A program made the position numbers and the translations under genes. The notes below the pieces were generated by a model. The model was not told the DNA's origin and ran no database searches. It saw only the letters and a list, made by a program, of their open reading frames with translations. From NCBI GenBank assembly GCA_002507545.1, contig DAVR01000022.1:1-64000 (forward strand): 64,000 bases of DNA, written 5' to 3'. How positions within the stretch are numbered: the first letter of the stretch is position 1; every line of letters starts with the position of its first letter. Below are positions 1 through 64,000 of the stretch, piece after piece. The stretch comes from Archaeoglobus sp. UBA230 (GTDB lineage Archaea > Halobacteriota > Archaeoglobi > Archaeoglobales > Archaeoglobaceae).

Positions 1-129
1 AGATTTCATGAAAGCTTAGACACAAAGTACTATCTCCAGACTCCTGAAGATGCCTTCTGGAGCAGGTTGCCGGTAGAGGTGAGGGTGGGTGTTGCTTCAA
101 AGCTTTTCGATGAGGTGTTGGGGGAATGA
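1..129 (+). CDS. C-terminal end of an unrecognised protein (partial)
   Basis: An open frame runs from the first base to a TGA at 127-129 and gives 42 residues, ending in a short helix-like stretch (about VGVASKLFDEVLGE). The start lies outside the window. The stop overlaps an ATG at 126 (ATGA) that begins the remnant ATPase frame downstream, which suggests the two were once translationally coupled. I do not recognise the family from this fragment. Confidence 0.45.
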   Translation, partial: RFHESLDTKYYLQTPEDAFWSRLPVEVRVGVASKLFDEVLGE

Positions 130-1360
130 GTAGGGTTTATAAGATCAAAAATTTCAGGACTATACATGTAGTATTTTCGCTGAAAAAGTAATTTACAAGT
201 TTATGCAAACTTCTAAAAGAGAATTATTTGAGAGTACAAGAATTGAAGTCGAACTTTCTGAAGATGACTTGAACTCCATACTAAGTCATCTGGTAGATTC
301 AGAAATAAAAGTAGGTATTGGCGTGACTAAAGACAGAGAGCTAATCATAATGGAAAAAAAGAAGAAGGAGAATGTTTTAAAGATTTACTCAAGAATTGAA
401 GACGAAGAGGATCGTGAAACAATTAATCGGATCCTCAGCGATAAAAAAATTTTGAAAAGATCAGTAATTCTAAGCATTCTAAGTGCAATTCTTGGTGGTA
501 TTGGGAAAAAGATTGTAGTTTTACCAGCAGAAAGATTGGCATTGGTTACATTGTATCGATATTTGGGTAAACGAGGTATCAAAATTGCAGATTTGATTTC
601 TGAAGAAGATTTCGAAGATGCTGATAGACTAAGGGACTTAATAAGAAACGTAATGTTCATTTCTTATAGGTTTCCGAAACCAATAAAGGATTTCATAAAC
701 TTTTTGGACAATTTGGATGAATTTTCCAAAAAATTCGAAAATAAAGAATCTATAGAAGAGAGGAAAGAGTTTGTATGGTTGTCTGAGCTTATCGAGAATG
801 AGATACTTGGAGGTAAGATAGTATTGGAAAGAAAGGAAGAAATAGCTCAGCCAATCTTGGAGTTCGAACTCGCGGATGGAAAACGCTTGGATTTACACAT
901 AACATCGACAGCCGTAAAAGAGTTGGCAGGATTGGTTTTGTATTTTAGATATTTAATTGATAAGAATGATTACCTAATAATAGATGAGCCCGAAATGAAC
1001 TTACACCCAGAAGCTCAGGTTAAATTACTCGAAATCATAACAATGGCGGTCAATAGAGGTGTAAGAGTTATTCTAACGACGCACAGCCCATACATTGTGG
1101 ACCACCTCATGAACCTGATGGAGGGGTACGACGTAAAGGACAAAATTGACGATGGAAAGTTGCGAGAGTACGCGTTTATGGGTTATAGAGAGGCGTTTAT
1201 ATCTCCGAACGATGTGGAAGTCTACTTTTTTACAGAGGATGGATACGTGAAGAGTATATTAGATGTTGAAGAGCGAATAATTGATTGGGAAACGTTTAGT
1301 AAAGTTTCAGATAAAATTAGCATAATCTATAATAAACTACTTGAACTTAAACGTATGTAA
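126..1360 (+). pseudogene. OLD/ABC-type ATPase missing its Walker A region
   Basis: The long open frame (203-1360, 385 aa) carries the C-terminal half of an AAA_21/OLD-like ATPase: a Walker B motif (LIIDEPEMNLHPEAQ) near residue 255 and a switch-histidine motif (TTHSPYIVDHL) near residue 295. No P-loop exists anywhere in it. A separate 21-codon frame at 126-191 reads like the normal N-terminus of such ATPases (VYKIKNFRTI, then FSLKK) and stops where the P-loop should follow. The simplest reading is an internal deletion with a frame change that removed the nucleotide-binding loop. A truncated product from ATG 203 could still be made, but it should not hydrolyse ATP normally. The nuclease-like gene 20 bases downstream is its likely former partner. 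Confidence 0.6.
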
Positions 1361-1380
1361 AAATAAAAACGAGGATTAAC

Positions 1381-1947
1381 ATGCCACTCAATGACCTAGT
1401 AATAAATGGATTGAAACATGAAACAAGTCACAGTGAGAATAATAAAACCATTAGCTTAAGCCAGAAATCTGGTGAAATAATACTTTTCTTTGAAATCGAC
1501 AATGATATGTGCAAAACAAAAAATAGGATACTTGAATTTAAACAAAATGAATTGTCTTATATAATAGATAAAGGTGCAGTCTGTGATTTACTCATAGTTT
1601 ATTCCAAACAAAATTTAGAGTGTAAGCTGTTTTTGTTGGTTGAACTTAAAGGTGACACTGAGGAGCAAGTCAGAAAAGCTATTAGACAAATAATAGTAAC
1701 CTACAAACATTTGGAGTGTGAACTAAAACACAGGTTGGACAAAAACTCTTACAGCAAAATTAAGTGGATTGGCTTGATTCTTTCAGGAGGATGCTCGCCT
1801 AATCGATTCAAACAACCTTTAAAGGAGGAATCAAAAAAATTTGGCTATAGCACACCACCAATACCAATTTTACTGATTTCTGAGCAAAAAGCGGATGATA
1901 AAGTTGTAAGACGAAATGTTAATGGTTATCGTAGTAATTTAATGTAA
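1381..1947 (+). CDS. Putative PD-(D/E)XK-like nuclease partner of the ATPase
   Basis: The protein has 188 residues and no named family I can assign. Residues 66-91 show a predicted strand-turn-strand with an acidic residue (D69 in AVCDLLIVY) and E88-x-K90 in LLVELKG, followed by a helix. This is the layout of the PD-(D/E)XK nuclease core. A conserved-looking WIGLILSGG strand follows near residue 130. It sits 20 bases downstream of the damaged OLD/ABC-type ATPase in the same direction, as ATPase-nuclease defence pairs do. Nuclease activity is inferred from the motif spacing only. Confidence 0.5.
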   Translation: MPLNDLVINGLKHETSHSENNKTISLSQKSGEIILFFEIDNDMCKTKNRILEFKQNELSYIIDKGAVCDLLIVYSKQNLECKLFLLVELKGDTEEQVRKAIRQIIVTYKHLECELKHRLDKNSYSKIKWIGLILSGGCSPNRFKQPLKEESKKFGYSTPPIPILLISEQKADDKVVRRNVNGYRSNLM

Positions 1948-1977
1948 AGAATTCAAGAACTAGACTTCGAACCACAC

Positions 1978-2247
1978 CTAATAAAACTCCTCAATCTCCT
2001 TTCTTTGACCAACTAACCTACAAGCCATAGCCCTCTGGGGGGTGAGAATGAACATCGCCAAGTATTCAGATTTCAGATCCTTCTTGTTGAGCTCTTCTGC
2101 AATCTTCAAAATGTTATAAAATGGACCGACCATCTCCAAGAAATCCTCAAATTTGATAGTAGCCGCATTTACCAGAAATTCAAGAATTTTTAGATCTTCT
2201 TTGCTTAATTCTGCTTTACTTGTTAGTTTCTCTTTTTTGCTTAGCAA
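1978..2247 (-). CDS. Small protein at the end of the hsdM-hsdS operon, possibly frameshifted
   Basis: This 89-residue frame starts at TTG 2247, with no in-frame ATG before a stop near 2268. It is mainly helical and acidic, with no recognised domain. Upstream, another frame reads GAA CAC CTT and on to ATC AAA (about 2285-2258) and would join this frame in register if one base were added to the A5 run at 2257-2261. The true gene may therefore be longer and broken by a one-base deletion. It lies downstream of hsdS and the 57-codon ORF on the same strand and is presumably their co-transcribed neighbour. Function unknown. Confidence 0.4.
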   Translation of the reverse strand: MLSKKEKLTSKAELSKEDLKILEFLVNAATIKFEDFLEMVGPFYNILKIAEELNKKDLKSEYLAMFILTPQRAMACRLVGQRKEIEEFY

Positions 2248-2283
2248 ATCGACATCTTTTTGATTTCATCGAAATTAAGGTGT

Positions 2284-2457
2284 TCATTGGTTTTCCTTTG
2301 CTAATCTTTCGTAGAATTTGCTCATTCTTATCGGGATACTTGAAGATATCGCTTTATTCAACTCTTCGATCGTTTTAGTTTTGAGAATAGCGCAAGGGAT
2401 TTTTATTTCTTCTTTTTCAAGCGGATATTCAACAATCCTAACCGATTTCTCCTTCAT
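2284..2457 (-). CDS. 57-residue protein translationally coupled to hsdS
   Basis: ATG 2457 overlaps the hsdS stop in an ATGA arrangement, and the frame stays open to TGA at 2284-2286. The product begins MKEKSVRIVEYPLEKEE and ends in a basic helix (FYERLAKENQ). There is no Cys, membrane segment or known motif. The stop-start overlap argues that it is translated by ribosomes finishing hsdS. It could be a small regulator or accessory factor of the operon, but nothing in the sequence identifies a function. Confidence 0.5.
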   Translation of the reverse strand: MKEKSVRIVEYPLEKEEIKIPCAILKTKTIEELNKAISSSIPIRMSKFYERLAKENQ

Positions 2458-3671
2458 AGTTTTTCTACTCGCAATCTCCCAAACACGAGTTGTGGGAGCA
2501 AGGTATCTCTGATTTTCTTTAATGTGAGGATTTGCTTCTGATTGAGGAGGATTTTCTGGAAGAGTGGTTCGACGAGGGAGTGGAAGCGTTGGAGGATTGG
2601 TTGTGGTGGGATTATAATGTCCATCAAGTTCAGCAGATTTATATTTAGTCCTGGAACGGCAGTATCTGTGCTCGCCACCTCTTTTGGAGAGTTTAGCTTT
2701 AAGTAGTGGTATATGTAAAATACCAACTCCTTGGGAGTATTTGGTGCTGAGTAAAACACTGTATCTATAGGGTAGTTTGGTTCCGCTATTAACTGAACCG
2801 TGCCGACATTGCCTTTCCTTCCAATTATAACGGTCGGACCTTTAACCAAATATTCACTGTGGTAACCAACTATACCACTTGAGCCAACTACAGGGTAAGG
2901 TCCAGGTTCTCTCTTTCTCTCAGGGAGACCTTTACCGTATTTGAATTCTATTATGCTGTTCAATTTCTTAACTTCCCACCCCTTCGGAATCTCCATATCC
3001 AGTTCCTCGCTGTAAACGAACTCTTCATCCTGAAAAGGCTCGAAATCGATGAACCAGCTCTTGAAAATTGCCATCGCCATCTTTTCTAAAATCTCGTTCT
3101 GCTTGCGTTTGTTCTCTATTAAATCGTCGAACCATGAGAGAACGGTTGCTATGCGGGTTTGTTCTTGTAGGGGTGGATATGGTATTTCCAACTGTACTAA
3201 AGCGTCTTTGGGCACACGTTGCCTTCCACTTGTACCAGTCATTGTATACTGCAATCCCTCTCTAATAGCTGGAAACTTAAAGAAATAGAACAGGTAAAGT
3301 AAATCTACCATATCGTCCTTTGGAAGGATTGAAAAGACTTCAGTCGTGGCTACCCACTTATAATTATTCCCTTTTGGAACAATACAGCTTTTTCCATGTT
3401 CAAATGATGGAGTTATCTTAGCTAATAGTAATGAGCCTGGAAAAACCTCAATTCCGCTTTTTACCTCATTTGGATTCTTCACTTCAAATTTTGGGTGAAG
3501 GCCATCTTCGGGGATATTTTCCATGCTAATGAATGCGACTGGCTCTTTGTTAGCATTTCTCGATTTTTTATTAATTTTAATAACCCTTCCGAGTTCTTTA
3601 ACCTCCCAATCCTTCGGTATCTCCCCGATCTCCGTTTTCTTGAATTCCGTTTCCCAGCGTAATACTACCAT
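2454..3671 (-). CDS. hsdS: Type I restriction-modification specificity subunit
   Basis: HsdS gives the sequence specificity of type I methylation complexes. The 405 residues form two similar halves, each a target-recognition domain followed by a conserved helix. Half one opens with IPKDWEVKELGRVI and ends with a helix containing LQEQTRIATVLSWFDDLI (near 165-185). Half two opens with IPKGWEVKKLNSII (near 232) and ends with a coiled helix near 375-400. Length is normal for the family. It starts 7 bases after the NTPase gene, and its stop overlaps the start of the 57-residue ORF. The two recognition domains differ, so a bipartite target site is expected. Confidence 0.93.
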   Translation of the reverse strand: MVVLRWETEFKKTEIGEIPKDWEVKELGRVIKINKKSRNANKEPVAFISMENIPEDGLHPKFEVKNPNEVKSGIEVFPGSLLLAKITPSFEHGKSCIVPKGNNYKWVATTEVFSILPKDDMVDLLYLFYFFKFPAIREGLQYTMTGTSGRQRVPKDALVQLEIPYPPLQEQTRIATVLSWFDDLIENKRKQNEILEKMAMAIFKSWFIDFEPFQDEEFVYSEELDMEIPKGWEVKKLNSIIEFKYGKGLPERKREPGPYPVVGSSGIVGYHSEYLVKGPTVIIGRKGNVGTVQLIAEPNYPIDTVFYSAPNTPKELVFYIYHYLKLNSPKEVASTDTAVPGLNINLLNLMDIIIPPQPILQRFHSLVEPLFQKILLNQKQILTLKKIRDTLLPQLVFGRLRVEKL

Positions 3672-3678
3672 TTTCTGT

Positions 3679-5967
3679 TCACTCCTTTAGAAATTCATTA
3701 AGATCTTTGAATAGTACTACGAGCTCCTCTTTCAAACTTTCTGGATCTTTTGTATATAGTATATGTAAACCTTCTGATGATCTCTCTTTTTTAGGTGAAA
3801 AGCAAACGATTCTGTGAGTTTTGGAATTATCTTTAATTTTGCTTTTAACACTCAGTACAGCACTCAATTGATTATAGATTATTATAATTTGACGGCTTAA
3901 GTCTGGTTTGAAAATCACTAAGGGGTTGAAGTTATTCAAAGCATTTCGAATTTGATTTGCAGATCCGCTAAATAATGAATTATTTTGTTGCAAATGTTGT
4001 ATTTGTAAATTCATGTGAGCATTCAGAGAAACCAACATCCGAGAAGTAATATTAGGTAAGTTCTGTAGCATTGTATTAGTGTGATTCTCAATCTGCTTTG
4101 TTCTATTTTCGATGTCTTCTCTTTTGTAAGGATAGGGTGGTTTCCGACTTACAAGGTTTAGGTATACAGGATAATTGGCATTAAACTGACTTAAAGTATC
4201 AAAACCCCAATTTTTGATTTGTTGAACGTATTTCACTGGTTCCCTCCAAAATTGACCTTCAGTCAGCTCTTCCTGTTTTTGTGCAATTCGAAATGCGTTA
4301 ATCAAAGCAAGGATATACTTTGCATAATTTTCGAAGTTATTTATGAATCTTTTTTCAAATTCTGCCAGCTCGTCAATTTTATCTGGAATTTCTGAAGGAA
4401 TTGTTCCCATATATTGATATGTCCTTATTGGCACAGCAACTCCTCTGATATTCACAGATGTTTCATTTTGGACATTGAAAGCTCCATGCCTGTACAAAAA
4501 TTCATTAAAATATCGAATGGCCTCATCTTCAACCCTATCTTTATCTGGATCGGTTATTTGGTATCCCGAATAACTTGAATATATGTTGTGAGCATGTTCG
4601 AAAAGTTTCCTTAGTATTGATTCATTCTCCAACCATTTTGATGGGTTGGGATTTATGTATTTACTCTCGAACAATACTGTTATTGCTTTGTGGAATCGAG
4701 CTTTTTTGATGTCCTCCTCTGGTAAATTGTCGAGTTTAATAATTGGTCGATTATCTTGATCGAAATCGGTAATTCTATCTTTAATAAATTTTATTAAATC
4801 GAAAAAGTCATTCCTTGCTTCAAAAGCTATGGCTCTCTTGAGTATTTCAAAGTTCTTGTCATCGATCTCCTTTATTTCTGTGATCTCATCGAAAAATCTG
4901 CTCAGATCTTCCCATAATGGACGGCATAAGAAATATTTTGATGTGAAGTATGTGTACTCTTTTGGCCTATAAATATCTTCCTTAGATTTTTCATCCCCAG
5001 ATTTCTTGCCTTCCTTAGACCTCTCACCAAAATCGTAAATCTCTTCTCCACCAATGAAAATAAAGATAGCGTCAGAAAGGGTAAATAGATTCTTAAAAAA
5101 CTTGAGAACCTCTATAACCAGATCAGGTTCTAATTTATCGAGTTCGTCAATTACATAAATAAGTTTTTTGCCATTCTCTTTAAACTTTCTATGTAATTGC
5201 TCCAAATCAAATTCTAAATTTCCAATGCTGCTATCGAATTCATATAACTCCTCAGTTTTCTCTATATCTTCCTTTAGTTTTTTGAAATCTATTTTTTTCT
5301 TGTACCATAAATTTAAGGTAAATGGAAGAGGGAACGCAAGAATTAGTGGAAGTATTTTATTTAGATAGTCCCATGGTGTTAACGGTATAAATTGAAAAGT
5401 TACTGCAACAGTCCACGAAATCAAAAATATCATAATTTTTACATTTTTTTCATCAAGCAAAATTTCGTACATTTTTTCTTCCATTATCTGTTGTGATAAT
5501 TCTTGTTTACTCTGATAACCTTCTAACAACTTGAATTCTTTTGCAACTGCTTTTTTATACAGTTTTGTAACTTCCTCTTTAATATCTCCAGGCAATTTTA
5601 AGCCTTTTGTACTTGAGTAGAGTCTTCTTATTAAATTCTCGATAATTTTTCTTGGATGGATTTTTGACTCTTCTGATTCATCCATTTCAGCTTCAAGCTG
5701 AGCAGCATTTAGCAAAACTATTATTATATTTTCATCCCCTTTTTTTGCCTCCCATAATGCTTTGTAAACAAGGGATGTTTTTCCAACCCCCCTGTATCCA
5801 CTTATCAATATTGCGCCACTATTTCGTCTCAAAATCTCGTTAACTAATAATCTAAGCTCTTTATCTCGGCCAACAAAATAACCTTGAACTTGCCCTTTGT
5901 TTGTTGGATGGTTAATATTTATATCCCAATCTTTTTTCAGTACTATTCTCATCTTTGTTTGATTCAC
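3679..5967 (-). CDS. P-loop NTPase with internal membrane helices (KAP/STAND-like)
   Basis: The 762-residue protein has a Walker A motif at 57-65 (GYRGVGKTS), two hydrophobic segments at about 176-196 and 203-221 inserted between the Walker motifs, and a Walker B motif at about 269-280 (IYVIDELDKLE). A long helical C-terminal region without recognised motifs follows. P-loop NTPases with membrane helices inside the NTPase domain are typical of KAP-like proteins, often linked to phage exclusion. The start ATG overlaps the hepT stop (ATGA), and hsdS follows after 7 bases, so it is embedded in the modification operon. It lacks helicase and nuclease motifs and is not an HsdR. A sensor or membrane-anchored effector role is inferred. 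Confidence 0.75.
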   Translation of the reverse strand: MNQTKMRIVLKKDWDININHPTNKGQVQGYFVGRDKELRLLVNEILRRNSGAILISGYRGVGKTSLVYKALWEAKKGDENIIIVLLNAAQLEAEMDESEESKIHPRKIIENLIRRLYSSTKGLKLPGDIKEEVTKLYKKAVAKEFKLLEGYQSKQELSQQIMEEKMYEILLDEKNVKIMIFLISWTVAVTFQFIPLTPWDYLNKILPLILAFPLPFTLNLWYKKKIDFKKLKEDIEKTEELYEFDSSIGNLEFDLEQLHRKFKENGKKLIYVIDELDKLEPDLVIEVLKFFKNLFTLSDAIFIFIGGEEIYDFGERSKEGKKSGDEKSKEDIYRPKEYTYFTSKYFLCRPLWEDLSRFFDEITEIKEIDDKNFEILKRAIAFEARNDFFDLIKFIKDRITDFDQDNRPIIKLDNLPEEDIKKARFHKAITVLFESKYINPNPSKWLENESILRKLFEHAHNIYSSYSGYQITDPDKDRVEDEAIRYFNEFLYRHGAFNVQNETSVNIRGVAVPIRTYQYMGTIPSEIPDKIDELAEFEKRFINNFENYAKYILALINAFRIAQKQEELTEGQFWREPVKYVQQIKNWGFDTLSQFNANYPVYLNLVSRKPPYPYKREDIENRTKQIENHTNTMLQNLPNITSRMLVSLNAHMNLQIQHLQQNNSLFSGSANQIRNALNNFNPLVIFKPDLSRQIIIIYNQLSAVLSVKSKIKDNSKTHRIVCFSPKKERSSEGLHILYTKDPESLKEELVVLFKDLNEFLKE

Positions 5968-6332
5968 AGAGATTCCTCCTCTTTAGATTCTAATTCTCCC
6001 ATCATTTTTCTTAGAACATTCTTGAGTTCTGGCAACTGCTCCCTTATTATTACCCATATAATTTCGAGATCTACAACGAAATAGCCATGAATAACAACAT
6101 TCCTCAAACCAACAACTCTATTCCACGGGATTTCTGGATATTTCTCTCTTATCTCCTCAGGGATATTTCTCGCGGCCTCGCCAATTATCTCCAGATTCCT
6201 CAAAACAGCATCAACCACAATATCCTTTTCCATAAAATCATTCAAGTCTTCTACAGACTCTGTGTATCTTTCGATTTTCTCGATAGCTTCGAGCATATCC
6301 TGAATAAAAAGTTCAGGACTCCGCTTAGACAT
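5964..6332 (-). CDS. hepT: HEPN-domain (DUF86) RNase toxin HepT
   Basis: HepT toxins are HEPN ribonucleases. Counting from ATG 6332, the 122-residue protein shows the RX4HXY motif at R77, H82 and Y84 (LRNVVIHGYF), which holds the RNase residues and the tyrosine that MntA AMPylates in studied systems. I chose ATG 6332 over 6350 because it overlaps the end of mntA by only 8 bases and begins with the usual DUF86 N-terminus. mntA precedes it, as expected for the pair, and the NTPase gene overlaps its stop. The motif is intact, so the toxin should be active unless neutralised. Confidence 0.88.
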   Translation of the reverse strand: MSKRSPELFIQDMLEAIEKIERYTESVEDLNDFMEKDIVVDAVLRNLEIIGEAARNIPEEIREKYPEIPWNRVVGLRNVVIHGYFVVDLEIIWVIIREQLPELKNVLRKMMGELESKEEESL

Positions 6333-6615
6333 ACACGATCTCCTTCTCAATAGACCTCCAGAATGCTGGTTTGCTCATAACTCCCTTTTTGGTCAGCAAA
6401 TCAACCTTTACTCCAAGTAAATCTTCGAGGAACTCTTTCAAATCCACAATCTCCCAACCTACAGGCTCGCTAAATTCTACAATTACATCAATATCGTTTA
6501 CTTTTTTCTCTCTCCTTGTAACAGAACCAAACACTCCTATTTCTCTAACTTTAAATCTCTCTTTAAGCAAATTCTCGTTCTCCTTTATTCTCTTTATCAC
6601 CTCCTCAAGCTCCAT
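6325..6615 (-). CDS. mntA: MNT-domain nucleotidyltransferase antitoxin MntA
   Basis: MntA antitoxins add AMP to a tyrosine of HepT. The 96 residues match a minimal nucleotidyltransferase: G30-S31 (VFGSVTRREKK), the metal-binding pair D41-x-D43 (NDIDVIVEF), and a likely third acidic residue at D72 (VKVDLLT). The gene begins 3 bases after hsdM ends and overlaps hepT, so toxin and antitoxin would be made together with the methyltransferase. The cassette sits inside a type I modification operon between hsdM and hsdS, which is unusual. Confidence 0.88.
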   Translation of the reverse strand: MELEEVIKRIKENENLLKERFKVREIGVFGSVTRREKKVNDIDVIVEFSEPVGWEIVDLKEFLEDLLGVKVDLLTKKGVMSKPAFWRSIEKEIVYV

Positions 6616-6618
6616 AAC

Positions 6619-8214
6619 CTACACCTTATATCCTAATGATTTTATAACTTCTTTAACTTTTTCTGTTAGTTTCTCTTCTTCTTTCAACAACCGTGAAAGT
6701 TCTTCGCTGTAAGTCCTCATCTTCTCATCAAAGCTCCTTTCATCATCGAAATCGAGCTTAACTCCAACATATCTTCCGGGAGTGAGAACGTAACCGTTTT
6801 TCGCTATCTCGTCAATTGTTGCAACCTTGGCAAATCCGATCTCATTGATTTCATCCAGTTTTCCTTCCTCAAAGAGCCTGAATTTCTCCACAACTTTTGA
6901 GATGTGCTCGTCTTTCATCACATTCTGCCTTCTTGAAATTGGCTCAAAGAGATCTTTGGCATTTACGAACAGCACTCTCCTTTTCATGTGTTCTGACTTC
7001 TCTTTTCTTACAAACCAAAGTGATACTGGTAGAGATACATTGTAAAAGAGCTTTGGCGGGCAGGCAACTATTCCATAGACTAGATCAGCTTCAATAATTG
7101 CCTTCCTTATCTCTCCTTCAACCCCTCCAGCAGATAATGCTCCGTTTGCCATCACAAAGCCCGCTTTTCCATTTGGAGCGAGATGATAAATGAAGTGTAG
7201 GATCCACATGTAGTTTGCGTTGTTGTTCGGTGGAACTGGAACTCTTACCCCGTTAATCCTCAATCTCGGATCGTCTGGCTTTATCCTATCCGCTCCCCAC
7301 TCGCTATCGTTGAAGGGCGGATTGGAAGTTACGAAATCAAATCTCATATCATAGAACTTATCGTCGTGGTAGCTATCTCCAACCTTTATTTCTCCTTCAA
7401 CACCTCTGATAACGAGGTTCATCTTCGTGAGCTTCCAAGCCATCTGATCCGAATCCTGCCCGTAGATCTGCAGGCTGAATTTATCAATCCCCTCTCTTTC
7501 AAGCTTCTCTATTGCTGAAACAAAGAAACCTCCGCTTCCACATCCAGGATCAAACATCCTTCCCCCTCTAATATCGAGAACTTCAACTATGAGTTTTGTA
7601 AGCGAACGGGGAGTATAGAACTTGCCACCCCTCTTGCCTTCAAGCTCTGTGAACTTTCCAAGGAAATACTCGTAAATTCTACCGAATATATCGCTGGCTT
7701 TGTGATCATACCCAAAATCTATCTTTGAGAAGAGGTTTATCAGGAAGGAGATGTCGTATTGATCCAAATTTGAGCTTGTATAGACCTTTGGAATAACATC
7801 TCTTAGCTGTTTAGGATATCTATTTTCAAGAATCTCAATTGCATTCTCTATGATCTCAGCTATGTTTGATTGATTTGCATTTTTAACAAGGTAATTCCAT
7901 CTTGCTTTTTCTGGGATGTACAAAACTCCTGCTTCGAGGTAGTAGTCTTCGTCTTCCAAAGCACGCTCTCTTGTCTCCTCGTCATCTAAGTAATACTCGC
8001 TATTTTCATCTGCAAACAGTTTCTTCAGCTCTTCCCTTCTTTCATTGAATGCGTAAGTTAGATATCTGAGAAATATCAGCCCAAGAACAATGTATTTGTA
8101 TTGGTGCACCTCTACTTTTTTTCTAAGTTTATCAGCAGCCCTCCAGAGTTGGTTTTCGAATTCAGGGGTAAGCTCACGAGTGCCGATATCAACAAAGTTG
8201 TCGAGTGTAGCCAT
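6619..8214 (-). CDS. hsdM: Type I restriction-modification DNA methyltransferase subunit
   Basis: HsdM transfers methyl groups from S-adenosylmethionine to adenine in the site chosen by HsdS. The 531 residues comprise the N-terminal helical HsdM domain (about 15-165), the SAM-binding motif DPGCGSGGF at 222-230, and the N6-adenine catalytic motif NPPF at 298-301, then a C-terminal coiled helix (about 490-525) for HsdS contact. Length and motifs are complete. It is the first gene of the minus-strand operon and is divergent from the EVE gene across a 65-base AT-rich promoter region. No hsdR is visible, so it may act as a solitary modification unit or with an unlinked HsdR. Confidence 0.93.
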   Translation of the reverse strand: MATLDNFVDIGTRELTPEFENQLWRAADKLRKKVEVHQYKYIVLGLIFLRYLTYAFNERREELKKLFADENSEYYLDDEETRERALEDEDYYLEAGVLYIPEKARWNYLVKNANQSNIAEIIENAIEILENRYPKQLRDVIPKVYTSSNLDQYDISFLINLFSKIDFGYDHKASDIFGRIYEYFLGKFTELEGKRGGKFYTPRSLTKLIVEVLDIRGGRMFDPGCGSGGFFVSAIEKLEREGIDKFSLQIYGQDSDQMAWKLTKMNLVIRGVEGEIKVGDSYHDDKFYDMRFDFVTSNPPFNDSEWGADRIKPDDPRLRINGVRVPVPPNNNANYMWILHFIYHLAPNGKAGFVMANGALSAGGVEGEIRKAIIEADLVYGIVACPPKLFYNVSLPVSLWFVRKEKSEHMKRRVLFVNAKDLFEPISRRQNVMKDEHISKVVEKFRLFEEGKLDEINEIGFAKVATIDEIAKNGYVLTPGRYVGVKLDFDDERSFDEKMRTYSEELSRLLKEEEKLTEKVKEVIKSLGYKV

Positions 8215-8279
8215 ACTGAATCATTTTATTTTGCTAATGTTTTTAACTTTGTTTGTTTTAATTATTGATAGGTGGTTTA

Positions 8280-8720
8280 ATGGCTTACTGGCTCTGCATC
8301 ACAACCGAGGAGAACTGGAAGGTTATAAAGGAGAAGAATATCTGGGGAGTTCCTGAGAGGCACAAGAATACAATAGTAAAGGTAAAGCCAGGAGATAAGC
8401 TTTTGATTTACGTAAAACAGGAAAAGATAGGCGATGAAACTAAACCTTCAAGGATAGTGGCTGTTTATGAAGCAGCATCAGAGGTGTTCAAAGATTCATC
8501 CAGAATCTTCAAAACGCCAAGGGGTATGGGCAACGAGACCTTTCCCCTCAGAATCAAGCTCAAACCCATTAAAATCTTCGAAAAACCTGTCGAGTTCAAA
8601 CCTCTTGTTCCTAAACTGAAGTTCATCACAAACAAAAGGAAGTGGAGCGGGCATCTAATGGGTAAGGCGATGAGGGATATTCCTGAGGAAGATTACAGAT
8701 TGATTACAAGAGAGGAATGA
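8280..8720 (+). CDS. EVE-domain protein
   Basis: EVE domains are PUA-like folds that bind modified bases in DNA or RNA and often accompany restriction and defence genes. The 146 residues start with the typical [13 protein letters not shown] and continue with the conserved GVPERHKN and [12 protein letters not shown] stretches. A long C-terminal strand region ends at [17 protein letters not shown] 8280 was chosen over 8265 because AGGTGG precedes it and the family begins with the strand starting at AYW. It is divergent from hsdM and overlaps the next gene by 4 bases. A role in sensing modified DNA next to the methylase is inferred. Confidence 0.85.
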
Positions 8721-9739
8721 CGTCAAATAGGAGATATACTATTACTTTGTTTTTGACATTCATTATATTGATTGTTGCCATTCTATTTTTCTTTAACAAA
8801 CTTGTTTCGGTTTGGTATCACATTCAGATTGCTCCCAAAGGCGAATCTGAAATAGAAAAGCTTGTTGACGAAATCAACGCCACTTATGGTGTTATCGAAA
8901 AACTTGAAAAAATAGCTGAATGGGAGGCAGAAAATGTAGAGTATATTTATGGTGTTGAACCATCTTTCTCGTTTGGGGGTTTTGCCTTTTATTGGATAGA
9001 TGGTGAATTAAAAATAAGAGTATTGGACCAATCAGGATTTAACAATGATCCTAAATGGATTGCTTATTTTAAAGTGGGAGGATGCGGAGAATTGGCAACA
9101 CTTTTCTGTGAAGTTGCTAAACGTGCAGGTTTAGAGGCGAGAGTTGTAAGTGATCCAGGAATTGACCATTCTTGGGTTGAAGTGAAAATTAACGGCAGTT
9201 GGGTTATAGCAGATCCAACTATTTACTGGTGGTATGTAAACGATCCAGAGAAGTTTACAGAGTGGAATGAGTTGTGGTTTAATAACAAATCTTGGCTTAA
9301 GTGTTGGAGTTTTTCAAGAGTAGTAACACGTTTACCGAATGGAAGCATCCTTGATATAACTGAAAATTACACAAAAGCTTACAAAGTAACGATATCTGTA
9401 GATCAAAAAATTGAGAGAGGATTTTTAAGAGTTGCAACATGGAAGGGGAGTGATGAGCGAAATGTTTACTTTTCCGAAGTGAATGGTTCAGAAACTGTTA
9501 CTCTAACACTTGGTGGTAGAATTTACAAATTTGAGCTCATAAAACCAACTTGGTTTGGTACAGAAAAGTATGGGCTTAGAGTTTATCCAGTTACTGAAAT
9601 TCAAAATAAAACTATTAAGTTGAAAATAGATCGTGAAAGGCCAAATTGGAATTTTATCAGTCTGTCGTTTCTCCTTGTGAGCTGTATTTGGATTGTCAGC
9701 ACAATTCTTCTTTTAAAAGCTTGTCAAAGAAAAGTTTGA
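8717..9739 (+). CDS. Membrane-anchored transglutaminase-like protein
   Basis: The 340-residue protein has an N-terminal membrane helix (about 7-32) and a C-terminal one (about 312-334) with an extracytoplasmic domain between. Residues about 130-190 hold a transglutaminase/papain-like core: a nucleophile Cys in [10 protein letters not shown], a His in [11 protein letters not shown] and an Asp in [10 protein letters not shown], in family order and spacing. The substrate is unknown; it could be a peptidase or amide-bond enzyme at the cell surface. Its ATG overlaps the EVE stop (ATGA), so the two are probably co-expressed. Confidence 0.72.
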
Positions 9740-9805
9740 AAGTCACAGAAAGAGCGAGTATTCACTTTAAAAAATAATTTGTAAATTTTGGTTGTTTCCA
9801 AGAGC

Positions 9806-10699
9806 TCATGATAGGATCGGAAACTTATCAACGATCTTTTTGTATTCTTTATCTGCTGATTTAATCTTATTGAGATAGTGTGCTGAACCTACTGTTGCAG
9901 GCCTTCTCTCTTGAATAAAATCTGCTACAGATTCAGGAACGTCGTTCTCTATTATCATGAAGTTAAAATGCCATTTTCTGATTGTTTCAGCATTTACTCT
10001 CCCATGCATCAATCCTTTTTGGATACTCTTATATCCCTGATTGACCTTAGCCTTCTTTAGTTCCTCTACAAACTCAGCAGGGAAGTAAAGCCAATAACCC
10101 TTCTTAGCTCCTTTGGTCAAGTGAGTTATTGGGTATCTTGCAATGTTATCCACAATTACAACCTTCTCAAGATCGAAGGATTTCAGAGCATCATATACAT
10201 GCTTCAATCTTGCACCGCTAAAAACAAGCATCTTGAAAATCGTTCTGTAAATCGGTTTTTTGCCCCTTAGGTTCTCATAAGCTTCCTGAAGTTCTTTGTT
10301 GGTTATGTAGATCTCCTGAGCTTTTGCAGTTGGTATTACTATCTTCTTTCTCCATTTATCTATCGAATATCCATTTATCTTCTCAACATCTCTATCTTCC
10401 AGAAAGTTCAGGAAGTTTCTGAGAGCTAACGCTAATCCCTTCTTAATCTCTATATTTTCCAGATCAAACGGTAAATAAACCTCAAGCTTATCTTCATTCC
10501 TATCCAGAACGCTCATATAGTCCATTGCAGTTTTTTCCGTTAATTTCTCCTGCCTAACTCTACTCATCAACCAGTTTTTGAACTCCTCCCTGAATTGACT
10601 GTAAATTTCTTTAATACTTATCATATTTTTGTTAGATATTTGTTGTAATCTTGTTATATCGTCAAAGGACTGTTCTCCTTCTTCCTTAAGCTGCCTCAC
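9806..10699 (-). CDS. Archaeal tyrosine integrase, SSV-type arrangement
   Basis: The protein inserts and excises the element at a tRNA 3' end. In the 297 residues the recombinase residues are visible: R164 (FSGARLKHV), a lysine region near 196-200, R241-K-W-H244 (TIRKWHFNFM) and the nucleophile Y275 (GSAHYLNKI). The N-terminal half is a helical SAM-like DNA-binding domain. GTG 10699 is the first plausible start and lies within the tRNA-Val 3' fragment, so the attachment site overlaps the 5' end of the gene, as in SSV-type elements that split their integrase on integration. This copy appears nearly complete, perhaps short of N-terminal codons that continued across the attachment site. Confidence 0.85.
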   Translation of the reverse strand: MRQLKEEGEQSFDDITRLQQISNKNMISIKEIYSQFREEFKNWLMSRVRQEKLTEKTAMDYMSVLDRNEDKLEVYLPFDLENIEIKKGLALALRNFLNFLEDRDVEKINGYSIDKWRKKIVIPTAKAQEIYITNKELQEAYENLRGKKPIYRTIFKMLVFSGARLKHVYDALKSFDLEKVVIVDNIARYPITHLTKGAKKGYWLYFPAEFVEELKKAKVNQGYKSIQKGLMHGRVNAETIRKWHFNFMIIENDVPESVADFIQERRPATVGSAHYLNKIKSADKEYKKIVDKFPILS

Positions 10700-10736
10700 A
10701 CGCAGGAGGTCCCCGGTTCGAATCCGGGCGAGCCCA
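10691..10736 (+). repeat. tRNA-Val(CAC) 3' half: integration attachment site
   Basis: The bases fit tRNA positions 28-73. The anticodon loop is CTCACAC (10695-10701, anticodon CAC), followed by the 3' anticodon strand, a 5-base variable region and a perfect T arm (CCCGG, TTCGAAT, CCGGG). The acceptor 3' strand CGAGCCC and discriminator A end at 10736. The D arm and 5' acceptor strand are absent; upstream lies integrase coding sequence. This is the duplicated 3' end left by integration, not a functional tRNA. An intact tRNA-Val sharing this 46-base block is predicted at the other end of the element. Confidence 0.85.
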
Positions 10737-10926
10737 TTACCTTATTTACATCTTTTTTACATCTTCAGCCCTCTTACTGTGTTCACTCTTCTCCATATCT
10801 CCTTGACGCTCAATATCCTCCACCCGCCGAAAATACAGACCCTCACACATGAACAGTCTTGCGAGAAGAAAAATAAAATACTGACCGTCAAAAAAGAAAT
10901 TTGAAAAATCTAAATACGGTGGTCAA

Positions 10927-11568
10927 ATGAGAATAGCGTTGCTAGGGGGGACAGGAAACCTCGGGAAAGGATTGGCAATGAGATTTGCCTTGCTTGGGCA
11001 TGAAATTTTAATAGGTTCGAGGAGAGAGGAGAAAGCAAATTCTAAAGCCGACGAATACAGAAGAGAAGTAGGAGGGGGGTTAAACATAAAGGGGATGGTG
11101 AACGAAGATGCAGCTAAAAACTGCGAGATTGCCTTTCTTACAATCCCATGGGAGCATGCAATAGAAACAGCGAGAATGCTTAGACACGTTTTGAGCGGTA
11201 AAATTGTTGTTTCACCCTTAGTCCCAATGAAAAGGAGTGGAGATATATTTGTTTACGCTTCCAACACATCTGCAGCCGAGATGGTTGCATCAACACTCCA
11301 AGAAAGTGTAGTGATTTCAGCATTGCACACAATTCCAGCAACCCGGTTTGCAAATCTGAGGGAGAGATTCGACTGGGACGTTCCCGTGTGCGGTGACGAT
11401 GAAGAGGCAAAGAAGCTCGTCATGAATTTGATATCCCAGATTGATGGACTCAGAGCACTTGATGCAGGGCCATTGTCAAACTCGCGCCTTGTTGAGAGTA
11501 TCACACCACTGATACTGAATCTGGTACACAAAAATCGAATTCCCGAAGCCGGAGTGAAGTTCCTATAG
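10927..11568 (+). CDS. npdG: F420H2:NADP+ oxidoreductase
   Basis: The enzyme transfers hydride between reduced coenzyme F420 and NADP+ in the cytoplasm, supplying NADPH for biosynthesis. The 213 residues begin with a Rossmann NADP-binding loop (LLGGTGNLGKGLA) and the SRREEKA stretch that recognises the 2'-phosphate. F420-pocket segments typical of the family follow (TIPWEHA, VSPLVPMK, ALHTIPA). The length is normal. It is the first backbone gene right of the element and is followed 14 bases later by alaS, with cofE (an F420 side-chain gene) after that. Confidence 0.93.
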   Translation: MRIALLGGTGNLGKGLAMRFALLGHEILIGSRREEKANSKADEYRREVGGGLNIKGMVNEDAAKNCEIAFLTIPWEHAIETARMLRHVLSGKIVVSPLVPMKRSGDIFVYASNTSAAEMVASTLQESVVISALHTIPATRFANLRERFDWDVPVCGDDEEAKKLVMNLISQIDGLRALDAGPLSNSRLVESITPLILNLVHKNRIPEAGVKFL

Positions 11569-11582
11569 GAACCAATATAAAC

Positions 11583-14321
11583 ATGTATTGCCAAAAGCAA
11601 CCGATGAGTCTGGATAAGGAGTATCTGGACATCACGTTCCTGAAGGAGAATGGGTTTGTGAGAAAGCAATGTCCTAAATGCGGCAAGTATTTCTGGACAA
11701 CTGATGAAAGCAGAGAAATCTGCGGGGACCCCCCATGTGAAAGTTACAGCTTCATAGAAAGGCCGGTTTTTAAAAGACCCTTTGAGCTCGACGAAATGAG
11801 AGAACTCTACTTAAGCTTTTTTGAAAATAGAGGTCACGGAAGAATAGATCGCTACCCAGTTGTGGCGAGATGGAGGACTGATATTTACCTTACCATCGCC
11901 TCTATTGCGGATTTCCAGCCTTTTGTAACTTCTGGAGTGGCTCCACCACCAGCAAACCCCCTCACAATCTCCCAGCCCTGTATCAGGCTTGACGACCTCG
12001 ATAGCGTTGGAAGAACGGGCAGACATCTCACGCTTTTTGAGATGATGGCACATCACGCCTTCAATTACCCGGAAAAAGAAATCTATTGGAAAAATGAAAC
12101 TGTTGCCTACTGCACCGAATTGCTGGAGAAACTCGGTGTTAGCAAAGAAAACATAATCTACAAGGAGGAACCTTGGGCTGGCGGAGGTAACGCAGGTCCG
12201 TGCCTTGAGGCTCTTGTAGGTGGACTTGAACTCGCAACACTCGTTTTCATGAACCTTGAAGAACATCCTGATGGCGACATAGTAATCAAAGGGGAGAGAT
12301 ACAGAAAAATGGACAACTACATAGTTGACACAGGTTATGGACTTGAAAGATTCGTGTGGGCAAGCAAGGGCACTCCAACGGTTTACGATGCCATATTTCC
12401 GGATGTTGTTGACAAGATTATAGATTACAGCAATATCGGTTTCAGCAGGAGAGACGATGATGTGAAGAGAGTAGTGGCGGAGAGTTCAAAACTTGCGGGG
12501 ATCATGGGAGAACTGCGAGGAGAGAAATTGAAAGAATTGAGGCAGAGCGTTGCAAATACGGTCGGAGTGAGCGTAGATGAGCTTGAGAGAATCGTAGTTC
12601 CTCTCGAGAAAGTGTATGCTCTCGCAGACCATACAAGGTGCATTCTCTTCATGCTTGGTGACGGACTCGTCCCATCCAATGCGGGGGCAGGTTATCTTGC
12701 AAGACTAATGATAAGGAGGAGTTTTAGGCTTGCCGAGGAGCTTGAGCTGGGTATTGACATCTACGATTTGATTGAGATGCACAGAGATATTCTGAAGTTC
12801 GATTTTGATGTTTCACTTGATACAATCCAAGAGATTTTGGACATAGAAAAGCAGAGATACTCTTCAACTGTGGCTAAAGGGACAAGGCTTGTTGAAAGAC
12901 TTGTACAAAGGAAAAAGAGACTTGAAAAAGAGGATTTAATAGAGCTCTACGACTCCCACGGCGTTCCAGCAGAACTGGCAATTAAGATTGCGCATGAAAA
13001 AGGAGCAGAGGTTGAAATTCCGAAAGATTTCTATGCAGAACTTGCAGCAAGACATTCGAAGGCTGAAAAAGTTCAGGAAGCTCAAATCAAGCTTAAAGGT
13101 AAATACCCGAAGACTGAAAAGCTGTATTACGATGATCCAACACTCTTCGAATTCAGTGCAGAGGTTATTGGTGTAGAAGATGACTACGTGATTCTTGACA
13201 GGTCTGCATTCTATCCGGAGAGCGGTGGCCAGGACAATGATGTGGGGCTTCTGGTTACGAATGGTAGTAAATACGAAGTTGTTGATGTTTTAGAGGTTGA
13301 TGGTGTCGTTCTGCACAAGATAAAGGGTGCCAAGCCTGAAAAAGGGACGAAGGTTAGTGGAGTCATTGACCCAAACGTAAGGTGGAGGCACATGAGGCAC
13401 CACTCTGCAACACACGTCTTGCTATATGCCATCCAGAGAGTTTTGGGCAACCACGTGTGGCAGGCAGGAGCGAGAAAAGAGTTTGGAAAGGCAAGACTCG
13501 ACGTAACCCACTTCAAGAGACCAAGCGATGAAGAGATCAAGGAGATCGAAGTGCTCGCAAACAGAGAAATTCTGGCAAACAAGCCTGTGAAGTGGACGTG
13601 GATGAACAGGATTGAAGCTGAGAGGAAATACGGATTCAGGCTGTATCAGGGTGGTGTCCCTCCAGGTAAAGACATCAGGATAGTACAGGTTGGGGACGAC
13701 GTTCAGGCGTGCGGTGGCACCCATTGCAGATCAACTGGCGAAATCGGAGTGCTGAAGATTCTTAAGGTGGAGTCAATACAGGACGGAGTCATAAGATTCG
13801 AGTATGCTGCAGGAGAGGCTGCTATAGAAGCTGTGGAAGAGATAGAGAGACTTCTGAGGGAGGCAAGTGCCATACTGAGGGTTGAGCCAGCAAAGTTGCC
13901 AAAAACTGTTGAGAGATTCTTTGAAGAGTGGAAGGAGCAGAGGAAGGAGATAGACAGGCTTAAAGCCGAACTCGCAGACGTAAGAGCAGAAAGCATGATA
14001 GAGAAGGCTGAAGAGTTTGATTCAATAAAAGTCGTTGCAGATATTGTAGAAGGAGACATGCAAGTTCTTCAGAAGCTCGCCGAATCCCTTGCTTCCAAGG
14101 GCGCTGTTGGATGTTTGATGTCCAAGCGAGAGGGGAAGGTTTTTGTTGTGACTTTCAGCGGCCAGAAGTATGACGCAAGGGAGCTTATGAGAGAGATTGG
14201 CAGAAGGGCAAAGGGAAGTGGAGGGGGCAGGAAAGATGTTGCTCAGGGAGCCGTGCAGCAGATGCTGAGCAAGGATGAGCTTCTCGACATAATATTCGAA
14301 TTCCTTTCGAAGCATGAGTGA
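11583..14321 (+). CDS. alaS: Alanyl-tRNA synthetase
   Basis: AlaRS charges tRNA-Ala. The 912-residue protein has the archaeal N-terminal zinc-finger extension (CPKCGKYFWT), a class II catalytic core, and the editing domain with the zinc site HHSATH near residue 605 and CGGTHC near residue 710. A C-terminal coiled coil and C-Ala domain with glycine-rich GGGRKDVAQG complete it. All parts are present. The start could be ATG 11583 or ATG 11604 (MSLDKEYLDI), which begins where archaeal homologues usually do. The cofE start overlaps its last codons by 8 bases. Confidence 0.96.
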   Translation: MYCQKQPMSLDKEYLDITFLKENGFVRKQCPKCGKYFWTTDESREICGDPPCESYSFIERPVFKRPFELDEMRELYLSFFENRGHGRIDRYPVVARWRTDIYLTIASIADFQPFVTSGVAPPPANPLTISQPCIRLDDLDSVGRTGRHLTLFEMMAHHAFNYPEKEIYWKNETVAYCTELLEKLGVSKENIIYKEEPWAGGGNAGPCLEALVGGLELATLVFMNLEEHPDGDIVIKGERYRKMDNYIVDTGYGLERFVWASKGTPTVYDAIFPDVVDKIIDYSNIGFSRRDDDVKRVVAESSKLAGIMGELRGEKLKELRQSVANTVGVSVDELERIVVPLEKVYALADHTRCILFMLGDGLVPSNAGAGYLARLMIRRSFRLAEELELGIDIYDLIEMHRDILKFDFDVSLDTIQEILDIEKQRYSSTVAKGTRLVERLVQRKKRLEKEDLIELYDSHGVPAELAIKIAHEKGAEVEIPKDFYAELAARHSKAEKVQEAQIKLKGKYPKTEKLYYDDPTLFEFSAEVIGVEDDYVILDRSAFYPESGGQDNDVGLLVTNGSKYEVVDVLEVDGVVLHKIKGAKPEKGTKVSGVIDPNVRWRHMRHHSATHVLLYAIQRVLGNHVWQAGARKEFGKARLDVTHFKRPSDEEIKEIEVLANREILANKPVKWTWMNRIEAERKYGFRLYQGGVPPGKDIRIVQVGDDVQACGGTHCRSTGEIGVLKILKVESIQDGVIRFEYAAGEAAIEAVEEIERLLREASAILRVEPAKLPKTVERFFEEWKEQRKEIDRLKAELADVRAESMIEKAEEFDSIKVVADIVEGDMQVLQKLAESLASKGAVGCLMSKREGKVFVVTFSGQKYDARELMREIGRRAKGSGGGRKDVAQGAVQQMLSKDELLDIIFEFLSKHE

Positions 14322-15069
14322 GGAGAGGGTTGAGGCTATACCAGTCAAGGGACTACCCCTTGTAAAAGAGGATGACGACATTGCAGAGATGATTGCTGAA
14401 AGGGTCGAGTTGGAGAACGGAGACGTTGTGGTTATCTGCTCTACCATCATCTCCAAAGCTGAGGGAAGAGTGAGATTGCTAAAAGACTATACCCCATCTG
14501 CAATGGCTGTGGAGATTGCGGAGAGAGTTGGAAAGTCTCCAGAATTCGTTCAGGCAGTGCTTGAGGAAAGTGAGGAAGTGCTGATTGATTTTCCCTTTTT
14601 GCTTGTAAAGGCCAAGTTCGGTAATGTCTGTGTGAATGCGGGGATAGATGCGTCCAACATCGAGGAGGGAAAGATAATCCTTCCCCCATTAAACCCGGAC
14701 GAGAGTGCGAGGAAGCTTAAGAAGAGGTTTAAGGACATAACGGGAAAGGAAGTTGGAGTTATAATTACAGACACGAATGGTAGGTGCTTCAGGAGGGGCG
14801 TTACGGGGTTTGCAATTGGAGTCGCAGGAGTAAAAGCAATGAGAGATTGGGTTGGACAGAAAGATTTGTATGGGAAAGAACTTGAAGTAACTGTCGAATG
14901 TGTGGCTGATGAGGTGGCTTCCTTTGCCAATCTTTTAATGGGGGAAGGTGGGGATGGCATTCCCGCTGTTGTTATCAGAGGTCTTAACGTGCTGGGAGAG
15001 GGAAGTATGGACGAGATTTATCGTTCTGAAGAGGAGGATGTCATCAGAAAATGCCTGAAAAGGTGTTAA
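14314..15069 (+). CDS. cofE: Coenzyme F420-0:L-glutamate ligase
   Basis: CofE uses GTP to add glutamates to F420-0, completing coenzyme F420. The 251 residues carry the family's signature stretches: an N-terminal PVKGLPLV, the STIISKAEGR loop, DTNGRCFRRG near residue 153, AIGVAGVKA, and the metal/GTP-binding MGEGGDGIPAVVIRG near residue 213. It overlaps alaS at its start and the ATP-grasp gene at its end, so npdG-alaS-cofE-ATP-grasp form a run with two F420 genes. Confidence 0.95.
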   Translation: MSEERVEAIPVKGLPLVKEDDDIAEMIAERVELENGDVVVICSTIISKAEGRVRLLKDYTPSAMAVEIAERVGKSPEFVQAVLEESEEVLIDFPFLLVKAKFGNVCVNAGIDASNIEEGKIILPPLNPDESARKLKKRFKDITGKEVGVIITDTNGRCFRRGVTGFAIGVAGVKAMRDWVGQKDLYGKELEVTVECVADEVASFANLLMGEGGDGIPAVVIRGLNVLGEGSMDEIYRSEEEDVIRKCLKRC

Positions 15070-16097
15070 TGGCCGGGAACAATGTAAGAAATGTAGCTGA
15101 ATCAGCAAATAAGGCCGGTTATGAAGTTTACGCTTTGACCAAATTTGCTGATGCAGATTTGAGAATTTACTGCAGGTCAGTGGTAGAGATAAGAGACAAT
15201 CTGGATGAAAGAGAGGTAAAGAAGCTGGTTGAAGAAAAATCAGAGGAAATTGGGGCTAAAATCATTCTATGCTCAGGTTTTGAGACTCTTGACGTGAAGG
15301 GAGATTTGCTTTGCAACGAGCCCAGAACTGCCAGTAGGGTTGCTGACAAGCTGAACTTCTATCGTGAGTTAGAGAGGGCTGGACTTCCATTTCCAGAACT
15401 CCTCAGCGGTGATGAGAAGGGGATAGTCAAGCCGAGGAAGGGTGGAGGAGGAGAGGAGATTAGGGTTTCCAGTGAAGTTTTAGAAGGGTGTATAAAGCAG
15501 AGGTTCATCAAAGGGGTGCCCTGCAGCGTCTCACTCATTGCCTCAGATGGTAAAGCTGTTCCGATAGCGTGCAATTTCATTTATGCGGGCTGGAAGGAGA
15601 TGAATGCTGCTGGATTCAGATATTCGGGGAACCTGACGCCTTTAGTTGTGGGAAATGAAACAAGAAGAATGTTAGAAAAGCTTGCAGTTGAAGCTGTTGA
15701 GCTTTTTGGTCTTGTTGGTTCGGTGGGGGTGGACTTTGTTTTGGCGGAGAAGCCTTATATTTTGGAGATTAACCCAAGGTTTCAGGGGTCTCTTGACAGC
15801 GTGGAGTGGAGTTGCGATGTCAACATTTTCGGGATGCACGCAAAGACTTTTGAAGGGAGATTACCGGAAAAGCCAAAGCCGAGGAGGTATGCGATAAGGA
15901 CTGTGCTCTTTGCACCAAGAGATTTGGAGGTTAAGGAGGATTTGAGGGGTAACCCCTTTTTTGCTGACGTGCCGAACAAAGGGGACTTTTACCGCAAGGA
16001 TGACCCTCTTGTCTCAATCCTTGCCTCTGGAGGCAGCAGGGAAGAGGTTGAGAGGAGGGTTGTTGAGAGAAGGGATTTGTTTTTGAGGTTGGTTTAA
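15051..16097 (+). CDS. ATP-grasp family ligase (COG2232-like), substrate unknown
   Basis: The 348 residues show an N-terminal Rossmann-like domain, then an ATP-grasp fold: a KPRKGGGGEEIRV P-loop-like strand near 125-140, FIKGVPCSVSLIA near 155-170, and the metal site VDFVLAEKPYILEINPRFQG near 235-255 with its E-x-N-P-R core. It overlaps the end of cofE by 19 bases. Such enzymes join an acid to an amine with ATP. The placement suggests a link to F420 or pterin cofactor biosynthesis, but the sequence does not name the substrate. Confidence 0.8.
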   Translation: MPEKVLMAGNNVRNVAESANKAGYEVYALTKFADADLRIYCRSVVEIRDNLDEREVKKLVEEKSEEIGAKIILCSGFETLDVKGDLLCNEPRTASRVADKLNFYRELERAGLPFPELLSGDEKGIVKPRKGGGGEEIRVSSEVLEGCIKQRFIKGVPCSVSLIASDGKAVPIACNFIYAGWKEMNAAGFRYSGNLTPLVVGNETRRMLEKLAVEAVELFGLVGSVGVDFVLAEKPYILEINPRFQGSLDSVEWSCDVNIFGMHAKTFEGRLPEKPKPRRYAIRTVLFAPRDLEVKEDLRGNPFFADVPNKGDFYRKDDPLVSILASGGSREEVERRVVERRDLFLRLV

Positions 16098-16172
16098 TTG
16101 GACTTTGCTTTTCAATTGTCTCCACTTCGGCTTGTGTGATATGTTTCGAGATTAAACATATAAAAAATAAAA

Positions 16173-16955
16173 TCAAACCTCAAACACACTCCCGCTTCCC
16201 ACCGCCACATACTTCTCTCCAAGCTTCTCTTTCAGAATAAACTCATTAATCAATCCTGTGCAGTGGCAGGGCGCAATCTTTTCCACTTTTCTATCCAACC
16301 AACTGACAATCTCCCCCATCTCGTCAGGTTTAAACGCGATGAGGTGTGTTCCCCCTACAATGAACTTTACCTCATCTCCTACCACCTCTTCCGCCCATTC
16401 AATCGTGTTTCTCAACCCAGCATGGCAGCATCCAAGAACTAACACCACACCCTTATCCGTCTTCACCGCTAAAGAAGTATCATCCAGAATCCTGTCCTCC
16501 TGTTTTTCTCCGTCCACTACTACATACGACTCTTCAAGCAGCGCTTCTTCGTGTCTTCTCGGTATCTCACCCAGCATCCAGATGTTTTTCTCAATCTCAA
16601 CTGGTTCCTTGACCTCTACAACCTCAAATCTGCTTTCCACAAACTCCCTTGTGAAAGGAATGCCCACCTGCACCCCTTTAAAGTATCTCGGCAGAAAAGC
16701 ATGAGGGTGAGCGTAGAGCTTTACCTTATCCCCAATATAGCCAATAATTCCTCCCGTATGATCATAGTGGCCATGGCTAAGGACGACTTTTTCGGGTTTC
16801 GGAAGTTTCAGTAACTGCATGTTTCTGAAAGCTATCCCTGAAGTTCCAAAATCCAACAAGATATTGCCCACGTATGCTGAGAAGCCCCACTCCGCCATCA
16901 TCCCGCCCGGTCTGAGGTTAACAACCTTGTTGTCAACAAGAATATGGACCTTCAT
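16173..16955 (-). CDS. Metallo-beta-lactamase-fold protein of the dihydropterin synthase-like family
   Basis: The 260-residue hydrolase-fold protein carries the metal motif SHGHYDHTGG (near 60-69), a second histidine in GCCHAGLRN, the acidic D in the LLDFGTSG strand, and a late GGTHLI. It resembles the MJ0301-type family annotated as 7,8-dihydropterin-6-methyl-4-(beta-D-ribofuranosyl)aminobenzene-5'-phosphate synthase, a proposed step of tetrahydromethanopterin formation. Its ATG overlaps the stop of the TrkA-like gene (ATGA) in the mtd operon, which fits a pterin role. The exact reaction is inferred from family naming. Confidence 0.75.
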   Translation of the reverse strand: MKVHILVDNKVVNLRPGGMMAEWGFSAYVGNILLDFGTSGIAFRNMQLLKLPKPEKVVLSHGHYDHTGGIIGYIGDKVKLYAHPHAFLPRYFKGVQVGIPFTREFVESRFEVVEVKEPVEIEKNIWMLGEIPRRHEEALLEESYVVVDGEKQEDRILDDTSLAVKTDKGVVLVLGCCHAGLRNTIEWAEEVVGDEVKFIVGGTHLIAFKPDEMGEIVSWLDRKVEKIAPCHCTGLINEFILKEKLGEKYVAVGSGSVFEV

Positions 16956-17578
16956 AGTCTCAACCTCTCTGAAATTTCAATCTCAAGCTTTTCAATGTTT
17001 TCACTCTTCCCCGCAACAGCAACCTTACAACCTTTTCTCAGTATATTTCCTTCATATCTTTCTCCATTCAGCTCAGCACCGAGAAACCTAACTCCCATTC
17101 TCTCTATATCCTCAATTGTATACTCCATCCCCTCCTTAACCTCAAAAACAGCTATCTCTACATTCTCAAAATTCAATCTCTTTCTGATTGACTCTCCAAA
17201 AATCTCATTTAGAATCATCTCGGCTGCAACAATGGGCAGAACAAATACGTGATCCGCTCCAGCAGAATACATTTTTCTGACGTTCTCAACCTCATTGCAC
17301 CTAACAAAAACCTCGATGTCTGGAACTTTCCTCTTTATAGCCAGAATACAGAAAACCGCATCGAAATCCTTAGGGAGAGCAATAACTGCCGAGTTAAAGT
17401 CTGAAAAATCAAACTCTTCCCAGAATTTTCCATTCATAACGTCAGCCCTGAAAAACTCAACACCCTCATCAGGCCATATTTCCTTGGTATCTACAACTAT
17501 TACCTCAACTCCCCTTGAGAGAAGAATTCTCGCAACAGTCTTTCCAACGTCACCGTAACCTAGGATGAGCACCTTCAT
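16952..17578 (-). CDS. TrkA-N/RCK-type NAD-binding regulator
   Basis: The protein has an N-terminal Rossmann RCK domain (VLILGYGDVGKTVARILLSRG) and a C-terminal TrkA-C-like half (about 135-205). ATG 17578 was preferred to ATG 17587: MKVLILGYG is where the family normally starts, though both overlap the preceding channel gene. RCK subunits bind NAD(H), nucleotides or ions and gate K+ channels or transporters. The neighbour is a K+ channel that already has its own RCK part, so this may be a second regulatory subunit. Confidence 0.82.
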   Translation of the reverse strand: MKVLILGYGDVGKTVARILLSRGVEVIVVDTKEIWPDEGVEFFRADVMNGKFWEEFDFSDFNSAVIALPKDFDAVFCILAIKRKVPDIEVFVRCNEVENVRKMYSAGADHVFVLPIVAAEMILNEIFGESIRKRLNFENVEIAVFEVKEGMEYTIEDIERMGVRFLGAELNGERYEGNILRKGCKVAVAGKSENIEKLEIEISERLRL

Positions 17579-18512
17579 AAATAACACTCTCTATAGCTCT
17601 CTTATCTCCTGCAACAATGGCAATACAACCCTTTTCGAGTTGGTGAGTTGGCGGTGGGTTAAGAGCAAGTTGTCCGAGTCTGCAGACTGAGATTATTTTT
17701 ACTCCCTCCTTCTCTAAGTCTGAGACTGTCATTTTTTCCGGGATGATGATTTCTGAAACGTAGAGATTCTCGAGGAGTTTCGTCATCCTGCCAACTTTAA
17801 CCTCTCCAAGAATCGTTCTCGCAATGCTGGAAGCGATGAGACTCTTCGGCAGAAAAACTTTCTCCGCTCCTGCATAATATAGATATCTTGAGTACCTGTG
17901 ATCCCCATAAATGACATATTTTCTGGATTCAAAATCCTTAATGGTGAGAAGAGTATCAATTATGTCCTCCAATTCACGCCAAGCAATTAAAATGGCTGTT
18001 GCTCTCTCAACACCGTTCTCCTTAAAAGATTCCAGACTTCCATCGGATTGCACCACTTTCAAACCCTTGTTAATTCCATGTCTCAGCCTCTCCACATTTT
18101 TCTCCAGAACCACGTATGGTATCCTGAACTCCTCAAGCATCTTGCAGAACTCCTCTGTGTAGAGGTTGTATCCACATACGATTATGTGGTTCTGCAAACC
18201 GCTGATTTTTGTTGGATAAACAAGTCTGAACCTCTGTTCCGCCCATGGGATTACAACATAAGGAACGAAGAATCCAAAGAAGTAAAGCACTCCACTTACC
18301 ATAACGAGAATCGAGAAAATCTTGCCTGGTTGAGTGGTGAAATGTATATCTCCATACCCCACCGTTGTGATGGTGGAAACAACCCAGTAAAACCCATCAA
18401 TAACAGTATAGCTTTTTCCCTCGAAGTTCTTCATCAGGGCGACGAAAAGGATCGAATAAAATAAAATTAAGTTTGTAAAAATTAAAATTGAAATTAGAAT
18501 TCTTGTTCTCAT
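17550..18512 (-). CDS. Two-helix potassium channel with cytoplasmic RCK domain
   Basis: The 320 residues begin with a membrane helix (7-27), a pore loop with the K+ selectivity filter TVGYGD at 50-55, and a second helix (about 66-88), giving the MthK-type 2TM pore. An RCK domain begins at about residue 108 (HIIVCGYNLYTEEFCKML), followed by a TrkA-C-like region (250-310). The tetramer would conduct K+ across the cell membrane under ligand control. Its ATG overlaps the mtd stop (ATGA) and it overlaps the next RCK gene, so it is part of the mtd operon. Confidence 0.92.
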   Translation of the reverse strand: MRTRILISILIFTNLILFYSILFVALMKNFEGKSYTVIDGFYWVVSTITTVGYGDIHFTTQPGKIFSILVMVSGVLYFFGFFVPYVVIPWAEQRFRLVYPTKISGLQNHIIVCGYNLYTEEFCKMLEEFRIPYVVLEKNVERLRHGINKGLKVVQSDGSLESFKENGVERATAILIAWRELEDIIDTLLTIKDFESRKYVIYGDHRYSRYLYYAGAEKVFLPKSLIASSIARTILGEVKVGRMTKLLENLYVSEIIIPEKMTVSDLEKEGVKIISVCRLGQLALNPPPTHQLEKGCIAIVAGDKRAIESVIYEGAHPRLR

Positions 18513-19330
18513 TCGGGTTTGGCCATCAATTGGGTCTTACCCAGTATCTTACCGTCTCTGGAATGCGGATTTCTGAAGACCGTATCATTGCTCTTCTCAA
18601 TTTCCCTTGCCTCATCAGCAAGGATTGCAGCGACCCTCATCATCTCATGGGCTGAAGCAACGAGCGGGATATACTTCTCTGGGTCTTTCTCGATGAAGCA
18701 GCCTTTCACATCTATGTCTGCAACCTTCTCGGCGATGTAGAATGCAGCCATGGCCTTTGCCTTTGCGTAAGGGTTGCTGAAGTTGCCGGCTGCAACAGCT
18801 CTTTCTGCTGTAATTACTACCTGCGGGAGTTCGGGCTGCTTGCCAGCCTTGATATCCTCGATGACCTTATCAATCGCCTCCTGCACGAGTCTGAAGGCTC
18901 CAGTTGCTGCGAGAACCTTGACAACATCTGCATTGAATATAGCCATTTCAGTTGGGTCAAGGAATTCTCTCCTTGCTCCAATCATGGAGTCTGCATTGAT
19001 GAATATGTAACCAAATCCCTTTTCCTTGAGCTCGTCTTTCGCCTTCTTTGCTGGGGCGTCACTAATCACTATCACAGGCTTACCCTCAAAAGCCTCTCTC
19101 GCCGCCTTTGGACCGGGCAGAGCAGCGTTTGGAGATATCACAATCACAACATCTGGGTCAAACTCCTTCAGCTTCTCCGCCACAACAGCCTCTTCAGGCT
19201 GCATTTTTGCTCCACTTGTTACAACCCTCACCTCGATATCTTCTCTATCAGCCCTCTCGTCGAGCAAATATTCCACAAGCAGAGCAGTGCCAATAGCACC
19301 CATCTTCAAAACTCCGACTTTCACAACCAT
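18509..19330 (-). CDS. mtd: F420-dependent methylene-tetrahydromethanopterin dehydrogenase
   Basis: Mtd interconverts methylene- and methenyl-tetrahydromethanopterin using coenzyme F420, a central C1 step in Archaeoglobus CO2 fixation and lactate oxidation. The 273 residues match the family throughout: N-terminal KVGVLKMGAIGTALLVEYLL, VTSGAKMQPEE, ISPNAALPGPKAAREAF, and the C-terminal AHEMMRVAAILADEAREIEK and SRDGKILGKTQLM. Length is exact for the family. It leads a four-gene minus-strand operon whose genes all overlap. Confidence 0.97.
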   Translation of the reverse strand: MVVKVGVLKMGAIGTALLVEYLLDERADREDIEVRVVTSGAKMQPEEAVVAEKLKEFDPDVVIVISPNAALPGPKAAREAFEGKPVIVISDAPAKKAKDELKEKGFGYIFINADSMIGARREFLDPTEMAIFNADVVKVLAATGAFRLVQEAIDKVIEDIKAGKQPELPQVVITAERAVAAGNFSNPYAKAKAMAAFYIAEKVADIDVKGCFIEKDPEKYIPLVASAHEMMRVAAILADEAREIEKSNDTVFRNPHSRDGKILGKTQLMAKPE

Positions 19331-19402
19331 TTTATCACCTGATGCCTGTATGCTTCGGTTTATTTAACATTTCCTTTTTAATCCCACCGCAGACGTTTAC
19401 TC

Positions 19403-20074
19403 ATGAAGGTATTCTTCGTCATAGACATCAAAAATGGTAGAGTGGTGGCGGGGAAGAGTGGAGAAAGAGACAAGTATCTACCAATTACCGACTTTAGCAC
19501 ACTTGTAAGCTCAGACGATCCATTAAAGGTTGTTTCTCAAATCAAACCAAGATTCCTCTATGCTGCAGACCTTGATCGAATCATGGGTATTGGAGATAAC
19601 ATGAAGGTATTATTAGCGTTATCATCCATGACCGATGAATTGATCGCAGACTGCGGGTTCAGAAGTGCTGAAGAAGTTGACAAACTTCCTTTCACACCTG
19701 TCGTGGGAACGGAGACCTTTGACATCACCCAAATTAGCAGAGGATGCTACGTTAGTCTCGATTTCAAAGAGGAGTTCCTCGACGCTTCAGGTAAGTTCGG
19801 CAGCTGGAGAGAGGCAGTAGAATACCTCAACTCCTTCGATTTATACGGTGTTATCGTTCTCCCCATACACTTTGTTGGGACAATGAAAACAGACTTTTCC
19901 CTGCTTCAGGCAGTGATGGAAGTTTCTGACAATCCAGTTCTCCTCGGCGGTGGAATTTCCAGTATGGATGATCTTTATAGGCTGAAAGAGATGGGTTGTG
20001 AAGGGGTCTTGGTTGCAACAGCGGTGCACAGGAAAAAAATTCCTTTGGAAGTTGTCAGACGAGGGAAAATTTAA
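19403..20074 (+). CDS. HisA-like (COG1411) TIM-barrel protein
   Basis: The 223 residues fold like HisA/HisF phosphosugar barrels: MKVFFVIDIKNGRVV with the N-terminal catalytic-type Asp, a LYAADLDRIMG strand-loop, and the C-terminal phosphate-binding loops LLGGGISSMDDL and GVLVATAVH. True HisA would carry further substrate residues and sit with his genes; none are nearby. COG1411 paralogues are common in methanogens and Archaeoglobus, and a role in C1-carrier biosynthesis is possible but unproven. It starts 72 bases from divergent mtd. Confidence 0.78.
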   Translation: MKVFFVIDIKNGRVVAGKSGERDKYLPITDFSTLVSSDDPLKVVSQIKPRFLYAADLDRIMGIGDNMKVLLALSSMTDELIADCGFRSAEEVDKLPFTPVVGTETFDITQISRGCYVSLDFKEEFLDASGKFGSWREAVEYLNSFDLYGVIVLPIHFVGTMKTDFSLLQAVMEVSDNPVLLGGGISSMDDLYRLKEMGCEGVLVATAVHRKKIPLEVVRRGKI

Positions 20075-20126
20075 TTTAAGTTGAAACCGAAAAAATAATC
20101 TATAATAGTTTATTGTAACTTTATGT

Positions 20127-20456
20127 ATGGCTAAAATTTTCAGAAAAGGAGAAAGGGTGGCTAAGGAAAAGGATGGTGTTAGCTATTCTCTGCTCATTCT
20201 AAGTGATAGACTCATTGCCATTCTTGCTGAAATTCCACCCGGCGTTGAAACACCAGACTATCGGCATGAAGGGGAGGAAATGAAGTATATCTTAGAGGGT
20301 GAAATTGAATGTATATCCGATGACTGCAAGCGAACGCTGCTAAAGCCTGGTGATGTAATCTGGCACAAACCAAAGGAGAAGCACAGGGTGAGAAATGTTG
20401 GAAAAAGGATGGCGAGATACATAGCTGTCGCCACACGCCCCTCCTTTGAAATCTAA
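20127..20456 (+). CDS. Single-domain cupin protein
   Basis: The 109 residues form one cupin barrel. Motif 1 is HEGEEMKYILEGEIE (near 48-62) and motif 2 is KPGDVIWHKPKEKHRVRN (near 75-92), with candidate metal ligands H48, E52 and the motif 2 histidine. Such small cupins bind metals or small ligands; no substrate can be named. A TATA-like ATCTATAATAG lies about 25 bases before the ATG, so it is probably transcribed alone and leaderless. Its stop overlaps the convergent VKOR gene by 4 bases. Confidence 0.8.
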   Translation: MAKIFRKGERVAKEKDGVSYSLLILSDRLIAILAEIPPGVETPDYRHEGEEMKYILEGEIECISDDCKRTLLKPGDVIWHKPKEKHRVRNVGKRMARYIAVATRPSFEI

Positions 20457-20815
20457 TAGTCAAATTCTCTCTCAGATATCAAAATAAGTAGAATCCCAAG
20501 AATATACGCCGCGAAACAGAAGGGGCAGTAATAGTTGTTCAGCAGAGCATAAGTCCCAAGGAAGGAAGCGCCAGCAACACCTGAAAATCTCCAGAGCTGC
20601 AGAACCACTACTGGAATCTTAAAAGTAAAGATGATAAATGACAATGCGAACCAGACCAGACCAAGAAGAGCAGGAATATATTGAGGGAGAGAGAAGATAG
20701 AAATTGATGCACAAACGCCAAGCGGACAAACGGGCTGAGTGCTTAAATAAAGAAGGTACCCTGAATCCAGCAACCCAGCAGCAATGAGTCCATAGGTTAA
20801 GCCTTTCATGCTCAT
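20453..20815 (-). CDS. VKOR-family membrane thiol oxidoreductase
   Basis: VKOR homologues reoxidise a thioredoxin-like partner and pass electrons to quinones, driving disulfide formation outside the cell membrane. The 120 residues form four membrane helices, with a loop Cys pair in PVCPLGVC (near 28-35) and the active-site pair CPFC near residue 98 (NNYYCPFCFAAYIL). Ser/Thr-rich loops match the family. The upstream thioredoxin-like gene overlaps it by 4 bases, forming a two-gene oxidative folding unit. Menaquinone is the likely acceptor in this organism (inference). Confidence 0.9.
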   Translation of the reverse strand: MSMKGLTYGLIAAGLLDSGYLLYLSTQPVCPLGVCASISIFSLPQYIPALLGLVWFALSFIIFTFKIPVVVLQLWRFSGVAGASFLGTYALLNNYYCPFCFAAYILGILLILISEREFDY

Positions 20816-21186
20816 TTTAACCCCTTTATAGTATTTATAACATCCATAACCTCTTTGTAGCCGACAAAAACGTAATTCTTCTCCTCTGCCGATATAACGA
20901 GAGTTGGAACGTATTTTATATTTAGAGACGAAGAAATTTTGGAGCAGTTTTCGTCCATTTCTGCCACATTACAGAATTTTATCCCATATTTTTCTGCAAG
21001 AACCTCGATATATGGTTTGACTTGCTGACAGTAATGGCAGTAATCGGAATAGAAATAGTAGATGTCCGCATCTCCGATAATATTAGCGATACTACCTTGC
21101 TCTTCCTGATAGTAAATATTACCCACTACTGCAACCGTAGCTCCAACCAGCACCGCCAATAAGTAAAACAAGGCTTTTTTCAGCAT
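20812..21186 (-). CDS. Membrane-anchored thioredoxin-like protein
   Basis: The 124 residues start with a membrane anchor (about 5-25), then a thioredoxin-fold domain with the redox motif CHYC near residue 50 (YSDYCHYCQQVKPYIEVL) and a cis-proline strand KYVPTLVIS near residue 93. The catalytic domain would face outside. It overlaps the VKOR gene by 4 bases (ATGA) and is the natural substrate for VKOR reoxidation, making it a DsbA-like oxidant of secreted proteins. The gene is divergent from ppsA. Confidence 0.88.
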   Translation of the reverse strand: MLKKALFYLLAVLVGATVAVVGNIYYQEEQGSIANIIGDADIYYFYSDYCHYCQQVKPYIEVLAEKYGIKFCNVAEMDENCSKISSSLNIKYVPTLVISAEEKNYVFVGYKEVMDVINTIKGLK

Positions 21187-21269
21187 TATCTCTCCCTCTG
21201 CAAGAGGAGAAATAAATCCTTTGCGGTAAATTTTTTAAAACCTCAGCCGACTCAGAACGAGGTGGTTGA

Positions 21270-23531
21270 ATGCCAGTACTCTGGTTGGCAGATATTGATA
21301 AAAATGATATCCCCATCGTTGGTGGTAAGGGCGCTAATCTTGGCGAGTTGTTAAGAGCTGAAATTCCAGTTCCTGACGGATTCGTTGTCGATGCGAGAAC
21401 CTTTAGAGACTTTATCCAAAAAACAGGCATAGCCAAGAAAATTTACTCGCTTCTTGAAAACCTCGACGTTGAGGATACTGAAAAGCTTGAGAGGGTATCA
21501 AAGGAGATTAGAAGCATTATTGAAGGCGCAAAAATCCCAGAAGATATCGAAAGAGAGATAAGGGAAGCATACAGAAAGCTTTGCGAAGATGAAGGAGAAC
21601 TCGTTTACGTTGCCGTAAGAAGCTCAGCTACAGCCGAAGACCTGCCTGATGCCAGCTTTGCTGGACAGCAAGAAACTTATCTAAACATTGCTGGTGAGGA
21701 TGAAGTCGTTAAGAAGGTAAAGGAGTGCTGGGGTAGCCTTTTCACACCGAGGGCGATATACTACCGAATCCAGAAGGGTTTTAGACACGAGGATGTTAGT
21801 ATAGCCGTTGTTGTTCAGAAAATGGTAAACAGTGAGAAAAGCGGTGTTATGTTCACTTCCCATCCAGTTACAGGGGAGAAGAAATGCATTATTGAAGCTA
21901 TTTTTGGACTTGGAGAGGCGATTGTTAGCGGTCTTGTAACTCCTGATACCTATGTTTATGACAGAATTGCAAGGAGACTTGAGGAAGTGAAGATTGGAGA
22001 GAAAAAGTTCATGCTGACAAAGCAGGATGGAAAAACTGTTAAGGTGGAGCTTGACCCACAGAAGGCCAATGAAAGGGTTCTCAGTGATGAGGAGATAGAA
22101 AGGCTTGTTACCCTTGGGGAACTTATTGAGGAGCATTACGGTAAACCACAGGATGTGGAATGGGCAACAGAGAAGGGTAAAATCTACATTGTTCAGTCGA
22201 GACCTGTAACGACGATAAAAGAGAGTAAAGATATCGTGGACACTTCTGAGGAAGTTGAAGGTAGAATTCTCCTAAAAGGGCTCGGTGCTTCGCCGGGCAT
22301 AGCCTCAGGCAAAGTTAAAGTCATTTTCAGCGAAAAGGAAATTTCGAAAGTTGAAGAGGGCGATATTCTGGTCACAACTATGACTACTCCCGACATGGTT
22401 CCAGCAATGAAGAGGGCTGCTGCAATCGTCACAGATGAGGGAGGGATGACTTGCCATGCTGCGATAGTTTCAAGGGAACTTGGAGTGCCAGCGATTGTTG
22501 GAACCAAAGAAGCTACAAAGGTTCTTAAGGATGGAATGATAGTCACGGTTGATGGAGAGAAAGGAATCATTTATGAGGGCAGAATAGAAAAGAAGGAGGA
22601 GCCGAGGCCCGTAGTTGCGTCAGCTCCGATAATAACAGCCACAGAGGTCAAGGTAAACATCTCGATTCCGGATGTTGCAGAGAGAGTTGCCAAAGAAACA
22701 AATGCTGATGGTGTGGGGCTGTTCAGAATTGAGCACATGGTTCTCGGACTTGAGAAACACCCGATGAAATATATAAAAGATGGGGAGATGGACAAGTATG
22801 TTGATCTACTCTACCAGGAAATGAGGAAGGTAGTTAAGGCATTCTATCCAAAACCTGTCTGGATTAGGACGCTTGATGCTCCTACGGATGAATTCAGAGC
22901 TATGGAGGGTGGAGAAGATGAGCCAATCGAGGCCAATCCGATGCTCGGTTTCAGAGGGATCAGGCGTGATCTGGTAGAGGAGGAACATCTAAGAGCGGAG
23001 ATGAGGGCGATAAAGAAGCTGGTTGATGAAGGCTACACCAATATCGGAATTATGCTACCCCTCATAACCTCTCCGTCGGAAGTTAGGAGGGCGAAAGAGA
23101 TTGCGATCAGTGAGGGGTTGCCTCTGGATAGGATAGAGTTCGGCATTATGGTTGAAACGCCTGCTGCTGCGATGATCATCGAAGACTTAATTAATGAAGG
23201 AATAGACTTCGTAAGCCTCGGAACGAACGACTTGACTCAGTACACCCTCGCAGTTGACAGAAACAATGAAAACGTCGCTTATCTCTATGACGAAACCCAT
23301 CCTGCCGTTATGAAACTTATCGAGAGAACTATAAGAATATGTAAGAAGCACGGGGTTAAGAGCTCAATCTGCGGGCAGGCAGGAAGCTACCCGCATGTTG
23401 TCGAGAAGCTTGTTGAATTCGGGATTGACAGCGTTTCAGCCAATCCAGATGCGGTGCAAAAAATCAGGGAAGTTGTTGCGAGAGTCGAGAGAAAGATAAT
23501 ACTCGACAAAATAAGAGGGTTTCAGCCGTAG
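21270..23531 (+). CDS. ppsA: Phosphoenolpyruvate synthase
   Basis: The enzyme converts pyruvate, ATP and water to PEP, AMP and phosphate, the entry to gluconeogenesis. The 753 residues show the N-terminal ATP-grasp domain (GGKGANLGEL; VAVRSSATAEDLPDASFAGQ near 115-135), the phosphohistidine domain with the catalytic His in GGMTCHAAIVSREL near residue 395, and the C-terminal TIM barrel (MLGFRGIRRDL; FGIMVETPAA; SLGTNDLTQYTLAVDR; CGQAGSYP). All three domains are intact. Its 3' end overlaps the convergent bactofilin-like gene by 10 bases. Confidence 0.96.
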   Translation: MPVLWLADIDKNDIPIVGGKGANLGELLRAEIPVPDGFVVDARTFRDFIQKTGIAKKIYSLLENLDVEDTEKLERVSKEIRSIIEGAKIPEDIEREIREAYRKLCEDEGELVYVAVRSSATAEDLPDASFAGQQETYLNIAGEDEVVKKVKECWGSLFTPRAIYYRIQKGFRHEDVSIAVVVQKMVNSEKSGVMFTSHPVTGEKKCIIEAIFGLGEAIVSGLVTPDTYVYDRIARRLEEVKIGEKKFMLTKQDGKTVKVELDPQKANERVLSDEEIERLVTLGELIEEHYGKPQDVEWATEKGKIYIVQSRPVTTIKESKDIVDTSEEVEGRILLKGLGASPGIASGKVKVIFSEKEISKVEEGDILVTTMTTPDMVPAMKRAAAIVTDEGGMTCHAAIVSRELGVPAIVGTKEATKVLKDGMIVTVDGEKGIIYEGRIEKKEEPRPVVASAPIITATEVKVNISIPDVAERVAKETNADGVGLFRIEHMVLGLEKHPMKYIKDGEMDKYVDLLYQEMRKVVKAFYPKPVWIRTLDAPTDEFRAMEGGEDEPIEANPMLGFRGIRRDLVEEEHLRAEMRAIKKLVDEGYTNIGIMLPLITSPSEVRRAKEIAISEGLPLDRIEFGIMVETPAAAMIIEDLINEGIDFVSLGTNDLTQYTLAVDRNNENVAYLYDETHPAVMKLIERTIRICKKHGVKSSICGQAGSYPHVVEKLVEFGIDSVSANPDAVQKIREVVARVERKIILDKIRGFQP

Positions 23532-23923
23532 GCAATAATTTTTCTTGCCTCCATTTTTCCTATTCTGGAGTTTCCCTCTATCAAAAGCCTGTTTCCTGCG
23601 AGAATCTCCCCTACAACGCAGTTTTTAGCCACCCTCACATCAGCATTTGCCACTATCCTGTTTCCCCTGCAGCCCGAGAGAAGAACCACATCATCAGCGT
23701 AAATCTCACTAAACGAAGTGTAGGCTCCAAGTGTAACTTCCTCAGCCTTTATTCTCCCACCAACAACGCATCCTTTTCCGAGATTTACTTCCCTTGCCTC
23801 AATGCTACCCAGAAAGCTGCAGTTGATACCAGCCACGACCAAACCATCAAACCTTAGATTTTTTGTCACCACGCTTCCCGATTTTACTGAAAGAATCATG
23901 TTTTTCCTATCAACCCTAATCAT
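23522..23923 (-). CDS. Bactofilin-like beta-helical protein
   Basis: The 133 residues consist almost entirely of short strands with a repeating pattern of alternating hydrophobic and Gly/Asn residues (SVVTKNLRFDGLVVAG, VGGRIKAEEVTLGAYT, VGEILAGNRLLIEG). This is the layout of right-handed beta-helix polymer-forming proteins (DUF583/bactofilin). There is no signal peptide or membrane helix. It is the last gene of an operon with the PUA and cis-prenyltransferase-like genes. A structural or scaffold role is suggested by fold only. Confidence 0.65.
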   Translation of the reverse strand: MIRVDRKNMILSVKSGSVVTKNLRFDGLVVAGINCSFLGSIEAREVNLGKGCVVGGRIKAEEVTLGAYTSFSEIYADDVVLLSGCRGNRIVANADVRVAKNCVVGEILAGNRLLIEGNSRIGKMEARKIIAYG

Positions 23924-24387
23924 TTCTTAACACCCTGCCTGACTTTTACAGCCACTCCTCTCTCCATCTCAAGCATCTCGAAAGCTGAGAGTATCGCTCT
24001 ACCCGTGGCGAGCAATTCATCCTTTGTATTGACAACTATAACCTCATCATTCGCTCTTATGTCTTCATCCACCTCCACAACATGCTTGGCGAAAACACTC
24101 TTTCCCGAAGCGATGAACTCCGAAACCTCATCCATCACAACCACCCTCATCTTTGGATAGGCTAAAAAAGCATGTAGTCTCTTTGCCCCTTCAATGCTCA
24201 ACGTAAACCATCCTGAATCAGCTTTCAGCGTCGCAATTCTCCTACCATCGTCTACAACCTGCCTAACTCGACCTGTTGTGGAAAGAATAAAGGTGCAGGT
24301 GTCGGGGAACAAAACCCTACCCGCGCCATTGCCGAACTGGTAGTCTGCTATAACCCTAACACTCCTCAGATTGATGTCATCTACCAT
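23920..24387 (-). CDS. PUA-domain RNA-binding protein
   Basis: The C-terminal 75 residues are a PUA domain (VVMDEVSEFIASGKSVFAKHVVEVDEDIRANDEVIVVN, then LLATGRAIL), as in archaeosine tRNA-guanine transglycosylase. The N-terminal half (GRVLFPDTCTFILSTTGRVRQV and SLEG-like LSIEGAKRLHAFL) resembles the domain preceding PUA in those enzymes. There is no catalytic transglycosylase barrel. The start overlaps the upstream gene by 11 bases and the end overlaps the bactofilin-like gene by 4. It may help an RNA-modifying enzyme encoded elsewhere. Confidence 0.75.
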   Translation of the reverse strand: MVDDINLRSVRVIADYQFGNGAGRVLFPDTCTFILSTTGRVRQVVDDGRRIATLKADSGWFTLSIEGAKRLHAFLAYPKMRVVVMDEVSEFIASGKSVFAKHVVEVDEDIRANDEVIVVNTKDELLATGRAILSAFEMLEMERGVAVKVRQGVKK

Positions 24388-24955
24388 ATCTCCTCTCCCT
24401 CCTCTGATACTCTCTCAGAATTCGCAAAAAGTCAACATACCTGAAATTATCCCAGTCCACATCTGCAAAATAGAGCTCGCTGTAAATCCCCTGCCATATC
24501 ATAAATTCAGGAACTTCATTTCCAGCTTTGATTATTATGTCCGGCGGTGTTTTCACAGCCAGAAACCTTTCGAATGTTTTCTCGTCAACATCTTCCGGCT
24601 TTAACTCTCCAGCTATCACCATCTCGGCAAGTTTTTTAATGGTATTCAGAATTTCCTCATGTCCTGTATAGCCAGCAATAATGTTAACTGTTGGTGGCTC
24701 ACCTTCACTTTCTTTCACAAGCTCGTTTTCAATTATTCTAACTCTAAAACCTTTAATGAAATCTCTGTTGATCTCATTATGGGAGCAAACAGTAATTTCC
24801 TCAACTCCAAACCTTCTACACCAATTGATAAATTTTAGAAACCCCTCACCGAGGTGGTTGCTGATAACGACGATATGCTTCGGAACTTTCTCTATCTCCC
24901 TTTCCAGTAATTTTTCGTAGATTTTCAGCAGCATTCCATCAAAGTTTAAATGCAT
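24377..24955 (-). CDS. Cis-prenyltransferase-like subunit lacking the catalytic motif
   Basis: The 192 residues align with undecaprenyl diphosphate synthase: PKHIVVIS near residue 25, then INWCRRFGVEEITVCSHNEIN, and a strong C-terminal match (FMIWQGIYSELYFADVDW, then FLRILREYQRRERRYG). The MDGNRRW segment with the catalytic Asp is absent, the sequence going straight from VVIS to NHLGEGFLKF. The basic substrate residues before FxxWQ are also changed (KAGNEVPEF). The C-terminal RYG is kept, as in NgBR/Nus1-type subunits whose RxG tail completes a partner's active site. It is probably a non-catalytic subunit of a heteromeric enzyme making polyprenyl lipid carriers. Confidence 0.8.
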   Translation of the reverse strand: MHLNFDGMLLKIYEKLLEREIEKVPKHIVVISNHLGEGFLKFINWCRRFGVEEITVCSHNEINRDFIKGFRVRIIENELVKESEGEPPTVNIIAGYTGHEEILNTIKKLAEMVIAGELKPEDVDEKTFERFLAVKTPPDIIIKAGNEVPEFMIWQGIYSELYFADVDWDNFRYVDFLRILREYQRRERRYGR

Positions 24956-24975
24956 GTATTACTTAACTTTTCCCA

Positions 24976-26190
24976 ATGCTTCCAGCAATCACTCTTTCAG
25001 TGATAGCACTAATTTCAATCAAACTCGATCCCCGGTTAGCCTTTGCCACCTTTGCCATCGCTACTCTGATCTATTCTAATAAAGGGAGCCTGAAACTCTC
25101 AATTAGAAACCCAAGTAACGAAGATTCGTATTTCAACGCATATCTACTTGCCACCTTCCTTTCCCTTCTTGCATGTTTTGCTATTCCGAGGGATGTCGTG
25201 TATACGTCAATTTTCCTGATTTTTGTACATGAGCTGAGAAGGGACGCAATCTGGAATATCGCTGCCTACACCTCTGCGTCCCTCTTCTACTTTCTTGCCT
25301 TCTATCTCCTGACAGATTTGCATTTCAACACAGCTCAGACCTTTTTTATAGCTCTTGCAGGCGGACTCACAGCATCTCTGGTGGAGAGTGTTGAGACCGA
25401 CGCAGATAAGAGGTTTACACTGATGATAGCCCTCTCCACCGTATTCACGATATTCAGAATATACGTCCCTTCAGCATCAATATTTGACCTCAGCTTAGCT
25501 TTTTTCGCATCCTTTCTCTTGAGTCTTCTTGCCCTCTATACAGGAGTTGCAGATGAATCTGGTTTGATGAGTGCTACTCTTGTAGGAACCACGCTAATCC
25601 TCTTTACGGACTTCAGATTCTTTGCTGTTCTGCTCCTTTTCTACACCCTTGGCTCTGCATTCACGAAATATCGCTACGAGATAAAACAGAGTAGAGGGAT
25701 AGCTGAACAGGCTGGGGGTGCAAGAGGTTATACAAACGTATTTGGAAACAGTCTTGCACCCCTCTTTTTCGCGATACAGTATGGTGTTACCCATAACCAA
25801 TTTTTTGCAGCCGCCTTTGTCGCATCGGTTGCGGCAGCGCTGGCAGACACAACAGCGAGTGAAGTTGGTAAAGCAGAAAACAATGTTTACCTTATCACAA
25901 ACTTTCACAAAGTTGAACCAGGTGTCAGTGGTGGGGTATCGTTCAAAGGCGAAATATCAGCTTTAGCCACATCCTTTCTCACAACTGTGCTTTCCTTCCT
26001 AATGGGGATTATTGGCATTTATGCTGCAATTATTGCTGCAATTTCAGCCTTTATCGGCGTTCACATTGACAGTATTCTTGGTGCAACGCTTGAAGAAAAA
26101 GGGTATTTGACAAATTCAGGGGTCAATTTTCTTGCAACCTTTCTTGCCGGTGTTATTTGTTTCCTCCTTCTTTTTCAGTTCCCCTCTTAA
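24976..26190 (+). CDS. DUF92-family membrane protein
   Basis: The 404 residues are mostly hydrophobic with about ten membrane helices. The C-terminal 210 residues carry the DUF92 signature: DESGLMSATLVGTTLI, a KYRYEIKQSRGIAEQAGGARGYTNV-type loop, AALADTTASEVGKA, and a VEPGVSGGVSFKGEI loop. The family includes plant VTE6, a phytyl-phosphate kinase, so a polyprenyl-phosphate kinase-like reaction is possible. It is divergent from the cis-prenyltransferase-like gene with about 20 bases between starts. The first 190 residues are an extra membrane region. Its 3' end overlaps the convergent protease gene by 38 bases. Confidence 0.82.
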   Translation: MLPAITLSVIALISIKLDPRLAFATFAIATLIYSNKGSLKLSIRNPSNEDSYFNAYLLATFLSLLACFAIPRDVVYTSIFLIFVHELRRDAIWNIAAYTSASLFYFLAFYLLTDLHFNTAQTFFIALAGGLTASLVESVETDADKRFTLMIALSTVFTIFRIYVPSASIFDLSLAFFASFLLSLLALYTGVADESGLMSATLVGTTLILFTDFRFFAVLLLFYTLGSAFTKYRYEIKQSRGIAEQAGGARGYTNVFGNSLAPLFFAIQYGVTHNQFFAAAFVASVAAALADTTASEVGKAENNVYLITNFHKVEPGVSGGVSFKGEISALATSFLTTVLSFLMGIIGIYAAIIAAISAFIGVHIDSILGATLEEKGYLTNSGVNFLATFLAGVICFLLLFQFPS

Positions 26191-27967
26191 CCTTCCTTCT
26201 GCTCAAAGCTGCAATCGTAGAAATAGCCACTATGCCGTAGACTACCTCAAATCCCGGCGTTTCTATAACCTGCTCAATTCTTGATTTCTTTTTTGGAGTG
26301 TAGTAGGTGTAAGGATTGAATTCGACATGCTTAAGCTCTCTTTCTCCACCTGATTTTGCCATATTAGTCAGCAGCTTTGCCAGCCTTTCTGATAGCTTGT
26401 AGTACATAAGCTTGGCGTACTTGTTTTCCATACTCTCGGCAAACTCATAGTAGGCTGCAGGAAGCACAGGAAAAACCACTTGCTCTGCCTCAGAAATCGC
26501 AGAGTTGGCAGCTTCTTTTGCACTCTCCACCTTATCGTTGACTTCCCCATATTTGACTTCAATTGAAAGGCTCGCGTCAGTAATAGAGTTTATAGCCATC
26601 ACTGCAGCTCCTGCATACAAGCCATCAGAGAGCAGTCTTTTAGCGGTTTCAAGCGATTCATAAGCGTCATTCAGCAATGTCTGTTCACCATTCAGTGATG
26701 ATGCGTAAACGAGTATCGAACCAGCTTGGGTTATGTAGAACTCCGCCCTTTTTTCAATCTCCTGTGGTGAAATCTCGTAGTCGTTCTTCAGTTCGGAAAG
26801 AATAGAGAGCCACACCTTTGCACTCTCAACTCTCTCCTTAGCGTAAGCAAGATACTGCAAAGCCTCATCATCTGTATTAGCAGTCTTTGCCTTCTCAAGC
26901 AGGTTCTCTGCCTCTGCTATCCTCTCCTGTGCAGCGGCAATAACCTGAAGTGAGTTTACGCCGATTTGCTCATTGCCAAGGTAGCCCTTGAGAGAATCTA
27001 TTTCATTTTTGATGCTTTCAACCTCGTTATCGAATTGCTGTGCGGTAACTATGTTTTTCTTATAAAGCTCATACCTAAGGATTATTTTCGACTGGAAGTA
27101 AAGACTTGTGGCAGTGTAGTATTTCCCTTCACTGTAGCGTTCTTCTGCTTTTTCAATTAGTTCCTCAGCCTTGCCACTCTTAACAGCTTTTCTAAGTGGT
27201 TCGACAGACTCTTTCATCTTTTCTGCGAGCTTTTTCAGAATATTGGAGTAAGCCTTGATACTGAACTCACCTTGTGGTTTTTTAACTTCATAGCCCGTGA
27301 AGAACTTCAGCGCGTCGTTAAGAGTTCTAACCTCATAAACATCTACGCCCAAGGACTTGCCATACTCCACGAGGTCTATTTTCTTGTATTCAGGGGTAAC
27401 TATGCTGATAATACCTACTCTCCTAACCTTGGTCTCTTCTACATAGGTAATCCTCTGCCCTTCAGGTATCAAGAAAATTTTTCCGCCATGAGATGCAGCA
27501 GCTTCGAGCTTATATTTTAGCCCACCTACTGGCCCAATGAAACCGTCAGGGTAAATCATTCCAGTCATGTAAACATCATCGCGGATTTTGAGACCTTTGA
27601 GTGCAGCTACAGTAGCTACAGTCATCACACCCCCTGCAGAGGGTCCACCAACGATTGGTGCCTCAGCCTCAATAATATAGAAGAAGTCGTATTTTGTGAA
27701 GTCCATCCCCAGTAAATCGCAGGCTGTTAGAGCGGCAAGCTGTGCACTTCCCTGCATGTCAATTTCGGTGTAGGGGGTTGTCGAGACGAAAACCTTTCCG
27801 TCTCCGGGTGTGACAATGACACTGATATTTATTACAACACCAGTGGGATTTTCGCCACTTGTTACGGCAACAGCCTTGATATCTGCCCTCTGTGCATGTT
27901 CAAACTGAGCATGTACTGGCTGGATAAGTAAAAACACGATGAACAGCAGGATCAGAGTTTTTTTCAT
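26153..27967 (-). CDS. Secreted, membrane-anchored Lon-type (S16) serine protease
   Basis: The 604 residues start with a signal peptide (1-20) ending at HAQ. An S16 protease domain follows at about 28-215, with catalytic S110 in VGGPSAGGVM and K151 in PVGGLKYKLEAA. Next come long alpha-helical coiled segments (about 250-540) and a C-terminal membrane helix (about 572-590) with a basic tail. It has no AAA+ ATPase part, so it is the COG1750-type extracellular Lon domain, not an energy-dependent Lon. It probably cleaves proteins at the outer face of the cell membrane; the substrate is unknown. Confidence 0.88.
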   Translation of the reverse strand: MKKTLILLFIVFLLIQPVHAQFEHAQRADIKAVAVTSGENPTGVVINISVIVTPGDGKVFVSTTPYTEIDMQGSAQLAALTACDLLGMDFTKYDFFYIIEAEAPIVGGPSAGGVMTVATVAALKGLKIRDDVYMTGMIYPDGFIGPVGGLKYKLEAAASHGGKIFLIPEGQRITYVEETKVRRVGIISIVTPEYKKIDLVEYGKSLGVDVYEVRTLNDALKFFTGYEVKKPQGEFSIKAYSNILKKLAEKMKESVEPLRKAVKSGKAEELIEKAEERYSEGKYYTATSLYFQSKIILRYELYKKNIVTAQQFDNEVESIKNEIDSLKGYLGNEQIGVNSLQVIAAAQERIAEAENLLEKAKTANTDDEALQYLAYAKERVESAKVWLSILSELKNDYEISPQEIEKRAEFYITQAGSILVYASSLNGEQTLLNDAYESLETAKRLLSDGLYAGAAVMAINSITDASLSIEVKYGEVNDKVESAKEAANSAISEAEQVVFPVLPAAYYEFAESMENKYAKLMYYKLSERLAKLLTNMAKSGGERELKHVEFNPYTYYTPKKKSRIEQVIETPGFEVVYGIVAISTIAALSRRKVKRGTEKEGGNK

Positions 27968-27998
27968 AAACCGAGTTAATTAGCTCGAAATTAAAATT

Positions 27999-28823
27999 TT
28001 ACCCAACAACTTCGATGTCTGCAACATATCTGCTGACGTAGGGAGCAAAGTTTCCACATTTTTTCAGTTTCAGCACCTCTACCTTTATCCCGTGTTCCGC
28101 AAATTTATCCGATATTTTATCCGGCAACCTTTCCTCTTCATTCTCACTCTCGAAAGAGTAGTAGTGGATAAAGCTACCTTTCTCAACTTTGTCCTTCAGC
28201 AGAGGTATGAACTTCTCAGCTGAATAGGGAGCAGGCATTAGAACGCGGTCGAATTTTCCCGAAAGTTTGGGGACAATTTCGTTTACGTCACCTTCAAGAA
28301 CCTTTACGACATTCTGAACTTTGTTCAGCTTCACATTCTGCCTGAAATACTTAACTGCTATCGGGTTCAGTTCAACCCCTATAACCTCTCTCGGCTTTGC
28401 GAGCCTTGCAATTACTATCGGATAAGGCCCGACACCAGCGAACATCACAAGAACCTTCTCTCCCTCCCTCACAAGCTTCGCAATCCTCTCCCTCTCTCCT
28501 GACAACTTGACTGAATAGTAGGCTTTGGTTGGGTCAACTACAAATCTGCATCCGTGCTCCTTAACAATGGTTTCAGTCTTTTCCCCATAGACAAGTTCAT
28601 ATCTTGCAATTCTGTAAACTCCATTAACTTCCCCAACCTTTCTCAACACAGTTTTGACATGTTTGTGCCTTTTCAGTATCGCAGCAATAATATCATCCTT
28701 ACGGTGCATGATCTCATCAGGAATTTCAATGACCACTACATCACCGATTATCTCAAAGCTCCTTCTTACAAGCTTAATTTCCTCCTCGCTTAGCTTGTCC
28801 TTCAGCAACTCCCTTAAAGACAC
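27999..28823 (-). CDS. Trm5-family tRNA methyltransferase, short form
   Basis: The 274 residues match the catalytic part of archaeal Trm5, which makes m1G37 in tRNA: ETIVKEHGCRFVVDPTKAYYS near 100-120, SGERERIAKLV, the SAM site VLVMFAGVGPYPIVIA near 142-158, and GVELNPIAVKYFRQNVKLN. The N-terminal D1 domain of full-length Trm5 is missing. The conserved NLP-type catalytic loop is MPAPYSAEKF. TYW2/Taw2, the wyosine aminocarboxypropyl transferase, is the alternative and is similar in length. Family membership is firm; the exact reaction is open. Confidence 0.75.
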   Translation of the reverse strand: MSLRELLKDKLSEEEIKLVRRSFEIIGDVVVIEIPDEIMHRKDDIIAAILKRHKHVKTVLRKVGEVNGVYRIARYELVYGEKTETIVKEHGCRFVVDPTKAYYSVKLSGERERIAKLVREGEKVLVMFAGVGPYPIVIARLAKPREVIGVELNPIAVKYFRQNVKLNKVQNVVKVLEGDVNEIVPKLSGKFDRVLMPAPYSAEKFIPLLKDKVEKGSFIHYYSFESENEEERLPDKISDKFAEHGIKVEVLKLKKCGNFAPYVSRYVADIEVVG

Positions 28824-28859
28824 GTAGCCTTTTTAGCCTCTCAAACAAAAAATGTTGCG

Positions 28860-29474
28860 ATGCTGGAGAAAATGCGGGTTTACTTCATAACCGACTCAAG
28901 ATTCGGCAAGCACGAGGAGCTTGCAGAGAAGGCTTTAAAGGGGGGTGTGAGAACAATACAGCTTAGAGAAAAAAAATTACCTGCGAGAGAAGTTTATGAA
29001 ACAGCAAAAAGACTGAGAAAGTTGACCTACGACTATGATGCTTTGCTCATAATAAATGACAGAGTTGATATTGCAATTGCATCATATGCAGATGGTGTCC
29101 ACGTTGGGCAGAGTGACCTTCCTGCAAAGGCTATAAGGGACTTTTTTGATGGTGTAGTTGGCGTTTCCGCCCATACTGTCGAGGAAGCGAGGGGAGCAGA
29201 AAAGTATGCAGACTATCTTGGTGTTGGCCCTGTTTTTAGAACGGTGACCAAAGAGGATGCAAAAACTCCAATAGGGATTGACGGATTGCAAGAGATTGTA
29301 AGTGCCGTTAGAATCCCTGTCATAGGTATAGGTGGAATAAACGAAAGCAATGCGATTGACGTGTTAAAATGTGGTGCTGCAGGAATCGCTGTAGTATCAG
29401 CAATTGCCGGAAAGAAAAATGTTGTTGGGGCTGCGAGAACACTTGTTGAGTTATGTGATGATTATTATATGTAA
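28860..29474 (+). CDS. thiE: Thiamine-phosphate synthase
   Basis: ThiE joins the pyrimidine and thiazole halves to give thiamine phosphate. The 204 residues show the barrel and diphosphate-binding motifs: FITDSRFGKHE, TIQLREKKLPAREVYETA, LIINDRVDIA, DGVHVGQSDLPA, the SAHTVEEA loop, YLGVGPVFRTVTKEDA, and the C-terminal VIGIGGINESNA and GIAVVSAIAG. All are conserved and length is typical. It is divergent from the Trm5-like gene, with 36 bases between starts. Confidence 0.95.
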   Translation: MLEKMRVYFITDSRFGKHEELAEKALKGGVRTIQLREKKLPAREVYETAKRLRKLTYDYDALLIINDRVDIAIASYADGVHVGQSDLPAKAIRDFFDGVVGVSAHTVEEARGAEKYADYLGVGPVFRTVTKEDAKTPIGIDGLQEIVSAVRIPVIGIGGINESNAIDVLKCGAAGIAVVSAIAGKKNVVGAARTLVELCDDYYM

Positions 29475-29532
29475 TTACAATCATCATCAGCTCAGTAAAT
29501 ATTAAATATGGGAATACGAGATTTCTAATACA

Positions 29533-29715
29533 ATGATAGGCATCCTAATACCCCTACTGCTACCTTTAATTCTCTTGGAAGTCGTTTCCTTCATACCAGT
29601 CCTGCTATTCGCACCCCTCTACCTTATGACAAGCGTAATTTCTCAGAATTCGGGTGATGCCGCTGTTGCGCTTGTAGGTGTTGTAGCCACATATTACTAC
29701 TTCATGCGTGGATGA
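29533..29715 (+). CDS. Small two-helix membrane protein
   Basis: The 60-residue product is almost wholly hydrophobic: helix one at about 3-32 and helix two at about 42-57, with a short polar turn (SQNSGDAA). The frame overlaps the GTG start of the following FAD oxidoreductase gene by 8 bases, which supports translation as part of that cluster. No family recognised; it may anchor the downstream oxidoreductases to the membrane. Confidence 0.5.
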   Translation: MIGILIPLLLPLILLEVVSFIPVLLFAPLYLMTSVISQNSGDAAVALVGVVATYYYFMRG

Positions 29716-31027
29716 GCGGGGTGAGAGAATTCTGGACGTAGCAATCGTAGGAGGAGGAATCGCAGGTTTATCTCTTGCCGCTTTGCTTTCAGATAAATAC
29801 AGTGTTGCTGTTTTCGAAAAATCGAAGATTCTCGGTGGTAGAGCAAGGGTTGTGGAAAGGGACGGATTTATTCTGGACTACGGAATCCATACATGCAGAT
29901 TTGCCGACGAAGGAGTTGTGGCTGAGCTTTTCAGTAAACTGGGCATACCGATAGAGTTCCACTCCTCGAACGCTATCGTTTACTCCAATGGTTTTTACAG
30001 AGTCCCGAAAGGTGCAATTGGCTTTCTCACAACAAAACTCGTCCCATTTAGGGCAAGATTGACACTGCTGAGACTGATGATCAAATTACTCAGACTGAAC
30101 CCAAGAGATGTCGTGGATGTCACCGTACACGAGTTCATAAAGGATATTACGGAAAGAGAAGACATTTACAGGCTTGTATCAGCGCTCATTGGGTCGGGGA
30201 TAGTCTGTCCCGACATGAAAAAAGCCTCGCTATGCGAGGCTGTAACCTTTGCCCAGAAAGCTGTGAAGAGCAAATATACTGGGGGTTATCCAGTTGGTGG
30301 ATGGAAGTATATAATAGACAGCCTTAAGAAAAAAATCGTCGAGAATGGTAGTGAAATAAGGCTGAATTCTGAAGTTAAGAAGGTTGAAGTTAACGGAAAT
30401 GTTGCTGAAGGGATCGTTGTTGGTGATGAATTTATAGATGCGAGAGTGGTTGTTATTGCCTTCCCCCTACAACGAATTTGCGGCATTGTGGACAGGCGTC
30501 TACTGCCAGAATCCTTTGTTGAGAAGGTTGAGAGCCTTGAGCCTACCTCAGGGATATCAATTGATCTGGCCTTGAAGGAGAAGGTTTCGAATATAGACTC
30601 TGTTATCCTCACGCTCCAGCCAGTTATTATGGGTCACTTCACCTCCAATATTTACACTGAAACTGCTCCAGAAGGTAAGCAGCTTGCTACCTTCTACTAC
30701 CCACTTCCCTATGAGAAGATGGATGACAGGAGCTATCTTGACAGAAAGCTTGAAGAGATGAGAGAAATGCTTGAAGAAATGTTTCCGGGAATTCTGGATA
30801 AAACGGAGTGGGAGAGAGTGCTATATCTTAAAGTCGTGGACGGGGCGATTCCAAAGCCCGGTCAGACATATTTTGAAAGACCTGACTACCTATGTCCGAC
30901 TATCGAAAATCTATTCTTCGTCGGTGATACAACGAGAGCCGAAGGTAATGGGGGTGACATAGCGTTCAGGTCTGCGTTGGAGTGTGCGGAGAAGATAGAA
31001 AAGTATTTGGAAAAATTTAAGTATTGA
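29708..31027 (+). CDS. Phytoene desaturase-like FAD oxidoreductase
   Basis: The 439 residues begin with a dinucleotide-binding loop (VAIVGGGIAGLSLAALLS) and the second motif EKSKILGGRARVVERDG, with the typical YGIHTCRF stretch near 60. They end with the FAD motif LFFVGDTTRAEGNGGDIAFRSALECAEKI. This is the phytoene dehydrogenase/amine oxidase layout, acting on polyisoprenoid or other lipid chains. It starts at GTG 29708. Clustering with a GMC oxidoreductase and membrane proteins suggests membrane-lipid or quinone side-chain chemistry (inference). Confidence 0.85.
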   Translation: MDERGERILDVAIVGGGIAGLSLAALLSDKYSVAVFEKSKILGGRARVVERDGFILDYGIHTCRFADEGVVAELFSKLGIPIEFHSSNAIVYSNGFYRVPKGAIGFLTTKLVPFRARLTLLRLMIKLLRLNPRDVVDVTVHEFIKDITEREDIYRLVSALIGSGIVCPDMKKASLCEAVTFAQKAVKSKYTGGYPVGGWKYIIDSLKKKIVENGSEIRLNSEVKKVEVNGNVAEGIVVGDEFIDARVVVIAFPLQRICGIVDRRLLPESFVEKVESLEPTSGISIDLALKEKVSNIDSVILTLQPVIMGHFTSNIYTETAPEGKQLATFYYPLPYEKMDDRSYLDRKLEEMREMLEEMFPGILDKTEWERVLYLKVVDGAIPKPGQTYFERPDYLCPTIENLFFVGDTTRAEGNGGDIAFRSALECAEKIEKYLEKFKY

Positions 31028-31045
31028 TTAAATGTGGCATAGCTC

Positions 31046-31456
31046 ATGATTGAGTTTAGAGTGGCAAAGACTGTTTGCTGGCTCTCCTTTATTATCTTCC
31101 TCCTTGCCGGGTTCTACTTCCTTCTCTTCCCCAAAAATCTTGGAAATGTTATTTCAGAAACTGGAAAAGTGCTGAAAATCGAAAGAGGGGAGGAAATTAA
31201 TTTCTGGAGGAGTCTAACCTTTGCATACATGATGACCATAGCCTTTCTGGCAGTGCTGATAGCCACCAATGTCACCATCTACTGGCGGTTTCTGTTTGTT
31301 CTCTTCATCGCTAAGATTTCATCGTCAGCAGCAGCTTTGACATTCTTCCTGAATGGAGGAGGATTTTACAGCCTCGTGATAGCCTTCACCGACTTGCCGC
31401 TTGCTTTAGTCTTTATCGGTCTTTATATCTGGATTTGGAAGAGCAGAGTGAGGTAG
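31046..31456 (+). CDS. Four-helix membrane protein of unknown function
   Basis: The 136 residues form about four membrane helices (near 7-27, 52-73, 78-100 and 108-130) with a hydrophilic loop at 30-48. No conserved motif is recognised. It lies 18 bases after the phytoene-desaturase-like gene and 10 bases before the GMC oxidoreductase gene on the same strand, so it is presumably co-transcribed and may hold their substrate or complex in the membrane. Confidence 0.75.
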   Translation: MIEFRVAKTVCWLSFIIFLLAGFYFLLFPKNLGNVISETGKVLKIERGEEINFWRSLTFAYMMTIAFLAVLIATNVTIYWRFLFVLFIAKISSSAAALTFFLNGGGFYSLVIAFTDLPLALVFIGLYIWIWKSRVR

Positions 31457-31465
31457 GGAGCTGAC

Positions 31466-33436
31466 ATGATAAGCGAAAAGAGACTGAGGGTTTTGAAGAA
31501 GGCAGGTGAGGCTCTGATTCCATCAGATGATAATCTACCAGAATATAGCGTGGAAGTTGATGAGAGGGTTGAGAAGTTTCTTAGAAGAATGCCGCCACAC
31601 GTTCGACTTATGATCAATATCAGTCTGATCTTTCTACAGCTTCTCCCAATTCTTAGAGTTTTCAAGCTGAAAAAGCCAGCTTTTTTCACCTCTTTAGACA
31701 TTAATGAGAGATACATGCTGCTTGAGGGACTGAGGAGGAGCAGATTCTTTGTTTTCCGTATGGTCTTTATTGTTATAAAACTGTTTGCAGTTGCCCTCTA
31801 TGCTTCGAAAAAAGAAGTGGAGAAGGCGATTGGATATTCTGTAAATACTGGTAGCAAAAAAGTCCCCTCGCCCGATCTCGTGACAGAGAATATAATCGAA
31901 GGACATCAAGTAAGCCGGAACTTCAAAATACGCTGCGATGTCCTCGTTATAGGCTCGGGAGCTGGTGGGGCGGTAGTTGCAAAGGAGCTTGCTGAACAGG
32001 GTTTTGATGTAGCTGTTATCGAAGAGGGTTTCATGCCCGAATGTGATAAACTTGGAGGGGATATGCTGAGTGTCACCCCAGAACTATACAGAGATGCCGG
32101 AATGACGTTCACAGTTTCCCCCATAGGCTTGGGTCAACCATCTGTCCTGCTCCCAACTGGAGTTGCTCTCGGTGGAACGACGGTGGTTAACGAAGGAACG
32201 TGCTTTAGAACGCCAGACGAAGTGCTTGAGAGATGGAGCAGCGATTTTAATCTCGAAGGGGTTGACCCGAAAACAATGGAAAAGTACTTTAGGAAAGTAG
32301 AAAGAACTCTGAACGTCCATCCAGTATCGGTCAATCTCATAGGTAAGGCAGCGATGAAAGTAGCTGCTGGAGCCGAGAAACTTGGTTACAGCTACTTTCC
32401 GCTCTACAAGAACACTTCCGGATGTGAAGGATTGGGATTGTGTGAATTTTGCTGTCCTATTGATGCAAAAAAGGCAATGCACATCAGCTACATCCCCTTA
32501 GCGACTCAAAACGGGGCGAAATTCTATACTGGCTTCAGGGCTAAATGGCTGGAGTTCAGAGGTAAAAGAATAACGAAGGTAGGTGGCGAAATTCTAAACA
32601 GAGAAGGGCAGGTAGTTGGGAGATTTGTAGCTGAGTTCAAAATTCTCGTTCTTGCAGCCGGAGCAATCCACACGCCCTACCTGTTGCTGAAAAATGGAAT
32701 TGCGAATTCGAGCGGTATGGTTGGCAAAAATCTGAGGATTCATCCAGCCATCGCCGTCATGGGAATTTTTGACGAAATTCTGAACGGCTGGGAGGGAATG
32801 TCTCAGAGCTTGGCTGTTAAGGAGTTTGCAGATGAAGGGATAATTTTGGAGACAACCTTTGCACCCCCAGCCCTCGCAATGGCAGGAAACTGGCTTGCCG
32901 GAAAGGAGCTTTCAGAGCTCTTTTTGAACTACAGAAAAGCATCAATGGTTGGAGTTATGATTGGGGAGGATGATTCGAAGGGAAGAGTGCTGGCTCTGCC
33001 CGAGTTCCTACCACTTGTAGGGAAAACACCCATTGTGCAGTATAAATTCGGGGTGAAGGATGTGCAGAAGGCGATGAAAGGACTTGTCGAGACGTGCAGG
33101 ATATATTTTGCTGCTGGAGCAGAGAAAGTTGTCACCCCCCTTCTAAATTTCCCAATTGTAAAGCAGGACGACCTGAGCAGGCTGGAAGAAATTGGACGTT
33201 TGCACCCAAACATGTTAATCTGGTCAGCATACCATCCTCAGGGAACATGCAGAATGAGTGCTGAACCATATAATGGTGTCGTAGATTCATATTGTCGCTC
33301 ACACGACTTTGAAAACATGTATATTGCGGATGCGAGCATTTTTCCAGACTGTGTTGGAGTTAACCCAATGATTTCAATTATGGCCTTCGCAACGAGGACT
33401 GCTGAACACATATCGGAGGTGAATGATGCACTCTGA
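31466..33436 (+). CDS. GMC-family FAD oxidoreductase
   Basis: The 656-residue protein has an N-terminal region of about 140 residues with a hydrophobic helix (LIFLQLLPIL), then the FAD-binding loop VLVIGSGAGGAVVAKELAEQG near 158-178 and the GMC signature PTGVALGGTTVVNEGTCF near 228-245. A cysteine cluster follows (CEGLGLCEFCC, near 320-330), and the C-terminal catalytic segment has HPQGTCRMS near 595. GMC enzymes oxidise alcohols, passing electrons to oxygen or quinones. The cysteines suggest an extra metal or Fe-S site, as in some long-chain alcohol oxidases. Its end overlaps the next gene by 14 bases. Confidence 0.88.
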   Translation: MISEKRLRVLKKAGEALIPSDDNLPEYSVEVDERVEKFLRRMPPHVRLMINISLIFLQLLPILRVFKLKKPAFFTSLDINERYMLLEGLRRSRFFVFRMVFIVIKLFAVALYASKKEVEKAIGYSVNTGSKKVPSPDLVTENIIEGHQVSRNFKIRCDVLVIGSGAGGAVVAKELAEQGFDVAVIEEGFMPECDKLGGDMLSVTPELYRDAGMTFTVSPIGLGQPSVLLPTGVALGGTTVVNEGTCFRTPDEVLERWSSDFNLEGVDPKTMEKYFRKVERTLNVHPVSVNLIGKAAMKVAAGAEKLGYSYFPLYKNTSGCEGLGLCEFCCPIDAKKAMHISYIPLATQNGAKFYTGFRAKWLEFRGKRITKVGGEILNREGQVVGRFVAEFKILVLAAGAIHTPYLLLKNGIANSSGMVGKNLRIHPAIAVMGIFDEILNGWEGMSQSLAVKEFADEGIILETTFAPPALAMAGNWLAGKELSELFLNYRKASMVGVMIGEDDSKGRVLALPEFLPLVGKTPIVQYKFGVKDVQKAMKGLVETCRIYFAAGAEKVVTPLLNFPIVKQDDLSRLEEIGRLHPNMLIWSAYHPQGTCRMSAEPYNGVVDSYCRSHDFENMYIADASIFPDCVGVNPMISIMAFATRTAEHISEVNDAL

Positions 33437-34292
33437 TGAGGTTGGGGACATAGTGAAGGCTTGCAGTGAATTTGCCGAGAAAGAGTGTGATAAAGATATG
33501 CTGAAAGCGTGGAAGAAGGGCTTTGAACTGGGATACTTTAATTTAGAAGACCTCTCCGCTACCGAGGCTTCAGCTGTATTTGAAGGTATTTTTTCGGTAA
33601 AACCGACTTTTGGCGTTCCTATGCTTTACTTCACAATTTCCCAGCATATTTTTGGTGAATTTGCCTCCCTCGCAATCCATCAGGAAAGACTCATTACAGA
33701 TTTTACCTATGATAAATACATTAAGGTGGACAATTCCGAGGCGTCAATCTTTTTTGCTGAAGAGAAGTATTACACTCCTGAATTGATAGAGCTTAGGGTT
33801 GATAGAGTTGTTGACACTGCGGAGTCTGATATCCGACCCCTTCTAAACCTCCTTCTTGCCGCACGATGTGTTGGCACCGCCAAGTATGCCCTCAAAACTG
33901 CATTGGGCTATTTAAGGGAAAGGGAGAAAGCGGGATACGAGGACCTCAATTACTGTCACTGCTTCGAAAAGCTCGGAGAGATTTCGGCGGAAATTGAAGC
34001 TTCAAAACTCATGGTGTATCACGCAGCATCCCTTTTTAAGTCAGACAACAGTAAACCTTTCCCGGAGATGGCGTTGTGGAAGGCTGCCTGCACCGCAGTT
34101 ATTGCCGCAGACGAATCCATCCTGCTTCAAGAAGGGTTTTACAGCTACAAGGAAGACTTCAAAGTCGAAATTTTCAGATACATTGCGGAGTTAAAGCATA
34201 GAAATCCAAAGGGCTCCTCGATCTACGACCTTAAAAACTCTGAACTCTACTTCCCTTTCACATACCGATTTCACACTCACTTTCCTGAGTGA
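33423..34292 (+). CDS. Acyl-CoA dehydrogenase-like protein, reduced
   Basis: The 289 residues resemble the alpha-helical parts of acyl-CoA dehydrogenases. The best match is the C-terminal four-helix domain (ARCVGTAKYALKTALGYLREREKA near 140-165; EKLGEISAEIEASKLMVYHAASL near 180-205). The central beta domain is much shortened and the usual FAD-contact motifs are not evident. It may be a non-flavin structural subunit or a degenerate enzyme. It overlaps the GMC gene by 14 bases and is the last gene of the 29533-34292 cluster. Confidence 0.62.
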   Translation: MMHSDEVGDIVKACSEFAEKECDKDMLKAWKKGFELGYFNLEDLSATEASAVFEGIFSVKPTFGVPMLYFTISQHIFGEFASLAIHQERLITDFTYDKYIKVDNSEASIFFAEEKYYTPELIELRVDRVVDTAESDIRPLLNLLLAARCVGTAKYALKTALGYLREREKAGYEDLNYCHCFEKLGEISAEIEASKLMVYHAASLFKSDNSKPFPEMALWKAACTAVIAADESILLQEGFYSYKEDFKVEIFRYIAELKHRNPKGSSIYDLKNSELYFPFTYRFHTHFPE

Positions 34293-34328
34293 GCCAAATT
34301 TAAATAACGGTTCATCCCACTCCTTACG

Positions 34329-35213
34329 ATGAACGAAAAGCTGCTCAGCGAACTCAAAGGATACCAGATTGTGGGAAGACATTCAGCCGTGAAGACTTGC
34401 CTGTGGCTGAAGAAGTCGTTGAAGGATGAAGGGGTTTGCTACAAGCAGAAGTTTTACGGGATTAGCAGCCACCGCTGTCTTCAGATGACTCCCGCCCTTA
34501 TGTGCAACCAGAACTGCATTTACTGCTGGCGTCCACTTGAGCTGCTAAAGGGTTTCAAAGGGTGGGACGATCCAGATTTTATCGTGGAGGAGAGTATAAA
34601 GGCTCAGCACCGCTTACTGAGCGGTTTTCACGGAACTGCTGGTGTGAACAGGAAAAAGCTTGAGGAGGCGTATAAGCCGAATCAGGTAGCCATAAGCCTG
34701 ATAGGCGAGCCAACGCTCTATCCCCACCTTCCAGAGCTGATCGAGGGATATATGCAGAGGGGATTTACGACGTTTCTTGTGACAAACGGTACAATGCCGG
34801 ATGTACTGGAAAAGGTCAGCCCTACACAGCTTTACATCAGCCTAACAGCCTTCGACGAGGAGAGCCACATCACACTCAACCGCCCGTCCGGAAGCAACTG
34901 GGAAAGGATAACAAAAAGTCTTGGCGTGATGAGGCAAAGCGATAGCAGGACTGTAGTAAGACTGACGCTGATTAAAGGCTACAATATGGACGATAGGGCT
35001 GTGAAGAACTATGCAAAGTTGATAAACAGGGCTGAACCCGATTTTGTTGAGGCAAAAGCCTACATGTATCTGGGCTATTCAAGGCTGAGGCTCCGGTATG
35101 AGAATATGCCGGAACATGCTGATATTGTTAATTTCGCTACTAAACTTTCCAAGGAGACAGGATATGAAGTCGTGAGCGAATCCGAACCGAGCAGAGTTGT
35201 TTTGCTGGGGTGA
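34329..35213 (+). CDS. taw1: 4-demethylwyosine synthase
   Basis: Taw1 is a radical SAM enzyme that builds the tricyclic wyosine base at G37 of tRNA-Phe from m1G and pyruvate. The 294 residues carry the radical SAM cluster motif CNQNCIYCWRP near 60-70, a further conserved Cys in the N-terminal third (CLWLKKS; SSHRCLQM), and family blocks ISLIGEPTLYPHL, FLVTNGTMPD and YISLTAFDEE. Length is normal for archaeal Taw1. It leads a three-gene RNA-processing run with translin and tiaS. Confidence 0.95.
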   Translation: MNEKLLSELKGYQIVGRHSAVKTCLWLKKSLKDEGVCYKQKFYGISSHRCLQMTPALMCNQNCIYCWRPLELLKGFKGWDDPDFIVEESIKAQHRLLSGFHGTAGVNRKKLEEAYKPNQVAISLIGEPTLYPHLPELIEGYMQRGFTTFLVTNGTMPDVLEKVSPTQLYISLTAFDEESHITLNRPSGSNWERITKSLGVMRQSDSRTVVRLTLIKGYNMDDRAVKNYAKLINRAEPDFVEAKAYMYLGYSRLRLRYENMPEHADIVNFATKLSKETGYEVVSESEPSRVVLLG

Positions 35214-35217
35214 GAGG

Positions 35218-35808
35218 ATGGATATCGAGGAATGCAGAAAGAGGCTTAAAGAACTTGAAATTGCAAGAGAGGAGCTTTTGAAGCTTTTAAGGGATATGAG
35301 GATTCACTCCACAAAGGCAGTGGCTTTGATTCACGCTGGAGAGATAGAAGAAGCGGAAAAATACCTAAACAATGCATTGAAAGTTCTGGAGGAGATCAGA
35401 GAATTTAGAGAGTTCCCTGAAATCTATCATACCCTCACCCACGACGCGATGCAGGAGCTTGTTGAAGCTTTTGCCTTTCACAGGGCAGTTAGAGGGGAGT
35501 TCAGCTTTTCGATTAATCTGGAAGTTGAACCTTCCGCCTTTATAACTGGCCTTGCCGATCTTGTCGGAGAGCTCAGAAGGTATGCTCTTAGTAAGCTGGT
35601 TAAAGGCAGATTTGAAGATGCAGAGAGGCTTATGAAACTCATGGAAGACATTTACAACGAGCTTATTTCATTCACCTCCTTTCCCGACAAACTCCTTCCG
35701 GGATTAAGAAGGAAGCTGGACATTGCAAGGAGTGGAATTGAGAGGACGAAATCAGATTATATCGCAGCGAGGGTAGCGAGATTAAATGAAAGTCTGGGTG
35801 GGGATTGA
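35218..35808 (+). CDS. Archaeal translin-family RNA/DNA-binding protein
   Basis: The product from ATG 35218 is 196 residues, all alpha-helical, with the translin signature HTLTHDAMQELVEAFAFHRAV near residue 70 and acidic residues (E, E, D) in the helices that form the RNase site in translin/TRAX. Archaeal homologues form octameric shells related to the eukaryotic C3PO RNase and are likely to bind or cut small RNAs or tRNA. ATG 35218 was chosen because GTGAGAGG lies just upstream and it follows the taw1 stop. Its 3' end overlaps tiaS by 23 bases. Confidence 0.9.
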   Translation: MDIEECRKRLKELEIAREELLKLLRDMRIHSTKAVALIHAGEIEEAEKYLNNALKVLEEIREFREFPEIYHTLTHDAMQELVEAFAFHRAVRGEFSFSINLEVEPSAFITGLADLVGELRRYALSKLVKGRFEDAERLMKLMEDIYNELISFTSFPDKLLPGLRRKLDIARSGIERTKSDYIAARVARLNESLGGD

Positions 35809-37051
35809 CGATACGGACAGCAACAAGGGAATGTGCACAACCTACCTTGCAGTTCTTATAATGGAGAGGATAGAGGGAGAGGTGGGGAGGGTTATAGGTT
35901 TTCCGAGACTTGTAAGACTGAACCCCACAATTCCCTACAAAACGAGAGGTAATGGGGCAGTAAGCTTACTGGTGGAGACTGAAAACAGGGGTGAGCTTAT
36001 TGAGGTTGTCAACGATGTGATTCTTGAACATGCCATGCTTGAGGACGACAATACCAATCCGGGTGCTGTATTCGTTGAAGAAGAACTTGCAGTGAAGCTG
36101 AGAGGGTTTGCAGAGAAGGCTATAAAGGATGTTGTGATGCTCGATGAGGCTCTGTTTATCATCGGAAAGCACTTTATCCCCCACCTGAAATACAAAAAGG
36201 GTAGAGGGCTTATCGGTGCCCTTGCCGCAGTTGGAGCGGAATTAAACGACTTCACGCTTGAGCTGATTGCCTACAGGTGTCCAGAAAGATTCGGGACTGA
36301 GAGAGAGTATGACAAGGAGAGCTTCTTTGACATGGACTTTGAGCTTTATCCCGAGACTTTCGACAATGTAGACTGGTGCAACGATGCCGTTGTTTGCGTC
36401 CCCAACACCCCTTGCCCGGTTCTCTACGGACTTAGGGGAGAGAATGTTGAGACTCTGCATAAAGCAATGTCAATGGTCAAAACAGAGCCTGTGGACAAGA
36501 GGATGATTTTCATAACGAACCATGCAACGGACATGCACCTGATTGACGTTAACGAAAACATAGAGAGGATTGAGAACTACCACTCCTACCGGATAAAGGG
36601 AAGGGTGGTGGAGGAGCCCTACGATATTGAAGGTGGTCATGTTTTCTTCAAAATTGAGACCAAGTTCGGAGAGATAAAGTGTGCAGCTTTCGAACCGACA
36701 AAGCAGTTCCGCAACATCGTCAGACTGCTGAGGCCCGGCGATATTGTCGAGGTCTACGGCTCGATGAAGAAGGACACGATAAACTTGGAAAAGCTGAGGG
36801 TTGTTGAAGTTGCTGAGATTTACGTTGAAAAGAATCCGATCTGTCCGATTTGCGGGAAGAGAATGGAGTCTGCCGGAAGAAGTCAAGGATTCAGGTGCAG
36901 GAAATGTAAAACCACTGCGAAAGAGAAGGTCATGGAGAAGATGGCAAGAAACATTGAACCCGGATTTTACGAGGTGCCCCCATCTGCGAGGCGACATCTT
37001 TCAAAACCTCTTATTAGGATGGGAGTCGGAAAGAGACACATTTTCAGGTAA
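35786..37051 (+). CDS. tiaS: tRNA(Ile2) 2-agmatinylcytidine synthetase
   Basis: TiaS conjugates agmatine to C34 of tRNA-Ile2(CAU) so that it reads AUA. The 421 residues show the N-terminal kinase-like start WVGIDDTDSNKGMCTTYLA, FPRLVRLNPTIPYKTRGNGA near 40-60, the RGLIGALAAVGA loop, an OB-fold region (about 270-350), and a C-terminal zinc ribbon (CPICGKRM, then CRKC) near 355-380. All family domains are present. The gene overlaps translin, and a CAU-anticodon tRNA lies 776 bases downstream of its end. Confidence 0.96.
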   Translation: MKVWVGIDDTDSNKGMCTTYLAVLIMERIEGEVGRVIGFPRLVRLNPTIPYKTRGNGAVSLLVETENRGELIEVVNDVILEHAMLEDDNTNPGAVFVEEELAVKLRGFAEKAIKDVVMLDEALFIIGKHFIPHLKYKKGRGLIGALAAVGAELNDFTLELIAYRCPERFGTEREYDKESFFDMDFELYPETFDNVDWCNDAVVCVPNTPCPVLYGLRGENVETLHKAMSMVKTEPVDKRMIFITNHATDMHLIDVNENIERIENYHSYRIKGRVVEEPYDIEGGHVFFKIETKFGEIKCAAFEPTKQFRNIVRLLRPGDIVEVYGSMKKDTINLEKLRVVEVAEIYVEKNPICPICGKRMESAGRSQGFRCRKCKTTAKEKVMEKMARNIEPGFYEVPPSARRHLSKPLIRMGVGKRHIFR

Positions 37052-37082
37052 AATTTTATTCTAATAACTCGCTACGGATTTT

Positions 37083-37784
37083 ATGAGAGTTGGGGTTATA
37101 GGAGCTGGCAATCTGGGTATGGCATTAGCAAAAAACGCTTCGAAGAGGGCTGAAGTTGTTGCGGTCAAAAGGAAAGTTGTGGAAATGGAGGGAATAGAGG
37201 TTACAGATCGGATGGAGGGGGTTAGGGACTGTGACGTCATTTTAGTGGCTTTGAAACCTGACGTTTTCAGAAGGGAGCTTGAAAGAATTGGCAGAGTAGC
37301 AGAGGAAAGGCCAGTAGTGAGCTTTGCTGCCGGTGTTAAGCTGGATGAGATGAGAAGACACATAAAAAATCCCTTCAGGGCGATGACGAACATAGCCATA
37401 TCGCTTGTCGCCTATTGGCCTGCCGAGACGTTTCAGCACATATCGTTTCTGGATACAGAGTTTATCGAATGCAGCAACGAAAGTGAGCTTGACGTTATGA
37501 CAGCTTATCTTGGAAGTTCTCCGTCAATTTTGGCTTATTTACTGCACGCTTTCATACTTTCAGCGATTAGAGATGGTGTTAATTATACGAAATCTCTGAA
37601 GGTAGCTGTATCATCTTTTAAGGCAACGGCGGAACTCTACGAAAGGCTTGGACTTGAGGGCATGCTTAGAAAGATAGCAACCCCTGCTGGAACGACGATT
37701 GAAGGTGTTATCAGGGTTGGCGAGGCACAAAGGGCACTGATAGAGGCCTTGTCTGCTGCATCTTCAAAGGCAAGAGTGATATAG
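37083..37784 (+). CDS. Pyrroline-5-carboxylate reductase-like protein
   Basis: The 233 residues begin with an NAD(P)-binding loop (VGVIGAGNLGMALAKNA) and continue through VILVALKPDVFRREL and SFAAGVKLDEM. The end has the ProC dimerisation segment with ATPAGTTIEGV near 200. ProC makes proline from pyrroline-5-carboxylate with NADPH. At 233 residues it is shorter than typical ProC (about 260-270), so a related dehydrogenase is possible. No proA or proB is nearby. Confidence 0.75.
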   Translation: MRVGVIGAGNLGMALAKNASKRAEVVAVKRKVVEMEGIEVTDRMEGVRDCDVILVALKPDVFRRELERIGRVAEERPVVSFAAGVKLDEMRRHIKNPFRAMTNIAISLVAYWPAETFQHISFLDTEFIECSNESELDVMTAYLGSSPSILAYLLHAFILSAIRDGVNYTKSLKVAVSSFKATAELYERLGLEGMLRKIATPAGTTIEGVIRVGEAQRALIEALSAASSKARVI

Positions 37785-37827
37785 ACCAAAAAGCAAATAA
37801 ACTCAGGATGTGACTGGATATAGACAA

Positions 37828-37902
37828 GGGCCCGTAGCTTAGCCAGGTCAGAGCGCCCGGCTCATAACCGGGCGGTCGAGGGTTCGAATCCCTCCGGGCC
37901 CA
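37828..37902 (+). tRNA. tRNA with CAU anticodon (elongator Met or Ile2)
   Basis: A full cloverleaf fits. The acceptor is GGGCCCG (37828-37834) pairing with CGGGCCC (37895-37901), followed by discriminator A. The D arm has GCTTAGCCAGGTCAGAGC. The anticodon stem is CCCGG/CCGGG around the loop CTCATAA (anticodon CAT), and the T arm is GAGGG-TTCGAAT-CCCTC. The pair 29:41 is C:G, so the GGG/CCC anticodon stem of initiators is absent, and the first pair is G:C. It is therefore elongator tRNA-Met or tRNA-Ile2, the substrate of TiaS. CCA is not encoded. No intron is seen in 75 bases. Confidence 0.93.
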
Positions 37903-38082
37903 TACCAACATGGGTTCGTAGCCTCCACACTTCGATTCGTCTTCTATTGAAGTTCTTAGCTACCTGATCAAACGGGCTGAAACGGTGTCCCAACCTTATA
38001 TATTCTACTTAGTGCAAAAAGCATATCAAAAGTTCTATATTTCTCTAAAAACTTTTGAGTAATCTATTCACCCTTTGGTGCA

Positions 38083-38379
38083 ATGAACAACCAGAAGGTG
38101 CAACTGAGAGACCTTTTGGAATCCATAGCCAAAGCTAAAGGTTTGGAGGTCTTGAAGTCACTCAAGCATCCAAAGAGGTGGTCTGAGCTGCGAGAAGTCG
38201 CCAAGGGAGACAACAAATCACTTACCAATCGTATGAACGAGTTTATCGAACTCGGTCTTGTCGAACCAGTTCTACTGAAAGACTCACCAAAGGGCTCGAA
38301 AGCATACGTTCTGACGGGCTTCGGCCGCTTCGTCCTGCAGAAGCTTGAGGAGATCGAGAGATACTCGGACGGCAAGTAA
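38083..38379 (+). CDS. Winged-helix transcriptional regulator
   Basis: The 98 residues form a compact winged-helix domain: LRDLLESIAKAKGLEVLKSL, the recognition helix region RWSELREVAKGDNKSLTNRMNEFIELGL, and a wing ending in KAYVLTGFGRFVLQKLEEIER. The pattern is close to HxlR/MarR-like archaeal regulators. It precedes the vapB promoter, whose TATA-like ATATATAC overlaps its stop codon, so it might regulate vapBC, although nothing shows this directly. Confidence 0.75.
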   Translation: MNNQKVQLRDLLESIAKAKGLEVLKSLKHPKRWSELREVAKGDNKSLTNRMNEFIELGLVEPVLLKDSPKGSKAYVLTGFGRFVLQKLEEIERYSDGK

Positions 38380-38409
38380 TATATACTTCTTTCACTATGT
38401 TTACATAAT
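38377..38409 (+). promoter_or_regulatory. Leaderless promoter of vapBC
   Basis: TAATATATACTT at 38377-38388 matches an archaeal TATA box, and the vapB ATG (38410) is about 26 bases downstream of its centre. Transcription would start at or next to the ATG and give a leaderless mRNA. The box overlaps the TAA of the upstream regulator gene. No Shine-Dalgarno sequence precedes the ATG. Confidence 0.5.
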
Positions 38410-38631
38410 ATGTCTACAACAACCTATAGTGTACGGATACCAAAGGAAATCCGCAAAGCGATGGAGAAGATGAAGGACGTGAACTGGCAGGAAGAGATAC
38501 GGAAGATGATAATCGAGAGAGTTCGCGAAGAGGCAAAGAGGAGGTTGCTCGCAGAGGCGAGGGAGTTGAGAAACAAGATGAAGAACTCAAATATCTCGGA
38601 GATGATAAGAGAGGACCGGGATGCCAGATAA
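38410..38631 (+). CDS. vapB: VapB-type antitoxin
   Basis: The 73 residues start with a ribbon-helix-helix strand (TTYSVRIPKEIRKAMEKM) followed by a long charged helix (about 28-60) and a short C-terminal tail that would wrap around the toxin. This is the CopG/VapB layout common in archaea. It overlaps vapC by 11 bases, so the two are made together; the complex would also repress its own promoter. Confidence 0.85.
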   Translation: MSTTTYSVRIPKEIRKAMEKMKDVNWQEEIRKMIIERVREEAKRRLLAEARELRNKMKNSNISEMIREDRDAR

Positions 38632-39031
38632 GGTTGTTCTCGATTCCAGTGTTATTGCAGCCGTTTTCTTTAGAGAGGACGACGTAGCTTCTAAGGCGGA
38701 GAAAATTCTGGAGGAGTTCGAAATCCTCTACACCCTCGACCTCGCAATAGCAGAAATCACGAATATTGCGTGGAAGAAGGCTGTTTTTGAAGAAGAGCCT
38801 GCAGACATCGTGGAAGAGGGGCTGAGTGCGTGCATCGAGTTCGTAACCTTTGTATGTCAGATCGTCACCTCTGCAGAACTCTACGATCTCGCATTCAAAA
38901 TAGCCGTTGAAAAGAGAATTACCGCATACGATGCTCTTTTCGTTGCTGCATCCGAAAGATGCGATGCACCTCTTGCCACAGCAGACAGAGAGCTTGCCAG
39001 AAAGATAGACAACGTCATTCTTGTGAGATAG
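38621..39031 (+). CDS. vapC: VapC PIN-domain ribonuclease toxin
   Basis: The 136 residues form a PIN domain with its acidic metal site: D8 in VVLDSSVIAAVFF, E near residue 45 in AIAEITNIAWKKAV, D near 104 in ITAYDALFVAASE, and D near 122 in LATADRELA. PIN toxins cut RNA, typically tRNA or rRNA, when the antitoxin is lost. All catalytic acids are present, so the toxin should be active. The start overlaps vapB. Confidence 0.92.
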   Translation: MPDKVVLDSSVIAAVFFREDDVASKAEKILEEFEILYTLDLAIAEITNIAWKKAVFEEEPADIVEEGLSACIEFVTFVCQIVTSAELYDLAFKIAVEKRITAYDALFVAASERCDAPLATADRELARKIDNVILVR

Positions 39032-39049
39032 GAGTAGCTCGTTCATAAT

Positions 39050-39235
39050 TCAGCCCTTCACCACAACATCTTCTTTCTCCTCCCTGCCACTCTCTGCCTT
39101 GATGCCGAGCAAGCCCTTGCTTTCAGGTTTCAGCAGAACCTTTATTCTACAACCTCCCCTCTCGTCCAGACCAACAACGATGTTGTCAGCTAAGGGCTTA
39201 GATGAAACTTCCCCTTTTTTCAGCCTGAGATACAC
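39050..39235 (-). pseudogene. DUF2283-like remnant
   Basis: The 61-residue frame (GTG 39235) contains a DUF2283-like core: VYLRLKKGEV, then LADNIVVGLDERGGCRIKVLL. The first strand of the family (a YDxExD-type segment) is missing or degenerate; in-frame codons upstream read WVYLKFSA and then hit a stop. The gene is probably decayed. DUF2283 proteins are small and often found beside toxin-antitoxin genes, as here next to vapC. Function unknown. Confidence 0.4.
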
Positions 39236-39434
39236 TGCACTGAACTTGAGGTAAACCCATCATTGTGACGCAGAATGACCAATCTACAACCATTCTAAGG
39301 ATTCCTACAGCTAATTGAACTCTCTAACGGCATCAACAAGCCAGGAAGCTTTACCTACGACGAATTCCGGCTTGTTAGCATCTTGATAAAAGATTTTATT
39401 TTGTAGTCTTGTTATGTAACCCTCATTTTCTCGA

Positions 39435-39875
39435 TTAAATGTCTCTTCCAAGGTTTTTCGCGAAAGCTAATAGGAATCCAAGAGATTTCTGGACATCTGG
39501 GTCTCTTATTGCCTTAAGAGAGCCAGTAAGGCCAACTGGTTCGAAATCTTTTACTTTTTTAAGGGCATCTAAAAGTTTCTCAACAAGCTGAATTACCTCA
39601 TCATCAACTGAAAGAGCGAGAGAGAGTAGCAGCTCCAGATTCCTGCTCACAACTTCCTGCACATCAACATCCATGAACTCGTCAGGAATCTTTCTTATTC
39701 CAAGAACGATTTCTGAAAGCATCACAAGCTCATCCAAAATACCACTCTTCTCAAGATACACGAGCTTGTCCATAGCGGATAGAATTGCATCCCCATTCTC
39801 TGCGAGCTTTTCCATCATTTTTGTCAGAATTTCCGCAGCTTTGGATTCGTAGTCTGCGATCATTGGATCACCCAA
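39435..39875 (-). CDS. DUF1641-family protein
   Basis: The 146 residues are helical and end in the DUF1641 signature FEPVGLTGSLKAIRDPDVQKSLG near 112-134, followed by a short hydrophobic helix. DUF1641 proteins are found with formate dehydrogenase and other FAD/Fe-S oxidoreductases in bacteria and archaea. It is divergent from the four-gene FAD/Fe-S dehydrogenase cluster across a 138-base region, so it may be an accessory to that enzyme. Two starts are possible (GDPM or the ATG four codons later). Confidence 0.72.
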   Translation of the reverse strand: MGDPMIADYESKAAEILTKMMEKLAENGDAILSAMDKLVYLEKSGILDELVMLSEIVLGIRKIPDEFMDVDVQEVVSRNLELLLSLALSVDDEVIQLVEKLLDALKKVKDFEPVGLTGSLKAIRDPDVQKSLGFLLAFAKNLGRDI

Positions 39876-39954
39876 GGCTTTTTTAAAATTTCAACTAAAT
39901 AAATTTTTGGTTTTTGTTATTAGTCACAAATAATCTTGATAGTAAACTTAGGAA

Positions 39955-40013
39955 AGTTTAAATAAGCCACATACTCTACAATTCCAAAATAGTCTTTCTA
40001 AGGGGTGAAACAA
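39955..40013 (+). promoter_or_regulatory. Promoter and ribosome-binding site of the FAD/Fe-S dehydrogenase operon
   Basis: A TATA-like GTTTAAATAAG lies at 39957-39967, preceded by a purine-rich GGAAA that could act as BRE. It is about 47 bases before ATG 40014, leaving a leader of roughly 25 bases that carries AGGGGTG (40001-40007). That site favours ATG 40014 over GTG 40005, since the GTG is part of the ribosome-binding site. Confidence 0.5.
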
Positions 40014-41615
40014 ATGGTAAGAACTGAGGATGGCAGACTACAAGAGCACCCAATTGTTGAGTTCAGGAGGGGAAAAGAAGTAACGATATATTTTAATGGC
40101 AAACCCATAAAAGCCTACGAGGGAGAGACCGTTGCAGCTGCGCTTTATGCTGCTGGTGTAAGGGTTTTCAGCAGATCCTTCAGATGGCACCGCCCTCGCG
40201 GCTTTTTCTGCGCCATAGGAAAATGTTCCGCGTGCATGATGGAAGTTGACGGAATACCGAACGTCAGAACCTGCAAAGTTTATGTTAGAGATGGAATGCA
40301 AGTAAGAACACAGAGCGGTTTGCCTGATGCAGAAAAGGACATGTTCTCGATACTTGACGATGTCATAGACACCATGTTTCCACACGGAAGCCACTACACT
40401 AAGTTCACAAAATCAAGGAGAGCAAGAGAGTTCATGGTCAAGAGGATGAGAAAGTTTACAGGTTTTGGAAACCCACCCAAGGCTGTTTTTCAAGGTAAGG
40501 CAGATTATGAGGAAATTGAAACCGATGTTCTTGTTGTGGGTGGTGGACCAGGTGGAATGTCTGCTGCGATTCACGCTGCTAAATACGGTGCAAAAGTTTT
40601 ACTTGTTGATGAGAATCCGTTTCTCGGCGGTCAGCTTGTAAAACAGACCCACAGGTTTTTCGGTTCTGCTAAGGAAAGAGCAGGAACGAGGGGTATAAAA
40701 ATTGCTAACATCCTTGAAGATGAGCTCAGCAAACTGGAGAATGTTGATATAAGGAAGGAGACGAGGGTTTTCGGCATATATAATGGAGTGGCTGGTGCGT
40801 ACCAGAGATTTAATGACGAAGGAAAACTTCTAAAGATAAAGGCTAAGAAAATCGTTGTTGCTACAGGAGCTTATGAAAGAACGCTGATATTCGAGAACAA
40901 TGATCTTCCGGGTGTTTATGGAGCAGGAGGAGTTCAGACGCTGATGAACGTATATGGCATAATGCCGGGCAAGAAAGGATTGATTGTTGGTTCCGGTAAT
41001 GTTGGTCTTATCCTTACATATCAGCTTATGCAGGCTGGTGTTAGTGTTGCAGCGATTGTTGAGGCAATGCCTCGAATTGGTGGTTATTTCGTCCATGCTG
41101 CCAAGGTCAGAAGGCTCGGAGTGCCGATCTACGTTAGACACACAATACTTAAGGCCATAGGTAAAAAGAGCGTTGAAGGTGCAGTAATTGCCCAGCTTGA
41201 CGATAGATGGCAACCAATTCCGGGGACAGAGAAGAAGATTGATTGCGACTTCATCTGTGTTGCAGTAGGACTTTCACCAACCCACGAGTTGCTGTATCAG
41301 GCTGGCTGTAAGATGAAGTTCGTACCGGAACTCGGTGGGATGGTTCCGCTGAGATCGAGGTACAATGAGACCAGCGTTAAAGGTCTTTACGTTGCTGGTG
41401 ACGTGGCTGGAATTGAGGAGGCGACAGCAGCGATCATGGAAGGGAGAATAGCTGGGGTGCATGCAGCGGTAACCCTTGGTTACGGCGGAGAAGAGGCTAA
41501 GAATGAGCTTGAAGAGGCTGTTCGAGACATTGAGGAGTTCAGAGCTGGACCGTTCGGTGAGAGAATAGTCTGCGGCCTCGAAAAATGCATTCTCGAAAGC
41601 GAGGTGAGCTTATGA
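40014..41615 (+). CDS. FAD/NAD-type dehydrogenase subunit with N-terminal 2Fe-2S domain (alpha)
   Basis: The protein has about 533 residues. Its N-terminal 105 residues are a 2Fe-2S ferredoxin-like domain (CAIGKCSACMMEVDG, then TCKVYV), and the remainder is a two-dinucleotide flavoprotein (VLVVGGGPGGMSAAIHAAKYG near 165; GLIVGSGNVGLILTYQL near 325; YVAGDVAGIEEATAAIMEGRIAG near 465). This is the alpha subunit type of sarcosine oxidase, hydrogen cyanide synthase and dye-linked L-proline dehydrogenase. The four following genes complete the complex. The substrate amino acid or imino acid is not deducible. Confidence 0.82.
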   Translation: MVRTEDGRLQEHPIVEFRRGKEVTIYFNGKPIKAYEGETVAAALYAAGVRVFSRSFRWHRPRGFFCAIGKCSACMMEVDGIPNVRTCKVYVRDGMQVRTQSGLPDAEKDMFSILDDVIDTMFPHGSHYTKFTKSRRAREFMVKRMRKFTGFGNPPKAVFQGKADYEEIETDVLVVGGGPGGMSAAIHAAKYGAKVLLVDENPFLGGQLVKQTHRFFGSAKERAGTRGIKIANILEDELSKLENVDIRKETRVFGIYNGVAGAYQRFNDEGKLLKIKAKKIVVATGAYERTLIFENNDLPGVYGAGGVQTLMNVYGIMPGKKGLIVGSGNVGLILTYQLMQAGVSVAAIVEAMPRIGGYFVHAAKVRRLGVPIYVRHTILKAIGKKSVEGAVIAQLDDRWQPIPGTEKKIDCDFICVAVGLSPTHELLYQAGCKMKFVPELGGMVPLRSRYNETSVKGLYVAGDVAGIEEATAAIMEGRIAGVHAAVTLGYGGEEAKNELEEAVRDIEEFRAGPFGERIVCGLEKCILESEVSL

Positions 41616-42094
41616 AGTATCTTGAGAGGGGTTATCTCGAAAAGGATGAACTTCCACCCTTCCCCAGCGAGGAAAGGCTGAAAAAGAAGGCAGTTGCGTA
41701 TATCGAGTGTCCTCAGCCAATCCCATGCAGCCCCTGCTATGAATCCTGCCCGGCTGATGCCGTAAAAATGGACAACATAAACGATCCGCCAGAGGTTGAT
41801 TACGAAAAATGCACGGGCTGTATGAAATGCATCAGAGTTTGTCCGGGTCTTGCAATTTTCATGTTGAAACTAAAGGAGGACGGAAAGGGAGAAGTGACAC
41901 TTCAGTACGAGTTTATCCCATGGCTCAAAAAAGGAGACAGAGTCAAGTTATACAACAGAAAAGGAGAAGAAATTGGAGAAGGCGTTGTGAACTGGGTTCT
42001 ACCTCCTGAAAGGAATGATAATACATCACTCGTAAGGGTCGAAGTTGACGCTGACCTGATCTTTGAGGTGAGAGCTATCAGACCAACGGGGTGA
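41612..42094 (+). CDS. 4Fe-4S ferredoxin-type subunit of the dehydrogenase
   Basis: ATG 41612 overlaps the alpha stop (ATGA). The 160 residues hold two cysteine groups: PIPCSPCYESCPADAV near 30-45 and CTGCMKCIRVCPGLAI near 70-85, enough for two 4Fe-4S clusters. A C-terminal beta-strand domain follows (about 110-155). It would pass electrons between the FAD subunits and the membrane acceptor. Homologous Fe-S subunits occur in the archaeal dye-linked proline dehydrogenase complexes. Confidence 0.8.
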   Translation: MKYLERGYLEKDELPPFPSEERLKKKAVAYIECPQPIPCSPCYESCPADAVKMDNINDPPEVDYEKCTGCMKCIRVCPGLAIFMLKLKEDGKGEVTLQYEFIPWLKKGDRVKLYNRKGEEIGEGVVNWVLPPERNDNTSLVRVEVDADLIFEVRAIRPTG

Positions 42095-42099
42095 AGGGT

Positions 42100-42381
42100 A
42101 TGAAAGACAGAAAAGTTGTTTGCAGATGTGAGGATTTAACCGAAGAGGAAATAATTCACGCCATTGAACTTGGATATGATGATCTTGAAAGCCTGAAAAG
42201 GTTTACCGGAGCTACTACAGGTCCATGTCAGGGCAAAGGATGTTTAATGCACTTACTGAGAATTTTAAGCCAGAAAACTGGCAAAAGTGTTGACGAAATA
42301 GGTGTAACGACCCAAAGACAACCCGTCAATCCCGTACCTCTATATATTCTGGCTGCTGCAGAAAAGGGTGATGGGGAATGA
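42100..42381 (+). CDS. BFD-like 2Fe-2S subunit of the dehydrogenase
   Basis: The roughly 93-residue product has VCRCEDLTEEEI near residue 7 and TGPCQGKGCLMHLLRI near 48, the four-cysteine pattern of the BFD-like 2Fe-2S fold also found in the C-termini of related HCN synthase and proline dehydrogenase subunits. ATG 42100 follows GTGAAGGG and is preferred over GTG 42091. It overlaps the beta subunit gene by 4 bases. Confidence 0.8.
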   Translation: MKDRKVVCRCEDLTEEEIIHAIELGYDDLESLKRFTGATTGPCQGKGCLMHLLRILSQKTGKSVDEIGVTTQRQPVNPVPLYILAAAEKGDGE

Positions 42382-43451
42382 CGATAAAGGTCGCCGTAAT
42401 TGGTGGGGGAGTAGCGGGACTTTCAGCCGCCTATTTTCTTGCAAAAAACGGTGCTGAAGTAAGCGTCTTTGAACAAAAATACCTGCTTTACGGAGCAAGC
42501 GGAAGAAACTCAGGTGGATTAACCGCACAGTTCAGAAATGAGGCGTTAATCAAACTTGCATTGCGAAGTCTTGAGCTATACAACACGCTGCAATCAGAGA
42601 TCGGATTCAACTTTCTGCTGAGGAGAGATGGATACGTAAAGATTGCAAATGACGAGGTGGCAAATGTCTTGAAGGACGAAGTTGAGATTCAGAAGAGGGC
42701 GGGTGTTAACGTCAAAATAGTTGATCCCGACTTTGTTAAAAGCCTCTTTCCCGACATAAATGAGAATGCTTTCAGCATCGCAAGCTACTTTGCCGATGGT
42801 GGTGTGGTCTTCCCTTGGCCAGTCGTGTGGGGATTAGCGAAAGGGTGCAAAGAACTGGGGGTAAAGGTATACGACTACACACCGGTGAGCGTGGAAGTTA
42901 AGGGAAACGAGGTAGTTGGAGTGAGAGTTGACGACGAACTGCACAGGGCAGATTATGTTATAAACGCTGCTGGAGCATGGAGCAACGAAATAAGCAGGCA
43001 AGCTGGAGTTGAGCTGAACAACAAAATATTCAAAGAGGAAATTTGCGTTACTGAAAGTTTGAAGCCTTATCTCGACCCTTACATCCTCGATGTTTCAACA
43101 AACGTCTATATAAGCCAGTCCATGAGAGGAGAGATCGTTGGTGGAATATTAGGGAATGAAACGAATAACATCAACGTGAAGTCGAGTCTTGATTTCCTCA
43201 CAAAGTATGCCAAAAGAGTGGTTGAGCTGGTTCCAAAGCTTAGAGGAATGTCCATTCTTAGACAGTGGGCTGGTGTTTACGATTTGGGAAGGGACGGTTT
43301 GCCTGTCATAGGCCCTACCAAGGTTAAAGGATTCATTCAACTCAACGGCTTCGGTAGAAACGGGATGTCCACTGCACCAGCAGCAGGAGAAGCCTTAGCT
43401 GAGTACATCCTGAAGGGGAAGAGTAAAATCCTCGAATACTTCAAACCCTAA
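42378..43451 (+). CDS. FAD-dependent amino-acid dehydrogenase subunit (beta, DAO family)
   Basis: The 357 residues begin with the FAD loop VAVIGGGVAGLSAAYFLAKNG and GASGRNSGGLTAQFRNEAL, then continue as a sarcosine oxidase/D-amino acid oxidase-type fold (AGAWSNEISRQAGVELN near 195; RQWAGVYDLGRDGLPVIG near 300; LNGFGRNGMSTAPAAGEALAEYI near 330). This is the substrate-oxidising subunit. The four overlapping genes match known heteromeric dye-linked proline dehydrogenases in order of parts, but glycine, sarcosine or another imino acid is equally possible. Confidence 0.82.
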   Translation: MTIKVAVIGGGVAGLSAAYFLAKNGAEVSVFEQKYLLYGASGRNSGGLTAQFRNEALIKLALRSLELYNTLQSEIGFNFLLRRDGYVKIANDEVANVLKDEVEIQKRAGVNVKIVDPDFVKSLFPDINENAFSIASYFADGGVVFPWPVVWGLAKGCKELGVKVYDYTPVSVEVKGNEVVGVRVDDELHRADYVINAAGAWSNEISRQAGVELNNKIFKEEICVTESLKPYLDPYILDVSTNVYISQSMRGEIVGGILGNETNNINVKSSLDFLTKYAKRVVELVPKLRGMSILRQWAGVYDLGRDGLPVIGPTKVKGFIQLNGFGRNGMSTAPAAGEALAEYILKGKSKILEYFKP

Positions 43452-43517
43452 TTTTTTAGTGTAATACAATTGTATAACAAAAGAACAGTTTATTTGTCGT
43501 TCTCTTCTTTTTCCCTC

Positions 43518-44534
43518 ATGTACAAATTCATAAAGGGAGACAGTAATATTTTGGAGACGTTGAAGGGTAAAACCGTTTATTTGCTTGTAATAGGGAACAC
43601 AAAAACCGCGGAAGTGCCGGGAATAACAGTGGCTGGAGCAAATCCTGAACTCATTAAATACACTCCTCCAGCAGATGCTGAATTACTTTACTATGGCAAA
43701 TGCCTGTCTATTGATGGTGTGCCCGCAACACCGGATGGGAAGCCAACTCCTGCTCTGATATCCTATACGGCTTTAAGGCTAACTGACACCCCATTTTTCG
43801 TTGTAAACTCAGGTCTGATGGTGAAACCCAAGATTCCTTTCGTTGATATTAATGCTCCAGTGGGTGGAAATATAGCAGAAGAAAGGGCAATGGACATCCA
43901 AAAAGTGGAAGAAGTTATAAACAGGGCAAGAGTTGTTGGCAGGAATGTGTCTAAGGTCGCAGATGTGCTGATTGTCGGAGAGAGTATACCCGCAGGCACG
44001 ACGACTGCAGCAGCTGTTTTGAAGGCGTTGGGCTTCGAACCTGCCGTTTCATCCAGCATGCCGGAAAATCCAATCAATCTTAAGAAGAAAGTCGTTGAAA
44101 AAGCTGTGGAAAGAGTCAACAACGACGATCCAATTGAGATACTGTCCGCTGTCGGTGACCCGGTTATGCTTGGGGTTATTGGTATAGCCCTCGGTTCTGA
44201 GAAACCAGTCGTGCTTGCAGGTGGAACCCAGATGGTTGCAATTGCAAATCTGATTGTAAAAATGGGTGAAGTTGAAGCAGTAGTTGCAACGACAAAATAT
44301 GTAGCATCTGACGGTAACGCAGACCTCTCATTGTCTCCATTCCCTGTTGTCACAGCTGATCCGATGCTCGGAAAGTCCAGATACGGGGGGCTGAGAGCCT
44401 ACGATCACGGATTCGTCAAAGAGGGTGTAGGGGCTGGAGGTTTGACGTTGCTGTCATACGTGAAGGGTATTGAACCTGAAAGATTTCTCGAAGAAGTGGA
44501 AAAAGACTACAAATGCATCATCCTGCAATCTTAA
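43518..44534 (+). CDS. cobT: CobT-type nicotinate-mononucleotide-dependent phosphoribosyltransferase
   Basis: The 338 residues match the archaeal CobT homologue family (TIGR00303), proposed to activate the lower ligand base in cobamide biosynthesis using nicotinate mononucleotide. Visible blocks are FFVVNSGLMVKPKIPFVD near 95-112, VLIVGESIPAGTTTAAAVL near 150-170, and VVLAGGTQMVAIANL near 232. ATG 43518 was preferred to 43470 because the first 16 codons of the longer frame fall in an AT-rich promoter-like stretch. Other cobalamin genes are not in the window. Confidence 0.85.
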   Translation: MYKFIKGDSNILETLKGKTVYLLVIGNTKTAEVPGITVAGANPELIKYTPPADAELLYYGKCLSIDGVPATPDGKPTPALISYTALRLTDTPFFVVNSGLMVKPKIPFVDINAPVGGNIAEERAMDIQKVEEVINRARVVGRNVSKVADVLIVGESIPAGTTTAAAVLKALGFEPAVSSSMPENPINLKKKVVEKAVERVNNDDPIEILSAVGDPVMLGVIGIALGSEKPVVLAGGTQMVAIANLIVKMGEVEAVVATTKYVASDGNADLSLSPFPVVTADPMLGKSRYGGLRAYDHGFVKEGVGAGGLTLLSYVKGIEPERFLEEVEKDYKCIILQS

Positions 44535-44553
44535 TGTAACATGATCAATTACC

Positions 44554-44591
44554 AAAAAATATAAGTAGGGACGATTTTTTAATTTTCTATA
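44554..44591 (+). promoter_or_regulatory. Promoter of the PAS/GAF sensor gene
   Basis: CAAAAAATATAAGTAG around 44554-44568 combines an A-rich BRE-like stretch with a TATA box. The ATG at 44592 lies about 28 bases downstream, so the transcript would be leaderless or nearly so. No Shine-Dalgarno sequence precedes the ATG. Confidence 0.45.
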
Positions 44592-46514
44592 ATGCCACAC
44601 GTAATGATGCTCAAAGTAAATCCAAAAGGTAAAATCGTATCATTGCAGGGTTTGCCATCGGGTATAAAGGGTAAGAGGTTTGATGAAGTCTTTGAAGTTG
44701 ATGGTTCAGGAAGTGTGTTCAAAGCAAAACTAAATGGTGAAATTTTTACAGCATCAAAAATAAAAGTAGATGACGGATACATCATTGTGTTGCTACCAGA
44801 ATCGCTACATCACCTAATTGATGACTTCCCATTCGGTGTTGTTGTTATACAGGATGGAAAAATAATATATGCAAACAAAATCGTCGAAAAATTCACAGGA
44901 TATTCAAAGAAGGATTTATATCTGATGGATTTCAGGGAGCTTGCCACAGATGAGTATCGGGATAAAATACAAGAGCTTTACGAGAAATCGTTGAATGCAA
45001 ATGAGATTATAAAGGAGGAACTTAAAATTCGTAAGAAAAGCGGAAAGGAGTTGTTTGTAGAAGTGCTCGCAACTAAAAGCTACTATCATGGGCAACCTAT
45101 AATACTGTGTGGTGTGGCAGAAATAACAAGAAGAAAGGAATTAGAGAATCTCTTCCTCGGATTGGCAAACCAGACATTTACAGTAGTTTATATAATTCAA
45201 GATGGTAAATTCGTTTTTCTCAATGATACAAGTGTTCTAAGCGGGTATAGCGTGGATGAACTTTACGAGATGAACCCGTTCGATATTGTCCATCCAGAGG
45301 ACAGAGAGACAATAATCAACAACTACCTCCGCAGAATTAGGGGGGAGCACGTTGATGTCCCTTACAGGTTCAGATTGATAACGAAGTTTGGTGAGGTGAA
45401 GTACGTCGACGCAATTGCCACCAGAGTGATGTTCAGGGGTAAACCGGCAGTAATGGGTATGCTGATAGACCGGACTGACGAAATGAGGTCGCAAGAAAAG
45501 CTCACGATGTACGAGAGGTTCTTCAGAGAAGCAAAAGATATGTTCTTCATAATAGACAGAAAGGGAAGATTTATTGATGTGAACCCGAGATACGCCGAGA
45601 TTCTGGGATATAACCACTCGGAGCTGATAGGACACACCTCGAGAAGAATTGCATTTGAAGAGGACTTAGATGTCTTAAGAGAGAACTTCAGGAAAGTTCT
45701 GAACGGAGAAAGTGTAAGGTTTACATTCAGAGCAAGATGCAAGAATGGAGATGAGAGGGTTTTTGAGGTCGTTGAGTGGCCTGTTTTCAGGGAAGGAGAG
45801 GTGGTAGGTGCCGAAGGAGTTTTGAGAGACATAACCGACAGACTGAGGACAGAAAGAGAGCTCAAAAAGACCAACGACCTGCTGAAAACCATAAGCGAGA
45901 TAAACGAACTAATCTTCAGGGAGAAGGATGAATATGCTCTTCTTTCAAAGGTTTGTAGAGTTTTCTCAAGGATTAGGAACATAAATTCGTGGGCTTGGGT
46001 TCTTGAAAAAGATAAAATTCTCAAAGCAACACCGCTTGCACCCGAATGCACTCTCGCTGAGAGGGCAAGAGACGGTTTGCTGAAATATGAAGAATGCTTG
46101 TGTCCCTTGAACACTGGAAAAAGCCTTGCAATACCGATCGTGCACAACAGCCACGTTTTTGGTGTGTTGGTTCTATGTTCGGTAGGAGAGTTAAGCAACG
46201 ATGAAATCAAAATATTCGAGGAGCTTGGTGAGAATCTTGGCTTTGCCATAACATCTTACAGGGCTGAAAGAGATAGAAAAATAGCCATCAACTTGCTCCT
46301 TGACAATCTCGAACAGTTTGAGGACCTTGCAGACAGGCTCAGAAACCCTGTAGCCATAATTTCAGGTTTTATTGAGATAAAGGATGATATAGGTTGTGAG
46401 AGGGCGCTCAAAGAAATTGAAAAGCAGGTTGAGAGAATCAAGGGGATACTTGACGATCTGAGATTGCAGGAAACTCTGACGTACTTTATTCTCAAAGGGG
46501 AAAAGCTTAAGTAG
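44592..46514 (+). CDS. Multi-PAS/GAF sensor protein without a kinase ATPase domain
   Basis: The 640 residues hold three PAS domains (about 75-185, 195-300 and 310-420; GVVVIQDGKIIYANKIVEKFTGYS, FLNDTSVLSGYS and DVNPRYAEILGYN are their cores), then a GAF domain (about 430-560) containing CTLAERARDGLLKYEECLCPLN. The final 70 residues resemble a HisKA dimerisation helix (DRLRNPVAIISGFIEI), but Asp replaces the phospho-acceptor His and no HATPase domain follows before the stop. It is thus a ligand or redox sensor that cannot act as a classical histidine kinase. Confidence 0.85.
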   Translation: MPHVMMLKVNPKGKIVSLQGLPSGIKGKRFDEVFEVDGSGSVFKAKLNGEIFTASKIKVDDGYIIVLLPESLHHLIDDFPFGVVVIQDGKIIYANKIVEKFTGYSKKDLYLMDFRELATDEYRDKIQELYEKSLNANEIIKEELKIRKKSGKELFVEVLATKSYYHGQPIILCGVAEITRRKELENLFLGLANQTFTVVYIIQDGKFVFLNDTSVLSGYSVDELYEMNPFDIVHPEDRETIINNYLRRIRGEHVDVPYRFRLITKFGEVKYVDAIATRVMFRGKPAVMGMLIDRTDEMRSQEKLTMYERFFREAKDMFFIIDRKGRFIDVNPRYAEILGYNHSELIGHTSRRIAFEEDLDVLRENFRKVLNGESVRFTFRARCKNGDERVFEVVEWPVFREGEVVGAEGVLRDITDRLRTERELKKTNDLLKTISEINELIFREKDEYALLSKVCRVFSRIRNINSWAWVLEKDKILKATPLAPECTLAERARDGLLKYEECLCPLNTGKSLAIPIVHNSHVFGVLVLCSVGELSNDEIKIFEELGENLGFAITSYRAERDRKIAINLLLDNLEQFEDLADRLRNPVAIISGFIEIKDDIGCERALKEIEKQVERIKGILDDLRLQETLTYFILKGEKLK

Positions 46515-46548
46515 TCTGCAGTAAGCAATTACGAAATTTGAAAATGAG

Positions 46549-46773
46549 GTGTTTGAATTGAGCGAATTTGGACGTGAATTTGGCCGCGAGCCGCCTGTAG
46601 AAGTGGGAGACATAAGGGAAGTGAGAATTGAAGCTCTTGGCTCAGAAGGAGATGGAATAGCAAAGGTTGATGGTTTTGTTATCTTTGTGCCGGGAGTGAA
46701 AGTTGACGACGTTGTGACAGTAAGAATAACAAAGGTTCTTCGCAAATACGGTTTTGCGGAAGTTGTTGAATAA
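46549..46773 (+). CDS. TRAM-domain small RNA-binding protein
   Basis: The 74 residues are one TRAM domain (PPVEVGDIREVRIEALGSEG, then DGIAKVDGFVIFVPG and VVTVRITKVLRKYGFAEVV). Short stand-alone TRAM proteins are abundant in Euryarchaeota and behave as RNA chaperones. GTG 46549 and TTG 46558 are both possible starts; GAGGTG sits 6 bases before the TTG, which favours 46558. Confidence 0.9.
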   Translation: MFELSEFGREFGREPPVEVGDIREVRIEALGSEGDGIAKVDGFVIFVPGVKVDDVVTVRITKVLRKYGFAEVVE

Positions 46774-46785
46774 AAAATTAAAAAG

Positions 46786-47085
46786 TTAAAGCTTGTTTAA
46801 AAGGTCTTCAATATCTCCCAATATATTTTTTATTTCTTCAATTTCACTTTTCATCTCTTCGATTTTGTCGTATCCCTCATCCTTCACCATTGCACCGTAC
46901 TGCGTCGGGACTATTATGCCAGACTGCTCAAGTACACGGAGGGAGTATCTGACCCTGTGTTTGGGCATGTTCAAAATGTCTGACAATTTAAAAATCCCGA
47001 CTGGCTGTTTTTCCATTACAGTCTTAAGTACCAGTAGATGTCTCAATACTATCTCAGCCTCCGCTTTCAACTTTTTGAACACCAT
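46786..47085 (-). CDS. Small winged-helix regulator with C-terminal coiled coil
   Basis: From ATG 47085 the product has 99 residues: a winged helix at about 5-65 (AEIVLRHLLVLKTVMEKQPVG; LSDILNMPKHRVRYSLRVLEQSGI) and a C-terminal coiled coil (about 72-98) for dimerisation. ATG 47085 was chosen over GTG 47103 because a TATA-like TTTTATAA at about 47104-47112 lies 24 bases upstream, consistent with a leaderless start. Target genes are unknown. It is convergent with the TRAM gene. Confidence 0.75.
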   Translation of the reverse strand: MVFKKLKAEAEIVLRHLLVLKTVMEKQPVGIFKLSDILNMPKHRVRYSLRVLEQSGIIVPTQYGAMVKDEGYDKIEEMKSEIEEIKNILGDIEDLLNKL

Positions 47086-47151
47086 GATGATTGTTGTCAC
47101 CAACCTTTATAAAAATTATGTTAGCAAGTCATTAACCTTACCCACACATAC

Positions 47152-47493
47152 TCAATCGAGAATGATGACCTCAATAACCTCTAAGGGGATTCTTGGCATC
47201 CTCTTCCCAATTTCGTATTTTGCGATTTTGGCTGCATGTTCTTCGCTCTTTGCATTGAATACTTTCATTTCGAGGATTAAACCAACAAGTGCCACTCCTG
47301 CAACCATGAATACTGATTTGAGGGGAGCCTCGCATTTTGGACACGCTGTGTCACCGACATCTATCTTAACAAAGTCTAAGTCAGGATTGAGTTTCTTACC
47401 AGCTTCTGCAACGGCTATGTTCATCGCATCTTCAGGGCTTTTTGCCTTCTTTACAATCCATGCAGCCTGAAGGATAACGAGGTAATCCGGCAT
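47152..47493 (-). CDS. UPF0212 (DUF555) protein
   Basis: The 113 residues match the archaeal UPF0212 family: MPDYLVILQAAWIVKKAKS, AMNIAVAEAGKKLNP, and the cysteine pair in ACPKCEAPL near residue 50. A hydrophobic helix (MVAGVALVGLILEMKV) and a C-terminal KIAKYEIGKRMPRIPLEVIEV complete it. ATG 47493 fits the family start and lies about 27 bases from a TATA box (TTATATATCC, 47514-47524), so it is probably leaderless. Function unknown; the cysteines may bind zinc. Confidence 0.9.
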   Translation of the reverse strand: MPDYLVILQAAWIVKKAKSPEDAMNIAVAEAGKKLNPDLDFVKIDVGDTACPKCEAPLKSVFMVAGVALVGLILEMKVFNAKSEEHAAKIAKYEIGKRMPRIPLEVIEVIILD

Positions 47494-47644
47494 CCAAAAC
47501 ATCTTGTCTCGCGGATATATAAATTATCACCTCTACTTGGGATTTAGATACGAATTTTAAACTGTAAGATTTATAATTTACATCTGTTCCAAATTTAAAT
47601 TTTTTCAAATCATATAGGCTTAAAACAGATATAAAATCAAGAAA

Positions 47645-47676
47645 GACTTATATGGTGCGCAGCTAAGACCCTTTCG
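47645..47676 (+). promoter_or_regulatory. Leaderless promoter of the thiolase operon
   Basis: ACTTATATGG at 47646-47655 is a TATA-like box about 26 bases before ATG 47677, with an A-rich segment upstream. Transcription would begin at the ATG. It would drive the thiolase, DUF35 and hydroxyacyl-CoA dehydrogenase genes. Confidence 0.5.
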
Positions 47677-48864
47677 ATGTCGGAGAACGTTGCTGTTATA
47701 GGTATAGGACATTCCAAGTTTGGAACAAGGAAGGACGTGAACATCGCCGAACTATGCTGGGAATCAATGAAACCAGCTTTTGAGACTGCAAATTTGGAAC
47801 CAAAAGATATAGACTTCTTTGTTGTTAGCAATGCGGGAATGTGGAGCAGTGAGGCAGCAATTCCTGCGCTTATTGCAGAGTATGCTGACCTCGCCCCAAA
47901 GGGCTCTATGAGGGTTGAAGCAGCATGCGCAAGTGGGAGTGCTGCTCTTAGGGTGGGCTACACCGCAGTCAAATCAGGAATGGTCGACTTAGCTTTGATT
48001 CTTGGAGTTGAGAAAATGCAGGAGTCGCCAAACCCCAATGTAATAGAGCTGATAGGAAGATTCGGAAGCTACTTCTGGGAATTCGAGAACTTTGGCCTCA
48101 CCTTCCCCGCCTACTACGCCCTTCACGGCACTGCCTACATGATGAAGTATGGTGCCACTGAAGAAGATTACGCAAAAGTTGCGGTAAAAAACCACTACTA
48201 CGGAGCAAAGAATCCTTACGCCCAGTTCCAGAAGGAAATAGACGTTGAGACTGTTTTGAAGAGTCCATACATCGCTTGGCCATTCAAGCTGTTTGACTGC
48301 TCACCAATCACCGATGGTTCAGCATGTGTGATTCTTGCAAGTGAAGAAAAGGTCAAGGAGCTTGGAATCGATGAGAAGGTCTGGATTCTCGGTCAAGGTG
48401 TTGGTACAGGCACCGCCAATCTTAGCAGGAGAGAGGAGTTTACTTCCCTCGCATCAGCCAGATACGCAGCAGAGCAGGCTTACAAGATGGCTGGAATTGA
48501 CATTGACGATCCAGCGAATTATCTCGATGGGGCAAATGTGCATGACTGCTTTACCGCTCCAGAAATCATCGCCTACGAGGATTTGAGATTCTGTAAGAGA
48601 GGAGAAGGATATAAGCTCATCAGAGACGAGCAGACATATATCGGAGGAAAGATACCAGTCAACATTGATGGAGGGCTCAAAGCAAAGGGTCACCCAATTG
48701 GTGCAACTGGGGTGAGTCAAGCAGTCGAAGCATACAAGCAACTACTGCAAAAGGCAGAACCCGGAAGACAGGCTGACATCAACAAGGGTAGGTGGTTGGC
48801 TCACAATGTCGGGGGAACGGGACATTACACCTACGTGACGATCTACGGGCTTGAAAAGAGGTGA
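47677..48864 (+). CDS. Acetyl-CoA C-acyltransferase (archaeal thiolase)
   Basis: The 395-residue thiolase either cleaves 3-ketoacyl-CoA or condenses acetyl-CoA. The nucleophile Cys lies in VEAACASGSAALRVGYTAV near residue 88. Later blocks are VHDCFTAPEIIAYEDL near 290 and the C-terminal GGLKAKGHPIGATGVSQ near 332 with its catalytic His. Archaeal thiolases of this SCP2-like type usually form a complex with the DUF35 protein encoded next. Context (hydroxyacyl-CoA dehydrogenase, enoyl-CoA hydratase, Etf) points to fatty-acid beta-oxidation. Confidence 0.93.
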   Translation: MSENVAVIGIGHSKFGTRKDVNIAELCWESMKPAFETANLEPKDIDFFVVSNAGMWSSEAAIPALIAEYADLAPKGSMRVEAACASGSAALRVGYTAVKSGMVDLALILGVEKMQESPNPNVIELIGRFGSYFWEFENFGLTFPAYYALHGTAYMMKYGATEEDYAKVAVKNHYYGAKNPYAQFQKEIDVETVLKSPYIAWPFKLFDCSPITDGSACVILASEEKVKELGIDEKVWILGQGVGTGTANLSRREEFTSLASARYAAEQAYKMAGIDIDDPANYLDGANVHDCFTAPEIIAYEDLRFCKRGEGYKLIRDEQTYIGGKIPVNIDGGLKAKGHPIGATGVSQAVEAYKQLLQKAEPGRQADINKGRWLAHNVGGTGHYTYVTIYGLEKR

Positions 48865-48866
48865 GT

Positions 48867-49358
48867 ATGATGAATGAGGAAGTGAAGAAGAATATGGAAG
48901 AATTTGGTTTCCCAGTTATCGTTGACGAGAAGAGTGGAGCAATGCAGTGGGTGGACATGAGAGAACTCAGGTTGCGCTACATAATCTCAGTTGAGAACAT
49001 CAAGCCTTTCTACGAAGGGTTGAGAGAGGGCAAATTAATGGCCACGAAATGCAAGAAGTGTGGCAGAATATTCTTCCCCCCGCAGAAGGATTGTCCAAGC
49101 TGCTTTGATTCTGACATTGAGTGGGTTGAGCTGAAGAAAGAGGGGACACTTGAAACGATGACTGTCGTCTTTGTTAAACCTCCATCTTTCGGGCAGTACG
49201 ACCCTTATCCAGTAGCGATTGCGAAGCTCGATGATGGGCCAAGAATCCTTGCTTGGTATAGCGGTGACCCGCAGCAGGTTAAACCGGGTCAGAGGGTAAA
49301 GGTTCAGGTCAGCAGGAGGAAAGAGGGCTATCTTATGTATGAGTTAGCACCAATTTGA
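48867..49358 (+). CDS. DUF35 OB-fold/zinc-ribbon partner of thiolase
   Basis: The 163 residues have the rubredoxin-like zinc ribbon CKKCGRIFFPPQKDCPSC near 60-77 and an OB-fold (about 85-160: GTLETMTVVFVKPPSFGQYDPYPVAIAKLDDG). In archaea such proteins bridge thiolase and HMG-CoA synthase or otherwise bind CoA esters. Starts at 48861 (GTG), 48867 or 48870 are possible; AGAGGTGAG favours ATG 48867. It is 6 bases from the thiolase frame's end and 10 bases before the fused dehydrogenase gene. Confidence 0.9.
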   Translation: MMNEEVKKNMEEFGFPVIVDEKSGAMQWVDMRELRLRYIISVENIKPFYEGLREGKLMATKCKKCGRIFFPPQKDCPSCFDSDIEWVELKKEGTLETMTVVFVKPPSFGQYDPYPVAIAKLDDGPRILAWYSGDPQQVKPGQRVKVQVSRRKEGYLMYELAPI

Positions 49359-49367
49359 GGTGATAGT

Positions 49368-51344
49368 ATGGATGTAAAGAAGGTTTGTATTCTTGGCGCT
49401 GGAGCAATGGGTAGCGGTATTGCTCAGGTGTGCGCTACCGCGGGCTACGAGGTTTGGGTAAGGGATATAAAGCAGGAATTCCTCGATAGAGGTAGGGCTG
49501 CAATTGAGAAGAACCTACAGAGAGCTGTGAGCAAGGGCAAGATGACCGAAGAGAAGGCAAAAGAGATTCTCGGTAGAATACATTTCACCCTCGAAATGGA
49601 AGAGGCTGTGAAAGACGCAAGTCTCGTCATTGAGGCTGTGCCGGAAATAATGGATTTAAAGAAGCAGGTTTTCGCAGAAGTTCAGCAGTATGCGAAGCCT
49701 GAGTGTATATTTGCGAGCAACACCTCTGGTTTGAGCATCACAGAACTCGGAAACTCAACCGACAGGCCAGAAAAGTTCCTCGGTTTACACTTCTTCAACC
49801 CACCACCAGTAATGGCTCTGGTTGAGGTAATAAAGGGTGAAAAGACGAGCGATGAGACGATAAAGTTCGGTGTCGAATTCGTAAAGAGTATCGGCAAGGT
49901 TCCTGTCGTAGTTAAGAAGGACATCGCAGGGTTCATTGTTAACAGAATTCTTGTGCCATACCTGGTTTTGGCAATTGATGATGTAGAGAAAGGAGTCGCT
50001 ACCAAAGAGGAAATTGATGCCACAATGGTGTATAAATACAGCTTCCCGATGGGTCCAATTGAACTGTCTGATTTTGTTGGACTGGACATTCTCTACCATG
50101 CAGGTCAGCAGTGGGACATCGTTCCGCCATCAAAGCTCCTTGCTGAGAAATTCGAGGCCAAAGAGCTTGGGATGAAAACAGGTAAGGGATTCTACGACTG
50201 GAGTGCAGGAAGACCAAAAATACCTCAGGAGCTGGCTGGGAAGTACGATGCATTAAGATTGATAGCTCCGATGGTCAACATCGCTGCCGACATTATCGCA
50301 ATGGATGTTGCAGAACCAAAGGATGTTGATACCGCAATGAAGCTCGGAACGAATATGCCAAAGGGTCCATGCGAGCTCGGTGACGAGATTGGCCTTGATG
50401 TTATTCTCTCAAAGGTCGAAGAGCTTTACAAGGAAAAGGGTTTCGAAATTCTAAAACCCTCCGAGTATCTCAAAAAGATGGTTGCCGAGGGCAAGCTTGG
50501 AGAGAGAAGCGGCGAAGGATTCTACAGCTATGGAAAGGGGGAAATGACCTTCAAGAATATTGAAATTCAGAAGGATGTTGAGAACAAGATTGCAAAAGTT
50601 GTTATAAACCGACCTCAGAGGCTGAACGCCCTTTCCCCGGAAACTCTTGATGAACTGTTCGAAGCATTCAGGATACTTGAGAAGGATGAGGATGTCAGGG
50701 TTGTCGTTGTGACTGGCGCGGGTGATAAGGCCTTCTCGGCTGGCTTCGATCTTCAGACTGCAATGCAGGACCCATCCGGGTTGGCTCCAGCAAACTCGAT
50801 GATGCTCGCAGCAAAGGGTCAGTGGGTCTTCACGCAGATAGAGAGATTTCCAAAACCTGTCATTGCCGCAATCAATGGATACGCCTTTGGCGGTGGATGT
50901 GAGCTTGCGATGGTATGTGACTTTAGGATCATGAAAAAAGGTGCGAAAATCGGTCTAACAGAACTTAGCCTCGCACTGATACCCGGATGGGGCGGAACTC
51001 AGAGACTTCCAAAACTCGTAGGGATGGCAAAGGCAAAGGAGATGATAATGCTTGCAAAAAGAATTGACGCTGATGAGGCTGAAAGGATTGGACTCGTAAA
51101 CAAAGCAGTTGAACCTGAGAAGTTTGAAGAAGAAGTTATGGCACTGGCAAAACAGCTTGCCGAAGGTCCACCAATAAGCCTGAGAGCAGCCAAGTACGCG
51201 ATCAACTTTGGCTATGAACTGCCTCCTGAGATCGGACAGGTTATAGAAGCCGCATACTTCGGAATTGCGACTTCAACCCAGGATGTAATGGAAGGTGTTT
51301 CAGCCTTCTTCCAGAGAAGGAAACCAGAGTTCAAAGGAAAGTAA
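49368..51344 (+). CDS. Fused 3-hydroxyacyl-CoA dehydrogenase / enoyl-CoA hydratase
   Basis: This bifunctional beta-oxidation enzyme hydrates enoyl-CoA and oxidises the 3-hydroxyacyl-CoA with NAD+. Residues 1-385 are the dehydrogenase: NAD loop CILGAGAMGSGIAQVCA, SNTSGLSITEL, HFFNPPPVMALVEV with the catalytic His, and KDIAGFIVNRIL. Residues about 400-658 are a crotonase: NRPQRLNALSPETLDEL, GAGDKAFSAGFDL, and GYAFGGGCELAMVCDFRI with an oxyanion hole. The order is dehydrogenase first, as in archaeal proteins. Both active sites look intact. Confidence 0.95.
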   Translation: MDVKKVCILGAGAMGSGIAQVCATAGYEVWVRDIKQEFLDRGRAAIEKNLQRAVSKGKMTEEKAKEILGRIHFTLEMEEAVKDASLVIEAVPEIMDLKKQVFAEVQQYAKPECIFASNTSGLSITELGNSTDRPEKFLGLHFFNPPPVMALVEVIKGEKTSDETIKFGVEFVKSIGKVPVVVKKDIAGFIVNRILVPYLVLAIDDVEKGVATKEEIDATMVYKYSFPMGPIELSDFVGLDILYHAGQQWDIVPPSKLLAEKFEAKELGMKTGKGFYDWSAGRPKIPQELAGKYDALRLIAPMVNIAADIIAMDVAEPKDVDTAMKLGTNMPKGPCELGDEIGLDVILSKVEELYKEKGFEILKPSEYLKKMVAEGKLGERSGEGFYSYGKGEMTFKNIEIQKDVENKIAKVVINRPQRLNALSPETLDELFEAFRILEKDEDVRVVVVTGAGDKAFSAGFDLQTAMQDPSGLAPANSMMLAAKGQWVFTQIERFPKPVIAAINGYAFGGGCELAMVCDFRIMKKGAKIGLTELSLALIPGWGGTQRLPKLVGMAKAKEMIMLAKRIDADEAERIGLVNKAVEPEKFEEEVMALAKQLAEGPPISLRAAKYAINFGYELPPEIGQVIEAAYFGIATSTQDVMEGVSAFFQRRKPEFKGK

Positions 51345-51356
51345 AATTTTCTCCCT

Positions 51357-51419
51357 TAAATTTTTAAAAATAGGAAGTTTTTTATTCAGGCTTTGTCATG
51401 ATGGGCTGGAGGTGGTTGA
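51357..51419 (+). promoter_or_regulatory. Promoter and strong ribosome-binding site of etfBA
   Basis: TTTTTAAAAATA at 51361-51372 is a TATA-like box after the fused dehydrogenase stop. GGAGGTGG at 51408-51415 precedes ATG 51420 by 4 bases. The etfBA pair thus seems to have its own promoter as well as possible read-through from the thiolase operon. Confidence 0.45.
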
Positions 51420-52163
51420 ATGAAAATTATAGTGCTTGCAAAACACGCCCCCGACCCGGAATCGGAGATTAGTGTTGCGAGCGATGGCAAAAGCGTCAGC
51501 CAGAGCGGGCTTGTTTATGATATAAACGACTGGGATAGATATGCAGTAGAGGAGGCAATAAGAATAAAAGAGGACAAGGGCGGAGAGGTTGTTGTAGTGG
51601 GTGTTGGAACCAACTGCGATGATACGCTGAGAAAGTGCCTTGCAATGGGAGCAGATAGAGCGATAAAAATCCCAGTTGATACATCCTTTGACGCCTACAC
51701 GACTGCAGAAGTTATAAAAGAGGCAATAAAGGATGAGCAGTTTGATATGATTTTTGCAGGTTTAATGAGTCAAGACTTGAACAATGCACAGGTCGGTGTT
51801 TTGCTGGCTGCAATGTTAGACCTTCCTGTAGCAACGGCAGCAACCGAGCTTAAGGTTGAGGATGGAAAGGTAATCGCAAGGAGAGAACTGGAAGGTGGAT
51901 ATCTTGAAGAGGTAGAACTTCCAACTCCCTGTGTCATTACCATCCAGAGCGGTATAAACGAGCCAAGATACGTTTCAATCATGGGTATCAAGAGGGCAAA
52001 GTCGAAGGAGATGAAAGAGGTCAGCGTTTCTCCGAGCATTTCAACACTTGAAATCGAAAAAATGTATCTGCCACCCGTCAAGAAGGCGGAGATGATTGAG
52101 GGTGATCCATCACAGGTAGCCGAGAAGCTTATTGAGATTCTGAAAGAGAGGGGGTTGATATAA
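51420..52163 (+). CDS. etfB: Electron transfer flavoprotein, beta subunit
   Basis: EtfB binds AMP or FAD and contacts acyl-CoA dehydrogenases. The 247 residues show the family pattern: VLAKHAPDPESEI, NDWDRYAVEEAIRIKE, CLAMGADRAIKI, FAGLMSQDLNNAQVGVLLAAML, and the C-terminal IMGIKRAKSKEM helix. It overlaps etfA by 1 base (TAATG-type junction), so the subunits are made in equal amounts. With the preceding beta-oxidation genes it would carry electrons from acyl-CoA dehydrogenation to the membrane. Confidence 0.94.
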   Translation: MKIIVLAKHAPDPESEISVASDGKSVSQSGLVYDINDWDRYAVEEAIRIKEDKGGEVVVVGVGTNCDDTLRKCLAMGADRAIKIPVDTSFDAYTTAEVIKEAIKDEQFDMIFAGLMSQDLNNAQVGVLLAAMLDLPVATAATELKVEDGKVIARRELEGGYLEEVELPTPCVITIQSGINEPRYVSIMGIKRAKSKEMKEVSVSPSISTLEIEKMYLPPVKKAEMIEGDPSQVAEKLIEILKERGLI

Positions 52164-53119
52164 TGAAGGTGTTCTGTGTTGCTGAATATAGATTTGACGA
52201 GCTTAACCCGCTCAGCATCGAGCTACTCAACCTTGCCAACCAAATCAAGGGTGATGGTAGCAGCGAGGCTGTCGTGATTGGTAAAGATGTTGGCAAATAT
52301 GCCGAGGAGCTTGCAAAGTATGCAGACAAGGTCTGGAAGGTTGAGGATGACAGCCTCGAGAACTACACACCCGACCTCTATGTTGATGTTCTGTTGCAGC
52401 TCATTGAGAGAGAGAAACCGGATATTATTCTCGTTGGCAATACTGCTCAGGGTGGAGAATTTGCCCCCTACCTTGCTGCAAAGCTCAATGCTCCGATTGC
52501 CACAGATGTTGTAGCAGTAGATGTGAGCGATGGTGTTAAGGCGTCAAGGTATCTCATGCAGGGTAAGCTTATGGTTGATCTGAAGCTCAAATCAACACCC
52601 TGTGTTCTGACAATCAGACAGGGTGTGTTCAAAGAAGGGACTGAAGTTGGTGGAGAAATCGTTGACGCCGGAATCAAACCATCCAGAGAATCAAAGAGGA
52701 AATTTGTCAGCTACATTGAACCAGAAGTTGGAGAAGTTGACATTGCACAGGCTGATATAATCGTCTCGGTCGGCAGGGGCATTGAGGATGAGTCCAACAT
52801 AGAGCTGGCAGAGGAGCTTGCTGATCTGTTGGGTGGCGTTGTGGCTGGAAGCAGACCGGTAATTGATAACGGATGGTTGCCAAAGGATAGACAGGTCGGT
52901 ATTTCAGGAAAGGTCGTTAAACCCAAACTATACCTTGCTCTCGGTATCAGCGGTGCCTTCCAGCACGTCATGGGCATGAAAGATAGTGAGCTAATCATCG
53001 CCGTAAACAAGGATCCAGAAGCGCCTATATTCGGAGTTGCACATTACGGAGTTGTAGCAGATTTGTTTGACGTTGTTCCTGAGCTGATCGAGAAGTTGAA
53101 GGAGATAAAAGGAGCCTAA
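52163..53119 (+). CDS. etfA: Electron transfer flavoprotein, alpha subunit
   Basis: EtfA carries the FAD that shuttles electrons to a quinone oxidoreductase. The 318 residues comprise the N-terminal domain (VFCVAEYRFDEL; ILVGNTAQGGEFAPYLAAKL; ATDVVAVDV) and the C-terminal FAD domain with GRGIEDESNIELAEELADLLGG, GSRPVIDNGWLPKDRQVG, ALGISGAFQHVMGMK and INKDPEAPIF-type (VNKDPEAPIFGVAHYGVVADL). All FAD contacts are present. It immediately follows etfB. Confidence 0.95.
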   Translation: MKVFCVAEYRFDELNPLSIELLNLANQIKGDGSSEAVVIGKDVGKYAEELAKYADKVWKVEDDSLENYTPDLYVDVLLQLIEREKPDIILVGNTAQGGEFAPYLAAKLNAPIATDVVAVDVSDGVKASRYLMQGKLMVDLKLKSTPCVLTIRQGVFKEGTEVGGEIVDAGIKPSRESKRKFVSYIEPEVGEVDIAQADIIVSVGRGIEDESNIELAEELADLLGGVVAGSRPVIDNGWLPKDRQVGISGKVVKPKLYLALGISGAFQHVMGMKDSELIIAVNKDPEAPIFGVAHYGVVADLFDVVPELIEKLKEIKGA

Positions 53120-53156
53120 GTCTCCCCTTAAATTTATTCTTATTTTTAAAAAGATT

Positions 53157-53252
53157 TTAAGCCAACCGTAACTGCAACAACAGAAGAACCAGAGTGCCAA
53201 CTGACAAAATGAGAACGTCTTTTATCTCGATAACCGGTTTGGCCTCTGGCAT
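53157..53252 (-). CDS. 31-residue single-helix membrane protein (short ORF)
   Basis: ATG 53252 is preceded by AGGTG at a normal distance and opens a 31-codon frame ending TAA at 53157-53159. The product has a polar start (MPEAKPVIEIKD) and then one membrane helix (about 13-29: VLILSVGTLVLLLLQL). A well-placed ribosome-binding site and clear membrane helix support translation, though the ORF is short. It lies between etfA and the dsr operon, divergent from dsrO, in an otherwise gene-free 350-base region. It could be a small subunit of a membrane complex. Confidence 0.4.
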   Translation of the reverse strand: MPEAKPVIEIKDVLILSVGTLVLLLLQLRLA

Positions 53253-53385
53253 GATTTTTCACCTAATATTAATAGGGTCTCATTGTATTTAAACTTTTTT
53301 CCTATAAATAAATGAAAATATTGTAATTATCATTATAATGAAATTTCTCCCCCAACATTTCATCCGGAAAATCTGAGGTTAAAAA

Positions 53386-53476
53386 ACAAAAGGTTAATAT
53401 AAGCCCAATATACTCCCCACTGGGAAATTAGAGACGTAATCCATTGGAATAAAACATGAAATCTGGAGGAATAAAC
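53386..53476 (+). promoter_or_regulatory. Promoter and leader of the dsrOPMKJ operon
   Basis: AAAAGGTTAATATAAGC at 53388-53404 is a BRE/TATA-like element about 75 bases before ATG 53477, leaving a leader of roughly 45-50 bases. TCTGGAGGAATAAAC at 53462-53476 is a strong ribosome-binding site immediately before the start, which decides for ATG 53477 over ATG 53456. Confidence 0.55.
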
Positions 53477-54283
53477 ATGATGTCGAGACGTAAATTTCTG
53501 ATACTAACCGGAGCAGTTGCAGCAGGAACTATTTTACCAACGCAAATTTCTGCAAAAACACAGTTCGTAGAGGCGGCAGAAGAAATAGAGGCAAAAAGGC
53601 GGTGGGGCATGGCTGTTGACGTTGCCAAGTGCACTGAGTGCATGGAAGAGTTGATAGCCAAAACAGGAAATGAAAAAGTAAAACCACCATGTGTTGTCGC
53701 ATGTGACAAGGAGAACAACGTTCCAGAGTTCAAGGAGAAAAGGTTTGATCCGCAGTGGATGAGGATAGCCAAACTAAAGCTGGAAAAGCCAGTAAACGCA
53801 AAGGAATTCTACATTCCGCTTCTCTGCAACCACTGCGAGTATCCACCATGTGTTCAAGTCTGCCTGACTAAAGCCAGCTTCAAGAGACCTGATGGGATTG
53901 TAGAGATTGATATGCACCGCTGCATTGGTTGCAGATACTGCATGATAGCCTGCCCATACGGGGCGAGAAGTTTCAACTTTCTTGATCCAAGAGAGGGGCT
54001 TGAGGAGATCAATCCAAAGGTTCAGATGAGAACCGAGGGTGTGGTTGAGAAGTGCACCTTCTGTGTACACAGGGTTGATGAAGCGATTGCAAAGGGAGAA
54101 GAGCCTGTTCCAGCTTGCGTTGAAGCGTGTCACAAATTTGGGAAAGGAGCACTGGTTTTCGGTAATGTAAAAGACCCGAACAGCGAAATTGCAAAGATTC
54201 TGAGAGAAAACATGCCCGTGCAGCTAAGAGCAAACCTCGGAACTGATCCGCACGTTTTCTATCTCAAACTTGGAGGTGAGTAA
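53477..54283 (+). CDS. dsrO: DsrO/HmeA: Tat-exported 4Fe-4S ferredoxin subunit
   Basis: DsrO is the extracytoplasmic Fe-S subunit of the DsrMKJOP complex (Hme in Archaeoglobus). The 268-residue product starts with a Tat signal peptide (MSRRKFLILTGAVAAGTILP) cleaved near ISAKT. Cysteine clusters follow: CTECMEE, then CNHCEYPPCVQVCLTK, CIGCRYCMIACPYGA, and CTFCVHRV with CVEACH, enough for several 4Fe-4S clusters. It is the first gene of the O-P-M-K-J operon and ends one base before dsrP. Confidence 0.95.
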   Translation: MMSRRKFLILTGAVAAGTILPTQISAKTQFVEAAEEIEAKRRWGMAVDVAKCTECMEELIAKTGNEKVKPPCVVACDKENNVPEFKEKRFDPQWMRIAKLKLEKPVNAKEFYIPLLCNHCEYPPCVQVCLTKASFKRPDGIVEIDMHRCIGCRYCMIACPYGARSFNFLDPREGLEEINPKVQMRTEGVVEKCTFCVHRVDEAIAKGEEPVPACVEACHKFGKGALVFGNVKDPNSEIAKILRENMPVQLRANLGTDPHVFYLKLGGE

Positions 54284-55474
54284 ATGGCGGTGGAATTCAA
54301 GAAAATTGAGGGTGACTCAATTCAGTACATTGCCTTAGTCATAATCCTTGCAGTTGTTACCGGTGCGGGTTTTTATGCTTATGTTCTCGACCATGAAATC
54401 GGGGGGCTTAACGGACTGAGCAACAGAGTGCCTTGGGGTATAGTCAACGCTGGAATCCCCTACTTCATTGGTCTGAGTGCAGGCTCGTTGATAGTCTCTG
54501 CTCTGGCTGGAGTTTTTAACATTAAAAAGTACAAAGTCTTCAGCAGGATTGCTGCATACATGGCAGCAGCTTGGATCATTGCTGCAATTCTGAGCATCGC
54601 ACTCGATATTGGAAAGCTATACCATTTCATGAATGCAGTCAAATACTTCAACCCGACTTCAATCTTCTCGTGGAATGCCTTTCTGTATTCAAGCTATTTC
54701 GTAATCTGCTCAATTTACCTGCTGGTTCAGTTTGAGGAAATGGAGAGAGCTACAAGGTTCATGGCAGGCTTGGCTGTTTTCTGGGCAGTTCTGGTTCACA
54801 GCGGTACTGGAGCAATCTACAGCTTTATGTATTCCAAAGAGCTTTACCATTCTGCATTGACACCACCAATGTTCATCGTCTGTGCCATAACTTCAGGTCT
54901 TGGTCTATTGTTGGCAACCCTCTACTTCACCTTCAAGTTCACAAACAGAGAATTAGACCCATCTCTCATCAGAGGTCTTGGCTTGATCTTTGCGGGGCTT
55001 ATGATGGTTCTGGGCTACTTCCTCGCCGTTGAAGGGCTGGAGAAGGGCTACATCCCTGGACTTCACAAGGCGGTTCAATTTGTATTCCTCAATCCCGGAA
55101 CCGGAGTTTTCTGGAGTTTCTGGCTGCTCGTCGTGTTTGGTATCGCAATCCCAACGATAATAATACTCTATCCCAAAACCGGCTACGACCTCCGCTGGAT
55201 TTCAGTAGCAGGTATCCTCCACGCTGCATTGGTGTTCGCAGAGAGGTTCTACCTCATCATTCCGGGACAGGTTTTCCCGGAAGAGTATCTCCCCGGTTAT
55301 GAACTTGAATCTCTCCACACCCTCGAAGGCTACGTTGTTTCCTACACACCAACAATATTCGAGTGGCTTCAGATAATCGGACTGATTGCCATGGTTTATC
55401 TGATTTTCGTGGTTGGAGTTAAACTGTTCGCACTGATTCCTGAAAGGGCAGTCGAGGAGGTGGTAGAAGAATGA
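54284..55474 (+). CDS. dsrP: DsrP/HmeB: NrfD-type integral membrane subunit
   Basis: The 396 residues form about ten membrane helices of the NrfD/PsrC type, which exchange electrons with menaquinol. Recognisable segments are VPWGIVNAGIPYFIGLSAGSLIVSAL near 46-70, a HSGTGAIYSFM stretch near 170, and FAERFYLIIPGQVFPEEYLPGY near 325-345. It follows dsrO directly, making the pair an Fe-S/NrfD module, and overlaps dsrM by 4 bases (ATGA). Confidence 0.93.
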   Translation: MAVEFKKIEGDSIQYIALVIILAVVTGAGFYAYVLDHEIGGLNGLSNRVPWGIVNAGIPYFIGLSAGSLIVSALAGVFNIKKYKVFSRIAAYMAAAWIIAAILSIALDIGKLYHFMNAVKYFNPTSIFSWNAFLYSSYFVICSIYLLVQFEEMERATRFMAGLAVFWAVLVHSGTGAIYSFMYSKELYHSALTPPMFIVCAITSGLGLLLATLYFTFKFTNRELDPSLIRGLGLIFAGLMMVLGYFLAVEGLEKGYIPGLHKAVQFVFLNPGTGVFWSFWLLVVFGIAIPTIIILYPKTGYDLRWISVAGILHAALVFAERFYLIIPGQVFPEEYLPGYELESLHTLEGYVVSYTPTIFEWLQIIGLIAMVYLIFVVGVKLFALIPERAVEEVVEE

Positions 55475-56472
55475 TAGGAGTGATATTCGGTGTCATTGTG
55501 CCATACATCGCCGTCGCGATATTCGTCGCGGGAGTTGTCTACAGATTTGTCAATTGGGCGAACAGTGCCGTGCCGCTAAAGATACCTACCACAGGAGGAC
55601 AGCAGAAATCCTTTCCTTTCATAAAAAGAACGATCTACGACAGGTTCGATTCCCCTTACACATGGTGGGAAACTGTTGGAAGAATGATCCTTGAGATATT
55701 TATGTTCCGAAGCCTGCTAAAGAATACGCGGTATTACCTCGACAGAGCCTCTCAGAAGGATGCGCGCTGGCTCTGGCTTTTTGCAATCCTCTTCCACTAC
55801 TCACTGCTCCTCGTACTTATCAGGCACTCAAGGTTTTTCCTTCAACCTGTTCCAGAATTCGTAGAGATGCTTAGCGAGATTGAAGCATTCAAAGGTGTGT
55901 TTATCCCATCAGTGTACATCTCAGGCCTTGCAATAGTCGCAGGATTGTTTTTACTATGGCTCAGGAGAATTTTTCTATCAAGAGAGAGAACTCTCAGTCT
56001 TCCAAGCGACCACTTCGCCTTAATTCTGCTTCTCGCCATAACGATTAGCGGAAACATTATGAGATACTTCTTCAAGGCAGACCTTGCAGCGGTCAAAGAG
56101 TTGCTGATGAACCTGATGGTTTTCAATGTCGGAAAGGCTGCTGCAATTGCTGACAGCATTGAACCGATCTTCTATATCCACTTCGCTCTTGCAAGTTTCC
56201 TTCTCGCCTATTTCCCCTTCAGCAAACTAATGCATGCTGGAGGTGTTCTCTTCACACCAACAAGAAACATGCCTAACGACAACAGAGCAAAGAGGCACAT
56301 AAATCCGTGGGATAGCGATCCTTCAGTGCCGATACTGACAAAGGGAATTACGGTGAGTGGTATGACCTTCACTTCAAAGAAGCTTGACTGGGACACTTAC
56401 TACAGCATGTACACCGATCAGCTTGACGAAATTGCAGAAAGCGATTACAAGATAGTTCCCGAGGAATTGTGA
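55471..56472 (+). CDS. dsrM: DsrM/HmeC: membrane cytochrome b subunit
   Basis: The 333 residues match the NarI-type cytochrome b of the complex: about six membrane helices, with candidate haem-b histidines in FHYSLLLVLIRHSRFF near 110-125 and in the later helix containing FYIHFALASFLLAYFPFSKLMHAGG near 230-255. It would take electrons from menaquinol and pass them to DsrK. It overlaps dsrP at its start, and dsrK follows after 10 bases. Confidence 0.93.
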   Translation: MIGVIFGVIVPYIAVAIFVAGVVYRFVNWANSAVPLKIPTTGGQQKSFPFIKRTIYDRFDSPYTWWETVGRMILEIFMFRSLLKNTRYYLDRASQKDARWLWLFAILFHYSLLLVLIRHSRFFLQPVPEFVEMLSEIEAFKGVFIPSVYISGLAIVAGLFLLWLRRIFLSRERTLSLPSDHFALILLLAITISGNIMRYFFKADLAAVKELLMNLMVFNVGKAAAIADSIEPIFYIHFALASFLLAYFPFSKLMHAGGVLFTPTRNMPNDNRAKRHINPWDSDPSVPILTKGITVSGMTFTSKKLDWDTYYSMYTDQLDEIAESDYKIVPEEL

Positions 56473-56482
56473 GGTGATTGTG

Positions 56483-58153
56483 ATGGAAGAAATGCCCGAA
56501 AAGATTGAGATAAGGCAAAGATTTCCAGAATGGAGAGAGATGCTCAAACCCGTTAAAGAACTTGAAGAGGGTAGGACAAGCTATCTTTCCACACCCAAGC
56601 AGGTAGATTCAGAATTCTTCAAAATGCCATTTGGTGACGTAGAAAGAGATCTCCATGATCTAAAACTGCCTGAAAACTGGAAGGAACTCTTCCTTGAGGC
56701 GATGAAAGACACTTTGGAGAAGAATAGAGCATTCAAGCTCTTCATGGATATCTGTGTTAGATGTGGAGCATGCGCCGATAAGTGTCACTACTACATAGGC
56801 ACAGGCGATCCTAAGAACATGCCAGTTGGGAGAGCTGAACTCATCAGATCTGTTTACAGAAGATACTTTACACCCTCAGGCAAAATATTTGGCGAATGGG
56901 CTGGAGCAAGGGAGCTCACCGAGGATGTGGTGAAGGAACTTTACTACTATGCTTATCAGTGTTCTCTCTGCAGAAGATGTAGTCTTTTCTGTCCCTATGG
57001 CATTGACACCGCAGAAATTGTCTGGTGGCTGAGAAGAATTCTGAGCAGAATTGGCTTGAATCAGAGGTTTATGACAATTTCAATTGAGGCGTCAGCGAGA
57101 ACTGGTAATCACCTTGGTCTACTTCCTGGAGGTATGGTAGGTGCCATACAGCAGGGACTTGAGGAGCTTAAGGATGTAACGGGTTTTGACTTGCATACGT
57201 ATATCAACAAGAAGGGGGCAGATGTACTCTTTGTCGCCCCTTCCGCAGATTACTTCGCCACACCGCACTGGTTCGTTATGCTCGGCTATCTTTTGCTCTT
57301 CAACGAGCTGGAAGAGAAATACGGATTAACAATTACATGGTCAACGTATGCGAGTGAAGGAGGTAACTTTGGTACATTCCACAGCTATGAGGCTGCACAA
57401 CTGCTCAACTCCAAAATCTACAAGGAGGCTGAGAGGCTTGGAGTTAGCTTTATCATTGGAGGAGAGTGCGGGCACATGTGGAGAGATAAACACCAGTTCA
57501 TCAACACCATGAATAATCCGCCAAAGAACGAAGAGTGGAAGAAGTTCTGGGAGAATCCAGACTTAGGCGAGCTTGCTGAAGGATTGAGAGGGATAAGATT
57601 TGACAGTTATGCCTCAGGTGAACATGGATGGATACACATCCTTGAGTTCACAGCTGCACTAATCGAGCATAATAAAATAACCATTGACAAAAGCAGAAAT
57701 GACCACTGGACAGCAACATACCACGACCCGTGCAATGTTGCGAGAGGAATGGGTATGGTCGAGGAGCCAAGATACGTCTTGAGAAATGTCATGAACAAGT
57801 TCTATGACATGCCGGAGCACACGATAAAGGACAAGACCTACTGCTGTGGTGCTGGAGGAGGTATGCTTGCTGACGAGATTATGGATTTGAGAATGCGTGG
57901 AGTTATGCCAAGAATGATGGCAGTGAGGCACGTTTACAAGAAATACGGTGTGAACATACTCCTTACCCCTTGTGCCATTGACAAGGCTCAGTTCCCGCAT
58001 GCCCTCGAATACTGGAAGATACCAATTGAGGTCGGAGGACCAATGGAAATGGTCGGAAATGCTTTAGTTCTAACAGCGTTCGGTGAGAAACCTGAAGACA
58101 GGCAGTATGACCTGAGAGGTGAGCCACTGGGAGGTGAAGAAGATGTACAATAA
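56483..58153 (+). CDS. dsrK: DsrK/HmeD: HdrD-like Fe-S catalytic subunit
   Basis: DsrK resembles the catalytic subunit of heterodisulfide reductase and is thought to reduce the DsrC trisulfide on the cytoplasmic side. ATG 56483 follows GAGGTGA. The 556 residues have two 4Fe-4S motifs (CVRCGACADKCHYY near 90; CSLCRRCSLFCPYG near 160) and the CCG-type site (GGECGHMW near 325; HDPCNVARGMG near 418; YCCGAGGGM near 455; TPCAIDKAQ near 500). All cysteines expected for the noncubane cluster are present. It overlaps dsrJ by 11 bases. Confidence 0.95.
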   Translation: MEEMPEKIEIRQRFPEWREMLKPVKELEEGRTSYLSTPKQVDSEFFKMPFGDVERDLHDLKLPENWKELFLEAMKDTLEKNRAFKLFMDICVRCGACADKCHYYIGTGDPKNMPVGRAELIRSVYRRYFTPSGKIFGEWAGARELTEDVVKELYYYAYQCSLCRRCSLFCPYGIDTAEIVWWLRRILSRIGLNQRFMTISIEASARTGNHLGLLPGGMVGAIQQGLEELKDVTGFDLHTYINKKGADVLFVAPSADYFATPHWFVMLGYLLLFNELEEKYGLTITWSTYASEGGNFGTFHSYEAAQLLNSKIYKEAERLGVSFIIGGECGHMWRDKHQFINTMNNPPKNEEWKKFWENPDLGELAEGLRGIRFDSYASGEHGWIHILEFTAALIEHNKITIDKSRNDHWTATYHDPCNVARGMGMVEEPRYVLRNVMNKFYDMPEHTIKDKTYCCGAGGGMLADEIMDLRMRGVMPRMMAVRHVYKKYGVNILLTPCAIDKAQFPHALEYWKIPIEVGGPMEMVGNALVLTAFGEKPEDRQYDLRGEPLGGEEDVQ

Positions 58154-58571
58154 AAAGTACGTAATCCCGCTGATACTGATATTTCTCGTGGGATTTTTTA
58201 CACCCTACTGGTACAACGCAATGGCTGGAAGCTTCGGCTACGAACCTGAACTGAAAAAGCCAGCAGGCGAGTGTGTTGAGGATTCAAAGTGGATGGCAGC
58301 AAACCACATGCTACTGCTTCAGCAGTGGAGAACTCAGGCAATAAGGCATGGGGCAGAGGGAGGAAGAATCTACCACAGCTTTACGACCGGTGAAGAATAT
58401 CACGCTTCCACCAATACCTGCTGGAGCTGCCATGACAGCAAGGAAGAGTTTTGCGATCAGTGCCATGACTACGTGGGTATACATCCCGAGTGCTGGGACT
58501 GCCATTATACTCCCGATATCGAAAAACCACAGTACCAAGGGACTGACAGTCTCAGCAAGTTTTTCTCCTAA
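58143..58571 (+). CDS. dsrJ: DsrJ/HmeE: triheme cytochrome c
   Basis: From ATG 58143 the 142-residue product has an uncleaved membrane anchor (about 5-23) and three haem c motifs close together: CWSCH near residue 93, CDQCH near 103 and CWDCH near 117. It is the extracytoplasmic cytochrome of the complex. The ATG follows GGTGAAGA inside the end of dsrK. The operon order is O-P-M-K-J. Its 3' end overlaps the convergent UPF0282 gene by 4 bases. Confidence 0.94.
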
Positions 58572-59449
58572 TTTTTAGTTTTTCCTTCTCTGTCTTGCCT
58601 GTAAAGCTCAGCTCTTTTCGCTTCAAGCAGTTCTTCCCCAACGCCCGCAAAAATCGCTGCAGACATCACCTCTACTCCAGCTTCCTCTCCGCTCCTAAAC
58701 ACATCAGCCATCCTCTCCCTCCATTTCAAATCCCTTGTGAGGTGGTGGTCGAGAACGAGTTTCTTGACATCCGTTTCATGAATCAACTTTTTTAAGTTTT
58801 CAATGCTATTTTCGAAAGCCTTCTGCGAGTAACGGTAGCCGAGCATGTAGGTCATCGGTCCATCAATAAACACCACCTCTGCAGACTTTTCAAGCATGAA
58901 TGTTAACTGATCTTCATTATTTGGCCCCTCAACGTCAGAGGAGAAGAGGAAGCTGCTCTCCCCATCATCCACGAAAACCTCAACAACAAAACCCAGCCTG
59001 CTGTCGGCACCGTGAAAAACTGGATCGGAAATCTCAACATCCGTATTACCGAAAGAGTAGCTATTTCCATCGCAGTAGTCTATTTCAACCTCCGTCTTGC
59101 TAAGTTGGTCTAAAAAGTAAGCTGCTCTGCCTTTCTGACTTCTGTTTATGTTTTCAGTTGGATGTTTTATGAGAAGCTTCTTTCCATTGAAAATCTCAAC
59201 CTCGTTTGGGTCATGGTGGTCGTAGTGGTAGTGGGTTATAATTGCCACATCACTCTCAACAAGATATGCTTTTATTTCTCCCCATTTTAAATTCATCCTT
59301 TCCAGTTCAATTCTGTGAGGGGGTAAGCGGTAGCGCTTGGGAGCGAGACTGACTCCGGGATCAATGAGAATGCTGACATCCTTAGTTTTCACAAAAGTAG
59401 CCATACTCCTGACACCCATTGAGTCAAAAGCTATCGGCTTCACTTCCAT
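58568..59449 (-). CDS. UPF0282 metallo-beta-lactamase-fold protein
   Basis: The 293 residues carry the metal motif [10 protein letters not shown] near 73-82, a [19 protein letters not shown] stretch specific to UPF0282 near 31-49, [13 protein letters not shown] with an Asp ligand near 175, and a late [15 protein letters not shown] near 235. The family is archaeal and uncharacterised; it may be an RNase or hydrolase. It is convergent with dsrJ and divergent from the PHP gene. Confidence 0.88.
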
Positions 59450-59467
59450 ACAATAAGTTGGGCGGAA

Positions 59468-60124
59468 ATGATAAAAAACTTGATGTCAAGTCGTAATGTG
59501 CTTAGGGCAGAACTTCATGTGCATTCTTCCATCAGCGATGGTAGGGATAATGTTAAAACCATCTTGAATGCTGCTGTTTCGAAAAAGGTAGATGTGATAT
59601 CCATAACAGACCACGACACTGTTCAGGGGTCTCTTGAGGCTATTGAAGTTACCGAGGACGAACATCTTCCTCTCAGAGTTATTCCCGGATGCGAGATAAC
59701 AACCTCAAGCGGTCATCTGCTTGCCTACGGAATAATAGAAGACGTTGAGCCAAAGATGAGTATGAAGGAGACATGCGAGAGGGTAAGAACTCTTGGAGGT
59801 GTGTGTTTCCTCGCTCACCCCTTCGACTTTATTCGTGGGGGGAGTTTGAGAGTTGCTGACTTCAAGGTTGTTGACGGTGTTGAAGTCTTTAACTCTAAGA
59901 GCTACTTCAACTTTCTCGCAAAAAGATACGCAAAGAAATTCTCAAAACCTGGAATAGCTGGCAGTGACGCGCACTCTGCAAATTCGGTTGGTATGGCTAT
60001 AACATTACTGCCCGAGACACATGACGTGCTAAGTTCACTTTTAACTGCAAGTTACAACGGTAGGAGAGCATCGTTTAAGGAGAGATTAGCTTTTCTGCTA
60101 TTTCAACTAAGTCAACGACTTTGA
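59468..60124 (+). CDS. PHP-domain metal-dependent phosphoesterase
   Basis: The 218 residues have the four PHP motifs: [13 protein letters not shown] near 16-27, [12 protein letters not shown] near 44-55, [11 protein letters not shown] with FLAHPFDF near 115, and [14 protein letters not shown] near 165. The metal-binding His and Asp are intact. PHP proteins of this size hydrolyse small phosphoesters such as nucleotides or pAp. Its last 50 bases overlap the convergent Fe-S gene, the largest such overlap in the window. Confidence 0.87.
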
Positions 60125-61181
60125 TTTTGTTTCCAAGTTTTTCCGCGGACTTTGAGAGGTGATACTCGCAGAAGGGGCAGCAGGTTATAAGGTATTCTGC
60201 ACCGGTCTCCATCGCTTCCAGAACCCTCTGTTTACCAATTTCAAAAGATATCTCTTTAAACTGGCTCCTCAAACCACCTCCAGCACCACAGCAAAGCGAG
60301 TATTCTTTCGTTCTCTCCATTTCCACGAATTCGATGCCAAGCTTTCTTATAACATTTCTTGGCTCATCATACATTCCCATGTGTCTTCCAAGGTGACAGG
60401 GGTCGTGATACGTTCCTTTAACCTTTTTCTCAACTTCCTCAAATCTACCCATCCTTTCAAGAATGGACACAGTGTGAACAACCTCTATGTTGAACTCTTG
60501 TCCTTTTTCTTCCGCAATCCTTGGATAATCACGAGATATCGTTCTGTAACATCCGGGACAGGAAGTTATTATTCTCTCTATCCCTGCTCTCTCCCAATAT
60601 CTAAGGTTCCTCTCAAACAATTTTTCAAAGATATCTTTTTGCCCTGTTCTCAGAAATGGTGAGCCGCAGCAGTATTCGTTTCTTCCGGCAATGGTAAATT
60701 CGATGCCAAGTTTGTTAAGGGCATTTGCAGTAGCTTTGGCCAGATTTTGAAGTTTGAAACTTGCTGTGCAACCCGCAAAATAAAGAGTTTTTGACGGTTT
60801 AATCTCAAAATTCACCCATTCATCTCTTCTATCCTGATCCCCACTGTATGGATTAAAGTATCTGTAGGTAATTTCTTTAAGCTTTTTGTGGACAGAGAGA
60901 GGCGCATATCCGTTCTTGGACATTACATATCGCAATTCCTCCCAGAAATCGATTAGGGGTAGATCAATTGGACATACCTCTTCGCACAACCCGCAGACAG
61001 AACATTTGAATATGTCCTTTACAGTCCTTGCATCAATTTTAATATTCCCATTCAGAAAAGAAAGGGCAATCTGAATCTTTCCCCTCGGTGATACGGATTC
61101 CCAGCCCTCAACGCGGTAAGTTGGACAGACGTTGCAGTATCCGCACCTGCTACACCTCGCTGCTATTTCTTGGATGTTCAT
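60075..61181 (-). CDS. Two-ferredoxin, CCG-domain Fe-S subunit (GlcF/HdrD-like)
   Basis: The 368 residues have two N-terminal 4Fe-4S motifs (CSRCGYCNVCPTYR near 10; CSVCGLCEEVCPIDL near 60) and two CCG motifs (FAGCTASF near 135 with YCCGSPFL near 168; DPCHLGRHMG near 262 with LCCGAGGGLR near 300). This is the electron-transfer subunit paired with FAD-type 2-hydroxyacid dehydrogenases. It overlaps the FAD gene by 4 bases. It would pass electrons from lactate or glycolate to the menaquinone pool or a cytoplasmic carrier. Confidence 0.9.
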   Translation of the reverse strand: MNIQEIAARCSRCGYCNVCPTYRVEGWESVSPRGKIQIALSFLNGNIKIDARTVKDIFKCSVCGLCEEVCPIDLPLIDFWEELRYVMSKNGYAPLSVHKKLKEITYRYFNPYSGDQDRRDEWVNFEIKPSKTLYFAGCTASFKLQNLAKATANALNKLGIEFTIAGRNEYCCGSPFLRTGQKDIFEKLFERNLRYWERAGIERIITSCPGCYRTISRDYPRIAEEKGQEFNIEVVHTVSILERMGRFEEVEKKVKGTYHDPCHLGRHMGMYDEPRNVIRKLGIEFVEMERTKEYSLCCGAGGGLRSQFKEISFEIGKQRVLEAMETGAEYLITCCPFCEYHLSKSAEKLGNKIKVVDLVEIAEKLISP

Positions 61182-62389
61182 GGTATCATCTCCGCGAGCC
61201 TTATTAACTTCGAAATTGCATTACTTTGCATTGCTTTTCCGGGGTTCAGCAGATTCTCAGGATCAACAGCCTTCTTATAGTCTCTAATATCTTCGTCGAG
61301 GATTTTCTTATGAGGAAACAGCATACCTGTCGCGTATGCTCTTCCACCATGCTTCTCTGCCATTTTTATGAATTTTACAACCTTCAAAGCCGTGCTGTAG
61401 TATCCTCTTTCCGGAAGAATTCCAAGCATTACCACACAGTCTTGGGTAAATATCGCCTTGATCGCAAGGTTACCTACTTTTTGATAGAACTCCGATACAG
61501 TTTCGTAGGGCAATACTGCCTCTGTGAAAATTATGTTAGCATTCTTTGCAGCTTTAAGCAGGTAAAATCTCCTCTTCCAGATTTTATTGCCAAGTTCAAC
61601 ATCGAAATCTAAGTCTGATTTCTGATCTTCAAAGCTCAATAAAAGTGATTCGGCGTCTCCACAACCAACCATTTTACTCAGACTTCTGTTCATGTAAGAT
61701 GCATGATACGCTCCCTCTATAAGATTGAGAGACTCCTTAAAGCTGCATTTAACGGCATAGTTACTGGGCTCTCTGTTTTCTCTCAGCTTTAGACATGCTC
61801 TGAGTATCAGCCCTGTTGTTCCAAACAACCCAACATAGTATTTCAACTCATTTCCCTTAACCCTTTTCACGCCGTCAAAATCTGCAACCTCTATCCACTC
61901 AACATTTTTTCCTATATCACCATACCTCAGACTTCCAACCCCATAGCCACCCTGTGCTATCCAACCCCCAACAGTTGATGCTGGTGCACTGGTTGGATAG
62001 ACTCTAAGTGCGTAGCCAGCCTTGTTAAGCTCCTTTTCAAGGTCAAGCCACACCACACCACTTTCCGCGACAGCGCATCCATTTTTAATTTCAAAGCTGT
62101 TCATTCTCGAAAAATCAATGACCATACAGTTTTTGAGCGTCGTGGCACCACCATAGGCTGAAGTTGCTGCACCTCGCGGAACTACTGGAATTTTGAACCT
62201 TCTGCTAATTTCAAGTGTCGCCAAAACCTCCTCATCGCTTTCGGGCTGGACAATACAGACAGGATATTTTATAAATCTTTTCAAAAAGGGAGAAATCCTG
62301 ATTAAATCTTGAGAATACAGCATTCTTTGAATAGGATGAAAATCGTATCTTTTAACAGAACGTGATAACTCCATTTTAAATGAATCCAT
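61178..62389 (-). CDS. FAD-linked oxidase (GlcD/D-lactate dehydrogenase-like)
   Basis: The 403 residues have the PCMH-type FAD domain (VPRGAATSAYGGATTLKNCMVI near 67-88; YPTSAPASTVGGWIAQGGYGVGSLRYG near 140-165) and a C-terminal cap ending in VDPENLLNPGKAMQ, the typical end of D-lactate/glycolate dehydrogenases. It is somewhat shorter than usual (about 450-470) because the cap is reduced. With the overlapping Fe-S subunit it forms a two-subunit dehydrogenase for D-lactate or another 2-hydroxyacid. The position beside the dsr operon fits lactate-driven sulfate reduction. Confidence 0.88.
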   Translation of the reverse strand: MDSFKMELSRSVKRYDFHPIQRMLYSQDLIRISPFLKRFIKYPVCIVQPESDEEVLATLEISRRFKIPVVPRGAATSAYGGATTLKNCMVIDFSRMNSFEIKNGCAVAESGVVWLDLEKELNKAGYALRVYPTSAPASTVGGWIAQGGYGVGSLRYGDIGKNVEWIEVADFDGVKRVKGNELKYYVGLFGTTGLILRACLKLRENREPSNYAVKCSFKESLNLIEGAYHASYMNRSLSKMVGCGDAESLLLSFEDQKSDLDFDVELGNKIWKRRFYLLKAAKNANIIFTEAVLPYETVSEFYQKVGNLAIKAIFTQDCVVMLGILPERGYYSTALKVVKFIKMAEKHGGRAYATGMLFPHKKILDEDIRDYKKAVDPENLLNPGKAMQSNAISKLIRLAEMIP

Positions 62390-62506
62390 GATGAGAATTA
62401 GCTTCCAAACTAAAAACTTTTTGCGAAAATGATTTATTGTTTATAATATCCTCTCTACAGCTTTTACCTGTCCAAAAAAACATTAATCTTCTGACCAACC
62501 AAGACC

Positions 62507-63634
62507 ATGTATCTCGATTTGAGAAATAAACTTGCCGACTGCCTGAGAAGAGCAGGTTACAGAGCAATCTCGCCCTTTAAGGTTCCTATAGGATGGGTAG
62601 ACATCGCAATTCTCAGAAAAAGGATTGGGATTGACATCTTTGCTGGAAGTTACGAATCATGCGTTGAAAGGCTTACATCATACCCTTTCCGCGAAATTTA
62701 CGTTATAGGAGATTGTGAGGGTTGCATTTCTCTTGAGGAGTTCTGCAAGAGTTTTAAAATTGAAATTCCATCTGAGAGTTTTGAAGAGCTTGGGAATCCG
62801 AGCATGCAGGTTAAGGCGATCGAAGATTCCCTTGCCTACCTCTACGTAGTTAGGGAGATTTATGAGAAGGATATCAGTTATAGCCCACTTAAAACATCCA
62901 TCACAGACTTGAAAATGCTCGGGTTCGTCACTTCTTCCTCCAAACCTAAGTTAAATCCAGAAATGTTCGCATCTCTAACTCATGAAGGTTTTGCAGCAGC
63001 GAAGAAAGTTGTTCTAAGAAGGATTATGAAGAACAAAGAGGAACTTAAGAGACTGGCTGAAAATCCGAGAAACTATATTATAGCTCTCGGAATTTCCGAA
63101 TCACTTACTGTGAGAAATATATACGAAAAACCAGAAGATTACAGCCTAAAATCTCTTCTAAACTTCATGAAAAAATTTCCTCTCGAAGAGATGAGATATA
63201 CTAATGAAGTTCATCCAAAAACCCTTCTCTGCCAGTTCATCGTGAACTCCGTTTTTAATGACGATGCAATTGAGCTTGTTGGAGAACTGGGCAAAATGGG
63301 TCTTGCATTCAGGCTGAAGTCATACACCCCCTATGGTTACGAAATGGGTGAAGAGTACAGAGTCGCAAGAGAAGCTGTTGAGGCAATTCTCAAGTTTGGC
63401 TATGCAGAAATACCACGTGAACTGGTGGGAGAATTCCTTGCCATAACCTACCCTCTGACACACTCAGACATCTACCCCATTCTCAATCAAGCTGGACAGC
63501 ATCTTTTCAAAGCTGAAAAAGAGGGCTTTTGCAGGATTACCGGAACAAAAATTATGCTTGAAGAAAAATTTGCTGAATATGCAAGAGTCAGACTCGCGAT
63601 GATTTTGGAGAAGATTATAGGAAGTCTCTCTTGA
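62507..63634 (+). CDS. Unrecognised conserved-looking protein
   Basis: The 375 residues match no family I can name. The N-terminal 90 residues alternate strands and helices (WVDIAILRKRIGIDIFAGSYESC, then REIYVIGDCEG), loosely like a small nuclease or Rossmann-type fold. The rest is helical, with blocks LTHEGFAAAKKVVLRRIM near 160 and SYTPYGYEMGEEYRVAREAVEAIL near 275. No signal peptide or membrane helix is present. ATG 62507 is divergent from the GlcD-like gene with 117 bases between. Its 3' end overlaps the convergent flavoprotein gene by 20 bases. Confidence 0.75.
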   Translation: MYLDLRNKLADCLRRAGYRAISPFKVPIGWVDIAILRKRIGIDIFAGSYESCVERLTSYPFREIYVIGDCEGCISLEEFCKSFKIEIPSESFEELGNPSMQVKAIEDSLAYLYVVREIYEKDISYSPLKTSITDLKMLGFVTSSSKPKLNPEMFASLTHEGFAAAKKVVLRRIMKNKEELKRLAENPRNYIIALGISESLTVRNIYEKPEDYSLKSLLNFMKKFPLEEMRYTNEVHPKTLLCQFIVNSVFNDDAIELVGELGKMGLAFRLKSYTPYGYEMGEEYRVAREAVEAILKFGYAEIPRELVGEFLAITYPLTHSDIYPILNQAGQHLFKAEKEGFCRITGTKIMLEEKFAEYARVRLAMILEKIIGSLS

Positions 63635-64000
63635 TCTCCTCTGCAACTTCAAGCCCCGCTCTTATACTCCCATTCATACTCCTCTCCGGATAGTTTGGCC
63701 TTGAGGTCATTCCGGCTATGTAAAAACCGTCCGCCACCTTGTAAGGTGTTATTTTTTTCTTGTATCCCTTCTCATAGATTGGACCACTATATTTTGCCTT
63801 GAAAATCCTTATCCACCTGATATCTTTCTCGTCCATGCCCAGTTTACGCAGCTCGGAAAGGAAGAGTCTCGCAATTTCCTCTTCACCCATGCTGAAGAGT
63901 TTTCCTTCGGGTGTCGAGTAGCTTGCAAGGTATATAAGATGTATTCCGTAGTCTTCGAAGGGCATGAAGTTCGTGTGCTCAATCACAGCCCCAAAACTCA
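63615..64000 (-). CDS. NAD(P)/FAD-dependent oxidoreductase, C-terminal part (cut by window end)
   Basis: The frame is open through base 64000, so the N-terminus and FAD loop lie outside. The visible 128 residues include GAVIEHTNFMPFEDYG, YLASYSTPEGKLF and the FAD-end pattern GFYIAGMTSRPNYPERSMNGSIRAGLEVAEEI. This matches the C-terminal end of amine-oxidase/UDP-galactopyranose mutase-like flavoproteins, often active on sugars or lipids in the cell envelope. It is convergent with the unrecognised gene before it. Confidence 0.75.
   Translation of the reverse strand, partial: SFGAVIEHTNFMPFEDYGIHLIYLASYSTPEGKLFSMGEEEIARLFLSELRKLGMDEKDIRWIRIFKAKYSGPIYEKGYKKKITPYKVADGFYIAGMTSRPNYPERSMNGSIRAGLEVAEEIKRDFL

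Follow-up and report, generated by a model that had tools for sequence, protein, structure and literature searches.

The reading that we favor, with modest confidence, is that Archaeoglobus sp. UBA230 carries a complete archaeal type I R-M operon with embedded cargo, in which HsdMSR would form a first layer of defense, the ribonuclease HepT a second, abortive layer, and a KAP-family NTPase most likely a further one. The operon lies near the start of a 64,000-nucleotide stretch of DNA (contig DAVR01000022.1, here C42; hereafter the window), and its hsdR lies beyond the contig end. The features concerned are listed below, in positions of the window unless C31, a second contig of the genome, is named.

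1..166, plus strand: terminal part of a multicopy IS, with the C-terminus of the transposase and a terminal repeat; the contig breaks here
167..180, no strand: 14-base target duplication, common to the window and the start of C31, from IS-end pairing
203..1360, plus strand: later portion of an ATPase gene, PD-T4-4_A-like and interrupted by the IS (PADLOC PDLC04033, positions 101-447)
1381..1947, plus strand: ORF of 188 aa after the ATPase portion, convergent with the hsd genes; no Pfam or PADLOC family over cut-off
1978..2247, minus strand: 89-aa ORF with a TTG start; no family match in Pfam or PADLOC
2284..2457, minus strand: 57-aa ORF; no family match in Pfam, weak PADLOC match (0.012)
2454..3671, minus strand: hsdS, type I specificity subunit, 405 aa (PF01420 2.4e-29, in two stretches)
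3679..5967, minus strand: KAP-family P-loop NTPase, 762 aa, with a hydrophobic stretch inserted between its Walker A and B motifs (PF07693 9.4e-11)
5964..6350, minus strand: hepT, HEPN ribonuclease toxin, 128 aa from TTG (PF01934 6.6e-31; RX4HXY)
6325..6615, minus strand: mntA, minimal nucleotidyltransferase antitoxin, 96 aa (PF01909 6.2e-10; PADLOC PDC-S09 3.3e-23)
6619..8214, minus strand: hsdM, type I N6-adenine DNA methyltransferase subunit, 531 aa (Pfam PF02384 3.5e-104, PF12161 8.4e-23)
C31 start (L002:15-311), minus strand: earlier part of the PD-T4-4_A-like ATPase gene (PDLC04033, positions 1-91)
C31:864-3941, beyond the window and, with the contigs set side by side, on the strand of hsdM: hsdR ORF (HSDR_N)

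The minus-strand order hsdM, mntA, hepT, NTPase, hsdS and two ORFs of 57 and 89 codons, as given by the first-pass annotation, is borne out by the ORF list of the window and by the Pfam families, and the genes are closely spaced. Gaps of 3 bases (hsdM to mntA) and 7 bases (hsdS to the NTPase gene) alternate with 4-base overlaps between the NTPase gene and hepT and between the 57-aa ORF and the end of hsdS; the 89-aa ORF follows after 36 bases. From its TTG start hepT overlaps mntA by 26 bases; the start that matches relatives is an inner ATG at 6332, which reduces the overlap to 8 bases and the product to 122 aa. Motifs that had been described as intact throughout were found in HsdM (DPGCGSG and NPPF, within the N6_Mtase and HsdM_N families), in HsdS (two target-recognition stretches, each a Methylase_S match) and in the HEPN toxin (RNVVIHGY); the MntA motif is GSX9DXD, one residue below the published GSX10DXD. 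This HsdM is the only full one in the genome, with a weak second N6_Mtase match on contig C17.

That the operon lacks hsdR, as had been claimed, is true of the letters of the window only. A search of the rest of the genome returned a single HSDR_N match, the ORF near the start of C31, and its product has nuclease and SF2 translocase domains with the PD..EFK, GSGKS, DEAH and TATP motifs intact. The first base of the window is also the first of its contig and falls within a multicopy IS whose ends coincide with contig ends. When IS ends were paired (nine right-end matches; L182, without the exact end string, was left out), the shared 14-base flank was the best pairing among 48 for both the C31 and the C42 ends, the next best being 2 bases. 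Judged by this flank and by the two parts of one PD-T4-4_A-like gene, C31 and C42 flank a single IS insertion. This puts hsdR past hsdS at a distance of some 3 kb and one IS, with both genes on the same strand, and makes the absence of hsdR from the window an assembly artefact of the contig break at the IS. HsdM with N6-methyltransferase motifs, HsdS with two target-recognition domains and a linked HsdR, the marks of a type I system, were thus all found in silico. Because an opposite-strand cassette and the IS separate hsdS from hsdR, the latter is probably transcribed apart from the remaining operon in this organism. We also considered an orphan, hsdR-less modification operon and ruled it out on the linked HsdR with its domains and motifs.

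The gene order hsdM-mntA-hepT-KAP-hsdS recurs in one distant archaeal MAG, L119, where it forms a co-directional run of hsdM, a 95-aa ORF, mntA, hepT, KAP, hsdS, OLD and hsdR; no other close relative of the block was found. The operon proteins are 67-83% identical to those of the window (hsdS, 43%), compared with 43% for a housekeeping-type protein; on these identities, the operon block is one that was transferred between distant archaeal lineages. Furthermore, mntA adjoins hsdM or its remains in five genomes. The methylase gene is intact in two of these, Archaeoglobus sp. UBA230 and L119; it is internally deleted in L109, decayed in L118 and reduced to an 18-residue remnant in L102. The pair has survived the decay or deletion of hsdM at these three loci, which is compatible both with coupling to the R-M system and with independent carriage. 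Because the mntA-hsdM junction occurs in four further genomes and the full order recurs in L119, the embedding is a recurrent one that moved as a block. The first-pass annotation had held that a linked hsdR, together with a toxin-antitoxin pair found only in this genome, would indicate chance insertion; hsdR is indeed linked just outside the window, but the pair is not restricted to this genome.

We surveyed the hsdM-hsdS slot across the phylum, starting from 84 hsdM matches at E <= 1e-60, which gave 82 loci after removal of the query's own gene and merging of two G024 fragments. Among ORFs called mechanically (>=75 aa, same strand, <=12 kb), no HsdS was found at 12 of the 82, in some cases through contig ends, which left 70. 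Cargo was present between hsdM and hsdS at 39 of the 70 loci, and MNT/HEPN genes lay inside the operon at five; L109 and L119 were located by other routes and stand outside these counts, and a pair in L175, upstream and on the other strand, was excluded from the embedded ones. Of nine slot ORFs compared with Pfam, seven matched a family (YhcG three times, PIN_12, ORF6N, AlbA_2 and Fic) and two matched none. By these gene calls, defense cargo is usual in this slot, making it a good hunting ground for defense genes in the phylum.

The KAP protein is a rare part of the cargo. Its match to KAP_NTPase stands at 41.9 bits over a cut-off of 20, with GYRGVGKT as Walker A, and residues after about 310 match no Pfam family. 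In KAP NTPases the P-loop domain is interrupted by two (or four) membrane segments, and the phage-exclusion protein PifA is a member of the family. The protein resembles this family in its hydrophobic insert between the Walker motifs and in a weak PADLOC PifA match (3.7e-4). Of the two membrane helices claimed for the insert, one segment (about residues 176-198) rises above 1.5 in a 19-residue hydropathy window and the second stretch stays below that value. A structure model from a two-row alignment was unusable (mean pLDDT, 39.3). Searches covered plasmids, the phylum, the class and genome contigs. No relatives were found on plasmids, and only two of 294 phylum genomes gave a match (the genome itself and a weak hit to residues 8-88 in G273). 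With a two-row profile, only the genome itself matched among 59 of the class. A scan of genome contigs with exact-peptide patterns, which detect close relatives only, returned the single locus L119 (77% identity). PF07693 as such matches in 124 of the 294 phylum genomes, many of the matches being weak and all counted without regard to gene context. A KAP gene beside HepT/MntA was seen at two loci in the searches made, those of Archaeoglobus sp. UBA230 and L119.

The HepT/MntA pair is widespread, with HepT matches in 29 of the 60 nearest genomes, and since profiles placed an Hsd gene nearby at only 3 of 20 loci fetched from relatives, it also exists apart from R-M systems. It is quite possible, if short of our preferred reading, that the space between hsdM and hsdS readily accepts incoming genes, and that a self-maintaining HepT/MntA addiction cassette and an independent KAP defense gene ride a mobile R-M operon without functional coupling to it. 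The great diversity of slot genes at other loci and the replacement of KAP by other cargo at its position in L118 are what one would expect of such passengers. However, the mntA-hsdM junction has been kept in five genomes, and the full order persists in two distant ones with genes that overlap or nearly touch.

Under the layered reading that we favor, HsdMSR would methylate host DNA and cleave unmodified invader DNA, while MntA, by analogy with studied pairs, would add AMP to the tyrosine of RX4HXY, Y90 from the TTG start or Y84 from the ATG, and keep HepT silent. Infection or an anti-restriction protein might then cause loss of antitoxin or ATP, or inhibit the R-M complex, and so release HepT, which would cleave RNA and halt growth as PrrC does in EcoprrI; the KAP NTPase would most likely add another abortive or sensing layer. 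The pair and KAP probably act as back-up layers of defense, and a PrrC-like second-line role of the cargo is likely. We counted in favor of the layered reading the gene anatomy and motifs, the HsdR linkage, the single operon of L119, block transfer, the five mntA-hsdM junctions, the 39 slots with cargo and the published precedents. Counted against it were the Hsd genes found by profile near only 3 of 20 HepT/MntA loci, the restriction of KAP to two loci and its replacement in L118, the MntA motif one residue short, and the separation of hsdR from hsdS. Gene position alone does not prove functional coupling.

We consider it unlikely that mntA, hepT and KAP make up one three-gene guardian module coupled to the type I enzyme, with KAP sensing infection or R-M inhibition and lifting the MntA block on HepT. 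If true, the separation of sensor, antitoxin and RNase into individual proteins would represent a new guardian architecture, carried with an R-M operon between distant archaea. Decay of the locus, with the operon heading for loss and the cargo as remnants without present function, is very improbable: the IS within the adjacent ATPase gene, the damaged hsdM copies beside mntA in L118, L109 and L102 could be read this way, as could L079, whose hsdM locus is decayed, but the frames of hsdM, hsdS, hsdR, hepT, mntA and the NTPase gene are open and all motifs sought are present. Least credible is the proposal that the operon is a separate kind of system without hsdR, in which an RNase steered by methylation status or by NTPase sensing replaces DNA cleavage, since, for all that the window encodes no HsdR and a cassette and IS intervene, the sole HsdR of the genome is linked and has its domains and motifs, and L119 carries hsdR within the operon.

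A false lead is thereby removed and replaced by a testable case of layered immunity, in which a rare KAP NTPase has traveled in company with a type I operon among distantly related archaea. Should the pair prove to guard the R-M enzyme, archaea would have their own equivalent of PrrC, in which AMPylation serves as the safety catch.

MntA silences HepT by AMPylation, as described for class I pairs from Shewanella and Thermococcus (PMC7641770). The present pair shares with these the adjacent PF01934 and PF01909 genes, antitoxin first, and the RX4HXY toxin motif; it differs in its location inside an R-M operon, where a third gene accompanies it, and in GSX9DXD, by which strict class I membership fails for MntA. 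The same form occurs in 4 of 10 aligned MntA rows, and because GS and DXD are retained, the likeness in working mode should be little affected. MntA also matches the profiles of PDC-S09, a PADLOC candidate from "guilt-by-embedding" (PMC12988326), and is likewise embedded in a defense operon; PDC-S09 is defined as a single gene, whereas MntA here is one of a pair, accompanied by KAP.

Toxin-antitoxin and HEPN genes in type I operons have been published (PMC3710099, PMC12255303). PrrC, a HEPN anticodon nuclease embedded in the type I locus EcoprrI, exemplifies HEPN RNases as a second line behind R-M (PMC3710099, PMC12707154). In both sets the gene of a HEPN RNase lies within a type I operon that is complete (and whose genes all point the same way in L119), and an NTPase is included, but PrrC is a HEPN-ABC ATPase fusion, whereas HepT is a 128-aa single-domain protein paired with MntA, encoded between hsdM and hsdS and accompanied by a KAP protein. 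In enteropathogenic E. coli, DarTG2 sits inside a type I system, in the slot from hsdS to hsdR, and belongs to a phage-protective island that includes the repressor gene RptR (PMC12255303); it is likewise a toxin-antitoxin pair within an R-M operon, but its toxin ADP-ribosylates DNA and its slot differs from that of HepT. In the portions of the literature covered by our search, no account of a type I operon that contains a KAP gene was found. Given also the recurrence of slot cargo and of MNT/HEPN genes in the phylum counts above, the present type I R-M system, with defense cargo embedded in its operon, is of a known kind, and the KAP NTPase is a new variation on it.

The ORF map and Pfam searches confirmed the gene order that the first-pass annotation had read for the minus-strand operon (hsdM, mntA, hepT, NTPase, hsdS and ORFs of 57 and 89 codons). 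Together with an hsdR on a paired contig, these genes are predicted to form a complete type I system carrying embedded cargo, a toxin-antitoxin (TA) pair and a KAP-family NTPase (KAP). The features are as follows.

8214-6619, minus strand: hsdM (Pfam HsdM)
6615-6325, minus strand: mntA (Pfam NTP_transf_2)
6350-5964, minus strand: hepT (Pfam HepT-like)
5967-3679, minus strand: NTPase (Pfam KAP_NTPase)
3671-2454, minus strand: hsdS (Pfam Methylase_S)
2457-2284, minus strand: 57-aa ORF
2247-1978, minus strand: 89-aa ORF
203-1947, plus strand, and L002:15-311 (start of contig C31), minus strand: PD-T4-4_A-like defense ATPase gene split by an insertion sequence (IS), plus a 188-aa ORF

From hsdM to the 57-aa ORF, neighboring genes are separated by gaps of 3 to 7 bases or overlap by 4 to 8 (counting hepT from an inner ATG; from its TTG start, the overlap with mntA is 26 bases), and a 36-base gap precedes the 89-aa ORF. 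The motifs noted on first reading were upheld, with RNVVIHGY as the RX4HXY motif of HepT and DPGCGSG and NPPF in HsdM; MntA carries GSX9DXD, one residue shorter than the GSX10DXD published along with RX4HXY for HepT/MntA pairs (PMC7641770). An EVE-domain protein (8265-8720, plus strand; PF01878, 4.5e-23) is encoded divergently, 50 bases from the hsdM start, and may belong to the same island since EVE domains bind modified bases (PMC7641849). An archaeal phage integrase (9806-10699, minus strand; PF16795, 1.6e-46) lies approximately 1.6 kb upstream of hsdM, which raises the possibility of an island that entered by integration. The sole tRNA found in the window (37828-37902) is far from the integrase.

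The claim that hsdR is absent did not hold once the rest of the genome was checked, and the reading in which the HepT RNase replaces DNA cleavage is not supported. The single HSDR_N match among the 50 contigs is on C31, in a 1,025-aa ORF at 864-3941 with HSDR_N, SWI2/SNF2, and T1RH-like_C domains and the motifs PD..EFK, GSGKS, DEAH, and TATP. The genome's single HsdS and single full HsdM are both in the window; a second, weak N6_Mtase match is on C17. The window (C42:1-64000) begins where its contig begins, and its first 166 bases read as a transposase end and terminal repeat. This IS end and its opposite end were found repeatedly at contig ends, and the assembly is therefore broken by the IS. 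The same multicopy IS has its ends at contig ends of C6, C7, C9, C11, C12, C25, C28, C31, C35, C37, C38, C42, C43, and C46. When the bases flanking eight right and six left IS ends were compared, three pairs had 14 or 15 bases in common and the remaining 45 had at most 2. These duplications re-pair C35 with C37, C43 with C46, and C31 with C42 (14 bases), and such target duplications offer a simple means of further ordering this assembly. The PD-T4-4_A-like gene is split over both contig ends, with profile positions 1-91 on C31 and 101-447 in the window. The flank pairing and the shared ATPase gene therefore place hsdR 3' of hsdS on the same strand in the window frame. The interval of approximately 3 kb plus the IS holds the 57-aa and 89-aa ORFs, a cassette on the opposite strand made up of the 188-aa ORF and the IS-split ATPase gene, and an ORF of 72 aa.

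Scanning the genome_contigs collection for the NTPase recovered one relative, L119 (JALTZZ010000048.1, an archaeal MAG contig), with the order hsdM, 95-aa ORF, mntA, hepT, KAP, hsdS, OLD-like ATPase/TOPRIM gene, and hsdR, all in one orientation, with neither gaps nor overlaps exceeding 9 bases. By tblastn, identity to the UBA230 proteins is 83% for HsdM, 67% for MntA, 73% for HepT, 77% for KAP, 43% for HsdS, and 80% for HsdR. By contrast, a housekeeping-type protein encoded elsewhere on the L119 contig shares only 43% identity with its UBA230 counterpart and at most 50% with those in other families of the phylum. Operon identities this high against 43% show that the block moved between far-apart lineages while hsdS diverged, as is usual for specificity subunits. 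The 95-aa ORF (L119:9042-9329) is hydrophobic and without a Pfam match; similar letters are left between hsdM and mntA in another relative, L118, and the ORF is absent from the window.

In all, mntA adjoins hsdM in five genomes, with hsdM intact in two (the window and L119). L109 has an hsdM with a large internal deletion followed after 3 bases by mntA and a hepT truncated by the contig end; L118 retains a decayed hsdM, a remnant resembling the 95-aa ORF, mntA, a broken hepT, four other genes, and an hsdS fragment; and L102 has an 18-residue match to the HsdM C terminus beside mntA (score 57, reached in 0 of 1,000 shuffles). In a 30-protein MntA tree, the window protein falls in a seven-row group (support 94/75, below star level) in which five rows show hsdM adjacency; the other two are a second copy in L118's genome (L099) and a locus starting near a contig end (L100). 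Over the whole tree, the 12 R-M-linked rows need seven label changes, at least five of them on starred branches, and the label is only weakly clustered, since 30 of 500 shuffles gave a count as low. The slots of mntA also differ, lying between hsdM and hsdS in L097 and between hsdS and hsdR in L112, L126, and L127, so several separate captures are the simplest reading, although gains cannot be distinguished from losses. The L112 embedding (L112:1073-9021) is a separate mntA-hepT pair in another type I operon, whose hsdR is read in two frames.

Additional ORFs between type I genes are common in the phylum. HsdM relatives occur in 72 of 294 genomes (UBA230 included), and in 70 of the 82 loci besides the window gene, HsdM is followed by an HsdS of the same orientation. 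The hsdM-hsdS slot holds at least one same-strand ORF of at least 75 aa in 39 of these 70; HsdR follows HsdS within reach in 59 loci, 38 of which have such an ORF between the two. MNT or HEPN genes lie inside the operon in 5 of the 70 (L084, L097, L112, L126, and L127). Nine hsdM-hsdS slot ORFs were searched against Pfam; seven matched (YhcG three times, PIN_12, ORF6N, AlbA_2, and Fic) and two matched no family. Genes 3' of hepT in L118 include those for an HTH/M78 protein and a DUF4411 protein, and judging from these slot contents, KAP looks like exchangeable cargo in that lineage, not a fixed partner.

Conserved position is no proof of functional coupling. The TA pair and KAP may instead ride on the R-M operon as uncoupled hitch-hikers, an explanation that we consider the less probable one but to which we give appreciable weight. 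Several observations count against coupling. Of the 60 nearest genomes (UBA230 included), 29 have HepT matches, yet among 20 HepT/MntA loci that were fetched, profiles found an Hsd gene in only 3. Just two loci are known to place KAP in this setting, and hsdR is here parted from hsdS by the opposite-strand cassette and its IS.

Gene content, motifs, linkage, and block transfer are established by sequence. HsdMSR is probably the first defense layer, HepT/MntA a second layer kept silent by AMPylation, and KAP an additional layer or sensor. We found no description of mntA-hepT-KAP within a type I operon in the full text of open-licence PMC articles. The model for the layered reading is PrrC, the HEPN RNase within the EcoprrI type I locus. 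At least 16 HEPN clades with R-M linkage were described in 2013 (PMC3710099), "R-M guardians" have been reviewed (PMC12707154), and in Escherichia coli a protective island carries DarTG2 within a type I operon (PMC12255303).
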